64,000 nucleotides of DNA from Herbinix luporum (GTDB lineage Bacteria > Bacillota > Clostridia > Lachnospirales > Lachnospiraceae): assembly GCF_900070325.1 (NCBI RefSeq), contig NZ_LN879430.1:1047379-1111378 (forward strand), in the 5' to 3' direction. The notes beneath the pieces were generated by a model that saw only the letters and a program-made list of their open reading frames with translations, did not search any database and had not been told where the DNA came from. The position numbers and the translations under genes were made by a program. Position 1 is the first letter of the stretch. The number at the start of each line of letters is the position of its first letter. Positions 1 to 64,000 of the stretch are shown here, piece after piece.

Positions 1-1
1 C

Positions 2-142
2 GATACCATTGTAACATCTTTAAAGAAAGGTGATACGGCAATCAGGACCGGTATAGGCAGTAATGGTTGGTCTAGGGTTGAATATGATGGCAAGACCTTA
101 TATGCTGTATCAAATTATCTAGTGCTTGTAGAAGAAGAGTAA
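2..142 (+). CDS. SH3b-domain protein, C-terminal end only
   Basis: The last 46 codons of a gene that enters from the left edge, ending in three Glu codons and TAA. The readable part has a bacterial SH3 pattern: LKKGD, then a GIGSNGWSRVEYDGK stretch, then YAVSNYL. This matches the SH3_3 fold found at the ends of cell-wall hydrolases and surface proteins, where it helps bind peptidoglycan. The catalytic or sensory part, if any, lies outside the window, so the full function cannot be given. A hairpin terminator follows directly. Confidence 0.7.
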   Translation, partial: DTIVTSLKKGDTAIRTGIGSNGWSRVEYDGKTLYAVSNYLVLVEEE

Positions 143-155
143 AAAGAAATATAAG

Positions 156-205
156 AAGGAACATAAAGACTTACAAAAAGCTTTATGTTCCTTAAGTTTT
201 TATTT
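156..205. terminator. Intrinsic terminator, probably bidirectional
   Basis: A 13-bp perfect stem (AAGGAACATAAAG at 156-168 with CTTTATGTTCCTT at 181-193) is followed on the plus strand by a T-rich tail (AAGTTTTTATTTT). It ends the SH3-domain gene and lies at the stop of the convergent CofE-like gene, so it probably serves both. Confidence 0.85.
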
Positions 206-1390
206 TGTGTAATTATCAAAATAGCCCTGTATTAAAACAATAGGTGTTCCTTTATCTCCACTTCCGGATGTAAGGTCGCATAAGGAACCGATTAGGTCAG
301 TTAACCTTCTGGGAGTAGTACCCTGAGATTCCATGCTTCCCACTAAGTTATCACCTTTATTACGTATATATTCAGAGATAGCTTTTTTTAACTCATCTCC
401 ATGGAGATGGGAGAAATTATTATCTGCAAGATATTTTAGCTTGATTTCATTAGGCTGGCCTTCTAAACCTTTTGTATAAGCAGGGGATACTACAGGATCG
501 GCCAACTCCCAAATCTTACCTATAGGGTCCTTAAAGGCTCCATCACCATAAACCATAACCTCTACATTTTTTTTGGTAAGCTCATACATCCTTTTGCTTA
601 TACTATCTACAATAATCTGACAATCACGGGGAAAAAGTTTTACCGAATCTTCAGTTGCTTTATTACTTCCTAACAAGCCATAATTTTCATTATAGCCACT
701 GCCATCAATGGAAGAAGCAAGTATTTGATCAAGGCTATATACAGTCTTTGCACCGGCAGAATTTAATAACCTTTTGCTGCGATTTCTGGAATGAATATCA
801 CAACAAAGAACATGCTTAGTATAATTTAAAATAGCACGGCAGTCATTAGCCAGAATTATTTCCGCCTGGCAGCCTTCATCTTGTATTATTTTTTTATAAT
901 ATTCAATATAATCAACCCCTGTGAAAGGATGTTTAATATATCCAAAAAGCTGACGGAATTTTTCCTCTGTTAATACATCAGTCCATGGATTGATTCCTTT
1001 TTCGTCCAAGGCATCTAGATCAACCAGATGATTTCCAACCTCATCGGCAGGATAGCTAAGTAATAGATATATTTTTTTTGCACCTTTTGCAATACCTTTA
1101 AGACAAGTGGCAAATCTATTCCTGCTTAAGATTGGAAATACTAAACCGATTTCATTATTAGCAAATTTATTTTTAATATCTTTGGCGATATGATCCACTG
1201 TGGCATAATTTCCTTGGGCACGGGCTACGACAGCTTCAGTGATACCAATAATATCTCTATCAGCTATCTGAAAATTTTCTTGCTTAGCAGCCTCAAGAAC
1301 ACTGTTTACTACAATTTCTACAATATCATCACCCTGACTTATAATTGGGGCACGGACTCCTCTTGATACTGTTCCGATTAATCTTTCCAT
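200..1390 (-). CDS. Coenzyme F420-0:L-glutamate ligase-like (CofE family) protein
   Basis: A 396-residue protein of the CofE-like family (PF01996). Family features include the opening RLIGTVSRGVRAPII, the GDDI segment, ITEAVVARAQG and the C-terminal SMESQGTTPRRLTDL. In methanogens and actinobacteria CofE adds glutamate to coenzyme F420. Clostridia are not known to make F420 but often carry this longer relative, whose substrate is unknown. The start was placed at the ATG at 1390 because GGGAG lies a normal distance upstream; the open frame extends 14 codons further without a better site. It is a single gene with its own promoter. The family call is good, but the biochemical role is open. Confidence 0.75.
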   Translation of the reverse strand: MERLIGTVSRGVRAPIISQGDDIVEIVVNSVLEAAKQENFQIADRDIIGITEAVVARAQGNYATVDHIAKDIKNKFANNEIGLVFPILSRNRFATCLKGIAKGAKKIYLLLSYPADEVGNHLVDLDALDEKGINPWTDVLTEEKFRQLFGYIKHPFTGVDYIEYYKKIIQDEGCQAEIILANDCRAILNYTKHVLCCDIHSRNRSKRLLNSAGAKTVYSLDQILASSIDGSGYNENYGLLGSNKATEDSVKLFPRDCQIIVDSISKRMYELTKKNVEVMVYGDGAFKDPIGKIWELADPVVSPAYTKGLEGQPNEIKLKYLADNNFSHLHGDELKKAISEYIRNKGDNLVGSMESQGTTPRRLTDLIGSLCDLTSGSGDKGTPIVLIQGYFDNYTK

Positions 1391-1474
1391 AAAAATTCGC
1401 TCCCTTTTATTTATATTAATACAAAATTTCAAGAATAAATTTAATTAATGTCCCACTAATCTGAATACATAAGT

Positions 1475-1503
1475 AGTATATCATTCTTTTTATCTTTAGT
1501 AAA
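1475..1503 (-). promoter_or_regulatory. Probable sigma-A promoter of the CofE-like gene
   Basis: Read on the minus strand: -35 TTTACT (1503-1498), a 17-bp spacer, -10 TATACT (1480-1475). Transcription would start about 80 nt before the ATG at 1390. Confidence 0.5.
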
Positions 1504-1560
1504 ACTAATAGTATTTATACATACGATAAGCTGTACTTATGGGAGAACATAGGATTATGG

Positions 1561-1613
1561 AGAAAAAAGTACTGATATTCTCATTATAAATAAGCTAAGG
1601 AGAATATCAGTAC
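1561..1613 (-). terminator. Intrinsic terminator of the GH43 gene
   Basis: A 14-bp perfect stem (GTACTGATATTCTC at 1569-1582 with its complement at 1600-1613). On the minus strand the stem is followed by TTTTTTCT, so it ends transcription from the GH43 gene upstream. Confidence 0.9.
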
Positions 1614-1648
1614 ATTAAAATTGCTATGTAAATATTAATTAATATAAA

Positions 1649-2629
1649 TTAAGCGTAAGGATGGATAGTCTGTATAGTTCCGTCCTCATTATATTTAATC
1701 TCTGTAAATTTAATAGAACGTCTGTGGTCGATGCCACCGGAAAGAGAAGCATCATGATAGAATAAATACCATTTGCCCTTAAACTCAACAATTGAATGAT
1801 GGGTTGTCCAACCAATAACAGGCTCTAAAATTCGGCCTCTGTATACAAAAGGTCCTTTTGGATTGTCTGAGGTTGCATAACAAATATAGTGGGTGGAACC
1901 GGTTGAATAAGAGAAGTAGTAGGTTCCATTATATTTATGCACCCATGCAGCTTCAAAGAAACGTCTGTCCTCATCACCTGCAAGAAGGGGGGTGCCATTC
2001 TCATCAAGAATTTTGATTTCCTGAGGTGTATCGGCAAAGGTTAACATATCGTCACTCATAGTAGCTACTATAGGACCTAGGGCAACTTCATCAGGTTTCT
2101 GAGGTCCTGCCTCAGGATTGAAAGTTCCGGTCTGCCATTTTTCTAACTGTCCACCCCAAAGTCCTCCAAAATACATATATGCCTTACCGTCATCATCAAT
2201 AAAGACAGCGGGATCTATACTAAAACTTCCCGGTATATAATTTGGTTCCGGAGTAAAGGGACCGGCAGGGCTTTTACTGGTTGCTACACCTATACGGAAG
2301 ATACCATCCTTATCCTTGGCAGGAAAGTAGAAATAATAAGTACCGTTTTTGTATGCAGCGTCGGGAGCCCACATCTGTGTACTAACCCAAGGAACATCAT
2401 TCATATGTAAGACTTGTCCGTGGTCTACTACAGGAGCATCTATATCATCCATGGAGAATACATGATAATCTTCCATACGATATTGAGTGCCGTCATCGTC
2501 AGATACTCCATCATGTTCTAAATCATGGGATGGATAGATATAGATCTTATCTTCGAATACGTGGGCAGATGGGTCAGCAGTATAAATATGAGTTACCAGT
2601 GGTTCATTTTGCTTTGTCTTCTTATTCAT
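1649..2629 (-). CDS. Glycoside hydrolase family 43 (arabinofuranosidase/xylosidase type)
   Basis: A 326-residue five-bladed beta-propeller hydrolase of family GH43. The expected catalytic triad is visible: Asp19 in TADPSAH (general base), Asp139 in SIDPAVF (pKa modulator) and Glu226 in FFEAAWV (general acid). A His in GWTTHHSIVEF fits the conserved metal-site region. There is no signal peptide, so the enzyme should act in the cytoplasm on imported arabino- or xylo-oligosaccharides. The ATG at 2629 is preferred over an in-frame TTG at 2632 because GAGGAG is spaced eight bases from it. The nearby sugar importer (4.3-7.7 kb, opposite strand) is a possible partner, but no shared control site was seen. 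The exact sugar specificity cannot be read from sequence. Confidence 0.88.
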   Translation of the reverse strand: MNKKTKQNEPLVTHIYTADPSAHVFEDKIYIYPSHDLEHDGVSDDDGTQYRMEDYHVFSMDDIDAPVVDHGQVLHMNDVPWVSTQMWAPDAAYKNGTYYFYFPAKDKDGIFRIGVATSKSPAGPFTPEPNYIPGSFSIDPAVFIDDDGKAYMYFGGLWGGQLEKWQTGTFNPEAGPQKPDEVALGPIVATMSDDMLTFADTPQEIKILDENGTPLLAGDEDRRFFEAAWVHKYNGTYYFSYSTGSTHYICYATSDNPKGPFVYRGRILEPVIGWTTHHSIVEFKGKWYLFYHDASLSGGIDHRRSIKFTEIKYNEDGTIQTIHPYA

Positions 2630-2668
2630 CAATATATCTCCTCATCTAAGTAATATTTTGATACCTTA

Positions 2669-2696
2669 ATTATAGCAAGGATAAATAATCAATCAA
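2669..2696 (-). promoter_or_regulatory. Probable sigma-A promoter of the GH43 gene
   Basis: On the minus strand: TTGATT (2696-2691), a 16-bp spacer and a consensus TATAAT (2674-2669). The rest of the roughly 390-bp gap from 2640 to 3018 is very AT-rich; no other feature was seen in it. Confidence 0.6.
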
Positions 2697-3018
2697 GTTA
2701 AAATATTGACTATATATCATATGAAATTTGAGCACTTTTGATAAATATGAAATAAAAATATAAAGAAAGTAAAATAAATATATTTAAAGATATAAAATGC
2801 CTAAGGTTTTTTGTTAAAATCTACTGCAACAAGAAACATATTACATATTTATCTGATAACATGTCAGAATAAAGGTAGGAAAAGATAAACATATTGTTTC
2901 TATTCGGAATAATTCTTTGAAAATATTGTGACTTTAGTATTAAAATATTGCATTAATCCCCACACAATCTCCTAAATACACAAAAGGCATAGATAATAGT
3001 CTGTAATATATAACATAA

Positions 3019-4074
3019 AGTTCAAAAATTGCTCAAACGGCCAAGGGGGATTTGACAGTAAAATTTGATACAAAAAGAAGGGATGAATTTAAGGAATTGG
3101 CCAAGGGAATTTCCGATATGATGCAACATATGAGCAATCTAATTGGACAGGTGCAAGCAGTAACTGGGACTGTAAGTAATTCAGTAAAGCATTTATCTAC
3201 AACATCCGGTGAACTGCTGACAGCAACAAAGGGAATTACTGAGACTATTGATGATATGGGTAGCGGAATGGTTCATCAAGCTGAAGATGCACAAAATTGT
3301 GCTATGCAGATGTCTGGTCTGTCAGAGCATATTAATCAGCTCTATGAAAATACTAATGAAAATGAAAAAATTGCTGACTATACACAGGAAGTTACCAATA
3401 ACGGAATACAAATAATAGAAGAATTAAATGAAAAATCAAAGGCTACGTCGGAAGTTACTCAGGATGTTATTAGAAAGATACAGGAATTTGAAGTTCAATC
3501 AAAGAAAATAGAAGGTTTTGTAAATATAATTAATGAAATTGCTTCCCAAACCAACCTATTGTCATTAAATGCCTCTATAGAAGCAGCCAGAGCGGGAGAG
3601 GCAGGAAGAGGTTTTGCAGTAGTGGCTGAGGAAATAAGAAAATTAGCTGATCAAAGTATGGAAGCTGCCAATCAAATTCAAAATACAGTTAAGGATATTA
3701 CCGAGCAAAATAAGGAAGCTGTTTCTACAGCCGGTAAAGCAGAAGAAATTGTATCATCACAAACAGAAGCATTAACAAGGACTATTAATGTGTTCAAGAA
3801 AATTAATCTTCATGTTAATAGCCTAGCAGATAACTTTAAAGACATTATAGAACGATTAAAAACTATAGAAACAGTTAAAGAAGGTGCTCTAACTTCTATT
3901 CAGAATATTTCAGCTGTTACACAACAAACCGCTGCTTCTTCAGAAGAAATGAATGCAACAGCAATTCTTCAGATGGAAGCGGTTGAACAACTAAGTAAGT
4001 CGGCAAATATTCTTGAAAATGATGCTAAGAAGCTTGTAGAGGCTATTAAAATATTTAAAATAAAAAACCAGTAA
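3019..4074 (+). pseudogene. 5'-truncated methyl-accepting chemotaxis protein
   Basis: The frame encodes the cytoplasmic signalling half of a chemoreceptor. It has the hairpin-tip signature ([20 protein letters not shown], then [18 protein letters not shown]) and a normal C-terminus. Receptor similarity starts before any credible start codon: codons 3028-3051 already read IAQTAKGD and run into LTVKFD, typical of the end of a HAMP domain, and a TAA lies at 3016. The first possible start, TTG at 3052, has its purine-rich box only one base away. The ligand-binding and membrane segments are absent, and the 390 bp upstream hold no recognisable remnant. A soluble receptor started at TTG 3052 or ATG 3118 cannot be excluded, but a truncated remnant is more likely. 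Confidence 0.7.
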
Positions 4075-4242
4075 ACATTATTTCATATCTTGTTGAAGGC
4101 TCTTGTATTTAAAAAGTTGTTTGAAACTAATTAAAGTATACAAAAGGATTTATTAAATTTTATCAAAAAAATTTCTATTAATTATGGTTATATCCATCAA
4201 TAATTACATATATATTTATTAAGAAGCTAGCAAGATTGAACA

Positions 4243-4281
4243 AAAATAGCAATATATGAGCTTAAAATAGCAATATTTGAG
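4243..4281 (+). promoter_or_regulatory. Two 18-bp direct repeats, probable activator site of the ABC operon
   Basis: AAAATAGCAATATATGAG (4243-4260) and AAAATAGCAATATTTGAG (4264-4281) differ at one base and are 21 bp apart, two helical turns. The second copy ends exactly where a -35 box would begin relative to the -10 at 4305. This placement is typical of an activator that touches RNA polymerase, such as AraC-type response regulators that often control CUT1 importers in Firmicutes. No regulator gene is adjacent. Confidence 0.6.
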
Positions 4282-4301
4282 AAGCTTGTGCATCAATTAA
4301 C

Positions 4302-4333
4302 TGTTATAATACACTTGTATTTTTTGAATACAA
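4302..4333 (+). promoter_or_regulatory. Extended -10 promoter and palindromic operator of the ABC operon
   Basis: TGTTATAAT (4302-4310) is an extended -10 element; no good -35 box exists at the right distance, which fits activator dependence. Just downstream, at the expected transcription start, lies a perfect inverted repeat TTGTATT-TTTTG-AATACAA (4315-4333), a candidate repressor site. Confidence 0.6.
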
Positions 4334-4354
4334 AAAACAAGAGGAGGGTATAAT

Positions 4355-5803
4355 ATGAAACGTATTATTGCTTTATTTCTTGCATGCCTGATGATAATGT
4401 CATTGGCATTAACAGGATGCGGAAAGCGCAACACAAAAGATGGTTCTGCAACAGATCCCGGAAGTAATACCGGGCAGAATACTGATCAAGAGGACAACAA
4501 TGACAATCAAGGGGACAACAATGAAACTGCAACAGTTGAAGATGATCCAAGTGTTAAGACATTTAATATTTATGCCTTTACAGACGAAGTTCCTAATATG
4601 ATTAAAAAGTTTAAGGAACTGTATCCGGATGAATTCCCTTATGAAATTAAAGAAACTATTATAGCTACAACAGATGGTCTTTATCAACCTGCACTTGATC
4701 AAGCCCTTGCAAATGGCGGTTCCGATGCACCGGATTTATATGTAGCGGAAGCTGCATTTGTTATCAAGTATACTCAAGGAGATGCTTCTCAATACGCAAA
4801 ACCTTATAAAGAACTTGGTATAGATGTTGACAATCTATTAAAGGAAGCTGAGATTGCACCTTATACAGTTGATATTGGAACTAATACAGACAGTCAAGTA
4901 GTTGCCCTTGCTTACCAATCAACCGGTGGAGCCTTTATTTATCGTCGCTCCATAGCAAAAGATGTATGGGGTACAGATGATCCTGAAGTAATCAAAGGTA
5001 AGATTGGTCCTGGTTGGGATAAGTTCTTTGAGGCAGCTGAGGAATTAAAGCAAAAAGGTTATGCTATAATCTCCGGTGACGGTGATTTATGGCACGCTGT
5101 TGAGAACAGCTCTGATCAGGGTTGGGTAGTTGACGGCAAACTTACAATCGATCCTAAACGTGAAGAATTCTTTGACTTATCCAAGAAACTTAAAGATAAT
5201 AACTACCATAATGATACTGTAGACTGGCAGGACGCTTGGTTTGCTGATATGAAGGGTGTAGGTGAAAAAGAGGTATTCGGTTTCTTTGGCCCTGCTTGGC
5301 TTATTAACTACACTTTACATGATAACTGTGGAGGAACTAAGGTCGGCGAAGGTACATATGGTGATTGGGCAGTATGTGAGCCTCCTATAGGATTCTTCTG
5401 GGGCGGTTCATGGATACTTGCTAATAAAGACACCAAGATACCTAAGACCCTTGGTAAAGTAATTGAGTGGATTACACTTGATTCCTCAGAGAATGGATTA
5501 CAGCATATGTGGGCAAACGGAACATTTAGTGAAAATTCAGCAAAAGATACTGTTGCTTCCGGTACTGTAATGAAAAGATCTGACGGTGAACTTGATTTCT
5601 TAGGCGGACAGAATATGTTTGAGGTATTTGTACCTGCCGGTGAATTTGCAAATGGTAAGAACTTAACACAGTATGATGAAACTATAAACAAGGTTTGGCG
5701 TGAACAGGTACGTGAATACACAGCCGGTAATAAGTCTAAAGAACAGGCTATAGAAGACTTTAAACAAGATGTAAGGGATAACACAGATCTTATTGTTGAG
5801 TAG
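4355..5803 (+). CDS. Carbohydrate ABC transporter substrate-binding lipoprotein
   Basis: A 482-residue extracellular solute-binding protein of the CUT1 type. A lipoprotein signal peptide ends in LALTGC, so Cys22 would be lipidated and the protein anchored outside the membrane. Residues about 25-60 form a linker rich in Asn, Asp, Gln and Gly; the binding fold follows from about residue 65. The ATG at 4355 follows a strong GAGGAGG. The first gene of an importer operon with two permease genes behind it. The ligand cannot be read from sequence; an oligosaccharide from plant polymers is a reasonable guess for this kind of organism. Confidence 0.88.
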   Translation: MKRIIALFLACLMIMSLALTGCGKRNTKDGSATDPGSNTGQNTDQEDNNDNQGDNNETATVEDDPSVKTFNIYAFTDEVPNMIKKFKELYPDEFPYEIKETIIATTDGLYQPALDQALANGGSDAPDLYVAEAAFVIKYTQGDASQYAKPYKELGIDVDNLLKEAEIAPYTVDIGTNTDSQVVALAYQSTGGAFIYRRSIAKDVWGTDDPEVIKGKIGPGWDKFFEAAEELKQKGYAIISGDGDLWHAVENSSDQGWVVDGKLTIDPKREEFFDLSKKLKDNNYHNDTVDWQDAWFADMKGVGEKEVFGFFGPAWLINYTLHDNCGGTKVGEGTYGDWAVCEPPIGFFWGGSWILANKDTKIPKTLGKVIEWITLDSSENGLQHMWANGTFSENSAKDTVASGTVMKRSDGELDFLGGQNMFEVFVPAGEFANGKNLTQYDETINKVWREQVREYTAGNKSKEQAIEDFKQDVRDNTDLIVE

Positions 5804-5821
5804 TCTATATTGAATTTTTTG

Positions 5822-5846
5822 GGGCGGCGAAGCCTTTCGACCGCCC
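5822..5846 (+). other. GC-rich intra-operon stem-loop
   Basis: GGGCGG-CGAA, loop GCCT, TTCG-A-CCGCCC forms a ten-pair stem with one bulged A, between the binding-protein gene and the first permease. It is followed by TAAAATTATA rather than a U-run, so it is more likely an mRNA-stabilising or processing hairpin that lets the binding protein be made in excess than a full terminator. Confidence 0.6.
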
Positions 5847-5891
5847 TAAAATTATACAAAAGCAAGCCTAATTATACCGGAGGTGAAATTA

Positions 5892-6878
5892 ATGAGGCGT
5901 AAAGGGGTTAGTTACGCTAAATATGGGTATATATTCTGTATACCATTTGTAATTGCATACTTGATTTTTTCATTTTATCCAACTATTTTTACTTTAGTAA
6001 TCGGTTTTACTGATTTTAAGGGGTTAGGTAAAACTGAATTTAATTTCTTGGATAATATATTTGAGAATTTTATATTGATACTGAAAAATCCTTCATTTAA
6101 AAGATCATTAAGCAATACAGTTGTTATCTGGATTGCAAACTTTATACCACAGATTTTATTGGCACTTCTTCTTACTGCTTGGTTTACAAGTCATCGTCGT
6201 AAAATTAAAGGGCAAGGTATATTTAAAGTATTGTTCTATATGCCAAACATTATAACTGCTGCAACTATTGCTATATTATTTAGTTCATTGCTTGCTTACC
6301 CCATTGGACCCGTTAATGCATTATTACAAAAACTAGGATTTATAGACGAACCAACTTATTTTCTTATGAGTAAGAAAATTGCCCGGGGAACAGTGGCATT
6401 TATACAGTTCTGGATGTGGTATGGATATACAATGATTGTACTAATATCAGGAGTGCTAGGTATCAATCCTGAATTATTTGAAGCTGCAGAAATTGACGGC
6501 GCCAACAGTAGACAGATATTTTTCAGAGTAACGCTGCCAAATCTGAGAACCATAATGCTATTTACCTTGGTTACCAGCTTAATTGGTGGATTAAATATGT
6601 TTGATATCCCTAAGCTTTTCTTAAACGGTGGTCCTGATAACGCCACGGTTACAACTAATGTATTTATATATAACCAGGCATTTTCAGGAAGTTATCTATA
6701 TAATCGTGCTGCGGCTGCCAGTGTCATAATGTTTTTAATTATATCTGTATGTTCGGCAATACTATTTATGATACTACGTGATAAAGAAGCCTCTAAACTT
6801 AGAAAACTGGAAAAGATGCAGCAAAAAGAACTTAGAAAAGCTGAAAAAGAAACAAGGAGGCTGGATAATGAGACGTGA
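5892..6878 (+). CDS. Sugar ABC transporter permease (MalF-like)
   Basis: A 328-residue membrane protein with about six transmembrane helices, of the CUT1 MalF/UgpA type. The cytoplasmic EAA loop that contacts the ATPase is seen as EAAEIDGANSRQIFFRVTLP. The ATG at 5892 was chosen because CGGAGGTGA ends six bases before it; a GTG at 5883 lies within that site. The C-terminus is a short charged tail rich in Lys and Glu. It overlaps the next permease by 11 bp, so the two should be made together. No ATPase gene is present; such importers usually share an MsmK-type ATPase encoded elsewhere. Confidence 0.88.
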   Translation: MRRKGVSYAKYGYIFCIPFVIAYLIFSFYPTIFTLVIGFTDFKGLGKTEFNFLDNIFENFILILKNPSFKRSLSNTVVIWIANFIPQILLALLLTAWFTSHRRKIKGQGIFKVLFYMPNIITAATIAILFSSLLAYPIGPVNALLQKLGFIDEPTYFLMSKKIARGTVAFIQFWMWYGYTMIVLISGVLGINPELFEAAEIDGANSRQIFFRVTLPNLRTIMLFTLVTSLIGGLNMFDIPKLFLNGGPDNATVTTNVFIYNQAFSGSYLYNRAAAASVIMFLIISVCSAILFMILRDKEASKLRKLEKMQQKELRKAEKETRRLDNET

Positions 6879-7716
6879 GACGACCACACCTCAACGGATA
6901 TATAAGATATTTATATACATAGTATGTATACTGTTGGCAATTTTAAGCATACTTCCGTTTTGGATTATGATTGTAAATTCAACTCGTAGTACTGCTCAGA
7001 TACAATCAAATGCCTTATCATTATTTCCGTCTAAATATTTAATTAACAATTTTAAAGTTTTTATAGGTAAAAGTTTTAATCCCTTAAGAGGGTTTATAAA
7101 TTCAGTAATTATATCTACAAGTGTAACAGCATTAACAGTTTACTTTTCATCACTGACAGCTTATGCTCTAGTGGCATATAGTTGGAGACTCAGGCAAGCT
7201 TTCTTTACATTTATTATGGCTATAATGATGATTCCGGCACAGATAACCAGTATAGGATTTTATCAATTTATGTATCGTATTGGCTGGACTAATAACTTTC
7301 TACCTTTAATTCTTCCGGCGATTGCAGCACCTTCAACCGTGTTTTTTATGCGACAATATCTATTAGGGACCTTATCACTGGATATTGTAAATTCCGGTAG
7401 AATTGACGGGGCGGGAGAGTTTCATATCTTTAATAGAATTATAATACCTATTATGAAGCCTGCCATAGCTACCCAAGCTATCTTCGCATTTGTGGCTAGC
7501 TGGAACAATCTATTTATGCCAATGATTTTATTAACAGATTCTAAAAAATATACAATGCCAATAATGGTAAGTTTGTTAAAAGGAGACTTTTATAAGACAG
7601 AATTTGGATCAGTTTATCTTGGACTTACTTTGACTGTTTTACCCTTATTTGTTGTATATTTCTTATTAGCTAAGTATATTATAGCCGGAGTAGCTTTAGG
7701 AAGTGTCAAAGAATAA
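6868..7716 (+). CDS. Sugar ABC transporter permease (MalG-like)
   Basis: A 282-residue permease, partner of the upstream gene, of the MalG/UgpE type with six predicted helices. Its EAA-like loop reads NSGRIDGAGEFHIFNRIIIP. The ATG at 6868 follows AAGGAGG inside the end of the preceding gene; the open frame extends 30 codons upstream but has no ribosome-binding site there. It is the last gene of the importer operon, followed by a strong hairpin terminator. Confidence 0.88.
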   Translation: MRRETTTPQRIYKIFIYIVCILLAILSILPFWIMIVNSTRSTAQIQSNALSLFPSKYLINNFKVFIGKSFNPLRGFINSVIISTSVTALTVYFSSLTAYALVAYSWRLRQAFFTFIMAIMMIPAQITSIGFYQFMYRIGWTNNFLPLILPAIAAPSTVFFMRQYLLGTLSLDIVNSGRIDGAGEFHIFNRIIIPIMKPAIATQAIFAFVASWNNLFMPMILLTDSKKYTMPIMVSLLKGDFYKTEFGSVYLGLTLTVLPLFVVYFLLAKYIIAGVALGSVKE

Positions 7717-7747
7717 TTAAAATAGATTTATACTATTGAAATATTGC

Positions 7748-7791
7748 AAACAAAAAGAGATGGTAACTGATATTACCATCTCTTTTTGTTT
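7748..7791. terminator. Intrinsic terminator of the ABC operon
   Basis: A long perfect stem, AAAAAGAGATGGTAA (7752-7766) with TTACCATCTCTTTTT (7773-7787) around a six-base loop, extendable by AAAC/GTTT. It is A-rich before and T-rich after, so it could work in both directions. Confidence 0.9.
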
Positions 7792-7838
7792 ACAATATTC
7801 GTTTATGCTCATAATTTGTCGACAGTAGCTATCTGCAC

Positions 7839-7866
7839 TTGACATTTGTGTGTATTTATATAGAAT
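7839..7866 (+). promoter_or_regulatory. Probable sigma-A promoter of the L25/Ctc gene
   Basis: TTGACA (7839-7844), a 16-bp spacer, TAGAAT (7861-7866). This predicts a 5' leader of about 130 nt, in which no riboswitch was recognised. Confidence 0.55.
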
Positions 7867-8006
7867 AAATATATATGCTTATTTACTAATCCCTAATAGA
7901 TATGCTAATTGTATATACATAATAGCTTATTTAAGTTATAATTGGCCGGTTACTTCATAATTGTAAATAAGTATTAAATAACTAGACAAAACAAGGAGGA
8001 AGAACA

Positions 8007-8624
8007 ATGTCAGAATATGCTACTTTAGAAGTGGAAGTAAGAAAAAATATTACTAAAGCAGAGAATAAGAAATATCTTAATAATGGTTATATTATTGGTG
8101 TAATTAATCAGAAAGGTTTAGATTCAATACCCATTGCTGTTAAGAGGGATGCTTTTAGGAAGGTACTTAAGGATTATGGCAGAAATGCTATAGTAAAATT
8201 GAAAGATTCAGATAAGAATAATTATGATGTAATGGTAAAGTCTATAGAGCTATCTCCTTTAAAATATGAGTATTATCATGTGGATTTTCAGAAGATTTCT
8301 CTTGATGAAGAAATTAAAGTTGATGTGGCTTTAAAATTCCTAGGTGGCGATTTATTAGAGTCTAAACGTCTTATTTTAAATAGGCAAATGGATACGATTT
8401 TAGTATCTGGATTGCCTCAAAATATTCCTGAGGCTATCGAAGTAGATGTATCTAATAAAGAAAGTGGAGATAATATATTTGTAAGTGATTTAGAACTTGG
8501 AAAAGGTATTACTGCTGAAGTAGATTCTACTTTGTTGGTTGCCTCCATAACTGAATCTAAGGTTGAAGTGGAAGAGGAAGAGACAGAAGATCAAAACGAA
8601 GTTGCAGCAACTACCGAAGACTAA
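8007..8624 (+). CDS. ctc: 50S ribosomal protein bL25, long Ctc/TL5 form
   Basis: A 205-residue protein. Residues 1-95 form the L25 domain that binds 5S rRNA; residues about 100-190 form the second TL5-type beta domain, and the end is acidic (KVEVEEEETEDQNE). The two-domain length matches the Ctc form known in Bacillus as a general stress protein. The start ATG has AAGGAGG seven bases upstream. It is a single-gene unit with its own promoter and terminator. Confidence 0.85.
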   Translation: MSEYATLEVEVRKNITKAENKKYLNNGYIIGVINQKGLDSIPIAVKRDAFRKVLKDYGRNAIVKLKDSDKNNYDVMVKSIELSPLKYEYYHVDFQKISLDEEIKVDVALKFLGGDLLESKRLILNRQMDTILVSGLPQNIPEAIEVDVSNKESGDNIFVSDLELGKGITAEVDSTLLVASITESKVEVEEEETEDQNEVAATTED

Positions 8625-8689
8625 TAATCATTAGATATCCAAATAAAATATATTAAAGTAAAATATATCAAAATTATGGACTTTAACAC

Positions 8690-8732
8690 AATAATATGCT
8701 ATTATTAGATAAATAATAGCATATTATTTTTT
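8690..8732 (+). terminator. Intrinsic terminator of ctc
   Basis: A 17-bp perfect stem (AATAATATGCTATTATT at 8690-8706 with its complement at 8712-8728), a five-base loop, then TTTT. The stem is AT-rich but long. Confidence 0.8.
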
Positions 8733-8750
8733 GAATACGAAGGATATGAA

Positions 8751-10331
8751 ATGATTAGAAAATATATAGAAAAGCAAAATAATATACCTAAATCCCCCAA
8801 TCTTATAATTAATAAACCAATACTTTGGATTGGTCATTTTGTGTGCTTTTTTATATTAATAATAAGCAGTGTCTCCTATGCTCTATTGTATAAGGAAGAA
8901 CACAAATGGCTTTTTATTATTCCTGCCAGCTCTTTAATTATTTTTTTAATAAGTGTTTGGTATATGAAGATGTTAAAAAAGCAGATAAATGACATACATA
9001 ATTATAGTATATGGTGTAAGGATAATGAGAAAATTCTTCATCAACTGCTTTATTACGATAACTTAACAGGTCTACCTAACAGAAAAATGCTTCTTGATGA
9101 AATGAATCGCATGATAGAAGAGGATAAGAATATAAAGTTTTATCTGATTTATTTTGATATAGATGATTTTAAAAGAATTAATGAAACAGCAGGTTATTTT
9201 GTAGGAGATGAAATTCTTCGCCAAGTTTCTTGTAGATGGAATAGTATAACAAGAGATAAGGATTTACTGGGCAGGTTAAGCGGAGATGAATTTTCTCTGT
9301 TAATTAAGGGAGATTTAGACAGAGATAGGTTGCTAGAATATTTGGAAAAATTCCGTGGGATTCTTAGTGAACCCATAAGTCTATTCGGTAAAGATTATTT
9401 AATAAGTGCCAGCTTTGGTATTGCGGAATATCCCTGTGATGGCAAGGATGGGGTAGAAATACTTAAAAGTGCCGATATAGCTATGAGTATGGCTAAAAAA
9501 TCCGGTAAAAACTTTATTCAATTTTATACATATGAGATGCAGTTGGAAATTTTAAAAAGATTACAGATAGAAAACGGCTTGCTTTATTCAGTTAAAAATA
9601 ATGAATTGTATATGGTTTATCAGCCTATGTATCATTGTGAAACAAAGGCGCTTCGAGGTTTTGAAGCCTTGGCCAGGTGGAAATATCCAGGCATAGGCTT
9701 TGTAGGACCATCTCAGTTTATACCTATTGCTGAGGAAACAGGGATTATTGTTGATATTGGAAAATGGATTATCCATGAAGTATTGACAAAGTTTATGGAG
9801 CTTCAAAGAAGATACCAGTTTTCAACCATTGTATCTATTAATATTTCTGTGGTACAGATGATAGATTCTTCATTTGTATCTATGATTAAAGATGTTATTA
9901 AAGAAACTGGATTTGACAGTAAATATTTAGAACTGGAGATTACAGAATCTGTCTTAATATCTTATCCGGAGCAAATTATAGATATAATAAAACAGTTAAG
10001 AGCTTTGGGAATTCGAGTTGCTTTAGATGACTTTGGAACAGGATATGCTTCTTTAAGCTATCTTCAGATGCTTCCTATAAACGTTTTAAAGATTGATAAG
10101 TCGTTTATTGACAAAATTAATATAGAGGATTCGATGAACCAGATTGTAGAACATATCATTAATCTGGCCCATCGGCTTGGAATTGAAGTGGTAGCAGAAG
10201 GTGTGGAAAAAGAGGAACAGTTAAATTTCCTCTTACAACATGGATGTGATTATATTCAGGGGCATTTATTAAGTGCACCTCTTGAGGATGAGCTTATAAT
10301 AAATCAATTCCTATCCCTGCAAAACAACTAA
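8751..10331 (+). CDS. Membrane-bound GGDEF-EAL cyclic-di-GMP enzyme
   Basis: A 526-residue protein with two N-terminal membrane helices (about 24-47 and 53-72), a GGDEF domain (about 100-260) and an EAL domain (about 275-520). The cyclase part has DNLTGLPNR, an RxxD inhibition-site motif at 168-171 and the signature SGDEF at 177-181, a variant compatible with activity. The phosphodiesterase part keeps EAL (305-307), Asn364, Glu397, the Asp pair 426-427, Lys447, Glu483 and Gln503, so it should be able to break down c-di-GMP. No periplasmic sensor domain is visible between the helices. It is convergent with the SIMPL gene, only four bases apart. Confidence 0.9.
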   Translation: MIRKYIEKQNNIPKSPNLIINKPILWIGHFVCFFILIISSVSYALLYKEEHKWLFIIPASSLIIFLISVWYMKMLKKQINDIHNYSIWCKDNEKILHQLLYYDNLTGLPNRKMLLDEMNRMIEEDKNIKFYLIYFDIDDFKRINETAGYFVGDEILRQVSCRWNSITRDKDLLGRLSGDEFSLLIKGDLDRDRLLEYLEKFRGILSEPISLFGKDYLISASFGIAEYPCDGKDGVEILKSADIAMSMAKKSGKNFIQFYTYEMQLEILKRLQIENGLLYSVKNNELYMVYQPMYHCETKALRGFEALARWKYPGIGFVGPSQFIPIAEETGIIVDIGKWIIHEVLTKFMELQRRYQFSTIVSINISVVQMIDSSFVSMIKDVIKETGFDSKYLELEITESVLISYPEQIIDIIKQLRALGIRVALDDFGTGYASLSYLQMLPINVLKIDKSFIDKINIEDSMNQIVEHIINLAHRLGIEVVAEGVEKEEQLNFLLQHGCDYIQGHLLSAPLEDELIINQFLSLQNN

Positions 10332-10335
10332 TTAA

Positions 10336-10971
10336 TTAGCTATAGGAAAATTCAAGTGTTACAAATGCTTCAATAGAAGTAGCTCCGGGTTCAATTGGAG
10401 TTGTAACAATATCTTCTCTTAAAAAAGTTCTGCTTGGAGATACAGATGGGCTAGTGTTTTCTATTATCCTTGTTGGAATTGGATTTAGTTTGGCATTAAA
10501 TTTTTCTGCAATTGATCTTGCTTTTATGGTGCCATTAGTTAGAGCAAGACTCAATGCTTCAAGGTAATAAGTTTCAGTTTCAGATACTTCAAAACTTATT
10601 AATTCAACCAAATTTGCCCCCATTGATACGGCAGTATCAATAATTATACCACTCATATCTATCATATGAGTTCGAATTTCAAATATATGGCGGACCGAGA
10701 ATCCTCGGTCTATTCTTATGCCGTTTTGAAAATCATATATTTTATCAATTAAATATTGAAAGGTAGCTATATCGGTTATTCCTATCTGATTAAGGCTTTC
10801 TAGAACTGCTTGGCTTATTCTAGCATTTTCTTCTTGGACGCTGCTTAAATTATCTCCACTGGTCAATACCCCTAGTCTTATTACTACCATATCTGGTATG
10901 ACCTTTACCTTACCCGTACCGGTAACTGTCATTATGTTTTGATCTCTTTTTATCTGAAAATTATTTTCCAT
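10336..10971 (-). CDS. SIMPL domain (DUF541) protein
   Basis: A 211-residue protein of the SIMPL/DUF541 family, recognised by MTVTGTGKVKVIPDMVVIRL, the central IRTHM segment and the C-terminal EAFVTLEFSYS. Many homologues are exported; this one has no signal peptide and would be cytoplasmic. The molecular role of the family is poorly known. In Clostridia, short cytosolic versions are common as single genes. The start ATG has a modest Shine-Dalgarno (AGGAGC on the minus strand). Confidence 0.8.
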   Translation of the reverse strand: MENNFQIKRDQNIMTVTGTGKVKVIPDMVVIRLGVLTSGDNLSSVQEENARISQAVLESLNQIGITDIATFQYLIDKIYDFQNGIRIDRGFSVRHIFEIRTHMIDMSGIIIDTAVSMGANLVELISFEVSETETYYLEALSLALTNGTIKARSIAEKFNAKLNPIPTRIIENTSPSVSPSRTFLREDIVTTPIEPGATSIEAFVTLEFSYS

Positions 10972-11021
10972 ATAATTAGCTCCTAATTATTCTTACCTAA
11001 GTATATGAAATTCTATGCTTG

Positions 11022-11050
11022 TTTAGAATGACATAATCTGCTAATATAAT
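11022..11050 (+). promoter_or_regulatory. Probable promoter of the HAD gene
   Basis: TTTAGA (11022-11027), a 17-bp spacer and TATAAT (11045-11050), about 34 bp before the start codon. Confidence 0.45.
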
Positions 11051-11083
11051 TATTAATGTAAATTTAAATACTGGAGGAAGAAC

Positions 11084-11797
11084 ATGAATACATTTCTTTT
11101 TGATTTAGACGGAACCTTATTGCCCATGGATCAGGATTATTTTGTAGATTTATATTTTAAAGGGATAGCTGCAAAGCTTCTTCCTTATGGAATAGATTCT
11201 AAAATCTTAATAAAAACGGTCTGGGAAGGCACAAAGGCAATGATAGCAAATGACGGAACTATGAATAACAGTCAGCGGTTTTGGAATACAGCCAGTGATA
11301 TTTTAGGAAAAAATATCTTGGATTATGAGCCGGTTTTTTATGATTATTATAAAAATGAATTTCAAGAAGTGAAAAAAGCCTCAAGACCAAGTGGATTTGC
11401 AAAAGAGTGTATAAAAAAACTTAAAAGTAAGGGCTATAGGCTTGTGCTTGCAACAAATCCCCTTTTTCCTCAGATTGCTACCCATAGCCGTATTCGCTGG
11501 GCCGGACTAGAACCTGAGGATTTTGATTGGATTACTACTTACGAGAATTCTTCTTACTGTAAGCCTAATATAAAATACTATAAAGAGATTCTTCAAAATA
11601 TAGGGGCTAATCCCAAACAATGTATAATGATAGGTAATGATGTTAGTGAGGATATGGTCGCAAGCAGCTTGGGAATGAATACTTTTCTTGTAACAGACTG
11701 TTTGATTAACTCAGAGGGAGAGGATATTAGCCAATATGAAAAGGGTTCTCTTAAGGATTTGTTGGAATATATAAAGGAGTTGCCAGGGATAAATTAG
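11084..11797 (+). CDS. HAD-superfamily hydrolase
   Basis: A 237-residue phosphatase-type protein. Motif I is FLFDLDGTLLP (nucleophile Asp and acid/base Asp), motif II ends in LATNP, the Lys of motif III is in YCKPNIKYY, and motif IV is IGNDVSEDM with its acidic metal ligands. The cap is a C1 helical type between motifs I and II. The substrate is unknown; many relatives act on small phosphorylated metabolites such as phosphoglycolate. The ATG has GGAGGA upstream. It stands alone, followed by a terminator and convergent purE. Confidence 0.85.
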   Translation: MNTFLFDLDGTLLPMDQDYFVDLYFKGIAAKLLPYGIDSKILIKTVWEGTKAMIANDGTMNNSQRFWNTASDILGKNILDYEPVFYDYYKNEFQEVKKASRPSGFAKECIKKLKSKGYRLVLATNPLFPQIATHSRIRWAGLEPEDFDWITTYENSSYCKPNIKYYKEILQNIGANPKQCIMIGNDVSEDMVASSLGMNTFLVTDCLINSEGEDISQYEKGSLKDLLEYIKELPGIN

Positions 11798-11820
11798 TAG
11801 GATACAAAAAGATATTAATA

Positions 11821-11866
11821 GGACTAAGACATGGGTTTTAAACCTTTGTCTTAGTCCTAATTTTTA
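11821..11866 (+). terminator. Intrinsic terminator after the HAD gene
   Basis: An 11-bp stem GGACTAAGACA (11821-11831) with TGTCTTAGTCC (11847-11857), followed by TAATTTTTAA. It also lies just past the stop of convergent purE. Confidence 0.85.
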
Positions 11867-11880
11867 ACTTAGTCTGCTTC

Positions 11881-12384
11881 TTATATTTGTTTATTTAATT
11901 CAGCTTGGAGCTTTTTATCTTTTTCTATGACTTCCTTAGTCATTTCATTTCTCATATCATCAAGCTTAGCGGATAATTCGCAATCATTAACTGCCAGAAT
12001 CTGAACTGCTAGTAAGGCAGCATTGGCAGCACCATCAATAGCAACCGTGGCAACAGGAATTCCCTTTGGCATCTGAACTGTAGATAAGAGGGCATCAAGT
12101 CCATCTAAGGTAGAAGATTTTATGGGGATACCTATTACCGGTAAAGTGGTATGGGCTGCTATAACTCCTGCCAGGTGTGCTGCTTTTCCTGCTGCACATA
12201 TAATAACACCAAAACCATTTTCTTTAGCATTTGAAGCAAATTCACAGGCATGTTTGGGAGTTCTATGGGCGCTCATAATATGGACTTCTGTTTTAATTTC
12301 AAAATCCTTAAGGATATTAATGGCATCTTTTACAATTGATAAATCAGAGTCACTCCCCATTATTACTGCTACTTTTTTTAGCAT
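11881..12384 (-). CDS. purE: N5-carboxyaminoimidazole ribonucleotide mutase
   Basis: A 167-residue class I PurE that converts N5-CAIR to CAIR in purine synthesis. The hallmark motifs are present: MGSDSDL near the start, MSAHRTP, AAGKAAHLAG and LLSTVQMPKGIPVATVAI. The length is normal. The start ATG follows a full AAGGAGG. Unlike in many Firmicutes, it is not in a purine operon: its neighbours are unrelated and it has its own promoter. No purine riboswitch was seen in its leader. Confidence 0.95.
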   Translation of the reverse strand: MLKKVAVIMGSDSDLSIVKDAINILKDFEIKTEVHIMSAHRTPKHACEFASNAKENGFGVIICAAGKAAHLAGVIAAHTTLPVIGIPIKSSTLDGLDALLSTVQMPKGIPVATVAIDGAANAALLAVQILAVNDCELSAKLDDMRNEMTKEVIEKDKKLQAELNKQI

Positions 12385-12463
12385 AGTAACCTCCTTGTAT
12401 ATTAAAGCTTATTTTATAAATTTATTTTTATATAAAAGTAATAGCTTAAAAGAATGTGCAATA

Positions 12464-12492
12464 AATATAGCTTATATTTATTAATGTGTCAA
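12464..12492 (-). promoter_or_regulatory. Promoter of purE
   Basis: On the minus strand: TTGACA (12492-12487), a 17-bp spacer, TATATT (12469-12464). The remainder of the 335-bp divergent gap is AT-rich and holds nothing else recognised. Confidence 0.65.
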
Positions 12493-12719
12493 TAAAAAAT
12501 ATTCAAATGAACTTAAATATCAACAGAAAAAAACCAGTATACTTACGTTTTATATTAGATATTTAGGACTATATTATGTGTAAAAATAATGTATAAAAAT
12601 AATGTGTAAATTAATTCCTATTAATGGTTGAAATTTATCCTTAATTGTAATATAATAATGCAAGATTTAAAAAAATTATAAAATTTATAAAAAAATTATT
12701 ATATAAAGTAGGGTTTATT

Positions 12720-13295
12720 ATGAGATACAATATTTTTATAGTGTTAACCCAGACTAAGACCTATCCTGCCAGGGTTATACGATTATATACTAATGAGCCT
12801 TACGCCCATGCTTCCATTGCTTTTGATGAGAATTTAGATGAAATGTATAGCTTTGCACGACGGGGAATGTATAATCCATTTAACGCCGGATTTATTAGAG
12901 AATATATTGATAAGGGTGTTTTTGGACGATTTAATTCTACTACTTGTTGTATATATAGGCTTAATATAAGCAAAGATCAGTATATAAGGCTGCGTAAGGA
13001 AATAGATATATTTAAGGAGAATAAAAAAGAATATTCATATAATTATCTGGGTTTATTGGGAGCAGCATTTAATATTCCTATATGTTCTAAACATAGATAT
13101 TTTTGCTCTCAGTTTGTTGCATATGTCCTTGAAAAGAGCGGTATACATATTTTTGATAAAAGCTATGCTTTGATAAAGCCAAGGGATATAAGAATTAATC
13201 CATATTTAGAAAAAATATATCAAGGCAGATTAAGTGACTATCGCATTTTTAAGAAGAAAAATTTAATTGCATTAGAAGGGGAGGCTATATTATAG
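12720..13295 (+). CDS. YiiX/YebB-like permuted papain-fold protein
   Basis: A 191-residue protein with the pattern of permuted NlpC/P60 (papain-like) enzymes: a His in EPYAHASIAFD (His30) before a Cys in YFCSQFVAYVLEKSG (Cys129). In this family His comes first and Cys second, the reverse of usual papain order. Known relatives are amidases, acyltransferases or lipid-modifying enzymes; the substrate here is unknown. There is no signal peptide. The Shine-Dalgarno (AGTAGGG) is weak. It stands alone between a divergent purE and a convergent calcium ATPase. Confidence 0.7.
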   Translation: MRYNIFIVLTQTKTYPARVIRLYTNEPYAHASIAFDENLDEMYSFARRGMYNPFNAGFIREYIDKGVFGRFNSTTCCIYRLNISKDQYIRLRKEIDIFKENKKEYSYNYLGLLGAAFNIPICSKHRYFCSQFVAYVLEKSGIHIFDKSYALIKPRDIRINPYLEKIYQGRLSDYRIFKKKNLIALEGEAIL

Positions 13296-13300
13296 AATAA

Positions 13301-13352
13301 AATTGAGGCTGCTTCTACCGAAGTATATAATCAGGTAGAACAGCCTCAATTT
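13301..13352. terminator. Bidirectional intrinsic terminator
   Basis: A 19-base inverted repeat with one C-C mismatch (13301-13319 against 13334-13352), T-rich on both strands. It separates the YiiX-like gene from the convergent P-type ATPase. Confidence 0.85.
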
Positions 13353-13367
13353 ATTTAAAGTTAGATT

Positions 13368-16058
13368 TTAATATTCAACATGCTTATTCTTTTCTGACAT
13401 GTGCATGAAAATCTTTATAATTTCATTTACTATAAGTGGCACAAGGGCAAATACGAATACAATTCCCCAATCCTGAAGAGATAGGTTCTGTACCTGAAAT
13501 GCCTTGGCAAAGGCAGGGATTGAGATAACAGCAAGTTGAAGTATAAGTCCTACAGCTATGGCACCTATAAGATACTTATTCTTAAATAGGCCTACTTGGA
13601 AAATAGATTTTGTGGTGTTACGCATTGAAAGAGAGTAGAATAGCTGGGAAGCAGCCAGCACCACAAATGCCATGGTTCTTGCATAAGTTAGAGCATTTTG
13701 GTGATTAGGGTTACTTAAATCAATACCTGTTGTTCCAAGAGGGATATTATGTTCCCATAAACCGTAGTAAAAGGCAGTTAATGTTAATAGGCCTATTAAT
13801 GTTCCTCCTAAGATAGCACGAACTCCTGCACCTCTTGCAAAGAAGCTTTCCTTAGGATTTCTGGGTTTATACTTCATTACATCGTGATCTCCCGGATCTA
13901 CTCCTAAGGATATGGCAGGTAGGGAGTCTGTAATAAGGTTAATCCAAAGTAAATGAGTAGCAAGCAGGGGCACAGGCCAATTAAGAAGGATAGACAGGAA
14001 TATGGCTATAACCTCACCTAAGTTACAAGACAGCAGGAATATAACTGCCTTCTTAATATTATTATATATATTTCTTCCTTCTTCAATGGCATGAACAATA
14101 GTAGTAAAATTATCATCGGTAAGTATCATATCGCTGGCACCTTTAGCTACATCGGTACCGGTAATTCCCATGGCTACACCGATATCTGCATATTTAAGGG
14201 AGGGTGCATCATTAACACCGTCACCGGTCATGGATACTATATTACCTTGAGCTTTAAATGCTCTGACAATTTTAACCTTATGTTCGGGAGATACTCTGGC
14301 AAATACCCTATAATCATTAATTCGCCTTGAAAACTCTTCATCAGACATTTGATCAATCTCTGTACCGGTAATACTTTGGTCGATACTTTCTGCAATATCC
14401 AGCTCTTTAGCAATGGCAACGGCTGTGTTTTTATGGTCACCGGTAATCATTATAGGTATTATACCTGCGTTTTTAGCCTCACGGATAGAGTCTTTTACCT
14501 CAAGTCTTGGAGGATCAATCATGCCTACCAGGCCGACTAAGGTAAGGTCTTTTTCCATTTCTCCCGGTTCGATTATTTCTTCAGTGTCTTTATAAGCTGC
14601 ACCAAGAACACGAAGGGCAGAATCGGACATTTCTTCTGTTACTTTAAGGAATTTCTGTTTTATATCATCGGTCAAAGGAACAATATTGCCCTCAACTAAG
14701 ACAGTATTACAAATCTGTAAAAGATTATCTATAGCACCCTTAGTATTTACTCTGTATCCTTTTCCTTCTATATTTAGGGTAGACATAAGTTTACGGTCAG
14801 AATCAAAAGGAAATTCTGAAACTCTCTTATGTTCTTTATTTAGTGCATCTTTTGTTAAATTATATTTGTTACCGAGAACAATAAGTGCAATCTCGGTAGG
14901 ATCACCTGTACCTTGGCCGTTTTCATAGGTGGCATCGGAACATAGAACTAGGGTTTTTATTAATTCTTTTTCATTGTTAGTTCCGCTTAAATTCTCCGCA
15001 GATTGGCTAACGTCTGTAAGTGAACCATAAGTATAATGCTTTGTTACTGTCATTTTGTTCTGGGTAAGTGTACCTGTCTTGTCTGAACAAATTATATTAA
15101 CAGAACCAAGGGTTTCAACTGCGGGAAGTTTTTTTACTATAGCATTGATTTTAGACATTCTGGTAACCCCTAAAGCTAAAACAATAGCTACTATAGCTGC
15201 CAGACCTTCTGGAATTGCAGCAACAGCCAAGCTAATGGCAGTTAAAAACATCTCTAAAATATCTCTTTTTTGGATAAGAGCTATTACAAAAATCAGGACA
15301 CAGATTCCGATGGCCAGAAATCCAAGGATTCGTCCAAGCTCATCTAATCTTTTTTGTAAAGGTGTCATTTCATTTGTATCATCATCTAAAATTTTTGCTA
15401 TTTTACCGATTTCGGTATCCATAGCAGTAGCAACAACTATACCTTCCCCTCTACCATAGGTAACTAGGGTTGACATAAAAGCCATATTGGTTTTATCCCC
15501 TAGGGATGTATTGGGATCTGAATGTATGGCTGAGGCATCCTTATTAGTAGGAACAGATTCACCGGTTAGGGCTGATTCCTCAATCTGAAGATTGGCACTT
15601 TCTATAAGTCTTATATCCGCAGGGATGAAACGACCTGCATCTAAAATAATAAGATCTCCCGGTACGACTTCTTCAGAGTTTATCTCTATAACCTCCCCAT
15701 CTCTACGTACCAGGGATTTAGGAGTGGTCATTTTTTGCAGGGCTTCAACAGCTTTTTCTGCTTTAGCTTCTTGTACAACACCGATTACTGCATTTAGAAC
15801 TACAACCAGTAGAATAATTATAGCATCGGAATACTCACCGATTGCTATTGTAATTGCAGCAGCTCCTAAAAGAACATAGATAAGCATATCGTTTAACTGG
15901 GAAAAGAATAAAGACAATATGCTTTTTTTGGGTTTACCCTTTAGTTTATTCATTCCGTACTGTTCAAGTCGCTTTGCAGCTTCTTCTTTAGATAGACCAA
16001 CACTGGGGTCTACATTAAATTCTTTTATAACTTCTTCCTGTGATTTTGAAAACCACAT
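13368..16058 (-). CDS. Calcium-transporting P-type ATPase (type IIA, SERCA-like)
   Basis: An 896-residue ion pump that expels cytosolic Ca2+ using ATP. The order of motifs is standard: TGES (165-168, actuator domain), PEGL in helix M4 (Glu284), the phosphorylated Asp326 in SDKTGTL, and GDGVNDAPSLKYADIGVAMG in the hinge. Membrane ligands of both SERCA calcium sites appear present: Asn and Glu in NLGEVIAIF (M5), and Asn, Thr and Asp in NLITDSLPAISLG (M6). The M8 glutamate of SERCA seems replaced by Gln in AASQLFYSL. The length is normal for bacterial members. The start follows AGAGGTG. Confidence 0.92.
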   Translation of the reverse strand: MWFSKSQEEVIKEFNVDPSVGLSKEEAAKRLEQYGMNKLKGKPKKSILSLFFSQLNDMLIYVLLGAAAITIAIGEYSDAIIILLVVVLNAVIGVVQEAKAEKAVEALQKMTTPKSLVRRDGEVIEINSEEVVPGDLIILDAGRFIPADIRLIESANLQIEESALTGESVPTNKDASAIHSDPNTSLGDKTNMAFMSTLVTYGRGEGIVVATAMDTEIGKIAKILDDDTNEMTPLQKRLDELGRILGFLAIGICVLIFVIALIQKRDILEMFLTAISLAVAAIPEGLAAIVAIVLALGVTRMSKINAIVKKLPAVETLGSVNIICSDKTGTLTQNKMTVTKHYTYGSLTDVSQSAENLSGTNNEKELIKTLVLCSDATYENGQGTGDPTEIALIVLGNKYNLTKDALNKEHKRVSEFPFDSDRKLMSTLNIEGKGYRVNTKGAIDNLLQICNTVLVEGNIVPLTDDIKQKFLKVTEEMSDSALRVLGAAYKDTEEIIEPGEMEKDLTLVGLVGMIDPPRLEVKDSIREAKNAGIIPIMITGDHKNTAVAIAKELDIAESIDQSITGTEIDQMSDEEFSRRINDYRVFARVSPEHKVKIVRAFKAQGNIVSMTGDGVNDAPSLKYADIGVAMGITGTDVAKGASDMILTDDNFTTIVHAIEEGRNIYNNIKKAVIFLLSCNLGEVIAIFLSILLNWPVPLLATHLLWINLITDSLPAISLGVDPGDHDVMKYKPRNPKESFFARGAGVRAILGGTLIGLLTLTAFYYGLWEHNIPLGTTGIDLSNPNHQNALTYARTMAFVVLAASQLFYSLSMRNTTKSIFQVGLFKNKYLIGAIAVGLILQLAVISIPAFAKAFQVQNLSLQDWGIVFVFALVPLIVNEIIKIFMHMSEKNKHVEY

Positions 16059-16161
16059 ATCTACACCTCTTTCATCAGTATGTTTTTATTATCGTTCCTT
16101 AAATTAATGTCCATTATACTTTACATATCATTACTCCTTTTTTTATTTTTGCGTGCAAATA

Positions 16162-16170
16162 ATTATAACA
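16162..16170 (-). promoter_or_regulatory. Extended -10 promoter of the calcium ATPase gene
   Basis: On the minus strand TGTTATAAT (16170-16162) is an extended -10 element about 104 bp before the start codon; no strong -35 box accompanies it. Confidence 0.5.
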
Positions 16171-16288
16171 AAATATTTTAATCGTAACATTAGAATTTGA
16201 TAAAAATTTTTAATTTATAAAAATACTTGCAATATTAACGAATACCATAGAAAATATAATAAAAGATAATATAAGGAATGTGGCACAT

Positions 16289-17596
16289 ATGAACTTTATA
16301 TTATGGGAGGATTCTAAAGATATGTTAGATTTATTAAGAACTTATTTTAAAAATTATGGAGCAAATAAAGGAATAGCCGAGATATTGGCGGCTCTTGCTA
16401 TTACATTTTTTCTTCTGCTAATCAGCATATTAGCGCATTTCATATTAAAAAAAGTAATATTACGGATAGTAACTAAAATAATAAAAAACAATAAATTAGC
16501 CTGGGATGATATTCTTTTGGAACGAAAGGTTATACAAAGGGTACTGATGATGGTTCCGGGCATTATCATCTATAGTGCAGCAATACTATATGAAAATAAA
16601 GAACTTATTGAAGTTATACAGCGTTTGGCTACAACTTATGTGCTGATTATAATGTTTTTTGTTATTAGTTCTGTTTTAAACGCCATTGATGATATTTATC
16701 GCACCAAGCCAATATCTAAGTTAAGACCCATTAAGGGTTTCCTTCAAGTGGTAAAAATAATAGCCTATATTGTTAATGTCATTATAATAATTGCTAACTT
16801 ATTAGATAAAAGCCCCTTATTATTACTAAGTAGTATAGGTGCCTTAACCGCAGTATTTTCATTTGTATTTAAAGATTCTATACTTGGCTTTATAGCCGGT
16901 ATACAGCTAACATCCAATGATATGCTTAGAATAGGGGATTGGATTGATATGCCCAAGTATGGAGCCGATGGAGACGTAATTGATATCACCTTAAATACGG
17001 TTAAGGTTCAGAATTTTGATAAAACTATAGTAACCATACCGGCTTATGCCCTGATTTCAGATTCTTTTAAAAACTGGAGAGGTATGCAACAATTTGGAGG
17101 AAGAAGAATTAAAAGATCAATTTATATTGATGTAAATACTATCTGTTTTTGTACTCCGGAAATGATTGAAAAATTTAAAAAGATACATTACTTAGAAGAA
17201 TATATTTCTGAAAAAGAGAAGGAAATTGAAGAATATAATATTAAAAATAATATAGATACAAATCAAAAGATTAATGGACGGCGCATGACTAATATTGGAA
17301 CATTTAGAGTATATCTACAAAACTATATTAATAATCATCCCGGTATAAATCAGGAGAAGATTACTATGGTAAGGCAATTGGCTCCCGATGAGAAAGGCTT
17401 GCCACTTGAAATCTATGGTTTTACCAAAGATACTATTTGGGTAAATTATGAAAGGGTGCAAGCGGATATATTTGACCATATTTTTGCGGTTGCAGGGGAA
17501 TTTGGTTTGAGAATTTACCAGAAACCTTCAGGTTATGACATAAGGAATGCTACTTGTAATGATAATCTGAATGATATTAATAAAAAGGTTAACTAA
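16289..17596 (+). CDS. Mechanosensitive ion channel, MscS family (YbdG-like)
   Basis: A 435-residue channel with five membrane helices (about 30-53, 84-102, 112-132, 148-172 and 176-200) followed by the MscS beta domain. The pore-lining segment SSIGALTAVFSFVFKDSILG is followed by LRIGDWIDMPKYGADGDV and the typical VQNFDKTIVTIP. A long cytoplasmic C-terminal part and the NWRGMQQFGGRRIKRSIYID segment resemble E. coli YbdG. It would release solutes on sudden drops in osmolarity. The ATG at 16289 is preferred to a GTG at 16280 because AAGGAA lies ten bases from it. Confidence 0.85.
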   Translation: MNFILWEDSKDMLDLLRTYFKNYGANKGIAEILAALAITFFLLLISILAHFILKKVILRIVTKIIKNNKLAWDDILLERKVIQRVLMMVPGIIIYSAAILYENKELIEVIQRLATTYVLIIMFFVISSVLNAIDDIYRTKPISKLRPIKGFLQVVKIIAYIVNVIIIIANLLDKSPLLLLSSIGALTAVFSFVFKDSILGFIAGIQLTSNDMLRIGDWIDMPKYGADGDVIDITLNTVKVQNFDKTIVTIPAYALISDSFKNWRGMQQFGGRRIKRSIYIDVNTICFCTPEMIEKFKKIHYLEEYISEKEKEIEEYNIKNNIDTNQKINGRRMTNIGTFRVYLQNYINNHPGINQEKITMVRQLAPDEKGLPLEIYGFTKDTIWVNYERVQADIFDHIFAVAGEFGLRIYQKPSGYDIRNATCNDNLNDINKKVN

Positions 17597-17608
17597 AATG
17601 AAGAATGA

Positions 17609-17641
17609 CAGAAGCGGAAATAATAAATATTTCCGCTTCTG
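17609..17641. terminator. Hairpin after the MscS gene, weak as a terminator
   Basis: A 14-bp perfect stem (CAGAAGCGGAAATA at 17609-17622, complement at 17628-17641) with a five-base loop, 12 bp after the stop codon. No T-run follows (CCATCTGG), so Rho-independent termination is uncertain. Confidence 0.55.
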
Positions 17642-17792
17642 CCATCTGGTGTCTCAAATATTTACTTGTTGGTGTAACCTTACAATGAGATTTACAAGAA
17701 CTTATACCAATAATGGTTAGTTTTCTTGCTTACAGAATTAAACTGTCCAAAGCAACCACCTCATGTTCTTGGTTAACCCACACTTATAGTTT

Positions 17793-17825
17793 TTGTTTGT
17801 AATTCTGAGACTAAATTACAAACAA
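17793..17825. repeat. Perfect 11-bp inverted repeat in a long gene-free stretch
   Basis: TTGTTTGTAAT (17793-17803) and ATTACAAACAA (17815-17825) with an 11-base loop and no U-run on either side. The surrounding 17642-17877 is less AT-rich than other gaps here and has no ORF with a ribosome-binding site. Function unknown. Confidence 0.6.
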
Positions 17826-17877
17826 GATCTATATCCAGATACGGATGAGCTTATTCGAACTAGTTACTCATGATGTC

Positions 17878-17998
17878 AAGCATGTTTACATGGTTTAAGC
17901 ATGTTTTACATGGTTTAAGCATGTTTACATGGTTTAAGCATGTTTTTAACATGGTTTAAGCATGTTTACATGGTTTAAGCATGTTTTTAACATGGTTT
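17878..17998. repeat. Six-copy tandem repeat of 19-22 bp with internal dyad
   Basis: Six contiguous units of AAGCATGTTTACATGGTTT or a close variant: 19, 20, 19, 22, 19 and 22 bp long at 17878, 17897, 17917, 17936, 17958 and 17977. Length changes occur only in the central T-run (TTTA, TTTTA or TTTTTAA). Each unit holds a CATG...CATG dyad, so RNA or single-stranded DNA could fold into small hairpins. Every junction contains GGTTTAAG, which also occurs in one of the operator-like boxes before the downstream LacI-type gene. There are no spacers, so it is not a CRISPR array. Confidence 0.9.
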
Positions 17999-18090
17999 AA
18001 GCTCTTTGTCCGTATCTATCACTTATTATATCTAAATAAATAAAAAATATACCTTATAAAATATATTTTTATATATATTTTTTATTTATC

Positions 18091-18103
18091 GAAAACGATT
18101 AAG
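18091..18103 (+). promoter_or_regulatory. Operator-like box A before the LacI-type gene
   Basis: GAAAACGATTAAG, centred in the longer dyad ATCG-AAAA-CGAT, a form typical of LacI-family operators. First of three related boxes. Confidence 0.55.
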
Positions 18104-18136
18104 TAAAATTTACAAAAAACACTTGCAAAAATCTTA

Positions 18137-18149
18137 GAAAAGGTTTAAG
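18137..18149 (+). promoter_or_regulatory. Operator-like box B before the LacI-type gene
   Basis: GAAAAGGTTTAAG, flanked by ATCTTA and TAAGAT as a wider inverted repeat. Second of three related boxes; its GGTTTAAG end is the same as the junction sequence of the upstream tandem repeat. Confidence 0.5.
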
Positions 18150-18307
18150 ATAATAATACAAAGATTAGTAATAAACATATAGAAATTGCCATTATATTAA
18201 AAATGTATTTTTATAAAAAGAGTATTTAAGTATTATACTTGGTATAAATCCCAACAAAACAATATATAAATTCAATTTATTGTATATAGTGACGAACAAA
18301 AAAATAA

Positions 18308-18334
18308 GAAAACGTTTAAGTAGATTTGTATAAT
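18308..18334 (+). promoter_or_regulatory. Operator-like box C and -10 element of the LacI-type gene
   Basis: GAAAACGTTTAAG (18308-18320) contains the perfect palindrome AAACGTTT and lies directly before TATAAT (18329-18334). A repressor bound here would block the promoter, which suggests autoregulation. The predicted leader is only about 15 nt. Confidence 0.55.
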
Positions 18335-18355
18335 CTATATGAATAGGGGATAAGC

Positions 18356-19366
18356 ATGGTATCAATAAAGGATATATCTATCAGATGTGGCGTGTCAGTT
18401 GCTACTGTTAGCAAGGCTTTAAATAATCACAACGATATTTCTGAAGCCACTAAAAAGCATATTCTTAAAGTGGCAAGAGAAATGGGATATTTTCCAAATT
18501 CTTTTGCTAGAGCTTTAAAAACCAATCGTACATATAATATCGGAGTTCTTTTTGTAGATGAAGCACAGAGCGGACTGACCCATGAGTATTTTGCTAATGT
18601 CTTAGATAGTTTTAAGGTTGAAGCAGAAAGTCATGGATATGATATTACCTTTATTAATAAACATATGGGATTAAATAAAATGTCATACTATGAACATAGC
18701 AAATATAGAGGTGTTGATGGTGTAGTAATTGCCTGTATAGATTTTTCAGATCCCGATGTGTTAGAGCTTATTAATGGTGATTTACCTGTAGTTACTATTG
18801 ACCATGTATTTGACAATAGAACTGCTATTATTTCTGATAATGTTAAGGGTATGAGGGATTTAATCACATATATTTACCAGATGGGACACAGAAAAATTGC
18901 ATATATTCATGGAGCAGATTCTTCTGTTACACAAAATCGTGTGGGAAGTTTTTATAAAACCTTAAGTGAGTTGGGAGTTGACATACCTGATAAATATGTC
19001 AAAAGTGGCATTTACCATGATGCTGAAACTACATATAAGCTTACCAAGGAATTATTATCCATAAAAGATCGTCCCACCTGTATTGTTTTCCCCGATGATT
19101 TTTCCTGTATCGGTGGAATTAATGCTATTAAAGATTACGGTCTTTCTATTCCGGATGATATCTCAGTGGCTGGATATGACGGAGTCCTTTTATCACAGGT
19201 ACTTGATCCGAAAATAACCACCCTAAAACAGGATACAAAAGCCTTAGGAAAAAATGCAGCTTTAAAGCTAATTGAATTAATAGAAAATCCTAAAGCCAGT
19301 ATTATAGAAAGAATTGTAATTGAAGGAAAACTTATACAGGGTGAATCTGTTAGGAATCTTAATTAA
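18356..19366 (+). CDS. LacI-family transcriptional regulator
   Basis: A 336-residue repressor. The N-terminal helix-turn-helix reads SIKDISIRCGVSVATVSKAL, with the hinge ARALKTNRTYNIGVLF, followed by a periplasmic-binding-protein-like effector domain (about residues 60-335), including the family-typical DDISVAGYDG. The effector is probably a sugar, but no sugar gene is adjacent; downstream is the V-ATPase operon behind a terminator. Three similar boxes in its own 270-bp upstream region suggest that it represses itself. The ATG follows AGGGGA. Confidence 0.9.
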   Translation: MVSIKDISIRCGVSVATVSKALNNHNDISEATKKHILKVAREMGYFPNSFARALKTNRTYNIGVLFVDEAQSGLTHEYFANVLDSFKVEAESHGYDITFINKHMGLNKMSYYEHSKYRGVDGVVIACIDFSDPDVLELINGDLPVVTIDHVFDNRTAIISDNVKGMRDLITYIYQMGHRKIAYIHGADSSVTQNRVGSFYKTLSELGVDIPDKYVKSGIYHDAETTYKLTKELLSIKDRPTCIVFPDDFSCIGGINAIKDYGLSIPDDISVAGYDGVLLSQVLDPKITTLKQDTKALGKNAALKLIELIENPKASIIERIVIEGKLIQGESVRNLN

Positions 19367-19489
19367 AATTAATTAAGATAGATTAGCCAGTCATTTTATT
19401 TTGTAAAGCAATATGTATAGCGATGAAGGGGAGTTTTAACATATAAAAATACATATAAAATGACAGGTATCTTATATTTTTCCTCCTAT

Positions 19490-19553
19490 ATATATCCGCT
19501 GCTTTCATTAAACCTGGGGAGAGTTTGATGAAAAGCAGCGGATATATTTTTGT
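19490..19553 (+). terminator. Strong intrinsic terminator of the LacI-type gene
   Basis: ATATATCCGCTGC (19490-19502) pairs with GCAGCGGATATAT (19535-19547); TTTCAT/ATGAAA extends the stem inwards, and TTTTTG follows. Confidence 0.92.
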
Positions 19554-19645
19554 TATTTATTTATCAAAATTGTTTAAAAATTCAAATAATTAAATAAATA
19601 TTTGGTAAAATAACAAATAAGATATTCATATTTGCCTTTAAAGCA

Positions 19646-19674
19646 TTGAATAAATAAACTAATTCATATATAAT
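19646..19674 (+). promoter_or_regulatory. Promoter of the V-ATPase operon
   Basis: TTGAAT (19646-19651), a 17-bp spacer and a consensus TATAAT (19669-19674), about 40 bp before the first gene. Apart from this and the terminator above, nothing else was seen in the 349-bp gap. Confidence 0.7.
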
Positions 19675-19715
19675 AAAAGTGGTTTTTTTTACAAAACCTA
19701 AAGTGAGGTGAAAAT

Positions 19716-20024
19716 ATGGCAAAGGAAACAGTAGAAGCAATCCGTAAAGCGGAAGCTTTAGCTGCACAAATGGAAAAAGAAGCTTTAGAGAAAAAAGAAA
19801 AAATGATTTATCAGGCACAAAATAATGCCAGAGAACTAGTAAGTAAATTAATTAAAGAAGCAGAAAAAAAGGCTAAAGATGATATTAATAAAGCTGAGCA
19901 AGAAAGGGAATTAATATTGGAAAAGGCTAGTGAAGAAGCCAAGCAAGAAGCTGATCTTCTTCTAGCTATGGCCAAGAAAAAGGAGCAATCAGCAATAGAC
20001 CTAGTTATCTCCAATATCTTATAA
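19716..20024 (+). CDS. ntpF: V-type ATPase subunit G/H (NtpF-like stalk subunit)
   Basis: A 102-residue protein, nearly all charged coiled coil (Ala, Glu, Lys and Gln rich), fitting the peripheral stalk subunit that pairs with subunit E in A/V-type ATPases. The ATG follows GTGAGGTGA. First gene of the operon, in the same position as ntpF in Enterococcus hirae. Sequence alone is low in complexity; position makes the call. Confidence 0.75.
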   Translation: MAKETVEAIRKAEALAAQMEKEALEKKEKMIYQAQNNARELVSKLIKEAEKKAKDDINKAEQERELILEKASEEAKQEADLLLAMAKKKEQSAIDLVISNIL

Positions 20025-20062
20025 TTTTAATAAAAATATAAAAGCAAAGGAGGTGTTAGGTT

Positions 20063-22639
<2,577 letters not shown>

Positions 22640-22659
22640 TAACAGTTGGGAGAATTAGC

Positions 22660-23256
22660 ATGACTGGATTAGAAAAAATTATTGAGGTAATAGAAGCGGA
22701 TTCTAAGGCAAACATAGAGAAGATAATGGCTGAAGCTAATGAAGAAACAGAAAAGATTTTGTCTTTAGCTAGAAAAGAGGCCAAAGAAAAGTGTGCTGAA
22801 ATTTCCGCAAAAACCGAGAACCAAGTTAAAATTATTTTAAACCGTGCCCAGTCAGGAGCAAATCTTATAAAAAGACAAATGATTTTGGAAGCAAAGCTTA
22901 AGATGATTAATGAAATCATTGATAAAGCTAAAAGCAAACTGTCCAGTCTTTCAAATACAGATTATTTTAATACAATCCTTCAAATTATTAAAAAGCATGC
23001 CCATCCGCAAGAAGGTATAATAATGTTTTCCGAGTACGACTTAAAAAGAATACCCAATGATTTTGAAAAAAACTTGGAAAATACTCTAAAAGATATTAAG
23101 AATGCAGCCTTGACAATATCAAAGGAAGCTGCCCCCATTGATGGCGGCTTTATACTTGTATACGGAGATATAGAAGAGAATTGCTCCTTTAAGGCATTAT
23201 TTAACAATGCTAAAGAAGAGCTGCAGGATAAGGTTAATGCATTTTTGTTCCAATAA
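22660..23256 (+). CDS. ntpE: V-type ATPase subunit E (peripheral stalk)
   Basis: A 198-residue protein with a long N-terminal charged helix (about 1-95) and a globular C-terminal domain with the conserved IDGGFILVYGDIEENCSF segment typical of subunit E. It pairs with subunit G/H and links the catalytic head to the stator. The ATG follows TTGGGAG, a modest site. The gene ends one base before an in-frame ATG of the C-subunit reading frame. Confidence 0.88.
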   Translation: MTGLEKIIEVIEADSKANIEKIMAEANEETEKILSLARKEAKEKCAEISAKTENQVKIILNRAQSGANLIKRQMILEAKLKMINEIIDKAKSKLSSLSNTDYFNTILQIIKKHAHPQEGIIMFSEYDLKRIPNDFEKNLENTLKDIKNAALTISKEAAPIDGGFILVYGDIEENCSFKALFNNAKEELQDKVNAFLFQ

Positions 23257-23283
23257 ATGAAGGAACGGAAAGAAGGTGATAGC

Positions 23284-24273
23284 TTGCAACAATCATTTAA
23301 TGAAATGACTGATAAGCTTTATATATATGCAGTGGCACGGATTCGTTCAAAGGAGTTATTATTATTTACTAAGTCAGATATAGAGCAACTTATGAGTTGT
23401 AAAACTGAAAAAGAATGCTTGGGTTTTTTAGCTGATAAAGGTTGGGGAAAGGATGGAGTAGAAACTTCCGAGGAACTTTTAGCTGCAGAAAGAGAAAAAA
23501 CCTGGGATTTATTAAAAGAGCTGGTCCAGGATATATCTGTTTTTAACACATTTCTTTACGGAAATGACTATCATAATTTAAAAGCTGCTATAAAGCAGGT
23601 ATATAAAAATATTGAGCTTCCGAATTTATATCTGTCAAATTGTACCATAGATCCTGAATTGATAAAAAAGGCAGTCAGTGAACAAGATTTTTCACTCCTT
23701 CCGGAACATATGCAGGATGTGGCCAAAAATGCTTATGAGATTCAGTTTCATACCGGAGACAGTCAGCTTTGTGATATAGTTATAGATAAGGCTGCCCTTG
23801 ATACTATTTATGCCCATGGAAAGGCCTCTAAAAGTGAACTTCTTAGCCAATACGTGGAGCTAAAAGTGGCAGCAGCCGATATAAATATAGCTATACGAAG
23901 TGTTAAGACAGGCAAAGATAAAGATTTTTTAGAAAAGGCTTTGGCAAAGTGTGAAAGTCTTGATATAGAAAAACTTATCACTAGTGCCACAAAGGGTATA
24001 GAGGCAATATATGAATATTTGAACAGTACAGTTTATTCGGATGCTGTATTAGCAATAAAAGAATCTTCTCAGGCTTTTGAACGTTGGTGTGATAATCGAA
24101 TTATTGAACTTATAAGGCCACAAAAATACAATCCCTTTACCTTATCTCCTCTTGTTGCATATTTACTTGCGAGGGAAAATGAGATTAAGACAGTTCGTAT
24201 TTTGCTATCGGGAAAGAGAAATGATATAGCGGATAATGTAATCCGAGAAAGATTGAGGGAAATGTATGTATAA
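23284..24273 (+). CDS. ntpC: V-type ATPase subunit C (rotor socket)
   Basis: A 329-residue protein of the V-ATPase C/d family that joins the central stalk to the membrane ring. The N-terminal YIYAVARIRSKELLLF is typical, as are the acidic and helical repeats and ARENEIKTVRILLSGKRN near the end. The start was set at TTG 23284 because AGAAGGTGAT lies at ideal spacing; an in-frame ATG at 23257, directly after the ntpE stop, has no visible site and would add nine residues. It overlaps ntpG by eight bases. Confidence 0.88.
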   Translation: MQQSFNEMTDKLYIYAVARIRSKELLLFTKSDIEQLMSCKTEKECLGFLADKGWGKDGVETSEELLAAEREKTWDLLKELVQDISVFNTFLYGNDYHNLKAAIKQVYKNIELPNLYLSNCTIDPELIKKAVSEQDFSLLPEHMQDVAKNAYEIQFHTGDSQLCDIVIDKAALDTIYAHGKASKSELLSQYVELKVAAADINIAIRSVKTGKDKDFLEKALAKCESLDIEKLITSATKGIEAIYEYLNSTVYSDAVLAIKESSQAFERWCDNRIIELIRPQKYNPFTLSPLVAYLLARENEIKTVRILLSGKRNDIADNVIRERLREMYV

Positions 24274-24586
24274 GGTAGCTGTAATGGGTGATCGTGACAG
24301 TATATATGGCTTTGCTGCTATCGGCTTAGATACCTTCCCGGTAAAAGAGCCCCAAGAAGCGGCAAAACTTATAAAGGAACTGATTGAAGAAAAATATGCA
24401 GTAATATATATTACGGAAAGTCTTCAGTCTGTTCTAGAGCCGGAGATTGATAAATATGTTACTGAAAAATTACCGGCAATTATACCTATTCCCGGAGTAT
24501 CCGGTAATACGGGAAAAGGTATGCGAAATGTTAAGAAATCTGTAGAGAGGGCCGTAGGCTCGGATATTATATTTAACAATGAATAG
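24266..24586 (+). CDS. ntpG: V-type ATPase subunit F (central stalk)
   Basis: A 106-residue protein with the subunit F signature: AVMGDRDSIYGFAAIG near the start and IIPIPGVSGNTGKGM near the end. It binds subunit D in the rotating central stalk. It is called NtpG in E. hirae naming. Translationally coupled to ntpC. Confidence 0.92.
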   Translation: MYKVAVMGDRDSIYGFAAIGLDTFPVKEPQEAAKLIKELIEEKYAVIYITESLQSVLEPEIDKYVTEKLPAIIPIPGVSGNTGKGMRNVKKSVERAVGSDIIFNNE

Positions 24587-24622
24587 ATTTATAAAATAGA
24601 GAATAAGAAGCAGGTGAAAAAT

Positions 24623-26383
24623 ATGAGCATAGGCACCATAAAGAAAGTAGCCGGTCCCTTGGTTATTGCAGAAGGAATGCGCAATGCCAATATGTTCGAC
24701 GTGGTTCGAGTAAGTAAGCAGCGTCTAATCGGTGAAATTATAGAAATCCATGGGGATCAAGCTTCTATCCAAGTATATGAAGAAACTTCAGGACTTGGAC
24801 CGGGAGAACCTGTGGAATCAACCGGTTCCCCCCTTAGTGTAGAATTAGGACCGGGACTGATAGGAAGCATATTTGATGGTATTCAACGTCCCCTAGTAGA
24901 CATTATGGAGGCAACCGGTACAAATCTTAAACGTGGTGTTGAGATTCCATCCCTAAATAGAGAAAAAAAATGGCATTTTGTACCCACCGTATCCGTAGGT
25001 GCACAGGTACAAGCAGGAGATATTATAGGAACAGTAAAAGAAACCGAGATAGTAATTCAAAAAATCATGGTTCCTTACGGACTTAAGGGTAAAATCACAT
25101 CTATAAAAGAAGGAGATTTTACCGTTCTTGATACTGTTGCGGTATTAGAAAAAGAAGATAAGACCACAGAAAATATTACTTTAATGCAAAAATGGCCGGT
25201 TCGTAGAGGCAGACCTTACAATCAAAAATTATCACCGGATCAACCTCTTATAACCGGACAAAGAGTAATTGACACACTATTTCCTATAGCTAAAGGTGGA
25301 GTTGCAGCGATTCCGGGACCATTTGGAAGCGGTAAGACCGTAGTTCAGCATCAGCTGGCAAAATGGGCCGATGCAGATATTGTGGTATATATAGGCTGTG
25401 GAGAGCGTGGAAATGAAATGACAGACGTTCTTAATGAATTTCCTCAGCTAAAAGATCCCAAGACAGGTAATTCTTTGATGGAGCGAACAGTACTTATTGC
25501 TAACACCTCAGATATGCCGGTTGCTGCCCGTGAGGCTTCCATTTATGTCGGCATTACCATAGCAGAGTACTTCCGTGATATGGGTTATTCCGTAGCCTTA
25601 ATGGCGGATTCCACATCCCGTTGGGCTGAGGCTCTTCGTGAGATGTCAGGCCGTCTTGAAGAAATGCCCGGAGAGGAAGGATATCCTGCATATTTAGCCA
25701 GCCGTTTAGCACAGTTTTATGAAAGGGCCGGAAGAGTAATTTCTTTAGGAAGGGACGGCAGAGAGGGAGCCTTATCTGTTATCGGGGCAGTATCACCCCC
25801 CGGAGGTGACATATCAGAACCGGTATCCCAAGCTACCCTTCGTATAGTAAAAGTCTTTTGGGGCCTTGATTCTAATTTGGCTTATAGAAGGCATTTTCCG
25901 GCTATAAACTGGCTGACTAGTTATTCCTTATATGATATGGGTAAGTGGTTTAATTCCAATATAAACGATAGATGGACTCTGCTTAAGAGTCGTATTATGA
26001 AATTACTAAATGATGAAGCAGAACTTGATGAAATTGTAAAGCTGGTAGGTATGGATGCCCTGTCAGCCTCTGATCGTTTAAAATTAGAAGCGGCAAGATC
26101 TATACGTGAGGACTACCTCCATCAAGATGCTTTCCATGAAGATGATACCTATACAAGTCTTGAAAAGCAATATCTTATGATGGAGCTTATCCTTAAGTTT
26201 TATGACAGTAGTTTGGAATATTTAGATAAAGTATCTATTGATGATTTGACAAAATTACCTGTTAGGGAAAGAATAGGCCGCTTTAAGTATGTAGCTAAAG
26301 ATAAGATTAATAAAGAATATGAAGAAGTTCTCCTGCAATTAAGCCGTGAGATTAAAGAACTTGTACAGAAGGAGGGAGCCTAA
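24623..26383 (+). CDS. ntpA: V-type ATPase catalytic subunit A
   Basis: A 586-residue catalytic subunit. The Walker A loop is GPFGSGKT (232-239); [10 protein letters not shown] and [20 protein letters not shown] follow, and the bulge domain unique to A-type subunits lies at about 115-190. It hydrolyses or makes ATP in the soluble head with subunit B. The ATG at 24623 follows CAGGTGA at good spacing; an in-frame GTG at 24614 lies inside that site. Its stop overlaps the next start (TAATG). Confidence 0.97.
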
Positions 26384-27756
26384 TGCCAAAAGAATATAGA
26401 ACAATTCAAGAGGTGGCAGGTCCTCTTTTGTTGGTTCGTGGTGTAGAAGGAGTAACCTTTGATGAACTTGCTGAGATTGAGCTTGAAAACGGTGAAAAAC
26501 GCCGTTGCAGAGTTTTGGAAATTGACGGTGATAATGCACTGTTACAATTATTTGAACACTCTACAGGTATAAATTTATCCAGCAGTAAAGTTCGCTTTTT
26601 GGGACGCAGTATGGAGCTGGGTGTATCTGAAGATATGTTAAGCCGAGTATTTGACGGTTTAGGACGTCCAATTGATGGGGGCCCGGAGATTTTACCGGAA
26701 AAAAGGATGGATATTAATGGTTTACCTATGAATCCCGCCGCCAGAAACTATCCCCAGGAATTTATTCAAACAGGAATTTCTGCTATTGACGGATTAAATA
26801 CCCTGGTTCGGGGTCAAAAACTTCCTATATTTTCAGCCAGTGGACTTCCCCATGCACAATTAGCTGCACAAATAGCCCGTCAAGCCAAGGTTAGGGGGAC
26901 AAAGGAGCCTTTTGCCGTTGTATTTGCCGCTATGGGTATTACTTTTGAAGAAGCTAATTTCTTTACGGAGTCTTTCCGTGAAACAGGGGCTATTGATAGG
27001 ACAGTAATGTTTATAAATCTGGCCAATGATCCGGCTATAGAACGAATATCCACTCCTCGTATGGCCTTAACAGCCGCTGAGTATCTGGCGTTTGATAAAG
27101 ATATGCATGTTCTTGTAATCCTTACTGATATTACTAACTATGCGGATTCACTTAGAGAAGTTTCCGCAGCCAGAAAGGAAGTTCCTGGACGGCGAGGATA
27201 CCCCGGTTACATGTATACGGACCTGGCTTCATTATATGAAAGAGCCGGAAGAAAAAAGGGCAAGGCAGGTAGTATTACTATGATTCCAATACTGACCATG
27301 CCGGAGGATGATAAAACTCATCCTATACCTGACCTTACAGGATATATTACTGAAGGCCAGATTATCCTAAGTCGTGAGTTATATAGGCAATCCATAGAGC
27401 CTCCCATTGATGTACTTCCTTCTTTGTCCCGTCTAAAAGATAAGGGAATCGGTGAAGGTAAAACCAGAAAAGATCATGCCAATACCATGAATCAGATTTT
27501 TGCAGCATATGCAAGAGGTAAAGAGGCAAAAGAGTTGATGGTGGTTCTTGGTGAAGCAGCCTTAACAGATATAGATAAATTATATGCACAGTTTGCCGAT
27601 GCATTTGAAAGAGAGTATGTTTCCCAAGGATATAATTGCAACCGTGATATTGAGGAAACATTAAATCTTGGCTGGAAACTTCTTGCTATCCTTCCAAGAG
27701 CTGAGCTTAAGAGAATTAAGGACGATTTATTGGACGAATACTATGGTAAGTTTTAG
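26383..27756 (+). CDS. ntpB: V-type ATPase regulatory subunit B
   Basis: A 457-residue non-catalytic head subunit, related to A but with no Walker A loop: the region reads [20 protein letters not shown]. Other family segments are [19 protein letters not shown] and [20 protein letters not shown]. The length is normal. It is directly coupled to ntpA through a TAATG overlap. Confidence 0.97.
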
Positions 27757-27770
27757 AAAGGGGAGGTTTT

Positions 27771-28436
27771 ATGGCTAATATACATGTAAATCCTACCCGC
27801 ATGGAACTGACCAAGTTAAAGAAGAAATTGGCTACAGCTACCAGGGGACATAAGCTACTTAAGGATAAAAGGGACGAGCTTATGAGGCAGTTTCTAGAGC
27901 TGGTTAAGGAAAATAAAGCCTTAAGGGAGAAGGTTGAAGCGGGCATTCATGCTGCCAATAAAAAATTTCTATTGGCCAGATCTGTTATGGATGATGAAAT
28001 ATTAAATGTTTCCTTAATGGCACCTAGGCAGGAAGTTTATCTAGAATGCCATACAAAAAATGTTATGAGTGTGGATATATTGCAATTTGATTATAAAACC
28101 AAGTCTCCCGATGAACATGATATATATCCATATGGCTATGCATTTACATCCAGTGATTTAGATGAGGCAGTAAAGAGCCTACAAGATATTTTACCTGATA
28201 TGTTAAAGCTTGCAGAAGTTGAAAAATCCTGTCAATTGATGGCTGCAGAAATTGAGAAAACCCGCCGAAGAGTTAATGCTCTTGAACATGTAATGATTCC
28301 TGAAATGCAAGAAAAGATAAAATATATTGTTATGAAATTAGATGAGAATGAGAGAAGCACACAAGTTCGACTTATGAAAGTTAAGGATATGATGTTAGAG
28401 CAGGCCCATCGATATAGGGAAAAATATTATAACTAA
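27771..28436 (+). CDS. ntpD: V-type ATPase subunit D (central shaft)
   Basis: A 221-residue protein, mainly two long helices, that forms the rotating shaft inside the head. The N-terminal HVNPTRMELTKLKKKLATA and the C-terminal RRVNALEHVMIPEMQEKIKY are diagnostic. It is the last gene of the operon; there is no NtpJ-type potassium transporter behind it. The Shine-Dalgarno is AAAGGGGAGG. No clear terminator follows within 80 bp, so some read-through into the rubrerythrin gene is possible. Confidence 0.95.
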   Translation: MANIHVNPTRMELTKLKKKLATATRGHKLLKDKRDELMRQFLELVKENKALREKVEAGIHAANKKFLLARSVMDDEILNVSLMAPRQEVYLECHTKNVMSVDILQFDYKTKSPDEHDIYPYGYAFTSSDLDEAVKSLQDILPDMLKLAEVEKSCQLMAAEIEKTRRRVNALEHVMIPEMQEKIKYIVMKLDENERSTQVRLMKVKDMMLEQAHRYREKYYN

Positions 28437-28517
28437 TCTAGCAGTATTTTTTAAGGTATAGGACCAATATTATTGGGAATACTTCTAAAAGAAACCAATT
28501 ATGGAGGTCGTTATACT

Positions 28518-29111
28518 ATGGCAGTGGACTTTAAGAGCAGTCAGACTAAGGATAATCTGATGAGAGCTTTTGCAGGAGAAAGTATGGCAAGAAATCGCTA
28601 TACCTTTGCAGCTTCACAGGCAAAAAAGCAAGGCCATCATGTTATTGAAGCAATTTTTAGGTTTACAGCAGATCAGGAAAAGGAGCATGCAGAGATTTTT
28701 TATAATCATATGAAGAAGATGGCAGGAGAAAATATTCATGTTGATGGTTCATATCCGGTAGATATTACCGATGATTTAGTAGAGCTACTTCGTATGGCTC
28801 AGCATAACGAATATGAAGAATATGATCCTGTATATAAGAAATTTGGAGATATTGCTAAAGAAGAAGGATTTTCTGATATTGCTTCATCTTTTCATATGAT
28901 ATCAAAGATTGAGAAAACTCACGGTGATAGATTTGCAAAATTTGCTCAGTTACTAGAGGAGAATCAGCTTTATAAAGCTGATGAGGAAATAGGATGGATG
29001 TGTTTAAACTGCGGCCATATACATTGGGGAAAAGAAGCTCCTAAAATATGCCCAGTCTGTGACCATAATAGAGGATTCTTTATAAGGCTTGAAATGGCGC
29101 CATATAGTTAA
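28518..29111 (+). CDS. Rubrerythrin
   Basis: A 197-residue rubrerythrin: a ferritin-like four-helix domain (about 1-150) with the Glu and His ligands of the diiron centre (ESMARNRYTFAASQAK, DQEKEHAEIFYNH, IEKTHGDRF), then a rubredoxin domain with CLNCGHIHWG and CPVC. In anaerobes it reduces hydrogen peroxide. The ATG at 28518 follows TATGGAGGT; the open frame begins 15 codons earlier without a site. It stands after the V-ATPase operon and before a strong terminator. Confidence 0.95.
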   Translation: MAVDFKSSQTKDNLMRAFAGESMARNRYTFAASQAKKQGHHVIEAIFRFTADQEKEHAEIFYNHMKKMAGENIHVDGSYPVDITDDLVELLRMAQHNEYEEYDPVYKKFGDIAKEEGFSDIASSFHMISKIEKTHGDRFAKFAQLLEENQLYKADEEIGWMCLNCGHIHWGKEAPKICPVCDHNRGFFIRLEMAPYS

Positions 29112-29176
29112 TCTGATTAATACTGATGAGAGTTATTGCAAATATATAAAAATATACTTAGCCAAAAGTCTTTAAA

Positions 29177-29250
29177 ATAAGTGCAAATTACCCTAATTCC
29201 ATTAAATGAAAAATTTAATGCTTAATCAGGGTAATTTTGCACTTATTTTG
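29177..29250. terminator. Long hairpin terminator of the rubrerythrin gene
   Basis: An outer stem of about 18 pairs (AATAAGTGCAAATTACCCT against AGGGTAATTTTGCACTTATT, with one extra T) plus an inner ATTAAAT/ATTTAAT stem. T-rich sequence follows. Confidence 0.85.
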
Positions 29251-29300
29251 CTTATGTAGTAACTAAAACTATGTGTAGGGGATAGTAAAACTATAATATA

Positions 29301-29329
29301 TTGACAGTAAATCCTCATATTGTTATAAT
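29301..29329 (+). promoter_or_regulatory. Perfect-consensus promoter of the nitronate monooxygenase-like gene
   Basis: TTGACA (29301-29306), a 17-bp spacer and TATAAT (29324-29329), with the extended -10 TG at 29321-29322. A promoter this strong usually needs repression; see the palindrome just downstream. Confidence 0.85.
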
Positions 29330-29338
29330 AATTACAAC

Positions 29339-29356
29339 TCCGGTATTAATACCGGA
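29339..29356. promoter_or_regulatory. 18-bp perfect palindrome, probable operator
   Basis: TCCGGTATTAATACCGGA is a perfect palindrome at about +3 to +20 of the preceding promoter, in a position to block RNA polymerase. It does not match the Rex, FapR or CcpA boxes I know. No regulator gene is next to it. Confidence 0.75.
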
Positions 29357-29426
29357 TATTTTCAAATAAATAGTTTGATTATCAAAGTATTTATAAATAC
29401 ATTTTAGCTCTATATGGAGGTAGGCC

Positions 29427-30479
29427 ATGAATATGAAACCATTAATCATAGGTGATTTGAAAGTAAGGATACCAATTATTCAAGGGGGAATGGGAGTAGG
29501 AATAAGCAGATGGAGATTAGCCGGTTCTGTGGCAAAAGAAGGGGGAATAGGTATTATATCAACGGCTCAGATAGGATACGATGAGCCTGATTTTGAAAAG
29601 GATCCCATTAAAGCAAATTTAAAAGCTATAAAAAAGCATATTGACTTAGCCAGAAGCATAGCTGATGGGGGAATAGTAGGTGTTAATATTATGGTTGCTA
29701 CCAAACAGTATGAAAGCTATATTAAAGCGGCCTGCATGGCAGGAGCGGATGTTATTATATCCGGAGCCGGGCTTCCCATAAAACTTCCGGACTTGGTTAA
29801 GGGTTATAATACTAAAATTGCCCCTATTGTATCCAGCTTAAGGGCAGCTTCCATTATATTAAAGATGTGGGATAAAAAGTATAAAAGATGCGCCGATTTT
29901 ATTGTTGTAGAAGGACCTAGGGCCGGAGGTCATCTGGGATTTACTAAGGAGCAACTAGCCGGTGATCTTTCCGATTTTGATACAAGTATCAAAGATATAA
30001 AAAATTATATTAAGGTATTTGAGGAGAAATATCAGAGAAAAATACCTGTAATTGTGGCTGGGGGTATATATGATCGGAATGATATTAAGCATGCCCTTTC
30101 CCTAGGTGCCGACGGAGTACAGATTTCTTCCAGATTTGTGGTAACAAATGAATGTGATGCCAGTAAAGAATTTAAAGAGGCCTATATTAATGCAAGAAAG
30201 GAAGATATTGTTATAATTGACAGTCCTGTTGGAATGCCCGGTAGAGCAGTTTTGACCCCCTTTGTAAAAAAAGTTGCAAAGGGTAAGCTTCCTGTAAAAA
30301 AATGCTTCAATTGTCTGGAACGCTGTAATCCTAATGAAATACCATATTGTATTACAAAGGCATTAATAGAGGCTGTAAAAGGCAATATTGACGAAGGTTT
30401 AGTTTTTTGCGGAGATAATACCCACAGGCTTAATAAAATAACTACGGTTAAGGAAATATTTGAAGAATTAGTATTTTAG
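29427..30479 (+). CDS. Nitronate monooxygenase-like FMN enzyme with a C-terminal cysteine cluster
   Basis: A 350-residue TIM-barrel flavoprotein of the 2-nitropropane dioxygenase/FabK family. Key segments are PIIQGGMGVGIS (FMN contact), GADVIISGAGLP, EGPRAGGHLGFT with the active-site His, and IPVIVAGGIYDRNDI and GADGVQISSRFV, which bind FMN phosphate. Beyond the usual fold, the C-terminus carries Cys293, Cys296, Cys300 and Cys308 (CX2CX3CX7C), as if to hold an iron-sulfur cluster or metal. True substrates may be nitronates or an enoyl-acyl carrier. The ATG follows TGGAGGT. Confidence 0.8.
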   Translation: MNMKPLIIGDLKVRIPIIQGGMGVGISRWRLAGSVAKEGGIGIISTAQIGYDEPDFEKDPIKANLKAIKKHIDLARSIADGGIVGVNIMVATKQYESYIKAACMAGADVIISGAGLPIKLPDLVKGYNTKIAPIVSSLRAASIILKMWDKKYKRCADFIVVEGPRAGGHLGFTKEQLAGDLSDFDTSIKDIKNYIKVFEEKYQRKIPVIVAGGIYDRNDIKHALSLGADGVQISSRFVVTNECDASKEFKEAYINARKEDIVIIDSPVGMPGRAVLTPFVKKVAKGKLPVKKCFNCLERCNPNEIPYCITKALIEAVKGNIDEGLVFCGDNTHRLNKITTVKEIFEELVF

Positions 30480-30743
30480 TTTACTAATAATAAAATGTTA
30501 CTTAGATATATAGCCATATGTGATTTAAGTCACAGAAGTAATTTGATTTATTTAGCATACTCCTATAAAGGAAAATTTCATTTAAATGATTATATTAAAA
30601 ATGTTAAAATATCTTATCTCTTATGGGGATTAAGATTGGATATGATTTTACAGACTAACATATAATAAAAGAAGTTGTACTTTGGTTGATTATTGCATAT
30701 AAAACTTGTTGTAGATTAAAGTTTCTTAATAGGAGGAATTATT

Positions 30744-32153
30744 ATGTCAAAAAAGCTAGTTGGTGTAATCGGATTAGCCGTTATGGGTAAAAATCTTGCA
30801 CTTAATATAGCAGACCATGGATATTCTGTAGCTGTATATAATCGGTCAAGAGAAAAAACAGATAGTTTATTAGAGGAGGCCAAAGATAAGGATATTATAG
30901 GCACCTATTCTTTGGAAGAGTTTGTAGAAGCCCTTGAAAGGCCCAGAAAGATTATTTTAATGGTTAAGGCAGGTAGGGCTGTAGATGATATGATAGATAA
31001 ACTTATTCCTCTACTTGATAAAGGAGACTTAATAATGGACGGAGGTAATTCTAATTACCTTGATACCATAGATAGAAGTAAGAAATTAGAAGATATGAGT
31101 ATCCATTATCTTGGAACGGGTATTTCGGGAGGAGAAGAAGGGGCACGTAGCGGTCCTGCTATTATGCCCGGAGGAAGCCTTGAAGCTTATAAGATTATGG
31201 AAAAGATACTAAGAGATATATCGGCTAAGGTGGGAAGTGATGCTTGTTCTACTTATATAGGCAAAGACGGTGCCGGTCATTTTGTAAAAATGGTTCACAA
31301 TGGGATTGAATATGCTGATATGCAACTGATTTGTGAAGCATATTCCATCTTAAAGAATACATTAAATCTTACGGCCCCAGAATTTCATAAAATATTTACA
31401 GAATGGAATAAGGGTGAGTTAAACAGTTATTTGATTGATATATCTGCTGATATATTTAAAGAAAAGGATCCTGAGACCGGTAATTATTTGGTAGATATGA
31501 TTTTGGATGTGGCAGGTCATAAGGGTACAGGAAAATGGACCGGACAGATTTCCCTGGAGCTTGGGGTACCGACTCCTACTATTACCACAGCTGTATATGA
31601 AAGATATATATCTTCAATGAAAGAAGAAAGAGTAATTGCCCATAAGGTATTAAAAGGACCGGAAAGTAATAAGCCATTTCCTAAAGAGCAGGCTGAAGAA
31701 TTTATTGAAGCAGTTCGCAGAGCCTTATATGCCAGTAAGATAATTGCATATGCCCAAGGATTTAGCTTAATGCGAGCAGCTTCCATGCAGTATGACTGGG
31801 ACTTAAATCTTGGTGATATAGCAAAAATATTCCGGGGAGGCTGTATTATAAGAGCCCAATTCTTAAATCGAATTATGGAAGCATATGATAAGAAAAAAGA
31901 TATAGTTAACCTTTTACTTGATGATTATTTTAATGAAATCCTAAGTAGCTACCAAGAAGATTGGAGAAAAGTAATTAACACAGCCATATCCTACGGTATA
32001 TCAACACCGGCCTTTAGTAGCTCTTTGGCATATTACGACAGCTACCGCAGTGCTCAACTTCCTATGAACTTGCTACAAGCACAAAGGGATTATTTTGGGG
32101 CACATACTTATATGCGTATAGATAAAGAAGGTGTTTTCCACACCCAGTGGTAG
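30744..32153 (+). CDS. gnd: 6-phosphogluconate dehydrogenase, decarboxylating
   Basis: A 469-residue enzyme of the oxidative pentose phosphate pathway that turns 6-phosphogluconate into ribulose 5-phosphate, CO2 and NAD(P)H. The N-terminal nucleotide-binding fold reads [20 protein letters not shown]; the active site has [18 protein letters not shown], and the C-terminal tail carries [16 protein letters not shown]. The length is standard. The Asn-Arg-Ser after VAVY suggests NADP preference. It is followed after 73 bp by zwf, so the two oxidative steps are probably co-expressed. The ATG follows TAGGAGG. Confidence 0.96.
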
Positions 32154-32226
32154 ATGCTACCGGGTAGGGTAAACAAACTGTGAACAAACCATAAACAGAA
32201 TCCTTGTAAGAAGGGAGTGAATACCA

Positions 32227-33735
32227 ATGATAGTAAATAATAATATGATAGGTGGAGAAAATAATTTGTCTGCAATTATGGTGATTTTCGGTGGTACCGG
32301 GGACTTGACTCACAGGAAGCTTATGCCTGCCTTATACAATATGCTCTTAGACGGATTACTGCCGGAGAAGTTTCGTGTGGTCTCTATCGGTAGGAGAGAC
32401 AAGACAGAAGAAGAATACCGTAATGAAGTGCGAACTTCCATTGATAAACACTCCAGAAATAAAGTAGACCCGGATAAATGGGCTATTTTAAATGATATGA
32501 TTAAATATTACCGTTTTGATTTTAGGGATCTTGAGGGATATTCTTTACTAAAAGACTATTTATATCAGCTAGATAAAGCAGCCGGTACAATGGGCAATAG
32601 AATCTACTATTTGGCAGTTGCTCCTGAGTATTTTGAAACCATTGTACAGGGACTTTATAAAAGTAAGATGACCAAAATAGAGGGGGCATGGAGTAGGCTT
32701 GTTATTGAAAAACCCTTTGGAAAAGATTTAATAACAGCTAGACAACTTAACCAAAAGCTTCTTGAGGTATTTGATGAAAGTAATATTTATAGAATAGACC
32801 ATTATCTGGGTAAAGAAATGATTCAAAATATAATGGTTCTAAGATTTGGTAATTTGATCTTTGAATCTTTATGGAACAATAAGTTTATTGATAATATACA
32901 GATTTCCTTGACAGAAAAATTAGGTGTGGGAAGCCGTGGAGGGTATTATGAAAACTCTGGAGCCATGCGGGATATGGTGCAAAATCATATTATGCAGATA
33001 TTATCATTAGTGGCCATGGAACCTCCTATTAAATTAGATACAGATTCTATTCGAACGGAAAAACTTAAGGTTATTGAAGCCATAGAAGAGATAAGCCCAG
33101 AGTTTCTTCGGGATAATATAGTTTTTGGCCAATATGGCAGGGGGATTATAGATGGTGTCCCTGTTCAGGGCTATCGTGAAGAGGAAAATGTCCCAAAGGA
33201 TTCTATGACTGAGACCTTTGTTGCCTTAAAGCTTCATATCAATAATTTTCGCTGGGCAGGTACCCCATTTTATATAAGAACCGGTAAAAGATTAGGTACC
33301 TATGGAGCAGAAATTGTGATTCAATTTAAGGCACTTCCAAATATCTTGTATTTTAAAGACAGCAATATTCAGGAACCCAATCTTTTAGTTATACGAATTC
33401 AACCAAATGTAGGAGTCTTCTTTCAATTTAATACTAAGGATTTTAGTACCCATCATGATCTGGTTACTACAAAGATGGATTTTTCTTATGCAAGTCCCAT
33501 ACAAGGAAATACTCCAGAGGCTTATGAAAGGCTGATATACGATATTTTAAGAGGAGATTCCACCCTATTTTCTAGATGGGATGAAGTGGAGGCAGCCTGG
33601 ACGGTGGCTGATAAGATTATCGGGTACCGAAAACAAAGTAAGCTTAAATTCCCTAACTATGATGCCGGCTCTATGGGTCCTATTAGGGCTTTTGAGCTTT
33701 TAGCAAAGGACGGAAGAAGATGGTGGAACATATAA
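32227..33735 (+). CDS. zwf: Glucose-6-phosphate 1-dehydrogenase
   Basis: A 502-residue enzyme for the first step of the oxidative pentose phosphate pathway. IFGGTGDLTHRKLMPALYNM binds the nucleotide; RIDHYLGKEMIQN carries the catalytic His and substrate-binding residues, and VIEKPFGKDL is conserved. The ATG is preceded by AAGGGAGTGA. It lies between gnd and a cyclase-family gene on the same strand with small gaps, a probable three-gene operon. Confidence 0.96.
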   Translation: MIVNNNMIGGENNLSAIMVIFGGTGDLTHRKLMPALYNMLLDGLLPEKFRVVSIGRRDKTEEEYRNEVRTSIDKHSRNKVDPDKWAILNDMIKYYRFDFRDLEGYSLLKDYLYQLDKAAGTMGNRIYYLAVAPEYFETIVQGLYKSKMTKIEGAWSRLVIEKPFGKDLITARQLNQKLLEVFDESNIYRIDHYLGKEMIQNIMVLRFGNLIFESLWNNKFIDNIQISLTEKLGVGSRGGYYENSGAMRDMVQNHIMQILSLVAMEPPIKLDTDSIRTEKLKVIEAIEEISPEFLRDNIVFGQYGRGIIDGVPVQGYREEENVPKDSMTETFVALKLHINNFRWAGTPFYIRTGKRLGTYGAEIVIQFKALPNILYFKDSNIQEPNLLVIRIQPNVGVFFQFNTKDFSTHHDLVTTKMDFSYASPIQGNTPEAYERLIYDILRGDSTLFSRWDEVEAAWTVADKIIGYRKQSKLKFPNYDAGSMGPIRAFELLAKDGRRWWNI

Positions 33736-33760
33736 AAGGAAAGTAAAAAAGGAGGAAAAT

Positions 33761-34405
33761 ATGATTATCGATACAAATTCTTTGCAAATTTATGATATTT
33801 CTATGGCCATTACTCCTTCCATGGCCGTATATAAGGGTAAAGATTTTAAAAGGCCGATTATCAGCCTTGACAGTGATTTTTCTACCGGTTCATCTTATGA
33901 GTCAAGGTTAGAGTTTAATCTTCATACAGGAACTCATCTAGATACCCCTCTTCATATGATACCACAGGGTTATACTTTAGAAAAAATAAAGCTAGACCGG
34001 GTAGTAACCAAATGTAAAGTGCTGGATCTTACCGATGTCAAGGAAAAAATTACAGATAAGGATTTAGCCAAGTTTTCAATTGAAGAAGGGGATTTTATTT
34101 TATTAAAAACCAGAAATTCCTATGAAGATATTTTAGAAAATAATTTTGTATACCTTCATAAGAGCGGAGCAAATTATCTGGTAAAGCAAAATATAAAAGG
34201 GGTAGGTATTGATGCTCTCGGAATAGAAAGAGATCAAGCTGACCATGAAACCCATATAAGTTTATTTAATGCTGATATTATGATACTTGAAGGGCTAAGG
34301 CTTAAAGATATAGAAGAGGGAGAATATCTCCTTAGTGCAGCCCCTATACTTATACCTGGGGCAGAAGCAGCACCTGTTAGGGCCTACTTAATAAAATCAA
34401 AGTAA
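33761..34405 (+). CDS. Cyclase family protein (kynurenine formamidase-like)
   Basis: A 214-residue metal hydrolase of the cyclase family (PF04199). The hallmark metal-binding motif is HTGTHLDTPLHMI, preceded by the opening YDISMAITPSMAVYKG and followed by GVGIDALGIERDQADH. Relatives hydrolyse N-formylkynurenine or act in polyketide cyclisation; the substrate here is unknown. It starts 25 bp after zwf with a strong AAAGGAGG, so it is probably co-transcribed. That placement hints at a link with pentose phosphate metabolism, perhaps lactone hydrolysis, but this is only an inference. Confidence 0.8.
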   Translation: MIIDTNSLQIYDISMAITPSMAVYKGKDFKRPIISLDSDFSTGSSYESRLEFNLHTGTHLDTPLHMIPQGYTLEKIKLDRVVTKCKVLDLTDVKEKITDKDLAKFSIEEGDFILLKTRNSYEDILENNFVYLHKSGANYLVKQNIKGVGIDALGIERDQADHETHISLFNADIMILEGLRLKDIEEGEYLLSAAPILIPGAEAAPVRAYLIKSK

Positions 34406-34495
34406 ATTATATGAAATCTTGCTTAAATAATGATTAATAATAAATGTTCTGTCATAGATAAAATTATAAATAGAAATGAATAATACTTAATTAGG

Positions 34496-34524
34496 TTGAC
34501 AAGGGGCATTTTTCACTCTATCAT
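34496..34524 (+). promoter_or_regulatory. Promoter of degV
   Basis: TTGACA (34496-34501), a 17-bp spacer, TATCAT (34519-34524). Confidence 0.65.
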
Positions 34525-34586
34525 AATTTTATATTATCAAAAAACAATCCGGAAAGTCATAAAAATAATATAAATTGAGTGAAAAA
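34509..34586. repeat. Widely spaced 10-bp inverted repeat around the degV promoter
   Basis: TTTTTCACTC (34509-34518) lies within the promoter spacer and its exact complement GAGTGAAAAA (34577-34586) about 50 bp past the transcription start. Candidate paired operator or a long-range mRNA/DNA hairpin. Confidence 0.6.
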
Positions 34587-34620
34587 TTTATCTTTCATCG
34601 GATAAAAAGGAGAGAAACAA

Positions 34621-35472
34621 ATGAGTAGAGTTAAAATTGTGACAGACAGTACCTGTGATTTATCACATGATTTATTAGAGTTATATGATATTAGTGTCTT
34701 ACCATTAATGATTTCTATGGGAGAGATAACTAAGAAAGATGGTTTAGAATTAGTTCCTGAGGAAATTTACCGATGGTCCGATGAAACCGGTCAAACACCA
34801 AAAACCGCCGCCCCAACTATAGGTGATGCTGTTTCTTTTTTAGAACCTTTTGTAAATGCAGGATTAGATATAATTTTCTTTGGAATCTCTGAATCTATGT
34901 CAGCAACATGTAATGTAATAAGGCTGGCAGCTCAAAATCTAAATTACGATAAAGTTTATGTGGTTGATTCAAAAAATCTTTCTACCGGTATAGGATTGCA
35001 GGTACTTCGTGCAGCAAAGATGGCAAAAAAAGGATCTACTGTTTTGGAAATATTAAATGATAACTCTGAAATTAAGGATAAAGTAAGAGCTAGCTTTGTT
35101 GTAAATACTCTTACTTATCTTCATCGGGGAGGAAGATGTTCCGGTGTAACTGCCTTACTTGCCAATACTTTAAAACTAAAGCCGGAGATAATGGTAACAG
35201 AAGGTAAAATGGTTGTAGGAAAGAAATATAGGGGCAATATCAAATCTGCCCTCTTAAAATATGTTCACGATAAAGAGAAACAACTTCTAAATGCCGATAA
35301 TGATAGGGTGTTTATTACTCATTCCGGATGTGACCAAGAAATAATAGAGGAAATTAGACAGTATCTTGAAGACTTAAACATATTTAAGGAAATACTTATA
35401 ACCCGTGCCGGTGGTGTTATATCCAGTCATTGTGGTCCTAATACATTGGGAGTTTTATATATAAGTAAATAA
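34621..35472 (+). CDS. DegV family fatty-acid-binding protein
   Basis: A 283-residue protein of the DegV/FakB fold. The opening KIVTDSTCDLSHDLLELY is the family signature, and GISESMSATCNVIRLAA and LTYLHRGGRCSG line the lipid pocket. FakB-type members bind fatty acids and present them to the kinase FakA for phospholipid synthesis; DegV paralogues are common in Firmicutes. No fakA gene is nearby. The ATG is preceded by AAAGGAGAG. Confidence 0.88.
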   Translation: MSRVKIVTDSTCDLSHDLLELYDISVLPLMISMGEITKKDGLELVPEEIYRWSDETGQTPKTAAPTIGDAVSFLEPFVNAGLDIIFFGISESMSATCNVIRLAAQNLNYDKVYVVDSKNLSTGIGLQVLRAAKMAKKGSTVLEILNDNSEIKDKVRASFVVNTLTYLHRGGRCSGVTALLANTLKLKPEIMVTEGKMVVGKKYRGNIKSALLKYVHDKEKQLLNADNDRVFITHSGCDQEIIEEIRQYLEDLNIFKEILITRAGGVISSHCGPNTLGVLYISK

Positions 35473-35497
35473 ATCAAGTAAATAAAATATAAAATTA

Positions 35498-35566
35498 AAG
35501 CTGTTTCATAAAGTAATAATAGGTAAGATATGTCCTAGGATATTATGAAACGGCTTTTTTATTTTA
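35498..35566 (+). terminator. Intrinsic terminator of degV
   Basis: AAAGCTGTTTCATAA (35498-35512) pairs with TTATGAAACGGCTTT (35543-35557; one G-U pair), followed by TTTATTTT. Confidence 0.88.
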
Positions 35567-35669
35567 TCCAAAAATTATTTTAATAATATGAGTAAAAAAG
35601 GAAACACTGTACTTTAGCAGAATTCATCAAAGCTATGATTATTTTTTATTGTTATAAAGGAGGTTTCTT

Positions 35670-35864
35670 ATGAAGAGTAAAGATCATTTTAATTTTCAGG
35701 GTGACAACAATGAAAGGTTAGGAAAAATTCATCCTACAAACAAGGAAGGGACAGCAGCCTGGCAGAATTTTGAGGGCTATTATAAGGTGGACCAGGTTGG
35801 TAAACCCTCTGAGCAAGATGTTATAGAAGCCAAGGAATGGGTAGATAATGGTAGTAGATTATAA
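35670..35864 (+). CDS. Small DUF3787-like protein
   Basis: A 64-residue soluble protein with the segment EGTAAWQNFEGYY followed by PSEQDVIEAKEWVDNGSRL. This resembles clostridial DUF3787 proteins, which share a TAAW motif and an end of the AKEWVD type. Function is unknown. A perfect AAAGGAGGT precedes the ATG, and the gene ends 14 bp before nifJ, so it is likely co-transcribed with pyruvate:ferredoxin oxidoreductase. Confidence 0.6.
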   Translation: MKSKDHFNFQGDNNERLGKIHPTNKEGTAAWQNFEGYYKVDQVGKPSEQDVIEAKEWVDNGSRL

Positions 35865-35878
35865 AAGGAGAGTATAGT

Positions 35879-38800
35879 ATGGCAAAAATTCAGATGACAG
35901 TGGATGGTAATACAGCAGCCGCATATGCAGCATATGCTTTTACGGAAGTGGCAGCCATATATCCCATAACTCCCTCTTCCGGCATGGCTGAAATAACTGA
36001 TGAATGGGCTGCCAACGGAAGAAAAAATATTTTCGGTCAAAAGGTTAATGTGGTGGAAATGCAATCTGAAGCAGGTGCCAGCGGCACATTTCATGGTTCA
36101 TTACAGGCCGGGGCTCTTACTACCACATTTACAGCTTCCCAAGGCTTGCTTTTAATGATTCCCAACCTATACAAAACAGCAGGTGAATTACTGCCGGGGG
36201 TAATTCATGTAAGTGCAAGAGCTATTGCAACCCACGCCCTAAGTATATTCGGTGATCATCAAGATGTGATGGCAGTAAGACAGACAGGTTGTGCCTTGCT
36301 TGCAGCCGGCTCCGTTCAAGAAGTGGCTGATTTGGCTCCCATAGCTCATCTGGCAGCTATAAAGGGACGCTTACCCTTTATCCATTTCTTCGACGGATTT
36401 AGAACTTCCCATGAGGTTCAAAAGGTAGAATTATTGGAGTATAGAGATTATGGTGAGCTTCTTGATATGGAGGCGGTAAGGGACTTTAAAGACCGGGCAC
36501 TTTCTCCCAATAATCCCTTTTTTAGGGGTACGGCACAAAACTCAGATATATATTTTCAAGGAAGAGAAGCTGCAAATCCATTTTACTATGATATTGTTCC
36601 TATCGTAGAAGAGTATATGAATAATATGGCAAAAAGAACCGGAAGACAGTACCATCTTTTTGATTATTATGGAGCTGAGGATGCGGAATATATAATTGTT
36701 GCCATGGGTTCCGTAACTCAGGCTATCCAGCAGACCATAGATTATTTTAACAGTAAAGGTGAAAAATATGGGCTGGTTATGGTAAGGCTTTACAGACCAT
36801 TTTCTGTGCAACATTTCTTAGAGGTTATACCTAAGACAGTAAAAGCAATTGCAGTCTTAGACCGGACTAAAGAACCGGGATCTGTAGGAGAACCTCTTTA
36901 CGTAGATGTATGTTCAGCATATAAAGATATAAGTAATCCTCCTATAATTGTAGGTGGCCGTTATGGACTGGCTTCAAAGGATACAACTCCTAGCCATATT
37001 GCTGCCGTTTATGAAAACTTAAAAGAAAATCAACCTAAAAACTCCTTTACCATAGGAATTATAGATGATGTATCAAAGACTTCCTTAAATATAAAAGAAG
37101 AAATAAACGGGGAACAGGAAGATATGAATGCCTGTCAGATATGGGGACTTGGATCCGACGGTACCGTAGGTGCCAACAAACAAGCAATTAAAATAGTCGG
37201 TGATAATTCTGATTTAAATGTCCAAGCATACTTTGACTATGATTCTAAAAAATCAGGAGGACTTACGGTATCCCATCTACGTTTTTCAAAAGAACCCATA
37301 CGATCCACATATCTGGTCAACCATGCAGACTATATTGCCTGCCACAATCCATCCTATGTATATAAATATGATATGCTAGAAAGCTTAAAAGACGGGGGCA
37401 CATTTGTACTAAATACTCAATGGGATGAGGAAGAAGTGGAAAAAAATCTGCCTGCTAATATGAAGAGGCAGCTGGCAAAGAAGAAGGCCAAGTTCTATAT
37501 AATTAACGCCATAAAAATTGCCTCTGATATCGGACTTGGCAACAGAATTAACATGGTTATGCAAGGAGCCTTCTTTAAACTGACTAAACTGCTTCCTGAA
37601 GATGTCTATGTGAAGGAGCTAAAAGATGTAATTCATAAAATGTACGGTAAAAAAGGTGAAAATATAGTTAAGATGAACCATGAGGCTGTTGATCAGGGTA
37701 TTATGGCAGTCAAAGAGGTTAAAATACCGGAAAACTGGATAGAGGCTGAGGATGAGAAAGAAGAAAAGGTTAAAGAACCTGAATTTATTGAAAAGATTAT
37801 GAGACCTATGTCTAATTTAAAAGGAGGGGAGCTGCCTGTCAGTGCTTTTTCCGGCATAGAAGACGGTACATTTCCTTCCGGAACTACGGCCTATGAAAAA
37901 CGAGGCATAGCGGTTAATGTTCCTGAATGGATTATGGAGCGTTGTATCCAGTGTAATCAATGTGCCTATGTATGTCCCCATGCTGTTATTAGGCCCTTTT
38001 TGTTGGATGAAGAAGAGTTACAAAAGGCCCCTGAGACCTTTGTTACAAAAAAAGCCACAGGAAAGGCTTATGAGGGCTTACATTATAAAATACAAATCAG
38101 TCCCCTAGATTGTACCGGTTGCGGTAATTGTGCAGACGTATGTCCCGCCAAAGGAAAAGCCCTTATTATGCAGCCTTTTGAAACTCAAGTGGAGAAAGAA
38201 GTGGTAAATTGGAGATTTGCCATGGAGGGTATCAGTTTTAAAGAAAACCTTTCATATGGTCAATCATTTAAAGACAGTCAGTTTAAGCCTCCATTAATTG
38301 AGTTTTCAGGTGCTTGTGCCGGTTGCGGTGAAACTCCTTATATTAAACTGGTTACCCAATTATTCGGTGAAAGAATGATGATTGCCAATGCCACAGGATG
38401 TTCCTCCATCTGGGCCTCATCTGCACCAAGTATGGCCTATACAATTAATAGAAAAGGCAAAGGACCTTCTTGGGCCAACTCTCTTTTTGAAGATAATGCC
38501 GAATTTGGCTTCGGTATGTATTTGGCTGTAAAGCATATACGAGATAAATTGGAAGATACTATGAGAAAGCTAAATACAATGAATATTGAAGAAAAGGTTA
38601 AAGAAGCTTTCCATGATTGGATTCATTATAAGGATGATAGTGATGCTTCAGAAGAAGCCAGCAAAAAGGTACTGGACGTATTGGAGAACTTTACTTCAAC
38701 AGATATAGAAATTATGAACATGGTTAATGATATAAAGGAAAATAAGGATTATTTAGTTAAAAGATCTATCTGGATTGTGGGCGGTGACGGTTGGGCATAT

Positions 38801-39424
38801 GATATAGGTTACGGAGGACTTGATCATGTAATGGCTTCGGGAGAAGATGTAAATGTATTAATATTTGATACTGAGGTTTATTCCAATACCGGTGGTCAGG
38901 CCTCAAAGTCTACTCCTACTGCAGCCATAGCAAAATTTGCTGCTTCCGGTAAAAAACAAGGTAAAAAAGATCTGGGCAGAATGATGATGACATACGGCAA
39001 TGTCTATGTTGCTCAGGTTGGTATTAATGCAGATAATACCCAGCTGATTAAGGCTTTACGGGAAGCAGAAAGCTATAAAGGCCCATCACTGATTATATGT
39101 TATTCTCCTTGTATTAACCATGGTATAAAAGAAGGCATGGGCCGCAGTATGGCCAATATTAAGAAGGCGGTTCAATCAGGATATTGGCATCTGTATAGAT
39201 ATAATCCCATGCTTAAGAAGGAAGGAAAAAATCCTTTTATTCTAGATTCTAAGGAACCTACAGAAAGCTTCCGGGACTTTTTAATGGGGCAGGTCCGTTA
39301 CAGTTCCCTGATGAAGGCATTTCCCGATATGGCTGAGGAACTATTTGAACAGGCAGAAAAACAAGCAAAGGAAAAGTATGCTATTTACAAACAGATGGCT
39401 GAACAGGAACCTATCCAGGTATAG
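35879..39424 (+). CDS. nifJ: Pyruvate:ferredoxin (flavodoxin) oxidoreductase
   Basis: An 1181-residue single-chain enzyme that oxidises pyruvate to acetyl-CoA and CO2 and reduces ferredoxin, the main entry of carbon into clostridial fermentation. Domains are in standard order: the N-terminal YPITPSSGMAEITDEW pyruvate/TPP part; two [4Fe-4S] clusters near residues 690 and 745 (CIQCNQCAYVCP and CTGCGNCADVCP); a third cluster from CAGCGETPY, a later GCSS and CYSPCINHG; and the TPP-binding GGDGWAYDIGYGGLDHV. The length is normal. The start follows AAAGGAGAG. It is followed by a strong terminator. Confidence 0.97.
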   Translation: MAKIQMTVDGNTAAAYAAYAFTEVAAIYPITPSSGMAEITDEWAANGRKNIFGQKVNVVEMQSEAGASGTFHGSLQAGALTTTFTASQGLLLMIPNLYKTAGELLPGVIHVSARAIATHALSIFGDHQDVMAVRQTGCALLAAGSVQEVADLAPIAHLAAIKGRLPFIHFFDGFRTSHEVQKVELLEYRDYGELLDMEAVRDFKDRALSPNNPFFRGTAQNSDIYFQGREAANPFYYDIVPIVEEYMNNMAKRTGRQYHLFDYYGAEDAEYIIVAMGSVTQAIQQTIDYFNSKGEKYGLVMVRLYRPFSVQHFLEVIPKTVKAIAVLDRTKEPGSVGEPLYVDVCSAYKDISNPPIIVGGRYGLASKDTTPSHIAAVYENLKENQPKNSFTIGIIDDVSKTSLNIKEEINGEQEDMNACQIWGLGSDGTVGANKQAIKIVGDNSDLNVQAYFDYDSKKSGGLTVSHLRFSKEPIRSTYLVNHADYIACHNPSYVYKYDMLESLKDGGTFVLNTQWDEEEVEKNLPANMKRQLAKKKAKFYIINAIKIASDIGLGNRINMVMQGAFFKLTKLLPEDVYVKELKDVIHKMYGKKGENIVKMNHEAVDQGIMAVKEVKIPENWIEAEDEKEEKVKEPEFIEKIMRPMSNLKGGELPVSAFSGIEDGTFPSGTTAYEKRGIAVNVPEWIMERCIQCNQCAYVCPHAVIRPFLLDEEELQKAPETFVTKKATGKAYEGLHYKIQISPLDCTGCGNCADVCPAKGKALIMQPFETQVEKEVVNWRFAMEGISFKENLSYGQSFKDSQFKPPLIEFSGACAGCGETPYIKLVTQLFGERMMIANATGCSSIWASSAPSMAYTINRKGKGPSWANSLFEDNAEFGFGMYLAVKHIRDKLEDTMRKLNTMNIEEKVKEAFHDWIHYKDDSDASEEASKKVLDVLENFTSTDIEIMNMVNDIKENKDYLVKRSIWIVGGDGWAYDIGYGGLDHVMASGEDVNVLIFDTEVYSNTGGQASKSTPTAAIAKFAASGKKQGKKDLGRMMMTYGNVYVAQVGINADNTQLIKALREAESYKGPSLIICYSPCINHGIKEGMGRSMANIKKAVQSGYWHLYRYNPMLKKEGKNPFILDSKEPTESFRDFLMGQVRYSSLMKAFPDMAEELFEQAEKQAKEKYAIYKQMAEQEPIQV

Positions 39425-39441
39425 TAATTTATAAAAACTAT

Positions 39442-39483
39442 AAAGGGGTAAAGATATTTATAAGATATCTGCCCCTTTTTTTA
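39442..39483 (+). terminator. Intrinsic terminator of nifJ
   Basis: AAAGGGG (39442-39448) pairs with CCCCTTT (39472-39478) with an inner AGATAT/ATATCT stem, followed by a run of T. Confidence 0.9.
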
Positions 39484-39528
39484 GTAAAAACAAACTGATT
39501 ACCATAAAATTTATTTGAAGTGAGTATT

Positions 39529-39657
39529 ATGATTGGAATAACTATCAATAATCAACAAGTAAATGTAAGTTTATTGGATTATGGTGGTGACATTTCAATA
39601 AATTACATAAGAAAAAGCATTATTAATTGTATGAAAATTATTGTTTTTTTGATATAA
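39529..39657 (+). CDS. Possible 42-residue small protein
   Basis: An open frame from ATG 39529 to TAA 39657 starting MIGITINNQQVNVSLLDYGG. The upstream GAAGTGAG is only a weak ribosome-binding site, no homologous family is recognised, and its stop overlaps a TATAAT for the next gene. Listed because it fills much of the 260-bp gap, but it may be chance. Confidence 0.2.
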   Translation: MIGITINNQQVNVSLLDYGGDISINYIRKSIINCMKIIVFLI

Positions 39658-39689
39658 TTATAATAAAAATACACAAAGAGGTGGCAGCA

Positions 39690-39965
39690 GTGCTTATTAA
39701 GTCATTAAAAACGACAGTTAATACTAGGGCAAATAAGGATGTTGAAATTATTTATAATCTATTTTTTAAAAATGCACTATATAGCTTAGAATGCATTAAG
39801 ATGAATTGCAATAATAAGGAGCCCAATAATTATTGCCTTGTAGAAAATTTTACGGAAGATGAGACAGAAGCAGAAACTATACTTCATATCCTGGCAAAAG
39901 GAATGGCAGCTCCAATACATATCAAGGATTTAATTGAAGATTTATCAATTAGCCTAACATATTAA
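39690..39965 (+). CDS. Small protein, DUF6514-like
   Basis: A 91-residue soluble protein. The C-terminal part (ETILHILAKGMAAPIHIKDL, then IEDL) resembles small clostridial proteins of the DUF6514 type, where an AKG...P...DVIED pattern recurs. The start was set at GTG 39690 because GAGGTGG lies just upstream; the frame stays open for 21 more codons without a site. It has its own terminator. Function unknown. Confidence 0.5.
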   Translation: MLIKSLKTTVNTRANKDVEIIYNLFFKNALYSLECIKMNCNNKEPNNYCLVENFTEDETEAETILHILAKGMAAPIHIKDLIEDLSISLTY

Positions 39966-39981
39966 TAACAAGTACATAGCT

Positions 39982-40030
39982 AGAGACCGTGAGTTTTCCT
40001 AATATTATGGAATCTCTCGGTCTCTTTTAT
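39982..40030 (+). terminator. Intrinsic terminator after the small DUF6514-like gene
   Basis: AGAGACCG (39982-39989) pairs with CGGTCTCT (40018-40025), followed by TTTATTTAATT. Confidence 0.85.
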
Positions 40031-40116
40031 TTAATTAAAATTGTATATTTAGGGAAGTGTTAGGAAAATATAGATGTATAGGTTTGGTTTAAATCTACTA
40101 AGAAAGAAGGATGAAA

Positions 40117-41568
40117 ATGGATGGGAGAATAAATTCAGAAGTTTTTAAGAAATTGTTTTCAAAAAGCGGCGATGTGCTTATAAGGCCGATTAAAATAAAT
40201 CAAAATAATATAATTGTACATTTATTTTGCGTAGACGGCTTAATAAATCAAGAACTGTTTGATACTGCCGTCTTTAAATCCTTAAAATTTGACCCATATT
40301 TATCACAGTGCAAAACCGAGCGGCAAATGATGGACTACCTTTTAGAAGGCGGAGCCTACCATGTATTTACCAAAGAAGAGACTGATTATAATCTCTTACT
40401 AAAGTATGTACTTAGTGGTATGGTGGCCTTGATCTTTGATAAAGAAGAAAAGGCAATTGTTTATGATATACGAAAATTTGAAAAACGTTCAGTTTCAGAG
40501 CCAACTGAAGAAAATGTTATGAAGGGATCTAAGGATTCCTTTATAGAAGTAATGAGAATGAATACGGCCTTGATTCGAAGACGGATAAGGTCTGAGAAGC
40601 TGGTAGTAGAAACCCTAAGTGTCGGTAAATTGTCAAAAACCGATATGGCCTTAATCTATATAAGTGATATAGCAGATTCTTCAACTGTAAATAAAATACG
40701 TCAAATCATAAACAGTATTGATATAGACAATATTTCGACTCCGGCCTTTATTGAGGAGTTTTTAGTGGAAAATAAACATAGTATTTTTCCACAGATAATG
40801 TATACCCAGAGACCGGATAGGGTATCTGCCAATTTATCAGACGGAAGAGTGGTGTTAGTGGTTGACGGAATTCCCTTTGCATATATTCTTCCTTGCCAAC
40901 TTCCAATGCTTATGCAGTCCCCTGATGATTATGCCAATCATTTTTTAATAGGCTCCTCCCTGCGGATAATTAGGTACTTATCAATGATAATTACTTTATT
41001 TTTACCGGCATTTTATATTGCCGCCACCACCTATCAAAGTCAGATGCTACCGGTACAATTAGCCCTATCAACTCAAGCAGCAAAGCAAAATGTACCATTT
41101 TCCTCCGCTTCAGAGGTTTTGGGACTTTTAATTTCCTTTGAAATTTTAATAGAAGCCGGACTTAGGTTGCCAAAAGCGGTAGGAACCGCCATGTCAATTC
41201 TTGGGGGTATTGTAGTAGGCCAATCAGCCGTTGCTGCCAATTTGGTGTCTCCTGCAGTAGTAGTTATTGTATCTTTGGCAGGAATATCAGGATTTATTAT
41301 GCCAAACCAAGATTTAAGCAGTGGAATTAGACTTACTAGATTTATACTGGCAATTTTAGCAGCCGTAGGAGGCTTTTTTGGACTGGTTGTGGGATTAATA
41401 GTATTAATAACTCATTTGTGTAGTTTGGATAACTACGGAACAGCTTATATATGGCCTTTTGTGGACGTAGAGGAAAGGAATATAAGGGATACTCTATTTC
41501 GGTTTCCTATAAAATATTTTAAGAAAGGTCCTTTAAAACAAAATGATGGGAAGGCTGAGATTGAATGA
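40117..41568 (+). CDS. Spore germination protein, GerA family (A subunit)
   Basis: A 483-residue A subunit of a germinant receptor in the spore inner membrane. The soluble N-terminal part (about 1-280) contains RRRIRSEKLVVETLSVG and IFPQIMYTQRPDRVSANLSD; the C-terminal part has about four to five helices, including LPAFYIAATTYQSQMLP and GTAMSILGGIVVGQSAVAA, all typical. The ATG at 40117 has AAGAAGG six bases upstream; an ATG two codons earlier abuts that site. It overlaps the C-subunit gene by four bases. The germinant is unknown. Confidence 0.93.
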   Translation: MDGRINSEVFKKLFSKSGDVLIRPIKINQNNIIVHLFCVDGLINQELFDTAVFKSLKFDPYLSQCKTERQMMDYLLEGGAYHVFTKEETDYNLLLKYVLSGMVALIFDKEEKAIVYDIRKFEKRSVSEPTEENVMKGSKDSFIEVMRMNTALIRRRIRSEKLVVETLSVGKLSKTDMALIYISDIADSSTVNKIRQIINSIDIDNISTPAFIEEFLVENKHSIFPQIMYTQRPDRVSANLSDGRVVLVVDGIPFAYILPCQLPMLMQSPDDYANHFLIGSSLRIIRYLSMIITLFLPAFYIAATTYQSQMLPVQLALSTQAAKQNVPFSSASEVLGLLISFEILIEAGLRLPKAVGTAMSILGGIVVGQSAVAANLVSPAVVVIVSLAGISGFIMPNQDLSSGIRLTRFILAILAAVGGFFGLVVGLIVLITHLCSLDNYGTAYIWPFVDVEERNIRDTLFRFPIKYFKKGPLKQNDGKAEIE

Positions 41569-42674
41569 AGAAAATAGTTATACTGGTAATGTCTGTTTTA
41601 TTTTGGGGATTATGGGGTTGTAGCCATGATATGAACCGTAGAGAAATTGATGAGATTAATTTTATACATGTATTAGGTATAGATTATTCTATGGGAGAAT
41701 ATGTTTTGACAGCCATTTATAGCTCAAATCAGGGGGCAGATGCAGAAAGCGGCCAGGCAGGCAAAGAAGAAATATCTCAAGGAAGAGGCCAAACTCCTTA
41801 TGAGGCCCTTCAATCTTTAAAATTAAAGAATAAAAAATCAGTTTCCATAGCTAATACCGGATATTTTTTAATCGGAGATAAGGCTGCATATAACGGTATA
41901 GATGTCTGCTTAGATTTTTTATCTAGGGATGAAACTGTTAAAATGGAATCTTTAATATTTATTATTAAGGATGATAATGCTGAGGATTTTATCAAGGATA
42001 GTATAGAAAATGGACAAACTGTTCATGAGGATTTAGAAGCAGTAAAACAAAAACAAGAAGAGTTAATTACTAGAAATGATAATACTTTAGTTAATATACT
42101 TAATGAAATGGAAGTAAAGACGGCCAGTGTATTAATTCCTTATCTTATAACAGAAGAAAATGCCTTTCTTCTTAAAGGCTATGCAGTAATTGATCAGCTT
42201 AAACTGGCTGATTATTTGGATATGGAAACTTCATCGGCTATAAATTTTATTAAAGATATAATTCGGGCCTTTCCAATTTATATTGAAAATAAGGTGGGAT
42301 TATCCATATCCTATTCCAAATGTAAGTTGAAGTCCACAATTAAGAATAATCAGATAAAGGTATTAATACATCTGGAATTTGAAACTATGGTAAAGGAAGT
42401 TAATACTAATCAGATGATTTTTTCCGGTGAATCTTTAAGGGAGCTTACTGATAAACAAAATGAGTATATTATAGAACTTTTAAAAAAGGCAACTAATTAT
42501 TCAATTCAACATGGCCGGGATATACTGCAGATTGGTCGGCTTTTGGAAAATCAACAGAATAAAAGGTGGAAAAGCTTAAAAGAAAATTGGAATGAAAGAA
42601 TCTCGGAAGTTCAATATGATTTTGAGATTAAATCAAAGATAACAAAATCCTTTATTATGGGTAATGAAAGTTAG
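41565..42674 (+). CDS. Ger(x)C family spore germination lipoprotein (C subunit)
   Basis: A 369-residue lipoprotein. The signal peptide ends in GLWGC, with Cys19 as lipid anchor. The mature start NRREIDEINFIHVLGIDYS is the GerC hallmark, and the C-terminal domain fits the three-domain GerC fold. It stabilises the receptor on the spore inner membrane. Coupled to the A gene by ATGA overlap; about 20 bp before the next small gene. Confidence 0.93.
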   Translation: MKKIVILVMSVLFWGLWGCSHDMNRREIDEINFIHVLGIDYSMGEYVLTAIYSSNQGADAESGQAGKEEISQGRGQTPYEALQSLKLKNKKSVSIANTGYFLIGDKAAYNGIDVCLDFLSRDETVKMESLIFIIKDDNAEDFIKDSIENGQTVHEDLEAVKQKQEELITRNDNTLVNILNEMEVKTASVLIPYLITEENAFLLKGYAVIDQLKLADYLDMETSSAINFIKDIIRAFPIYIENKVGLSISYSKCKLKSTIKNNQIKVLIHLEFETMVKEVNTNQMIFSGESLRELTDKQNEYIIELLKKATNYSIQHGRDILQIGRLLENQQNKRWKSLKENWNERISEVQYDFEIKSKITKSFIMGNES

Positions 42675-42693
42675 ATTGTGGAGGGAGGAAAAA

Positions 42694-42882
42694 ATGATTT
42701 ATGTCTTTGGATCTTTACTGATTATATCTTTTATGAAACATAAGGATATATTGCTTAATAAGAAAAGAAATCTTGTTTTGTTTTTGATTTTATCAGTATG
42801 TGGGATAGCCTTGGGGGTTGTCCGTATGATTTATCCATATGTTCCAAGTATAGCATATATTTTGGAAAAATATTTGAAATGA
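42694..42882 (+). CDS. Small two-helix membrane protein of the germination operon
   Basis: A 62-residue protein with two predicted membrane helices (about 2-14 and 26-48) and a basic loop between (KHKDILLNKKRN). The ATG at 42694 follows GAGGGAGGA. It lies between the C and B subunit genes. In Bacillus species, small two-helix D-subunit proteins encoded in some ger operons modulate receptor activity; this gene fits by size, topology and place, though no sequence match was established. Confidence 0.65.
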   Translation: MIYVFGSLLIISFMKHKDILLNKKRNLVLFLILSVCGIALGVVRMIYPYVPSIAYILEKYLK

Positions 42883-42891
42883 GGTAACTAT

Positions 42892-43992
42892 ATGAATAAG
42901 CTAATAACTATGCGACAGGTAGTTTTTATGTATCTTTTTATATCTTTATCACCGGTATTAAGACAAGTTCCTACAGCTTTAGCTAAGCAAGCGGGCAGAA
43001 GTGGGTATTTAAGTCCATTTTGGTCTTTAATGGTTATAGTTCCATTATCGGCCATAATCTTATTACTGATTAGATCCTATCCGGGGCTAAATCTTTATGA
43101 AATTATGGTTTATATGGGGGGTAAGATTTTTGCTAAAACCTTTATTTTCCTATATATAATTTGGATAATCTTATTCTTATCAGCTAAGATTAATGCTTAT
43201 TCCTTAACATTACAATTTACCTTAATGCCTAAAACAAGATCCGATTTTTTTATGCTGGTAATCTTACTACTAGTTTATTATGCCCTTCTTAGGGGTAGCA
43301 AAACAATATTTCGTTTTTCAGAATTAGCCCTGGGACCGATTTTTCTTCTAATAGCTATATTTTTATTATGTGCCCTAAGTAGATTAAGGACCGATTATTT
43401 ACTTCCCGTATCAACTATTAACTTACCTTCCACAATCAAAGCATCAAAAGATATATTAGCTGTGGGTGGTAATTTAATTCTTATATTGTTTTTTTCAGAT
43501 AAAATAGGAATATCTCTTACAAAAAAACAGATAAGGAAATTTTGGCTTGGTTCAATCGTATTTGTTATTTTTACCTTTGTAATTACTATTTTTACCTTTG
43601 GTATTACCGGAGCAAATCTAACTAAAAACCTGCCCTTTCCTTTTTATATAACAGTTAAGAGCATTTCATTTTTTAATATATTTGAACGATTTGAAGTAAT
43701 AGTTACTATTATGTGTGTCTTATCCGATTTTATAACCATATGTATTATGTTTTTAATCTTGTTACGGTTAATAGATTGGCTCTTTGACATTGAGGAAAGG
43801 GGATTTTTGTTCCTGCCCCTAGGAATAATTATATATTACTTAACCTATTATATAAGCACCACTCAATTTGAATATAATTTCATATATGAGAATTTAATTG
43901 TTAATGTAAATTTGGTATTTCAATATATAATACCTATGATACTTGGATTATTATCTTTGCTAAAACATAAAAATGTTAAAAAACAGTTCTAA
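42892..43992 (+). CDS. Spore germination permease (GerB family, B subunit)
   Basis: A 366-residue membrane protein with about ten helices of the APC-type GerAB/spore permease family. The opening ITMRQVVFMYLFISLSPVLR and the YPGLNLYEIMVYMGGK loop are typical. In studied receptors this subunit binds the germinant. The ATG follows GAGGT. Order in the operon is A, C, small protein, B. It converges with the M23 peptidase gene, three bases apart. Confidence 0.92.
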   Translation: MNKLITMRQVVFMYLFISLSPVLRQVPTALAKQAGRSGYLSPFWSLMVIVPLSAIILLLIRSYPGLNLYEIMVYMGGKIFAKTFIFLYIIWIILFLSAKINAYSLTLQFTLMPKTRSDFFMLVILLLVYYALLRGSKTIFRFSELALGPIFLLIAIFLLCALSRLRTDYLLPVSTINLPSTIKASKDILAVGGNLILILFFSDKIGISLTKKQIRKFWLGSIVFVIFTFVITIFTFGITGANLTKNLPFPFYITVKSISFFNIFERFEVIVTIMCVLSDFITICIMFLILLRLIDWLFDIEERGFLFLPLGIIIYYLTYYISTTQFEYNFIYENLIVNVNLVFQYIIPMILGLLSLLKHKNVKKQF

Positions 43993-43995
43993 GGT

Positions 43996-45102
43996 CTACT
44001 CATAAATATGGATATTAATATCTTCATCATCGTATTTATATATTTGATGCTTGATATAATCCTGGGCTACAGGATCAATAAATTGATATACCCTGTGATA
44101 TTCCTTGGTTTCAGGGTCTTTGACTGTTTCTGATCTGTTTTTATATAAAAACTGAACTAAATCATAACAGTCAATCCAGATTTCATTGACACTATCTTTT
44201 TGAGATTCATCAAAGATTAATTGTAAGCCAAAATGCAGGTGAGGAGTTCGTATATTATTAGCATTTTCTTTTCTGCTGTAACCGGTTCTGCCAAGATAGC
44301 CTATAACATCCCCGGCTTGAACCACACTTCCTATCTCTAAGGATTTATTGTAGGGATAATTTTGCCTAAGATGGGCATAGTAGTAGTATCTTTTTTTATC
44401 AAAACTGCGGATGCCAATTCTCCATCCACCATATTGATTCCATCCCAAGGCTTCCACATAGCCGGATTCTACCGCAATAATAGGGGTACCTACTTGACCC
44501 ATCATATCATGGCCTAAGTGCTTTCTTTTAAAACCGTAGCTTCTTGATACACCGAAATCATCAAAATGGCTATAAGGATAATATTTTGCTATGGGAAGAA
44601 AAGCTTTTAGGCCATATTTTTTTTCCCACCTTTTACCCCCGGGGGCGGTCTCATCTGCTACTTCAATTTCATATTCTCCCACCATACCACCAAGAACAGC
44701 ACTATAGGCCTCAAGATAATAATCATAATACTTCATATTTTCTGTTAAGGATTCCATGGTTTCTTCTTTATTAATCAGCTTATTTGCCAGATCATTCATA
44801 TGTTTTTCCTTATATTTTGAAAAATCTCCCCCATACTTTGCCCCTAAGTAGGCAAGTAATTCAATCCAATTAAGATGGACCTGGCTATCATAGGTTTCCA
44901 CATCATAGCGGTATGCCCGGTCCATGGCTTTATGGCTGACATCAAAACTAACCCACTTAATAAATTTTTTTTCGGTATCATACATTGAAGCATACATAGC
45001 TTGGTCATATTCAATACCCTGTTTAATTAAAACAGAAGATAAGATAAGTATTAGAATCAGTTCACATATAATAATATGCTTAGCTTTATATTTTACAAAC
45101 AT
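43996..45102 (-). CDS. Membrane-anchored M23 family metallopeptidase
   Basis: A 368-residue protein with an N-terminal membrane anchor (about 9-27) and a LytM/M23 domain. The zinc ligands are complete: His195 and Asp199 in HLGHD, and His290 in HLH (288-290); the catalytic His244 is in YYAHL. It should cut peptidoglycan cross-links outside the membrane. The middle part (about 50-150) is unassigned. Its place beside the ger operon suggests a sporulation or germination role, as for SpoIIQ-like proteins, but this is inference. The start follows GAGGAAG. Confidence 0.85.
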   Translation of the reverse strand: MFVKYKAKHIIICELILILILSSVLIKQGIEYDQAMYASMYDTEKKFIKWVSFDVSHKAMDRAYRYDVETYDSQVHLNWIELLAYLGAKYGGDFSKYKEKHMNDLANKLINKEETMESLTENMKYYDYYLEAYSAVLGGMVGEYEIEVADETAPGGKRWEKKYGLKAFLPIAKYYPYSHFDDFGVSRSYGFKRKHLGHDMMGQVGTPIIAVESGYVEALGWNQYGGWRIGIRSFDKKRYYYYAHLRQNYPYNKSLEIGSVVQAGDVIGYLGRTGYSRKENANNIRTPHLHFGLQLIFDESQKDSVNEIWIDCYDLVQFLYKNRSETVKDPETKEYHRVYQFIDPVAQDYIKHQIYKYDDEDINIHIYE

Positions 45103-45163
45103 AAAGACTTCCTCAACATAGACCTCGTAATATCTTATGAGATTTTTCTCTTATTCATTCCCT

Positions 45164-45874
45164 TTATTCAAAGATGTCAGTTTTTAATTTTTTATGATAT
45201 TTTAAATATATATTAATATCATTTTTATTAATATCATAACTGGCAAGCATTACCTCATTTATATCAGATACTCCTTTTTCTTGAAGCTTTTTAATAAGCC
45301 ATTTTTCATTTTTACCTGTATGTTGTAAATTTCTATACATTATACGACCGTCAATTATTATATTGGCCATGGGTTCCGGTTGAATAGGATTCATATTCAT
45401 ATCAGCAGGGCAGAGAGGACGCTGTGTAGACATGGGGAGTATACTAATTTTTCCGTTGCTTTCCAAATAAATAGTGTGAACCTCCTCTAAATCATAATAA
45501 CCTTGAATTCTACATTCCGATAATAATTCACCTATATCCATTTTGGCAGAAAGTAAATTTTTTTCATAAATTTGCCCATCCTGATATAGTATAAGAGCCT
45601 GTCCTTGAATAAATCTTCGTAGTTTTATGGATTTACAAGTTAGAAAGTTAATAGTTACTGTAAAAATTGCAAGAAAAATCATGGAAAGTAAGGGTTCTAA
45701 TAAGGAGTCAGTTGACATGGCAGCCATCTCTCCGGCAATTGAACCTACTGCTATACTACTTATATAGTCAAACATACTTAATTGTGACATCTCCCTGTTA
45801 CCCATAATTTTTGTAAGGAAAAATAAGGCCATAAGAGAAAGAGAAGATGAAATTAGTATTTCCGTTATCTTCAT
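45164..45874 (-). CDS. DUF421 membrane protein (YetF/YdfS-like)
   Basis: A 236-residue protein with three N-terminal helices (the second region includes LSMFDYISSIAVGSIAGEMA) and a cytoplasmic DUF421 domain with LVLYQDG-like and ELLSECRIQGYYDLEEVHT segments. In Bacillus, DUF421 proteins of this type occur in the spore inner membrane and affect spore resistance, which fits the neighbouring germination genes. The ATG follows AGGAGGA. Confidence 0.85.
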   Translation of the reverse strand: MKITEILISSSLSLMALFFLTKIMGNREMSQLSMFDYISSIAVGSIAGEMAAMSTDSLLEPLLSMIFLAIFTVTINFLTCKSIKLRRFIQGQALILYQDGQIYEKNLLSAKMDIGELLSECRIQGYYDLEEVHTIYLESNGKISILPMSTQRPLCPADMNMNPIQPEPMANIIIDGRIMYRNLQHTGKNEKWLIKKLQEKGVSDINEVMLASYDINKNDINIYLKYHKKLKTDIFE

Positions 45875-45964
45875 AATTTTTCCTCCTATATTAACACATT
45901 CTTGCTAATCTTATGGTTTACAAATCAAATAAAATTATTTATATAAAATATAATTAACCCCATG

Positions 45965-45983
45965 GCTATTTTTAATAAATAGC
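45965..45983. repeat. Short perfect inverted repeat before the ferredoxin gene
   Basis: GCTATTT-TTAAT-AAATAGC in the 205-bp divergent gap between the DUF421 gene and ferredoxin. A TATAAT at 46015-46020 downstream may belong to the ferredoxin promoter; no good -35 box was found. Confidence 0.45.
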
Positions 45984-46079
45984 AAGATATATGAGAAAAT
46001 TTGGTTCAAGCAAGTATAATAAAATATTTTATAAGCATAATATGTTTGAAATGATTCTAAAATAGAAAGGAGCCTGCTT

Positions 46080-46271
46080 ATGAAAGCATATGTAGATCAG
46101 GAGGGCTGCATAAGTTGCGGCTTGTGTATAGACGTCTGTCCTGAAGTATTTAGCTATAATGACGACGGGGTATCTCAGGCCATTGAAGATGATATTCCCA
46201 AAGACTGTCTAGAGCGAGCAGAGGAAGCTAGGGATGGCTGCCCTGTTAGTGTAATAGATTTAAAAGAATAA
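46080..46271 (+). CDS. Ferredoxin with a single [4Fe-4S] cluster
   Basis: A 63-residue electron carrier. Cys10, Cys13 and Cys16 plus Cys54 (GCPVSVI) hold one cluster; Cys20 and Cys43 match the positions of the disulfide in Thermotoga maritima ferredoxin. It is acidic, as expected for a partner of oxidoreductases such as PFOR. The ATG follows AAAGGAG. Its operon ends at the terminator just downstream. Confidence 0.93.
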   Translation: MKAYVDQEGCISCGLCIDVCPEVFSYNDDGVSQAIEDDIPKDCLERAEEARDGCPVSVIDLKE

Positions 46272-46301
46272 CTTCTTTTATATAGGCAAAATATAAGCAA
46301 A

Positions 46302-46350
46302 AAACCTCTGTTAAAACATATTTTCATGATTTACAGAGGTTTCTTCTTTT
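46302..46350. terminator. Bidirectional intrinsic terminator
   Basis: AAACCTCTGT (46302-46311) pairs with ACAGAGGTTT (46333-46342), with CTTCTTTT after and an A-run before, between ferredoxin and the convergent phosphoesterase gene. Confidence 0.85.
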
Positions 46351-46386
46351 ATATATATTGATAATTTTAAGAACTTTGTTACTAAT

Positions 46387-47298
46387 TTATCCTGCAGCTT
46401 CTGTCACCTTTTGAATATAGTCAGTTATTTTAATGGGACCTTCTAATATTTCTCTTCCCACATATAGGGTACGGTCCGGTTTAATCATTATGGACCACCT
46501 AATTAAAGCTATGGCGCCATTAATTATTTCAATTCCTGTAATACATCTTGGATGAACACAGCTGCCGTCATTAAAATACGGAATATCTCCCGGTTTTGGA
46601 AAAACCGGTCTGTGAGTGTGGCCGGTTATGATGGCCTGATTATTCTTTAAGGACCAATCGGCAATTCTTTTTTCTACCTTGCTTTTTCGTACACTGTTTT
46701 TTGAAGCACTGGTGGGGTCCCTAATGCCAATTAATTCTAAAGGCCTCCAAATATACCGAACCAAAAATCTTGATAATCTCCAGAAGTTATCATTTATCAA
46801 ATCTCCCTGATGACCATGGGTAAGGAAAATCTGATATGGGGCATCCTTATATTCTAATATTAGGCCTTCTGTTATTTTAATCCCTGGAAAAAGAGGCATG
46901 GTAGAATTTCTACTGTCACAAAAGAAGGAATTACATTTTGTTTTTGAGTATTTAGGATTTTTTTTAACTATATCATGATTCCCATATATCATATAGAATC
47001 TTCCTGCCTTATAAAATTGAGACATAATCCAAAACACATCACTATAGGTACTTATTATGTCATCAATTTTGCGATTTTCCCACAGTTCATCCCCGTCACC
47101 TAATTCTATATAAGTAAATCCCCTTTCATAATAGTATTGTAATGCTGCAATAAAAAGATTTTGGTTATTGTAGAAATTATCTGACCATCCCCCGTCTCCT
47201 CTATGACAATCACTCATAATAATAAATCTAGAATAATCATCGAAGTATATCTTAGGAGAAGAGGATAGAACTTGTGTTAATCGCTTAGAGACACCCAT
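46387..47298 (-). CDS. Calcineurin-like metallophosphoesterase
   Basis: A 303-residue metal-dependent phosphatase. All motifs are seen in order: MSDCHRGDGG (Asp, His), ELGDGDELWE, YGNHDIVKK, LTHGHQGDL and ITGHTHRPVFP. There is no signal peptide. The substrate is unknown; relatives act on nucleotides, phospholipids or phosphoproteins. The start follows GAGGAGGA and lies four bases after the stop of the DUF4474 gene, so the two form an operon. Confidence 0.88.
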   Translation of the reverse strand: MGVSKRLTQVLSSSPKIYFDDYSRFIIMSDCHRGDGGWSDNFYNNQNLFIAALQYYYERGFTYIELGDGDELWENRKIDDIISTYSDVFWIMSQFYKAGRFYMIYGNHDIVKKNPKYSKTKCNSFFCDSRNSTMPLFPGIKITEGLILEYKDAPYQIFLTHGHQGDLINDNFWRLSRFLVRYIWRPLELIGIRDPTSASKNSVRKSKVEKRIADWSLKNNQAIITGHTHRPVFPKPGDIPYFNDGSCVHPRCITGIEIINGAIALIRWSIMIKPDRTLYVGREILEGPIKITDYIQKVTEAAG

Positions 47299-47302
47299 AG
47301 CA

Positions 47303-48331
47303 TCATTCCTCCTCTTCTAAATCCTGAATTTTAAGAAAACCTTTAATTTTATTGAAGGATTCAAATACTTGATGAGGTTTACCCATGTTTATAATATGAT
47401 TGTACATATGAGGTGCCTGCTGCTTAATGTGGGCAATTTTATCAAGGGTATTGACATAGGAGGAAGTAAGATAGTGGTAGGCTTCACAAAAAGAACGATT
47501 ATTACTCTGCATAAGATTTACGGTTAAGGGATTCTTAGTAAAGGGCTGCTGGGTATGGGGTTTGTCAAAATGTATAAATACCCGTCTACCCTTTAACATA
47601 AATTCATCTTCTCCGTAACCTGTTTCTTTAAGTCCCCTTACAAAGGCCTCGGCCATTTGTCGATTATGCATATCTAAAACAATATCCATAGTAAGTTCTG
47701 AGGGTTGGGAGAATTCACCCAGTTTAAAACCGGTTAGCCACCAATGATATCCACTTCTGCTTAGTAAAACATTTCCGTTTTTTTTAAGGGTAAAAGACAT
47801 ATTGATTCTGTCTTCATCCTTTACACTATAATAAAAGGTACCGTTAAATATACCGGGAATATTAATGTCCGGGGCGGTGGTATAGTATATGCCGACTTCC
47901 CCCCCTGTTGTCATGCCGTATTGACCCTTCCAAAATTCAAGAAGCCACTTCTTTCCATTATATCTAAAATGAATTGGTTCACAGTCAATTATCATGCTTA
48001 AGGTAGCACTGGCCTCATCATAAAGTCTGCAATATCCGAATTTTCTTTGCCAGCATTCATTTAGGGAATAGAATATGTCCTGTGAAGGATCATAGGCAAA
48101 GCCAAAGAGTTTCAAATCCTTATTTAATTCTTCCAATTGCTCTTGGTCGCTTCCGATTACATCTGTAATCGGGCGGACCACTATATTTTCATCGGCCTTC
48201 TTCTTTTTATTTCTACGGAACCTTTTAAACAATGAAACTATAAGGATAAGAATTAAAATAAGTGAAATTATAAGAATTTTATTTTGAATATATAAATTCC
48301 ACAGGAATAAAAAAATGCCATTATCACCCAT
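47303..48331 (-). CDS. DUF4474 membrane-anchored protein
   Basis: A 342-residue protein with one N-terminal helix (about 17-35) and a basic stop-transfer (RFRRNKKKK), then a DUF4474 domain: GFAYDPSQDIFYSLNECWQ, MIIDCEPIHFRYNGKKWLLE and FWKGQYGMTTGGEVGIYYTT. Function unknown; the family is frequent in Lachnospiraceae. It is paired with a phosphoesterase gene immediately downstream. The start follows AAAGGAG. Confidence 0.85.
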   Translation of the reverse strand: MGDNGIFLFLWNLYIQNKILIISLILILILIVSLFKRFRRNKKKKADENIVVRPITDVIGSDQEQLEELNKDLKLFGFAYDPSQDIFYSLNECWQRKFGYCRLYDEASATLSMIIDCEPIHFRYNGKKWLLEFWKGQYGMTTGGEVGIYYTTAPDINIPGIFNGTFYYSVKDEDRINMSFTLKKNGNVLLSRSGYHWWLTGFKLGEFSQPSELTMDIVLDMHNRQMAEAFVRGLKETGYGEDEFMLKGRRVFIHFDKPHTQQPFTKNPLTVNLMQSNNRSFCEAYHYLTSSYVNTLDKIAHIKQQAPHMYNHIINMGKPHQVFESFNKIKGFLKIQDLEEEE

Positions 48332-48446
48332 AATATAACTCCTTTCTTTAGGCTATATATCATCATATTCCGATGATATTGAACTTGTTAAATGAAAGGT
48401 AAAAATAATAGAAATCTGGTATATTTTGATGAAGAAAAATAAAATC

Positions 48447-48502
48447 ATATAAAATAAAAAATAGGGGCTGTTTCAAAATCCAAGTTTTGAAACAACCCCT
48501 AT
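48447..48502 (-). terminator. Intrinsic terminator of apbE
   Basis: An 18-base stem with one mismatch (48460-48477 against 48485-48502), followed on the minus strand by TTTTTTATTTTA. It lies 28 bp after the apbE stop. Confidence 0.9.
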
Positions 48503-48529
48503 AATAGTGTCTTGTTTTTACTTTCAGTT

Positions 48530-49606
48530 TTATTCGATTAAAGTTATAGCCTCTTTAAAGCCCTTAGTGTAATGGACTTCATAGTCGGAAGTAATAAAGA
48601 TGCCATAGGTATCGGGAATGCTCTCTAGGAGTTTTATTCCTTCATCAAGTCCCAGTGCAAAACAGCTGGTACTTAATCCATCTCCGTCTACTGAAGCCTT
48701 TGATATAATGGATACAGAGATAAGATTATTATTATAAGGATATCCTGTTTTTGGGTTAAGAATATGGTGGTAATTATTTCCTTCAAAGGTAAAATAGCGT
48801 TCATATACTCCGGAGGATACCACTGACATATCATTAATTTCCATAATAGCTATGGTTTCATTTCTGTCGGCATAGGGTTTTTGAATACCAACCTTAAAGT
48901 ATGATCCGTCCGGTTTTGTACCAAGGCAGAGGACATTTCCACCAAGATTTATAATGGCACTATTTACACCCTGTGATAATAAATATTCTTTAACTTTATC
49001 AGCAATATAACCTTTGGCAATGGCTCCCAAATCCAATCTAATGCCTTCCTTTGCAAAGGTTAGTTTATTTCCTTCTAAATGGATATTTTTATAATCAATA
49101 TAGGCCAGTGCCTTATTAATTTCTTCCTTACTAGGAAGTCTAGGATTAATACCGGTAAAATCCCATAGGGATGAGACAGGAGCAATGGATATATCAAATG
49201 CTCCATCTGATAATTTGCTATAATATAATCCATAGGCAATTAATTCAGACATTTCATCAGAAATATAGTAGGTTAAGCCCTCATGGGGAGCGGTTTGATT
49301 ATTTATAGCATATAGTTCACTTTCCGGATCTGTTCTACTGAATATTTTTTCATATTTTTTTATAAGCTCCATACATTGATCCAATATGGCTTCTTCCTGT
49401 TTGTCATATATTGATATACTTATAAAAGTATTTAGCAGAAAGGCAGACTTACTAATAAATTGAGAGTCAACATCTTTTTTATCATTGTTTATAGCCGGTT
49501 GGCAGCCGGTTAAAATTATTGTAATTAAATATATTGGTAACAAGACAAAAATCAGCTTATGTTTTGCCATTACACCTTTTTTATTATAAAACTTTTTCTT
49601 AATCAT
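48530..49606 (-). CDS. apbE: FAD:protein FMN transferase (ApbE), lipoprotein
   Basis: A 358-residue flavin transferase that attaches FMN through a phosphoester to Thr in target proteins such as RnfG and RnfD. A lipoprotein signal ends in IILTGC (Cys35), placing it outside the membrane. Family motifs: LNTFISISIYD, RTDPESELYAIN, DLGAIAKGYIADK with the catalytic-site region, INLGGNVLCLG and HHILNPKTGYP. The ATG at 49606 follows AAGGAG. It is divergent from the rnf-like operon, whose products carry suitable acceptor motifs, so it is the obvious maturation enzyme. Confidence 0.95.
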   Translation of the reverse strand: MIKKKFYNKKGVMAKHKLIFVLLPIYLITIILTGCQPAINNDKKDVDSQFISKSAFLLNTFISISIYDKQEEAILDQCMELIKKYEKIFSRTDPESELYAINNQTAPHEGLTYYISDEMSELIAYGLYYSKLSDGAFDISIAPVSSLWDFTGINPRLPSKEEINKALAYIDYKNIHLEGNKLTFAKEGIRLDLGAIAKGYIADKVKEYLLSQGVNSAIINLGGNVLCLGTKPDGSYFKVGIQKPYADRNETIAIMEINDMSVVSSGVYERYFTFEGNNYHHILNPKTGYPYNNNLISVSIISKASVDGDGLSTSCFALGLDEGIKLLESIPDTYGIFITSDYEVHYTKGFKEAITLIE

Positions 49607-49753
49607 AAATCTCCTTGATATTTTTTTCAGAATTTTTTTTGTTTATTATTACAATGCTATTATTGTAAGTTTATATATTTTCTATGTCAAGAAGCAATAG
49701 TTTAAGAGGAGAATAAATGGAATTATATGCTAATATCTTTATAATTTATTTGC

Positions 49754-49782
49754 TTGACAATTAATCTTGTCCATATTATGAT
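49754..49782 (+). promoter_or_regulatory. Promoter of the rnf-like operon
   Basis: TTGACA (49754-49759), a 17-bp spacer, TATGAT (49777-49782), with about 100 nt of leader before rnfC. The rest of the 286-bp divergent gap shows no other element. Confidence 0.75.
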
Positions 49783-49892
49783 ATCCACAACTAATATAGT
49801 TAGAAACCTTGGAATAATGTGTTTATAGGTATTTGTATATATAATAATGTCAAACTTTTAACAAGTAAGAGATGGCAGGAGGGCTATTAGTT

Positions 49893-51248
49893 TTGAAGAA
49901 TTATTTTCACGGTGGAATCCATCCGTCCGATGGTTCTGATAAATCATTAAGTAATCAAATACCGATACGTAAGTTCTTGCCTAAAACAGTGGAGATTTCT
50001 ATGAAACAGTCACCAAATAGTATCTGTACTGCAATAGTTAAGGAAGGTGATAAGGTTTCAAAGGGAGAACTAATAGGAAAACCCACTGGTTTTAGCTCTG
50101 CCAATATCCATGCAAGTATCAGCGGAACTGTAACCAAAGTTATAAAAAGCAAGGATGACAAGGATAGGGAATTTGATATTGTTGTTATTCAATCGGATGA
50201 AAGTAATACAGATAGTTTAGATACAGCTGGCGGATGGGAATACGAAAGTAGTCTTGTAGACCTTTCGGCCTATACTAAAGAAATAATTATAGCTAAAATG
50301 GAAGAAGGCGGCCTGGTAGGCATGGGAGGCGCCGGTTTTCCTACCCATGTAAAATACCAATCAAAAGAAATAATTAAATATATCCTTATTAATGGGGCAG
50401 AATGTGAACCATATCTTACCTGTGACCATACCCTTATGAGGGAACAGGGCTATGCAATTATTAATGGGGTACTCTTATTTGTTAAGGCCTCAGGTGCAAA
50501 AAAGGCAATTATATGCTTTGAGGATAATAAGCTTGATATTGCAAAAGATTTCGAACAGATTATTTCAGGAAAAGAGCTTCCTATAGAAATTAAGGTACTT
50601 CCCACTAAATATCCTCAGGGAGGGGAGAGGCAACTGGTGGAGGCTGTACTTGGTATGGAAGTTCCGGCAGGAGAATTGCCCACTAGTATTAGTACTATAA
50701 TAAATAATGTAGGTACAGCAAAAGCCTTGGCAGATATTGTACTTAAGGATGAACCCCTAATTTCCCGTGTGGTTACAGTTACGGGAATGGTGAAAGAACC
50801 ATGTAATTACTTAGTTCCCATAGGAACAAGATTTAGGGATTTAATTGATATGTCCGGGGGATTTACATCTAAGATAAGCAGGGTTATAGAAGGTGGGCCT
50901 ATGACCGGTCGCAGTATACAAATCGGTGGCGCCCTTGATGACTTAGAGGGAAGTGTAGCTAAGACCACTTCCGGTTTATTAGTACTGGAGGATAGCTACA
51001 AAATAGAATCTCCATGTATTCGCTGCGGAGAATGCGAGAGAATATGTCCTGCAGGCCTTGCCCCCTTTAAAATTGATTTTGCTGCTTTAGAAAATGATAT
51101 CACTTTATGTGATAAATTATATGCTACTGAATGTATCAGTTGTGGTAGTTGTTCCTATGTCTGCCCGGCAAAAAGGGAATTGGCATATAGAATAACAGAG
51201 GCCAAAAATGAAATTTTCAGACTGAGACGAGAGCGGGGGGCTAAATAA
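49893..51248 (+). CDS. rnfC: RnfC, NADH-binding subunit of an Rnf-type complex
   Basis: A 451-residue peripheral subunit on the cytoplasmic side. GLVGMGGAGFPTHVK and LINGAECEPYLTCDHTLM form the NADH/FMN site related to complex I; a soluble-ligand-binding domain follows, and two [4Fe-4S] clusters lie at CIRCGECERICP and CISCGSCSYVCP. Nothing key is missing. The start was set at TTG 49893: GGAGGG lies nine bases upstream and the product begins KNYFHGGIHPSD as in other RnfC proteins; an in-frame ATG at 49872 has no good site. First gene of the operon, next to rnfD. Confidence 0.94.
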   Translation: MKNYFHGGIHPSDGSDKSLSNQIPIRKFLPKTVEISMKQSPNSICTAIVKEGDKVSKGELIGKPTGFSSANIHASISGTVTKVIKSKDDKDREFDIVVIQSDESNTDSLDTAGGWEYESSLVDLSAYTKEIIIAKMEEGGLVGMGGAGFPTHVKYQSKEIIKYILINGAECEPYLTCDHTLMREQGYAIINGVLLFVKASGAKKAIICFEDNKLDIAKDFEQIISGKELPIEIKVLPTKYPQGGERQLVEAVLGMEVPAGELPTSISTIINNVGTAKALADIVLKDEPLISRVVTVTGMVKEPCNYLVPIGTRFRDLIDMSGGFTSKISRVIEGGPMTGRSIQIGGALDDLEGSVAKTTSGLLVLEDSYKIESPCIRCGECERICPAGLAPFKIDFAALENDITLCDKLYATECISCGSCSYVCPAKRELAYRITEAKNEIFRLRRERGAK

Positions 51249-51249
51249 T

Positions 51250-52215
51250 ATGAAGCTAAAAAGTGGAAAACAGTTACATGATGTAAGTCCTCATATTGTT
51301 AAGAATTGGTCAACAAAAGAAATTATGCAGGATGTGGTTATTGCCCTTATGCCTGCCTTCTTAGGTTCTATCTATTTCTTTGGCCTTAATAGCCTAATCC
51401 TTGTTTTAACTGCCGTTACAAGCTGTGTATTATCAGAATATATATGGCAGAAGATAAGAAAAGAGCAGCTGACAGTGGGTGATTGGAGTGCTGTAGTTAC
51501 CGGTATTCTCCTAGCCTTTAATGTTCCTTCCACTACTCCTATTTGGGCTGTCATGGTAGCATCGGTATTTGCCATAATTGTGGTAAAACAGTTTTTTGGT
51601 GGTATAGGTAGTAATTTTGCCAATCCTGCTTTAATGGGAAGAGCATTGCTGTTATATCTTTGGCCTGCCCAGATATCCAATTATATAACAACCAACCATT
51701 CCGGTGTCGATGCCGTAAGCTCACCCACAGTTTTGGGTATGTTAAAGAGCGGTTCAGAGATTAGCCAATTTTCTAAATGGGACATGTTTATAGGAAATAT
51801 ACCCGGCTGCCTTGGAGAAACCAGTGCCTTATTACTTTTAATAGGCTTTGCTTACCTTTGTTATCGGAAAGTAGTTAATCTTGCAGCAGCAAGTTCTTAC
51901 GTTCTTACAGTATTATTGGTAACCTTTGTATTTTCTAAAGATGGATTTTTTAAAGGTGATATATTAACCAACCTATTATCGGGAGGACTAATCTTAGGAG
52001 CCTGCTTTATGATGACCGATTACGCTTCAGTTGCCCCTAGAATAAAAGTAGTCTTAGCAATAATTGCAGGTCTTATTACGGCAGGAATAAGAATTTGGGG
52101 TATGTTACCGGAAGGGGTAAGTTACGGTATATTAATAGCAAACTGTTTATCGGGAATTACTGAAATGATTATAAAACCCCATATTTATGGTGTAAAGCTT
52201 AAAAGCAAAAAATAA
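51250..52215 (+). CDS. rnfD: RnfD, membrane flavoprotein subunit
   Basis: A 321-residue membrane protein with about nine to ten helices. Conserved segments are FNVPSTTPIWA and FGGIGSNFANPALMGRALLL. The covalent FMN acceptor is probably Thr160 in DAVSSPTVLGM, a variant of the usual DxxSGAT. It starts one base after the rnfC stop codon. Confidence 0.93.
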   Translation: MKLKSGKQLHDVSPHIVKNWSTKEIMQDVVIALMPAFLGSIYFFGLNSLILVLTAVTSCVLSEYIWQKIRKEQLTVGDWSAVVTGILLAFNVPSTTPIWAVMVASVFAIIVVKQFFGGIGSNFANPALMGRALLLYLWPAQISNYITTNHSGVDAVSSPTVLGMLKSGSEISQFSKWDMFIGNIPGCLGETSALLLLIGFAYLCYRKVVNLAAASSYVLTVLLVTFVFSKDGFFKGDILTNLLSGGLILGACFMMTDYASVAPRIKVVLAIIAGLITAGIRIWGMLPEGVSYGILIANCLSGITEMIIKPHIYGVKLKSKK

Positions 52216-52275
52216 GTCATACTTAAGAATGCTTTAGTAATTTAATAGATTATTAGAAAAAGTGAGGGAATTATT

Positions 52276-53271
52276 ATGAAAGACAACAGATTAAAAGGTA
52301 TTATTGCTTTGGCAGTAGTAACAGTATTGGCCTTTGGTATTATTTATGGCAGCAAAATATTAGTTAAGGATGAAGCAAATAATCAGAAAGATGTAGGTCA
52401 GAATGATGAAAATCTTCCCGGCTCAATAGATGTATCAGGAGCAGAAGGTATTGTTTCTGCTAGAGAGATTACCGATGATGCCGGCAATATTACAGCCTAC
52501 TCAGTAGTTGCTGAGGCTACCGGTTTTGCTACAAAGCCTGTTACCATGGAAGTTGTATTTGAAAATGATGCTAAAACAATCAAGGAATTAAAAGTAGTAA
52601 GCCATGCCGAAACTCCCGGTTATGGTCAAAAAATGGAAGAGGAAAGTTTCCTAAATCAATTTAAGGGAATTTCTGCTCCTATTTATCTTAGGGGAAAAGC
52701 TCCTGTTGCAGATACAAGCAACCAAGATGTTACTGCCCCTACACAAGAGGGTTACCAAGACGGAATTTATCGTGTAGAAGCCGATGAAGTAGATAACAAG
52801 GGTTATCTATATATGCTTACAATTAAGGTTGAAGAAGGTAAAATAACCTCTCTGGTGTTTGATTCCATGAACAGAGAAGGGGAATATAAAAGCTACCTGT
52901 CAACTGTAGGGGAATATGTTATGACTGATGATGGTCCTACATGGAAAGAACAAGCGGATGCCTTAGCTAACTATGTCTTGGAAAAACAATCTATTGACGG
53001 ACTCACCGTCGATGAGAACGGTAAAACCGATGTGGTTTCCGGGGTAAGTATCAGTATTAATAATTTCCTTGACCTGGCCAAGAAAGCTCTACAAATGGCT
53101 AAAACCGGTGAAGGGGCAGAAAGTACAGGCTCAGATGAGGCCGGTTATGTAGACGGTGATAGTGGTGAGGTAGGAGAAATTGACGGTATATCCGGTGCAA
53201 CTGTTACAAGTAATGCTATAATTAAGCTTGTTAATAATGCATATGATTTTATTTCTGATTATGCTAAATAG
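52276..53271 (+). CDS. rnfG: RnfG-like FMN-binding protein with an inserted second FMN_bind-like domain
   Basis: A 331-residue protein with an N-terminal anchor (about 7-28) and an extracytoplasmic FMN-binding fold. Residues 70-131 match the first half of RnfG (SHAETPGYGQKMEEESFLNQ), and the FMN acceptor Thr309 in DGISGATVTS lies far away at 303-312. Between them, residues about 155-275 look like a second FMN_bind domain whose acceptor region reads DVVSGVSIS, with Ser258 where Thr would be. Ordinary RnfG proteins are about 200 residues, so the insert is unusual. Residues 276-300 form an acidic, Gly-rich linker. The ATG follows GAGGGAA. Confidence 0.85.
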   Translation: MKDNRLKGIIALAVVTVLAFGIIYGSKILVKDEANNQKDVGQNDENLPGSIDVSGAEGIVSAREITDDAGNITAYSVVAEATGFATKPVTMEVVFENDAKTIKELKVVSHAETPGYGQKMEEESFLNQFKGISAPIYLRGKAPVADTSNQDVTAPTQEGYQDGIYRVEADEVDNKGYLYMLTIKVEEGKITSLVFDSMNREGEYKSYLSTVGEYVMTDDGPTWKEQADALANYVLEKQSIDGLTVDENGKTDVVSGVSISINNFLDLAKKALQMAKTGEGAESTGSDEAGYVDGDSGEVGEIDGISGATVTSNAIIKLVNNAYDFISDYAK

Positions 53272-53380
53272 TAATATTATTTTAAAAACTTAAACTAATA
53301 AATAATTTTATGAAAATAATAAATTAATTTGTAAATAATTTATTATTGGAAGATACCAAGGAATAAAAAAGAAAGGAGAG

Positions 53381-53403
53381 TATGATGTAGTAACTACATC
53401 ATA
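53381..53403 (+). promoter_or_regulatory. Hairpin with a two-codon minicistron before the RnfE/A-like gene
   Basis: A strong AAAGGAG is followed by ATG ATG TAG (53382-53390), which forms the left arm of a perfect 10-bp hairpin (TATGATGTAG-TAA-CTACATCATA). The true start codon, ATG 53414, has only AGGGA. Possible translational control; see findings. Confidence 0.5.
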
Positions 53404-53413
53404 TAGGGATTAT

Positions 53414-54193
53414 ATGAAAGCAAGATATCCGGTGGAAGCATATGCACTGGCCATGGTGATTTTTTCACAAAACATGAGGATAGCCCTAATAACCGGTATA
53501 TTGATCCTCTTTATAAGCACTTTAGGTCTGGTGATAGATGGATTGGTAAAATGCAATCTTCCAAAATGGAGTAGGAATTCAAGTATAATAATCCTTATGG
53601 TATCCTTAACCTTTTCCCTATTTCAGATTGTATTAGTAGCTGTCTTAGGGTATAAAATTAATGATACAGCATCCATATTCCACATCTTCCTAGGCATACT
53701 TATTGCAAAACATATTATTAATAAAGCAGATGAAATAGATTATAATAGCCTTCTATTAGAGGGAGCCGGGGCATTTGCCATGCTGCTAATTATCTCTCTT
53801 ATAAGGGAGTTTATGGCAGAGGGCTCAATTTATGGGTATAAAATATTGGATTTTAATCTAAAATCCTATGGTTTTTCACAGGTAATAATGGGATTTTTGC
53901 TGACAGGACTGGGTTTAGCTCTTCTTAATAGGATTTTCTACCATAAGGAGAAAGAAAAAATTAAAACAGACAGCATCTTTGTAATATTGCCTGTGGTACT
54001 ACTTGAACAGCCTTTTACCATAGACGGGATTGATCCTTCTGTTAGTATGCTTATAATCATAATAATTGTTTTGATTTTACTATATTCCATTAGAAAACAT
54101 CTTGTCTTTTCAAGACTAAGTAAAGGGATTAAGAATTTACCTGCCGAGCTTGTTTCTGCAGGAATGGTATATATGATTTTATCTATGTTTTAA
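53414..54193 (+). CDS. Rnf-Nqr-type membrane protein, apparent RnfE-RnfA(C-terminal half) fusion
   Basis: A 259-residue protein with about eight to nine helices. Residues 6-175 line up by eye with RnfE, including LLEGAGAFAMLLIISLIREF and EGSIYG, then a GLGLALLN segment. Residues about 186-259 line up with the last half of RnfA: FVILPVVLLEQPFTIDG, then SIRKHLVFSRLSKGIKNLPA and ELVSAGMVYMILSMF. The cysteines that bind a [2Fe-2S] cluster between RnfA and RnfE are absent: LGLCP reads AMVIFSQN, TNC in the RnfE part reads IAKH, and TNC in the RnfA part reads LEQP. The only Cys (47) lies in a loop. It would form the membrane core of the complex but not by the usual cluster. Confidence 0.7.
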   Translation: MKARYPVEAYALAMVIFSQNMRIALITGILILFISTLGLVIDGLVKCNLPKWSRNSSIIILMVSLTFSLFQIVLVAVLGYKINDTASIFHIFLGILIAKHIINKADEIDYNSLLLEGAGAFAMLLIISLIREFMAEGSIYGYKILDFNLKSYGFSQVIMGFLLTGLGLALLNRIFYHKEKEKIKTDSIFVILPVVLLEQPFTIDGIDPSVSMLIIIIIVLILLYSIRKHLVFSRLSKGIKNLPAELVSAGMVYMILSMF

Positions 54194-54225
54194 CAAATAA
54201 ACAATCAGTAAGGTAACATAATTAT

Positions 54226-54252
54226 GGAGCAAGAATTATCTTGCTCCTTCTT
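54226..54252 (+). other. Intra-operon hairpin
   Basis: GGAGCAAG-AATTAT-CTTGCTCC (54226-54247) followed by TTCTT, between the RnfE/A-like gene and the NusG-domain-II gene. A partial terminator or mRNA-processing site. Confidence 0.6.
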
Positions 54253-54268
54253 ATGGTAAGGATGATAT

Positions 54269-54634
54269 ATGAAAAAAAATGATTTATATTTAATAGTCGG
54301 TATCTTAACACTTATTGGAATTTCTTTTTTAATAATTAACTTATACAAAACATCCGGTAGTAAAGTTATAATAACTGTCGATGGTAAGGAGCATAAAGTT
54401 TTTAATTTAAAGGAAGATACCATTTATAAAATTGAACATGATAACGGACATTGGAACACAATTGAAATAAAGGATGGATATGTAAAAATGCTTGATGCAA
54501 GCTGTCCCGATAAGCTTTGTGTAATGCATAAAAAGATTCAAAATAATAACGAATCAATTACATGTCTTCCCAACAAGGTTGTTCTTCGTATAATCGATGG
54601 TAAGGAAAAAGGTCCTGATGCCGTCGCCAATTAA
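54269..54634 (+). CDS. NusG domain II protein (EetA-like)
   Basis: A 121-residue protein with one N-terminal membrane helix (about 7-25) and an outward domain of the NusG-domain-II type: DASCPDKLCVMHKKI and ITCLPNKVVLRII, with Cys79, Cys84 and Cys99. Such proteins accompany Rnf-like and flavin-based extracellular electron transfer genes; as I recall, Listeria EetA has this fold. The exact role is unknown. The ATG follows AAGGAT. It is about 30 bp upstream of the EetB-like gene. Confidence 0.8.
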   Translation: MKKNDLYLIVGILTLIGISFLIINLYKTSGSKVIITVDGKEHKVFNLKEDTIYKIEHDNGHWNTIEIKDGYVKMLDASCPDKLCVMHKKIQNNNESITCLPNKVVLRIIDGKEKGPDAVAN

Positions 54635-54665
54635 ATGCCAAGATATTTTACTAAAAGGAGTTATA

Positions 54666-55157
54666 ATGAATTCTAGAAAAATAGCCTCATATGGCTTATT
54701 TATTGCACTGGCTTTTATATTTAGCTACATAGAAAGCCTTATTCCTATGCCCTTTGCCCTACCGGGAATGAAACTGGGATTAGCAAACTTAGTAATAATA
54801 GTAGCTTTATACGGTATTGGGGTTAAGGAAGCATTTGTCTTATCAATGGTACGAATTCTTTTGGTAGGATTTACTTTCCGGGATCCCTCTACTCTTATTT
54901 TTAGCTTTGCAGGGGGAATACTTAGCTGGCTACTGATGACTGTATCTGTAAAATTCAAGTTATTTAGTATGGTTGGAGTCAGTATCCTTGGAGGAATAGC
55001 CCATAATATAGGTCAGATTATAGTAGCAATGATATATGTAAATAACCCCAGTCTTATATATTATTTGCCCTTATTAATGATAAGCGGTCTTGTAAGCGGA
55101 GCACTTATAGGAATACTTGCGGCATTAGTAATAAAGAGGCTAAAAAAGTTTTTATAA
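54666..55157 (+). CDS. Gx transporter family protein (EetB / HepS component I-like)
   Basis: A 163-residue membrane protein with five to six helices, of the family annotated as Gx transporter or heptaprenyl diphosphate synthase component I. FSYIESLIPMPFALPGMKLG and LANLVIIVALYG are the signature, followed by GGIAHNIGQIIVAM. It resembles the small S-component type of membrane proteins and EetB of the Listeria electron transfer system. The ATG at 54666 follows AAAAGGAG; the frame is open upstream without a site. Last gene of the rnf-like operon. Confidence 0.82.
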   Translation: MNSRKIASYGLFIALAFIFSYIESLIPMPFALPGMKLGLANLVIIVALYGIGVKEAFVLSMVRILLVGFTFRDPSTLIFSFAGGILSWLLMTVSVKFKLFSMVGVSILGGIAHNIGQIIVAMIYVNNPSLIYYLPLLMISGLVSGALIGILAALVIKRLKKFL

Positions 55158-55194
55158 AAAGTCGGATGCAATAAAGCCATCCGGCTTTTATTTG
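55157..55194 (+). terminator. Intrinsic terminator of the rnf-like operon
   Basis: AAAAGTCGGATG (55157-55168) pairs with CATCCGGCTTTT (55178-55189; one G-U pair), followed by ATTTG. Confidence 0.8.
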
Positions 55195-55312
55195 TATCCA
55201 TGGCTACTATCTATTTAATAAATTATCATATAATTATTAGTAACAGTAAGAGAAATCAATTATAGGAATTATATTACATTTAAACATTATGAAATCTAGG
55301 AGGATATAGTAA

Positions 55313-56038
55313 ATGGTCAGACAGATAATAAAAATTGATGAAGAATTATGTAACGGTTGCGGTCTATGTGTAACCGCATGCCATGAAGATGCCATAGGTA
55401 TAGTAGAGGGTAAGGCTAAGCTTTTAAGAGATGATTATTGTGACGGATTAGGCAACTGCCTGCCTGTTTGTCCCACTGGTGCATTAAGCTTTGAAGTAAG
55501 AGAGGCCTTGGCATTTAATGAAGAAGAAGTAAAGAAAAACATGGAAAGGAAAAAATTAGAGGAAGCTAATTCAAAAACCATGGGATGCCCCGGTTCTAGG
55601 ATGATGAACCTACAAAAAGATAAAGTCCAGGAGGAAGTTAGCTTAGATACAAGTTCTACACCTATGGCCTCTATGCTCAGGCAATGGCCGGTACAAATTC
55701 AACTGGTTCCAGCTAATGCGCCTTATTTTGACGGAGCTAATCTTTTGGTTGCAGCAGATTGTACTGCATACGCTTTTGCTAATTTTCATTCCTTTATGAA
55801 AGATAAGATAACCTTAATCGGATGTCCTAAGCTAGATGAGGCAGACTATGGAGAAAAACTTACTCAGATAATAAAAAACAACAATATTAATAGTATTACA
55901 GTAATACGTATGGAAGTACCTTGTTGTGGTGGTATGGTAGAAGCAGTAAAGACTGCCATATTAAATAGCGGAAAGTTAATTCCTTGGAGAAGGGTTACAC
56001 TTTCTACCGAGGGAACAATACTTGAAGATACTAAATAA
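55313..56038 (+). CDS. Iron-sulfur protein with two N-terminal [4Fe-4S] clusters
   Basis: A 241-residue cytoplasmic protein. The N-terminus is a two-cluster ferredoxin: CNGCGLCVTACHEDA and CDGLGNCLPVCPTGA, the second with a longer first spacing. A GCPGSRMM segment and a C-terminal domain with CPKLDEADYGEKL and MEVPCCGGMVEA follow. Such proteins are widespread in anaerobes, often near redox complexes, but their partner is not established. It lies just after the rnf-like operon, behind a terminator, and could donate electrons in place of the missing RnfB; this is speculation. The ATG follows AGGAGG. Confidence 0.8.
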   Translation: MVRQIIKIDEELCNGCGLCVTACHEDAIGIVEGKAKLLRDDYCDGLGNCLPVCPTGALSFEVREALAFNEEEVKKNMERKKLEEANSKTMGCPGSRMMNLQKDKVQEEVSLDTSSTPMASMLRQWPVQIQLVPANAPYFDGANLLVAADCTAYAFANFHSFMKDKITLIGCPKLDEADYGEKLTQIIKNNNINSITVIRMEVPCCGGMVEAVKTAILNSGKLIPWRRVTLSTEGTILEDTK

Positions 56039-56083
56039 ACTTAAGGAATATCATTCCAGATTGTTAAAATATTATTTAAAAAA

Positions 56084-56125
56084 TACCCACTTGACAAAAA
56101 GTTTAAGTGGGTTTATTATTATTTT
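56084..56125 (+). terminator. Intrinsic terminator of the iron-sulfur protein gene
   Basis: ACCCACTT (56085-56092) pairs with AAGTGGGT (56105-56112), then TTATTATTATTTT. Confidence 0.85.
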
Positions 56126-56258
56126 AAAACATAGTAATTCGCTATGTAAACTATGATATGTTATTTGCATATAATGCTATAAATCAAATACAAATAATTT
56201 GTAGGCAAAAATATAATAATAATTTTAATTAAATCTCTTTAAAGAAAGGAATAATATT

Positions 56259-57191
56259 ATGGCAAATATTAAGAAACAGATAACTGAATTAGTAGGAAAT
56301 ACACCTCTTCTTGAATTAAGTAATTTTAATAAAAAACATGAACTTAAGGGAAAAATAATAGGTAAACTTGAGTATTTTAATCCTGCAGGAAGTGTTAAAG
56401 ACAGAATTGCTAAGAAGATGATTGAAGAAGCATTAAAGACAGGACAGATAACAAAAGATTCCGTAATTATAGAACCTACAAGCGGTAATACCGGTATAGG
56501 CCTTGCCAGTATATGCGCCAGCTACGGCTTAAAGCTGATAATTACTATGCCTGATACAATGAGTGTTGAAAGACGAAACTTAATGAAGGCATATGGGGCA
56601 GAGCTTATCCTTACAGAAGGTGCTAAGGGAATGAAGGGTGCCATAGAAAAAGCAAATGAAATTCATAAGGCTACACCGGGCAGCTTTATACCTTCCCAAT
56701 TTGAAAATCCCAATAATCCTAAGGTTCATGAAGAAACCACAGGGGTAGAAATATGGAATGATACCGAAGGACAGGTCGATATATTTGTTGCCGGTATCGG
56801 TACAGGTGGTACCATAAGCGGTGCAGGTTTATATTTAAAATTAAAAAATCCTAATATAAAGATTATAGCAGTAGAACCCACAGATTCTCCAATTTTATCT
56901 GAAGGAAGAGCAGGTTCCCATAAGATACAGGGAATAGGAGCCGGCTTTGTTCCAAAAACTTTGGACACAGATATATATAATGAAATTGTTACGGTTAAAA
57001 ACGAGGACGCCTTTGAGACTGCAAGGGATGTGGCAAAAACAGAGGGACTTTTAGTAGGTATTTCCTCCGGAGCAGCCATATGGGCAGCAAAGCAGATAGC
57101 ACTTCGGGCTGAAAATGAAGGAAAGAATATAGTAGTAATTCTTCCGGATACCGGAGAAAGATATCTATCTACCCCATTATATTCCGAATAA
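56259..57191 (+). CDS. cysK: Cysteine synthase A (O-acetylserine sulfhydrylase)
   Basis: A 310-residue PLP enzyme making cysteine from O-acetylserine and sulfide. [15 protein letters not shown] carries the PLP lysine, [12 protein letters not shown] binds the substrate carboxylate, [10 protein letters not shown] binds the PLP phosphate, and [11 protein letters not shown] lies near the end. The length is standard. The ATG follows AAAGAAAGG. A TATAAT at 56170-56175 may be its promoter, without a clear -35. It is a single gene with its own terminator. Confidence 0.96.
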
Positions 57192-57200
57192 ATTATTATA

Positions 57201-57238
57201 AAGGACTGTTTCTTAATACTATAGAAACAGTCCTTTTA
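57201..57238 (+). terminator. Intrinsic terminator of cysK
   Basis: A 12-bp perfect stem AAGGACTGTTTC (57201-57212) with GAAACAGTCCTT (57224-57235), then TTAAC. Confidence 0.88.
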
Positions 57239-57306
57239 ACATGGTACTAATAACCGTATTTTATTACATATAATATTAGTAATAGATAAAAAAAGGTGGT
57301 TTTATT

Positions 57307-57849
57307 TTGCCTACTTCAACTATTATATTAGATGCCGGTCATGGGGGAAACAGTCTGGGGGGAGCATATGGTTTTAGATATGAAAAAGACGATAATTTAA
57401 GACTAGCCCTAGAGGTAGGCAAGTACCTGACGGAATATGGTTATAGGGTAGAATATACTAGGACAACAGATATATTTTTATCACAAATAGATCGTGTTAA
57501 CTTTGCAAATTCCCTCAGAGCCAGTTTACTTCTTTCTTTTTACCGAATGGGAGAGGAACTTTGTATTAATGAGCAAGAAGTAAGTTTTGAAGTGGATTCT
57601 ATGGATAGTATATCTGAAAGTATAGCCATAAATATTGCCTTGGAATTAAGACCCCTAGGCTTTATAAATTATAGAATAGTAGTCAGAACGGAATTACCTA
57701 TACTTAGGGATAGTCATATGCCGGCAATGACTATAAGTGTTGGAAATTTAAAGTCTACTTATGATAATTATTTGTTTGACACTTGGTTTAATGAAATAGC
57801 TGCCGGTATTGCCAGAGGTATTTATAGTATAATTCCTGTATATAGCTAA
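57307..57849 (+). CDS. Amidase_3-fold protein (CwlD-like), probably catalytically dead
   Basis: A 180-residue protein with the fold pattern of zinc N-acetylmuramoyl-L-alanine amidases. The start IILDAGHGG (His12), the Glu26 region (YEKDDNLRLALEVG) and YTRTTDIFLSQIDRVNFAN match well. The second zinc His, normally in SIHAN, is replaced: the sequence reads LLSFYRM with Tyr79 at that place. The catalytic Glu, normally in PxxLVEVGF, reads PAMTISVGN with Ser144. It therefore likely binds but does not cut peptidoglycan. There is no signal peptide. The TTG start at 57307 follows AAAGGTGG. Confidence 0.75.
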   Translation: MPTSTIILDAGHGGNSLGGAYGFRYEKDDNLRLALEVGKYLTEYGYRVEYTRTTDIFLSQIDRVNFANSLRASLLLSFYRMGEELCINEQEVSFEVDSMDSISESIAINIALELRPLGFINYRIVVRTELPILRDSHMPAMTISVGNLKSTYDNYLFDTWFNEIAAGIARGIYSIIPVYS

Positions 57850-57930
57850 CTAATATAAGAGAAAGAAATTATACTTTTATATAAGAGTTTACAAAATATA
57901 GAAAAAATCCATGTAATTATTTTACTATGC

Positions 57931-57959
57931 TTGACTTACAATATAAATTAATTTATAAT
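57931..57959 (+). promoter_or_regulatory. Promoter of the yicC-remA-rpoZ region
   Basis: TTGACT (57931-57936), a 17-bp spacer and consensus TATAAT (57954-57959), 48 bp before the yicC start. Confidence 0.75.
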
Positions 57960-58007
57960 TAATTGGATATAAGTCATCATATAAAAATTAACGGAAGTGT
58001 GTGAATA

Positions 58008-58889
58008 ATGATAAAGAGTATGACAGGCTTTGGAAGAAGTGAAATTAGCAGCGATGAGCGTAAGATTACAGTAGAAATGAAGGCTGTTAACCATAGATAT
58101 TGTGACATTTCAATTAAACTTCCTAAGAAATTAAGTTTTTTTGAAGCAGGTATAAGAAATCTATTAAAAAAATATATCGGTAGAGGCAAGGTAGATGTCT
58201 ACATTACATATGAAGATTTTACCGAAAATAATGTCTGTGTTAAATATAATGGGGATCTGGCAAGGGAATACTATAACAATCTTAAAAAGATAAGCCAGGA
58301 GTTTGATATTGAAAATGATATACGCACTTCTGTCTTATCTAGATATCCTGAAGTGTTAACATTAGAAGAGCAAACCATTGATGAAGAAAAGCTTTGGGAG
58401 TTGGTGGAAGAGGCGGTAAATAATGCGGCAAAAGCATTTGTTGAATCTAGAATCACAGAAGGGGAGAATTTAAAGGCCGATTTGATTATGAAGCTTAACG
58501 GAATGCTTAAGCTTGTTGAATTTATAGATGAAAGATACCCGGAAGTGGTTAGTGAATATAGAAATAAGCTGTTAAGCAAGGTTACCGAACTACTTCAAGA
58601 TACCAAGGTTGATGAAAGTATACTTCTTACAGAAGTAACCGTATATGCTGATAAAATCTGTGTAGATGAGGAAACCGTTAGATTAAAAAGTCATATTGAT
58701 AATATGATTAACACCCTAAATGATGATAATGATAATGTTGGTAGAAAACTTGATTTTATAGCCCAAGAAATGAACAGGGAAGCCAATACTATATTATCAA
58801 AGGTTAGCGATATCGAAATCACTAATAAAGCAATAGATTTAAAGACTGAAATTGAAAAAGTAAGAGAGCAAATCCAAAATATTGAATAG
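58008..58889 (+). CDS. YicC/YloC family endoribonuclease
   Basis: A 293-residue protein of the YicC family: MIKSMTGFGRSE at the start, AVNHRYCDISIKLP, and at the end KLDFIAQEMNREANTILSK followed by a charged helix. Relatives are RNases (YicC in E. coli, YloC in Bacillus). In Firmicutes it usually opens a run with remA, gmk and rpoZ, as it does here except for gmk. The start site GGAAGTG is weak. Confidence 0.93.
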   Translation: MIKSMTGFGRSEISSDERKITVEMKAVNHRYCDISIKLPKKLSFFEAGIRNLLKKYIGRGKVDVYITYEDFTENNVCVKYNGDLAREYYNNLKKISQEFDIENDIRTSVLSRYPEVLTLEEQTIDEEKLWELVEEAVNNAAKAFVESRITEGENLKADLIMKLNGMLKLVEFIDERYPEVVSEYRNKLLSKVTELLQDTKVDESILLTEVTVYADKICVDEETVRLKSHIDNMINTLNDDNDNVGRKLDFIAQEMNREANTILSKVSDIEITNKAIDLKTEIEKVREQIQNIE

Positions 58890-58913
58890 AGGATACCGAA
58901 AAGAGGAATAACG

Positions 58914-59192
58914 TTGAATAGGTTAATTAATGTAGGTTTTGGTAATGTAGTAAATTCAGGTAAGATTATAGCTATTATTAGTCCCGATGCCGCTCCGGTA
59001 AAAAGAATGGTTCAGTCAGCTAAGGATCTTGGAATGGCTATTGATGCAACCTGCGGCCGAAGGACAAAAGCCGTAATTGTTACGGACAGTGGACATTTAA
59101 TATTATCTTCTCTGCTTCCGGAAACCATTGCAGGCAGGGTAAATAATCATTATGAAGATAATCAAGATATAAATCTAAATAAGCTTGATTAA
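58914..59192 (+). CDS. remA: RemA family regulator (DUF370)
   Basis: A 92-residue protein matching RemA/YlzA: INVGFGNVVNSGKIIAIISP, APVKRMVQSAKDLGMAIDAT and CGRRTKAVIVTDSGHLILS. In Bacillus subtilis RemA is a DNA-binding activator of biofilm matrix and osmoprotection genes. The start is TTG at 58914, preceded by GAGGAA. It lies 25 bp after yicC. Confidence 0.93.
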   Translation: MNRLINVGFGNVVNSGKIIAIISPDAAPVKRMVQSAKDLGMAIDATCGRRTKAVIVTDSGHLILSSLLPETIAGRVNNHYEDNQDINLNKLD

Positions 59193-59249
59193 TGGATTAA
59201 TACTATATTCATTATTATAATATATACATCAGAAGGAAGGAGAGATAGT

Positions 59250-59504
59250 ATGTTATATCCATCATATACAGACTTAATTAGAGTAGTGAACAGTGATGTA
59301 GAGCCGGGGGAACAACCGGTTGTAAATAGTAGGTATTCCATCGTGATTGCTACTGCAAAACGCGCAAGGCAGCTTATTAGCGGAGCAGAACCCTTAATTG
59401 ACAAAGAATTTCCCAAGCCTTTGTCTATGGCTATAGAGGAGTTGTACCAGGGAAAAGTAAAAATTGTGGCAGATGATAATATTAATAAAGAGTACCTGCA
59501 ATAA
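59250..59504 (+). CDS. rpoZ: DNA-directed RNA polymerase omega subunit
   Basis: An 84-residue omega subunit. SRYSIVIATAKRARQLISGA is the core motif that clamps the beta' subunit. The ATG follows AAGGAAGGAGAG. It comes right after remA; the guanylate kinase gene usually found between them is absent. Confidence 0.9.
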   Translation: MLYPSYTDLIRVVNSDVEPGEQPVVNSRYSIVIATAKRARQLISGAEPLIDKEFPKPLSMAIEELYQGKVKIVADDNINKEYLQ

Positions 59505-59523
59505 AAATTGACACAATTTCATC

Positions 59524-59566
59524 AGCACTTTCATATTAGATTTATATGAAGGTGCTTTATCGTTAT
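59524..59566 (+). terminator. Hairpin after rpoZ, probable terminator
   Basis: AGCACTTTCATAT (59524-59536) pairs with ATATGAAGGTGCT (59544-59556; one wobble), followed by TTATCGTTATT, a poor U-tract. Confidence 0.65.
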
Positions 59567-59602
59567 TAGGCATTAATTAGGGGTTAGGAAAGGAATTAAC
59601 AA

Positions 59603-60298
59603 ATGGACTTAAATCAAGTAGATGGTAATAGCCGCAGTACTGATCTTACTGATGAATATCGTAGTGAAAATTTTCCAAGTGAAAATGATGATGAAGGTTT
59701 AGAAAATTTAGAAGTCGATCTAAATGAAAGTATAGATGATAGCATGGAATATGCTCCCAAAACTCCAAATTTGCTTAAAAGATTTTTATATGACTTAATT
59801 TTTTATGCTGTATTGCTCTTTGCCTGCGTTTATATTATTCCTAATTATGTTTTACAACGAACCATAGTTGATGGAGAATCTATGGAGAATACTCTTTTTG
59901 ATGGAGATCATCTATATGTTGAGAAAATTTCATATAGATTTGATATATTAAAACGTTTTGATATTATAGTTTTCTATCCCTATGGCCGTGAGAATGAAGA
60001 CTATTATGTTAAACGTATTATCGGGCTTCCCGGCGAAACAATTCAAATAGTTGACGGAAAGATTTATATAAACGGTGAAGTCCTTGAAGAAAACTACGGA
60101 AATGAGCCAATTCTAGATCCCGGTAGGGCTGCTCAACCTATTACCTTAGAAGAAGATGAATATTTTGTTCTTGGTGATAACAGGAATATCAGTAAAGACA
60201 GCAGATATCCCATAGTTGGTAATGTTAAAAAGAAAAATATTGGGGGAAAAGCTTTCTTTAGGGTCAGTCCCTTAAAAAAATTTGGCCCTATTGATTAG
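59603..60298 (+). CDS. lepB: Signal peptidase I
   Basis: A 231-residue membrane protease that removes signal peptides. One membrane helix (about 64-85) follows an unusual 55-residue acidic cytoplasmic N-terminus. The catalytic Ser93 is in DGESMENTL and Lys137 in YYVKRIIGLPGE; the GDNRNISKDSR box is complete. The ATG follows TTAGGAAAGGA. It lies before holA on the same strand. Confidence 0.93.
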   Translation: MDLNQVDGNSRSTDLTDEYRSENFPSENDDEGLENLEVDLNESIDDSMEYAPKTPNLLKRFLYDLIFYAVLLFACVYIIPNYVLQRTIVDGESMENTLFDGDHLYVEKISYRFDILKRFDIIVFYPYGRENEDYYVKRIIGLPGETIQIVDGKIYINGEVLEENYGNEPILDPGRAAQPITLEEDEYFVLGDNRNISKDSRYPIVGNVKKKNIGGKAFFRVSPLKKFGPID

Positions 60299-60382
60299 GA
60301 ATTGGTTAATACTTTACTCTTGCATTTTATAAACCAATTAGGTAGAATATATAATGTTCCGAAAGGATGGTCTGATTTACTA

Positions 60383-61360
60383 ATGAAATCAATTAAAGAA
60401 GATATCAAAACAGGCAGCTTTAAACAGTTCTACCTGCTTTATGGTAGTGAGGCTTATTTGTTAAAGCTTTACCGGGATAAATTAAGAGATGGAATATTAG
60501 GAAAATCAGATCAGATGAACTATTCTAGATTTGAAGGAAAAGATATTGATTTAAAAGAGGTTAATGATATAGCACAAACATTACCCTTTTTTAATGAAAA
60601 AAGATTAATACTCATAGAAAATAGTGGTTTATTTAAAGTTCAAAGTGATCTTTCAGAAATTCTTAAAAATGCCCCTGACAGTACATTTTTTATTTTTGTC
60701 GAAAATGAAATAGATAAAAGAAACAAAGTATTTAAACTGATAAAAGACCGGGGTAGCATATCAGAAATGAATGGGTTAGATGAAAAGAACTTAAAGTTAT
60801 TTATAGGATCTTTATTAAAGCCTTCCGGAAAGAAGATTACTATGAATACTGCAGACTATTTATTAGAAAGAACCGGTACAGATATGGAAAATATCTGTAA
60901 TGAAATAGATAAGCTAATTAGCTATACAGGAGACAGAGATATTATTACTTTAGAAGATATAGATGAAATAGTTACACCACAGATTACAGGAAAGATATTT
61001 CAGATGATGGATGCCATAGGCTTAAAGCAACAGGATAGGGCTTTGTCATTATACTATGATTTATTATCAGTTCGGGAAAGGCCTTCTCATATTCTGTATT
61101 TAATTATGAGACATTTTAATATACTGTTGCAGGTAAAGGAGTTAGCAGCTAACGGATATGGAACCTCCCTTATTACACAGAAGGTATCGATTCCGGCCTT
61201 TACAGTAGGTAAATATATAAGTCAATCTAGAAACTTTACAAAAAATCAGCTGACATATGCCTTAAAACTGGCTGCAGATACTGAGGAACAGATAAAAACC
61301 GGCAGAATACATGAAAAGATAGGAACTGAACTTTTAATAATTCAATTTAGCTCAAAATAA
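60383..61360 (+). CDS. holA: DNA polymerase III subunit delta
   Basis: A 325-residue clamp-loader subunit. FKQFYLLYGSEAYLLKLYRD is typical of the N-terminus; LPFFNEKRLILIEN and the C-terminal HILYLIMRHFNILLQVKEL match HolA/YqeN. The ATG at 60383 is the first in the conserved part; its AAAGGA is 15 bases away, rather far, but the 27 codons upstream show no family similarity. Next on the strand are a tRNA and an exported protein; the usual neighbour rpsT follows on the opposite strand at the window end. Confidence 0.9.
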   Translation: MKSIKEDIKTGSFKQFYLLYGSEAYLLKLYRDKLRDGILGKSDQMNYSRFEGKDIDLKEVNDIAQTLPFFNEKRLILIENSGLFKVQSDLSEILKNAPDSTFFIFVENEIDKRNKVFKLIKDRGSISEMNGLDEKNLKLFIGSLLKPSGKKITMNTADYLLERTGTDMENICNEIDKLISYTGDRDIITLEDIDEIVTPQITGKIFQMMDAIGLKQQDRALSLYYDLLSVRERPSHILYLIMRHFNILLQVKELAANGYGTSLITQKVSIPAFTVGKYISQSRNFTKNQLTYALKLAADTEEQIKTGRIHEKIGTELLIIQFSSK

Positions 61361-61378
61361 TTTTTTTTTATATAATTT

Positions 61379-61464
61379 GGAGATGTATCGAAGTGGTCAT
61401 AACGAGCCGCACTCGAAATGCGGTTGTCCGCAAGGGCACGTGGGTTCGAATCCCACCGTCTCCG
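61379..61464 (+). tRNA. tRNA-Ser (anticodon CGA)
   Basis: An 86-nt cloverleaf. The acceptor stem GGAGATG pairs with CGTCTCC (one G-U), discriminator G. The anticodon stem GCCGCA/TGCGGT encloses CTCGAAA, anticodon CGA, reading UCG. A long variable arm (TGTCCGCAAGGGCA) is typical of serine tRNAs; the T arm TGGGTTCGAATCCCA is perfect. CCA is not encoded. It lies only 18 bp after the holA stop. Confidence 0.96.
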
Positions 61465-61472
61465 TTTAGCAG

Positions 61473-61515
61473 ACCATCTAATGATTTTTAATTAATCATT
61501 AGGTGGTTTTTTATT
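61473..61515 (+). terminator. Intrinsic terminator after tRNA-Ser
   Basis: ACCATCTAATGATT (61473-61486) pairs with AATCATTAGGTGGT (61494-61507; one wobble), followed by TTTTTTATTT. Confidence 0.9.
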
Positions 61516-61525
61516 TGTAAAAAAA

Positions 61526-61554
61526 TTTACAAAATAATGAAACTATGGTATAAA
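61526..61554 (+). promoter_or_regulatory. Promoter of the YcdB/SLH gene
   Basis: TTTACA (61526-61531), a 17-bp spacer, TATAAA (61549-61554). Confidence 0.55.
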
Positions 61555-61602
61555 TTACATCGTCTAATAGTTAAAATTATGAAAATTTAAGGAGGAGGAA
61601 AA

Positions 61603-63849
61603 ATGGGAAGAAAAATTTTATCATTATTTCTGTCCGGTATCTTACTGGCAGGCTCCGCTAGCACAGCTAGTGTATCTGCTGAAGTTATAGCAAATGAGCC
61701 ATATGTAATAGCTATGGCTGATACTAAAAAAGATGAAAAGGCAGATAAGGGATTAGAAAAATCCATTAAAGCTGTCAAGACAAAAATTGATATTCCAAAA
61801 GAGTATACAGATTTTAATTACTATTACTATGGTTCTAACACTTATACAAATAATTATTGGACTTTAATCTGGAGTAATCAAAAGGATTATAGTTATATTG
61901 AAGTTAGCTTGGATAAGGATAATAATATTACTTATTACTTTAAATATAATGGCTACGATAAAGACAAAAGTGTTCCTTCTTATTTGAAAAAAGAGCTTTT
62001 AGATGAGGCAGAGGATTTTATAAAGCAAATTGCTCCTAAGCTTTATCCTAAGTTAGAATTTGTATCTTCTAATTATGATGGCATCTATAATAACTCCTAT
62101 ACTTATGTCTTTAATAGGAAAGAAAATGGAATTATATTCCCTGATAATTTAGTAACAATCAGTGTTGATGCCCATACAGGGGAAGTAAAATCTGCCTATC
62201 TAGATTGGTTATATGATGCTAATATACCGTCAGCCCACAGCAAAATTACTAAAGAAGAAGCCGCTAAGCTTATAGGTGAAAATCTTAATATGAAGCTAAC
62301 TTATAAAACAGACTATTATCAAATCTTTGAAGAGGGTAAAAGCGAAATAAAAAAGAAGGCATTTTTAGTTTATGAGCCTGATATTCCCTATATTTCAATA
62401 GACGCCAAGTCAGGTGAAGTATACTTAACTAAATCTGAATGGGTAGAGAAGAAAGTTGATAATCCTAGTAAAGAAGCTGAAGAAAAAGATGATGTAGCAA
62501 AATCCCCTGCAGGTGTTCTTACAGAAGAAGAGATAGCAAAAATTAAAGAGTTAGAAAATCTTATTAGCAAGGAAAAAGCATTAGAAATATTAAGATCTAA
62601 TCCATATCTTTATATAGATGAAAATCTTATAAGCTTTACTGCCAGCTTAAGTAAATCCTATGGGGCTAATGATAAGGAAAGCATATATGTATGGACTCTA
62701 GTTTTAAGGGATGAGAGGCCTGTAGATAATGATAGGGACGATTACAGGGCCTTTGCCCATGCAACAGTGGATGCCAAGACAGGAAAGATTTTAAGCTTTA
62801 ATGCCAGTCTTAAGAATAATTATGACTACCAGACAGGTAAATGGCTTCCGGTTAAAATTAAATATGACAGGGAATATGGACAAAAAGTTTTTGAGAAATT
62901 CCTAAATGGTCAAATAAAAGACAGGTTTAAAAAGACTAAACTGGTAGATCAAGGCCATGATTATATAGCCTATTATAAAGAGGATAATGCCCCTGTATAT
63001 GGCGGCTATTACTACCGGTATAATCGTTTTAATGAAGGTGTAGAATTTTCCTACAACAGTATTTATGGGGCGATAGACGGTGTAAGCGGTAAGATTTATT
63101 CATATAACTGCAATTGGGATGATGATATCATCTTTGAATCACCTAGAAATGCCATGACTGATAAGGATGCATTTGACCATTATATCAGTAAGGATGGATT
63201 TGATTTAAAATATGAAGTAAATGTAATTAATCAATATGATCCTGATTATAAGGCCCATAAAGCTTATTATGATTATTCAGAGGCTTATGAAATACGTTTA
63301 GTTTATCGTCCTGATATCTATCCTTATTATATTTCTCCTTTTACTGGAGAACAACTAGATGACAGGGGCCAAGTTTATAAAGGGTCTAAAACCTATGCCT
63401 ATAATGATATAGCTGATACAAAAGAAAATCGAGAGATACTTATACTTGCGGATATGAATATCGGTTTTGAAGGTGAGAATTTCAATCCTGATAAATTAAT
63501 TACCGTAAGTGAAATAAATCAACTTTTAGAAAGTCTTGGTTACTATACAAAGGACAGTGAAGATGCCATGGATTCTTCTAAGTTAATTACCAGGGAAGAA
63601 TTGGCTTATAGTTTTATTAAAAGACTTGGTCTTGAAAATGTGGCTAAATTATCAGAAATATATAAAACCGGCTATTACGATGAAAGCCATATAAGTTCTA
63701 AATATCTTGGGGCAGTGGCACTGGCTAAGGGCTTAAAACTGTTTCCAAACCAGGATAGTAATAATTTCTTTCCAAAGAATAATATAAGCAGAAGGGAAGC
63801 CGTACAACTGATTATAAACTTTGTTAGCGTAGCTAATGAAAGTAGATAG
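61603..63849 (+). CDS. Exported YcdB/YcdC (PepSY-like) repeat protein with SLH domains
   Basis: A 748-residue secreted protein. A signal peptide ends at about residue 26 (ASVSA). Residues about 60-600 hold repeated YcdB/YcdC-type PepSY-like modules, marked by recurring VDAHTGEVKSAYLDW, IDAKSGEVYLTKSEW, VDAKTGKILSFNAS and IDGVSGKIYSYNCNW. The last 140 residues contain S-layer homology units (KYLGAVALAKGLKLFPNQ, ISRREAVQLIINF) that would anchor it to the cell wall. PepSY-type proteins often regulate proteases; the target here is unknown. The start follows AAGGAGGAGG. Confidence 0.85.
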   Translation: MGRKILSLFLSGILLAGSASTASVSAEVIANEPYVIAMADTKKDEKADKGLEKSIKAVKTKIDIPKEYTDFNYYYYGSNTYTNNYWTLIWSNQKDYSYIEVSLDKDNNITYYFKYNGYDKDKSVPSYLKKELLDEAEDFIKQIAPKLYPKLEFVSSNYDGIYNNSYTYVFNRKENGIIFPDNLVTISVDAHTGEVKSAYLDWLYDANIPSAHSKITKEEAAKLIGENLNMKLTYKTDYYQIFEEGKSEIKKKAFLVYEPDIPYISIDAKSGEVYLTKSEWVEKKVDNPSKEAEEKDDVAKSPAGVLTEEEIAKIKELENLISKEKALEILRSNPYLYIDENLISFTASLSKSYGANDKESIYVWTLVLRDERPVDNDRDDYRAFAHATVDAKTGKILSFNASLKNNYDYQTGKWLPVKIKYDREYGQKVFEKFLNGQIKDRFKKTKLVDQGHDYIAYYKEDNAPVYGGYYYRYNRFNEGVEFSYNSIYGAIDGVSGKIYSYNCNWDDDIIFESPRNAMTDKDAFDHYISKDGFDLKYEVNVINQYDPDYKAHKAYYDYSEAYEIRLVYRPDIYPYYISPFTGEQLDDRGQVYKGSKTYAYNDIADTKENREILILADMNIGFEGENFNPDKLITVSEINQLLESLGYYTKDSEDAMDSSKLITREELAYSFIKRLGLENVAKLSEIYKTGYYDESHISSKYLGAVALAKGLKLFPNQDSNNFFPKNNISRREAVQLIINFVSVANESR

Positions 63850-63875
63850 TAACAATAGTAATAAAGGATAATTAA

Positions 63876-63930
63876 AAGGGCTGTCTATATAATTTGCTTA
63901 TAAGCAAATTATTGGGCAGCCCTTGTTATA
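63876..63930. terminator. Large hairpin, probable bidirectional terminator
   Basis: AAGGGCTG (63876-63883) pairs with CAGCCCTT (63917-63924), and an inner ATAATTTGCTTA/TAAGCAAATTAT arm is nearly perfect. It separates the SLH gene from the convergent rpsT. Confidence 0.8.
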
Positions 63931-63952
63931 TCTAGATTTAATTTAAATTAAA

Positions 63953-64000
63953 TTAAGCTAATGAGTTAACTTTTTTTGTTAAACGAGACACTTTTCTGGA
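63953..64000 (-). CDS. rpsT: 30S ribosomal protein S20, C-terminal end only
   Basis: The last 15 codons read SRKVSRLTKKVNSLA on the minus strand, matching the basic C-terminus of S20. In many Firmicutes rpsT lies convergent with and downstream of holA, as here with two genes inserted between. The rest is outside the window. Confidence 0.75.
   Translation of the reverse strand, partial: SRKVSRLTKKVNSLA

Follow-up and report, generated by a model that had tools for sequence, protein, structure and literature searches.

The window (the whole stretch of DNA analysed here, 64,000 nt; Herbinix luporum NZ_LN879430.1, positions 1,047,379-1,111,378), to which all coordinates refer, contains at 48530-55157 a second Rnf-like cluster, encoding a divergent ApbE, RnfC, RnfD, RnfG with two flavin domains, a membrane protein (referred to as X), EetA, and EetB (Table 1). 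Since a complete canonical rnfCDGEAB set was found in the same genome (locus L003, 7526-12646), this X cluster is a second, reduced paralogue. Its best reading is a non-pumping and quinone-free conduit from NADH to an extracytosolic flavoprotein, in which a reversible ion pump was probably turned into a one-way wire leading to the outside; here, we infer the direction of electron flow, the absence of pumping, and the identity of the final acceptor. The probability that this cut-down duplicate functions as a one-way electron exporter on the NADH side was estimated to be about two in three.

All seven genes named in the initial annotation were recovered in place, and the terminator that it put behind the operon corresponded to a terminator-like hairpin. 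The apbE gene adjoined the cluster in 8 of 18 loci (the window counted). The exact promoter pattern of the rnfC operon occurred once in the window (0.08 expected), and TTGACA...TATTATxATA was found 5' of rnfC in three relative loci (L024, L026, and L029). The start of eetB, a single-copy gene in this genome, was most likely the ATG at 54666, not 54597, on the basis of an upstream AGGAG Shine-Dalgarno sequence and the starts in relatives. No Rfam RNA was found in the 46-58 kb region of the window. Gene calls together with domain and profile searches confirmed that RnfB is absent from the window cluster, and in relatives, too, the clusters lacked it unless a separate canonical operon lay next to them. 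An iron-sulfur protein at 55313-56038 was considered as a substitute for RnfB and rejected: it sits past the terminator, was near the cluster in just 4 of 18 loci, and gave a weak RnfB score, with ferredoxin motifs only.

Table 1. Features of the X cluster (window coordinates).
Feature	Position	Strand	Evidence or remark
apbE, lipoprotein-type FMN transferase	48530..49606	-	PF02424 1e-86; divergent from operon
Predicted apbE promoter, TTGACA-17-TACAAT	49662..49690	-	11/12 consensus match
Predicted rnfC-operon promoter, TTGACA-17-TATGAT	49754..49782	+	Exact pattern once in window
rnfC, NADH/FMN domain and two [4Fe-4S] clusters	49872..51248	+	Complex1_51K 1.5e-44, RnfC_N 8e-22
rnfD, flavinylation motif DAVSSPT	51250..52215	+	PF03116 2e-94
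rnfG, inserted second FMN domain; motifs DVVSGVS, DGISGAT	52276..53271	+	FMN_bind 3e-19
Insert within rnfG, residues 135-299	52678..53172	+	Not in single-flavin RnfGs of relatives
X, RnfE-like 1-182 and RnfA C-terminal part 205-256, without [2Fe-2S] cysteines	53414..54193	+	
Hairpin (9 bp, T-rich tail) in the gap between X and eetA; second strong hairpin	54226..54247	+	Sequence prediction
eetA, NusG domain II protein	54269..54634	+	PF07009 (NusG_II) 2.6e-28
eetB, Gx-transporter-type ECF-S subunit	54666..55157	+	PF07456 5e-41
Terminator-like hairpin after eetB	55173..55188	+	Sequence prediction

X is a membrane protein of 259 amino acids with no Pfam match and a weak NqrD match (E=0.0016). It had been described as one Rnf-Nqr-type membrane protein, and it is a single protein, but one composed of RnfE plus a remnant of RnfA: the N-terminal part has the RnfE/NqrD fold (hhalign of an X-only profile against RnfE, E=3e-12), while the C-terminal part matched the last 52 residues of RnfA (hhalign E=1.4e-6), the N-terminal three quarters of which, cysteines included, are missing. 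A separate RnfA is therefore lacking, as had been proposed, but its C-terminal quarter persists, fused to the E-like part. An AF2 model of X (pLDDT 92.2, pTM 0.90) gave Z values of 12-14.6 against NqrD/RnfE structures. The model built from 18 close homologues was poor (pLDDT 64) and reached 92 when distant X proteins and RnfE were added; since this alignment holds RnfE rows, a 5e-50 profile match to solved RnfE is circular and was not used, and the X-only profile comparison served as the independent test of the relationship. None of the 31 X proteins in the alignment with RnfE had a cysteine in either of its two cluster columns, extending the loss first noticed in the window; the RnfE comparison set kept these cysteines in 18 of 19. 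In X, Cys-Pro-Thr was deleted at one cluster position, and the other Cys was mostly replaced by His. X is not an ordinary RnfE, nor did structure prediction, which had been suggested as a check, indicate one: two membrane subunits have merged and the iron-sulfur site is gone.

Structurally, X would take over from the RnfE/RnfA pair but without a [2Fe-2S] relay, and consequently there would be no entry of electrons from ferredoxin and the ion-pumping step would probably be gone. A different type of NADH pump that is still ion-coupled, in which X provides the ion path and electrons leave via RnfG, would be consistent with the retained RnfE/NqrD fold and with an intact RnfD bearing its own membrane flavins, but is very improbable because the [2Fe-2S] cluster, the proposed redox switch for the conformational change (PMC12174285), is absent from X.

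The NADH side of the complex was retained. The eight [4Fe-4S] cysteines of RnfC (382, 385, 388, 392, 421, 424, 427, and 431) were present in 30 of 30 sequences, and the flavinylation motif of RnfD was kept in 29 sequences of the X clade, relatives reading DxxSSATVL. In the RnfD of the window, Pro replaces Ala, and the loss of the flavin site suspected from this was refuted by the motif in relatives. RnfG carries its own motif, DGISGAT, at residue 303, from which covalent FMN is predicted, and the enlargement of RnfG seen initially is explained by an inserted domain: a PplA/3O6U-type FMN-binding domain lies at residues 161-280 within the insert (PDB 2KZX, 2.6e-18; 3O6U, 6e-7; PplA model, 3e-11), internally and ahead of the original flavinylation motif. 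NADH electrons would enter RnfC at its FMN and two [4Fe-4S] clusters, be carried across the membrane by the flavins of RnfD, reach the FMN bound covalently to RnfG, and move via the second FMN domain to extracytosolic acceptors; of a duplicated Rnf complex, only the NADH-side half would have remained, remodelled into an exporter. Candidate acceptors are the FMN_bind/flavocytochrome-c-like lipoprotein (FMN/FAD) of the organism itself (L129), a PplA-like lipoprotein encoded next to a second apbE (L130), and external oxidants. Fumarate-reductase-like FMN proteins get electrons from membrane components (PMC8238504). The export of NADH electrons proposed in the initial annotation gained support from the missing RnfB and cluster cysteines, the intact RnfC, and the PplA-type flavin domain, but not in the role assigned to EetA and EetB (see below); its preference for NADH over ferredoxin suits a cluster without a ferredoxin side, but this is a paralogue and not the only Rnf of the organism.

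The number of flavin domains inserted in RnfG of relatives was 0, 1, or 2, and the extra domain was missing in about half of the close relatives, indicating that the complex can do without the long flavin path. The slot for the flavoprotein was occupied by a small FMN_bind protein in L122 and L123, by a triple FMN_bind protein in L126, and, precisely between rnfD and X, by an N-terminally anchored FMN_bind and fumarate-reductase-like enzyme in L125; no flavoprotein was found between rnfD and X in L128, and RnfC and RnfD formed a single 886-aa polypeptide in L127. This slot is exchangeable among relatives. Electron uptake, in which extracellular donors reduce NAD+ via RnfG, RnfD, and RnfC, could use the same chain of cofactors, which is in principle reversible; however, NAD+ reduction from flavin potentials is uphill without ion coupling, and the fumarate-reductase-like terminal reductase in the RnfG slot of L125 fits export, such that uptake is quite improbable. 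On the other hand, the Pro-for-Ala substitution in the RnfD of the window, the empty slot of L128, and the docking of RnfG against the RnfA/E pair in canonical complexes (PMC12174285) count against an exporter.

The order D-G-X-EetA-EetB was conserved in all 17 relatives, and of 12 further genera, 11 (the C-D-fused one counted) had RnfC-RnfD-flavoprotein-X; this arrangement is therefore not due to chance, and the same gene set indeed occurs in other Lachnospiraceae, as had been anticipated. X was detected in Lachnospirales only, in 16 of 33 genomes of the genus and 14 of 299 of the family sample, with 22-70% identity over more than a dozen genera, and none was found on plasmids. Such patchy presence, together with an internal stop in the whole-genome match at locus G337, would suit a decaying and functionless duplicate of the Rnf operon, but this is scarcely credible given that the reading frames are open over their full length, that X has invariant residues (R131-E132 among them), that the RnfC cysteines are conserved, and that gene order is fixed in more than 12 genera at this level of identity.

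RnfD of X clusters formed one clade with 100/100 support and a long stem, which shows a single origin. Canonical genes elsewhere that co-evolve with the cluster had been named as evidence against the initial annotation, and the whole-genome search for rnfA, rnfB, and rnfE found the first half of this, the canonical set itself. Canonical rnfA/rnfE were present in 32 of the 34 X-bearing genomes examined, making subunit mixing possible, which speaks against an exporter, and the canonical operon adjoined the X operon in L123, L126, and L128. C, D, G, and X may accordingly be alternative subunits that swap into or dock on canonical RnfABE, altering the acceptor or regulation while still using ferredoxin. 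This is unlikely since X already replaces E and part of A, the full extra C-D-G-X set stays together, its RnfD has a clade of its own, and in G280, a 97%-complete genome that carries the X cluster, the search for RnfA/E-family proteins gave a single match, weak and partial.

None of the published definitions tested (RNF, NQR, and NQR/RNF-like) covered the X cluster. It shares with canonical Rnf the NADH/FMN domain and eight cysteines (two [4Fe-4S]) of RnfC, the motifs predicting covalent FMN in RnfD and RnfG, and the order C-D-G-(E/A), but differs in the lack of an RnfB encoded with the complex, the merging and truncation of E and A into X in place of separate RnfA/RnfE with four [2Fe-2S] cysteines, and the extra flavin domain of RnfG. 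NQR/RNF-like clusters (Meheust et al. 2021, PMC8238504; Huang et al. 2024, PMC10979944) consist of two genes; their RnfD carries a fused NAD domain of NqrF type (PF00175) and lacks the flavinylation site, and they are found chiefly in Actinobacteria and the candidate phyla radiation. One-way flow from NAD(P)H through RnfD-like to RnfG-like flavoproteins would be common to both, whereas the X cluster uses RnfC as the NADH module, keeps the RnfD site, and adds X; PF00175 had no match in it, RnfD of the window being PF03116 only, and the fusion in L127 joins RnfC, not an NqrF domain, to RnfD. Na+-NQR is likewise believed to go back to an rnf operon that was duplicated and lost rnfB (PMC4014512), but it gained NqrF, has an NqrA without clusters, and kept separate D/E subunits and [2Fe-2S], while the X cluster has no NqrF-type match, kept the RnfC clusters, fused the D/E-type subunits, and lost the [2Fe-2S] cluster. 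RNF clusters with multi-flavinylated RnfG, for which a diversion of electrons toward external acceptors has been proposed, likewise have more than one FMN domain in RnfG, but are defined by RnfB (PMC8238504), which the X cluster lacks, its extra domain being internal.

ApbE, EetA, EetB, and PplA-type FMN domains are shared with the extracellular electron transfer (EET) system of Listeria. There, electrons pass through a type II NADH dehydrogenase and demethylmenaquinone, whereas they would enter the X cluster by RnfC/RnfD, and no Ndh2 membrane NADH dehydrogenase was found among its genes. UbiA prenyltransferase (PF01040), the marker used for demethylmenaquinone synthesis, was absent from the complete genome (14 of 14 controls matched), and a Listeria-type menaquinone-based route is therefore unlikely.

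No description of a C-D-X module was found in the literature searched, where most subscription journals fell outside. Published definitions of ApbE-dependent systems require RnfB, NqrF, an RnfD-NAD fusion, or other genes not found in this cluster (PMC8238504), and such clusters have therefore likely been overlooked or filed as incomplete Rnf. We lean slightly toward RnfC-RnfD-X being an undescribed class of transmembrane electron exporter. In this view, extracytosolic flavoproteins of interchangeable type (RnfG, multi-FMN, or FMN-fumarate-reductase-like) would dock on the cluster-free RnfE-RnfA fusion as a scaffold, and fermenting Lachnospirales without quinones would be able to respire with NADH as the direct donor and with extracellular or extracytosolic acceptors. 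With NQR as the first example, this would be the second time that a duplicated rnf lost rnfB and took on a different function. If true, it would explain how these fermenters, which lack menaquinone synthesis, could use NADH to drive extracytosolic flavin reductases or the reduction of external acceptors. As a natural Rnf/NQR mutant with the intramembrane cluster gone and the rest kept, it also offers a direct test of the role of this cluster in ion pumping.

EetA and EetB, initially regarded as parts of the conduit, are neither electron carriers nor part of it, since EetB is an FAD-binding ECF-S subunit required for the FAD export that serves ApbE, and a clean eetA deletion had no phenotype (PMC9973259). 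In the X cluster, EetB would export FAD, which ApbE would use to flavinylate RnfD and RnfG, and EetA may assist in some manner. EetB was also found in genomes without X, including most X-less members of the genus, and near canonical Rnf elsewhere, and was rejected as an X-specific marker; eetB adjoins Rnf genes in 572 Clostridia genomes (PMC9973259).

All seven genes of the initial annotation were found in the window, including the 259-aa membrane protein (X). Divergent promoters were predicted from the sequence in the apbE-rnfC gap, and a terminator-like hairpin was located 3' of eetB. A strong hairpin with a T-rich tail in the X-eetA gap (54226-54247) possibly sets a lower level of the eetAB transcript. 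The two genes beyond apbE (46387-48331, minus strand) encode a phosphoesterase of the calcineurin-like type and a DUF4474 protein; this pair adjoined the cluster in most genus members, also where apbE was absent. Just past the terminator (55313-56038) lies the gene of a ferredoxin-type protein whose C-terminal part is unassigned; a few relatives also have it close to the cluster.

Genes of the cluster (window positions)
Gene	Position	Strand	Remark
apbE	48530-49606	minus	divergent, facing rnfC
rnfC	49872-51248	plus	
rnfD	51250-52215	plus	
rnfG	52276-53271	plus	
X (259-aa membrane protein)	53414-54193	plus	
eetA	54269-54634	plus	
eetB	54666-55157	plus	start at 54666 the most likely choice

X is RnfE and RnfA merged into one truncated protein. 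In hhalign, a profile built from 30 X proteins matched RnfE over window residues 17-185 (E=3e-12) and RnfA only in its last 52 residues (X residues 205-256; E=1.4e-6), and a class-wide search matched, unprompted, parts of X to neighbouring rnfE and rnfA genes in one genome. The AlphaFold2 model (pLDDT 92.2, pTM 0.90) was not that of an ordinary RnfE: residues 3-182 superposed on both NqrD and RnfE with a VIA-align Z of 12.3-14.6 (unrelated chains, 4-8), and three helices were additional. Because the canonical operon has rnfE next to rnfA, the simplest origin would be their joining by an in-frame deletion. As initially proposed, the cluster cysteines were lost: in the alignment with RnfE, the first column fell inside a three-residue deletion and the second was replaced, mostly by His, so that either cysteine was kept in 0/31 X proteins versus 18/19 RnfE. 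Judged from these alignments, X therefore cannot hold an intramembrane [2Fe-2S] cluster in the known manner.

RnfB was absent from the cluster, as annotated; however, this was not the sole Rnf, because the genome (one 2.61-Mb contig, 99.98% complete) also contained a complete rnfC-D-G-E-A-B operon at 293.5-298.6 kb (locus L003, 7526-12646), and the window cluster is thus a second, reduced paralogue. The Rnf-Nqr family model picked up only canonical E and A genome-wide, and missed X. Canonical rnfA/E accompanied X in 32 of the 34 X-bearing genomes examined, which leaves room for the window's set mixing with the canonical complex, although we consider this unlikely. The two exceptions were G280 (97% complete), with just one weak partial RnfA/E match, and G017 (85% complete).

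The NADH side is intact: all eight cysteines of both RnfC clusters were present in 30/30 sequences, and the FMN/NADH domain was recognised at E=1.5e-44. The flavinylation motif of RnfD (D-x-x-S-S-A-T-V-L) was found throughout the clade; the window protein has DAVSSPT, a substitution shared with some canonical RnfD proteins. RnfG retained its own motif and carried an insert (residues 135-299); this insert has a second motif, DVVSGVS, and matched the PplA model as well as 3O6U, a flavinylated protein of C. perfringens. The best supported mechanism would be a one-way, ferredoxin-free flow from NADH through RnfC, RnfD flavins and RnfG FMN(s) to extracytosolic acceptors. Ion pumping is probably absent, because the conformational switch of the pump has been proposed to depend on the intramembrane cluster that is missing here (PMC12174285). 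The RnfB-less NADH route of the initial annotation was supported; the direction, non-pumping and the acceptor are inferences.

The gene set was common to relatives, including Herbinix hemicellulosilytica, and the D-G-X-EetA-EetB order was held in 17/17. X was found in 16/33 genus genomes, in 14/299 sampled family-wide (E<1e-18; 12 other genera among them) and in one genome of another family. No X outside the order was found in the class (391 genomes) or phylum (398 genomes) samples; three weak phylum matches were RnfE-like frames of about 200 aa. RnfD proteins of X units formed a single clade (support 100/100). The unit is conserved, modular and of single origin. The flavoprotein slot varied among relatives' loci. 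It was filled by RnfG with up to two inserted flavin domains (none in some), by an FMN_bind protein that was either small (L122, L123) or triple (L126), or, at the very place between rnfD and X, by a single anchored enzyme that combines FMN_bind with a flavocytochrome-c/fumarate-reductase-like part (L125, 1268-3115); L128, with no flavoprotein between D and X, was the exception. Such exchanges in nature point to a C-D-X core that passes electrons to interchangeable extracytosolic flavoproteins. RnfC and RnfD were fused in L127 (9677-12337; 886 aa). In L126, the gene of an extra 351-aa RnfG/TonB-C-like protein (5513-6568) separates the X operon from a canonical rnf operon.

The unit is best called a variant of the Rnf/NQR kind, and no earlier description of it was found in the open literature searched. 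It falls outside the definitions of Rnf (RnfB and the [2Fe-2S] cluster are missing), of NQR (NqrF is not among the genes of the unit) and of the NQR/RNF-like class as published (RnfD is not fused to an NAD domain and retains its flavin site). It shares with the last a proposed one-way logic and with NQR a proposed origin by rnf duplication and rnfB loss (PMC4014512). The Listeria demethylmenaquinone route seems unlikely here because no UbiA-family prenyltransferase was found in this genome (present in 14/14 control genomes).

In the initial annotation the last two proteins were likened to EetA and EetB of Listeria extracellular electron transfer. Published work found that EetB binds FAD, resembles an ECF S subunit, is required for PplA flavinylation and adjoins Rnf genes in 572 Clostridia genomes, and that a clean eetA deletion kept activity (PMC9973259); EetB was also common in genus members without X. 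The single copy in this genome most likely provides ApbE with the FAD needed by both Rnf complexes and by other flavoproteins. EetB alone is no marker of extracellular electron transfer.

Two loci of this genome encode possible acceptors: a lipoprotein with FMN_bind and FMN/FAD flavocytochrome-c-like domains, a candidate extracytosolic reductase (L129, 2415-4352), and a lipoprotein with two PplA-type domains, unrecognised by any Pfam or NCBIfam model, adjoining a second apbE (L130, 3289-5533). Near this apbE, a phosphoesterase (L130, 920-1900) resembled by eye that at window 46387-47298; such neighbours at both apbE loci may be more than chance.
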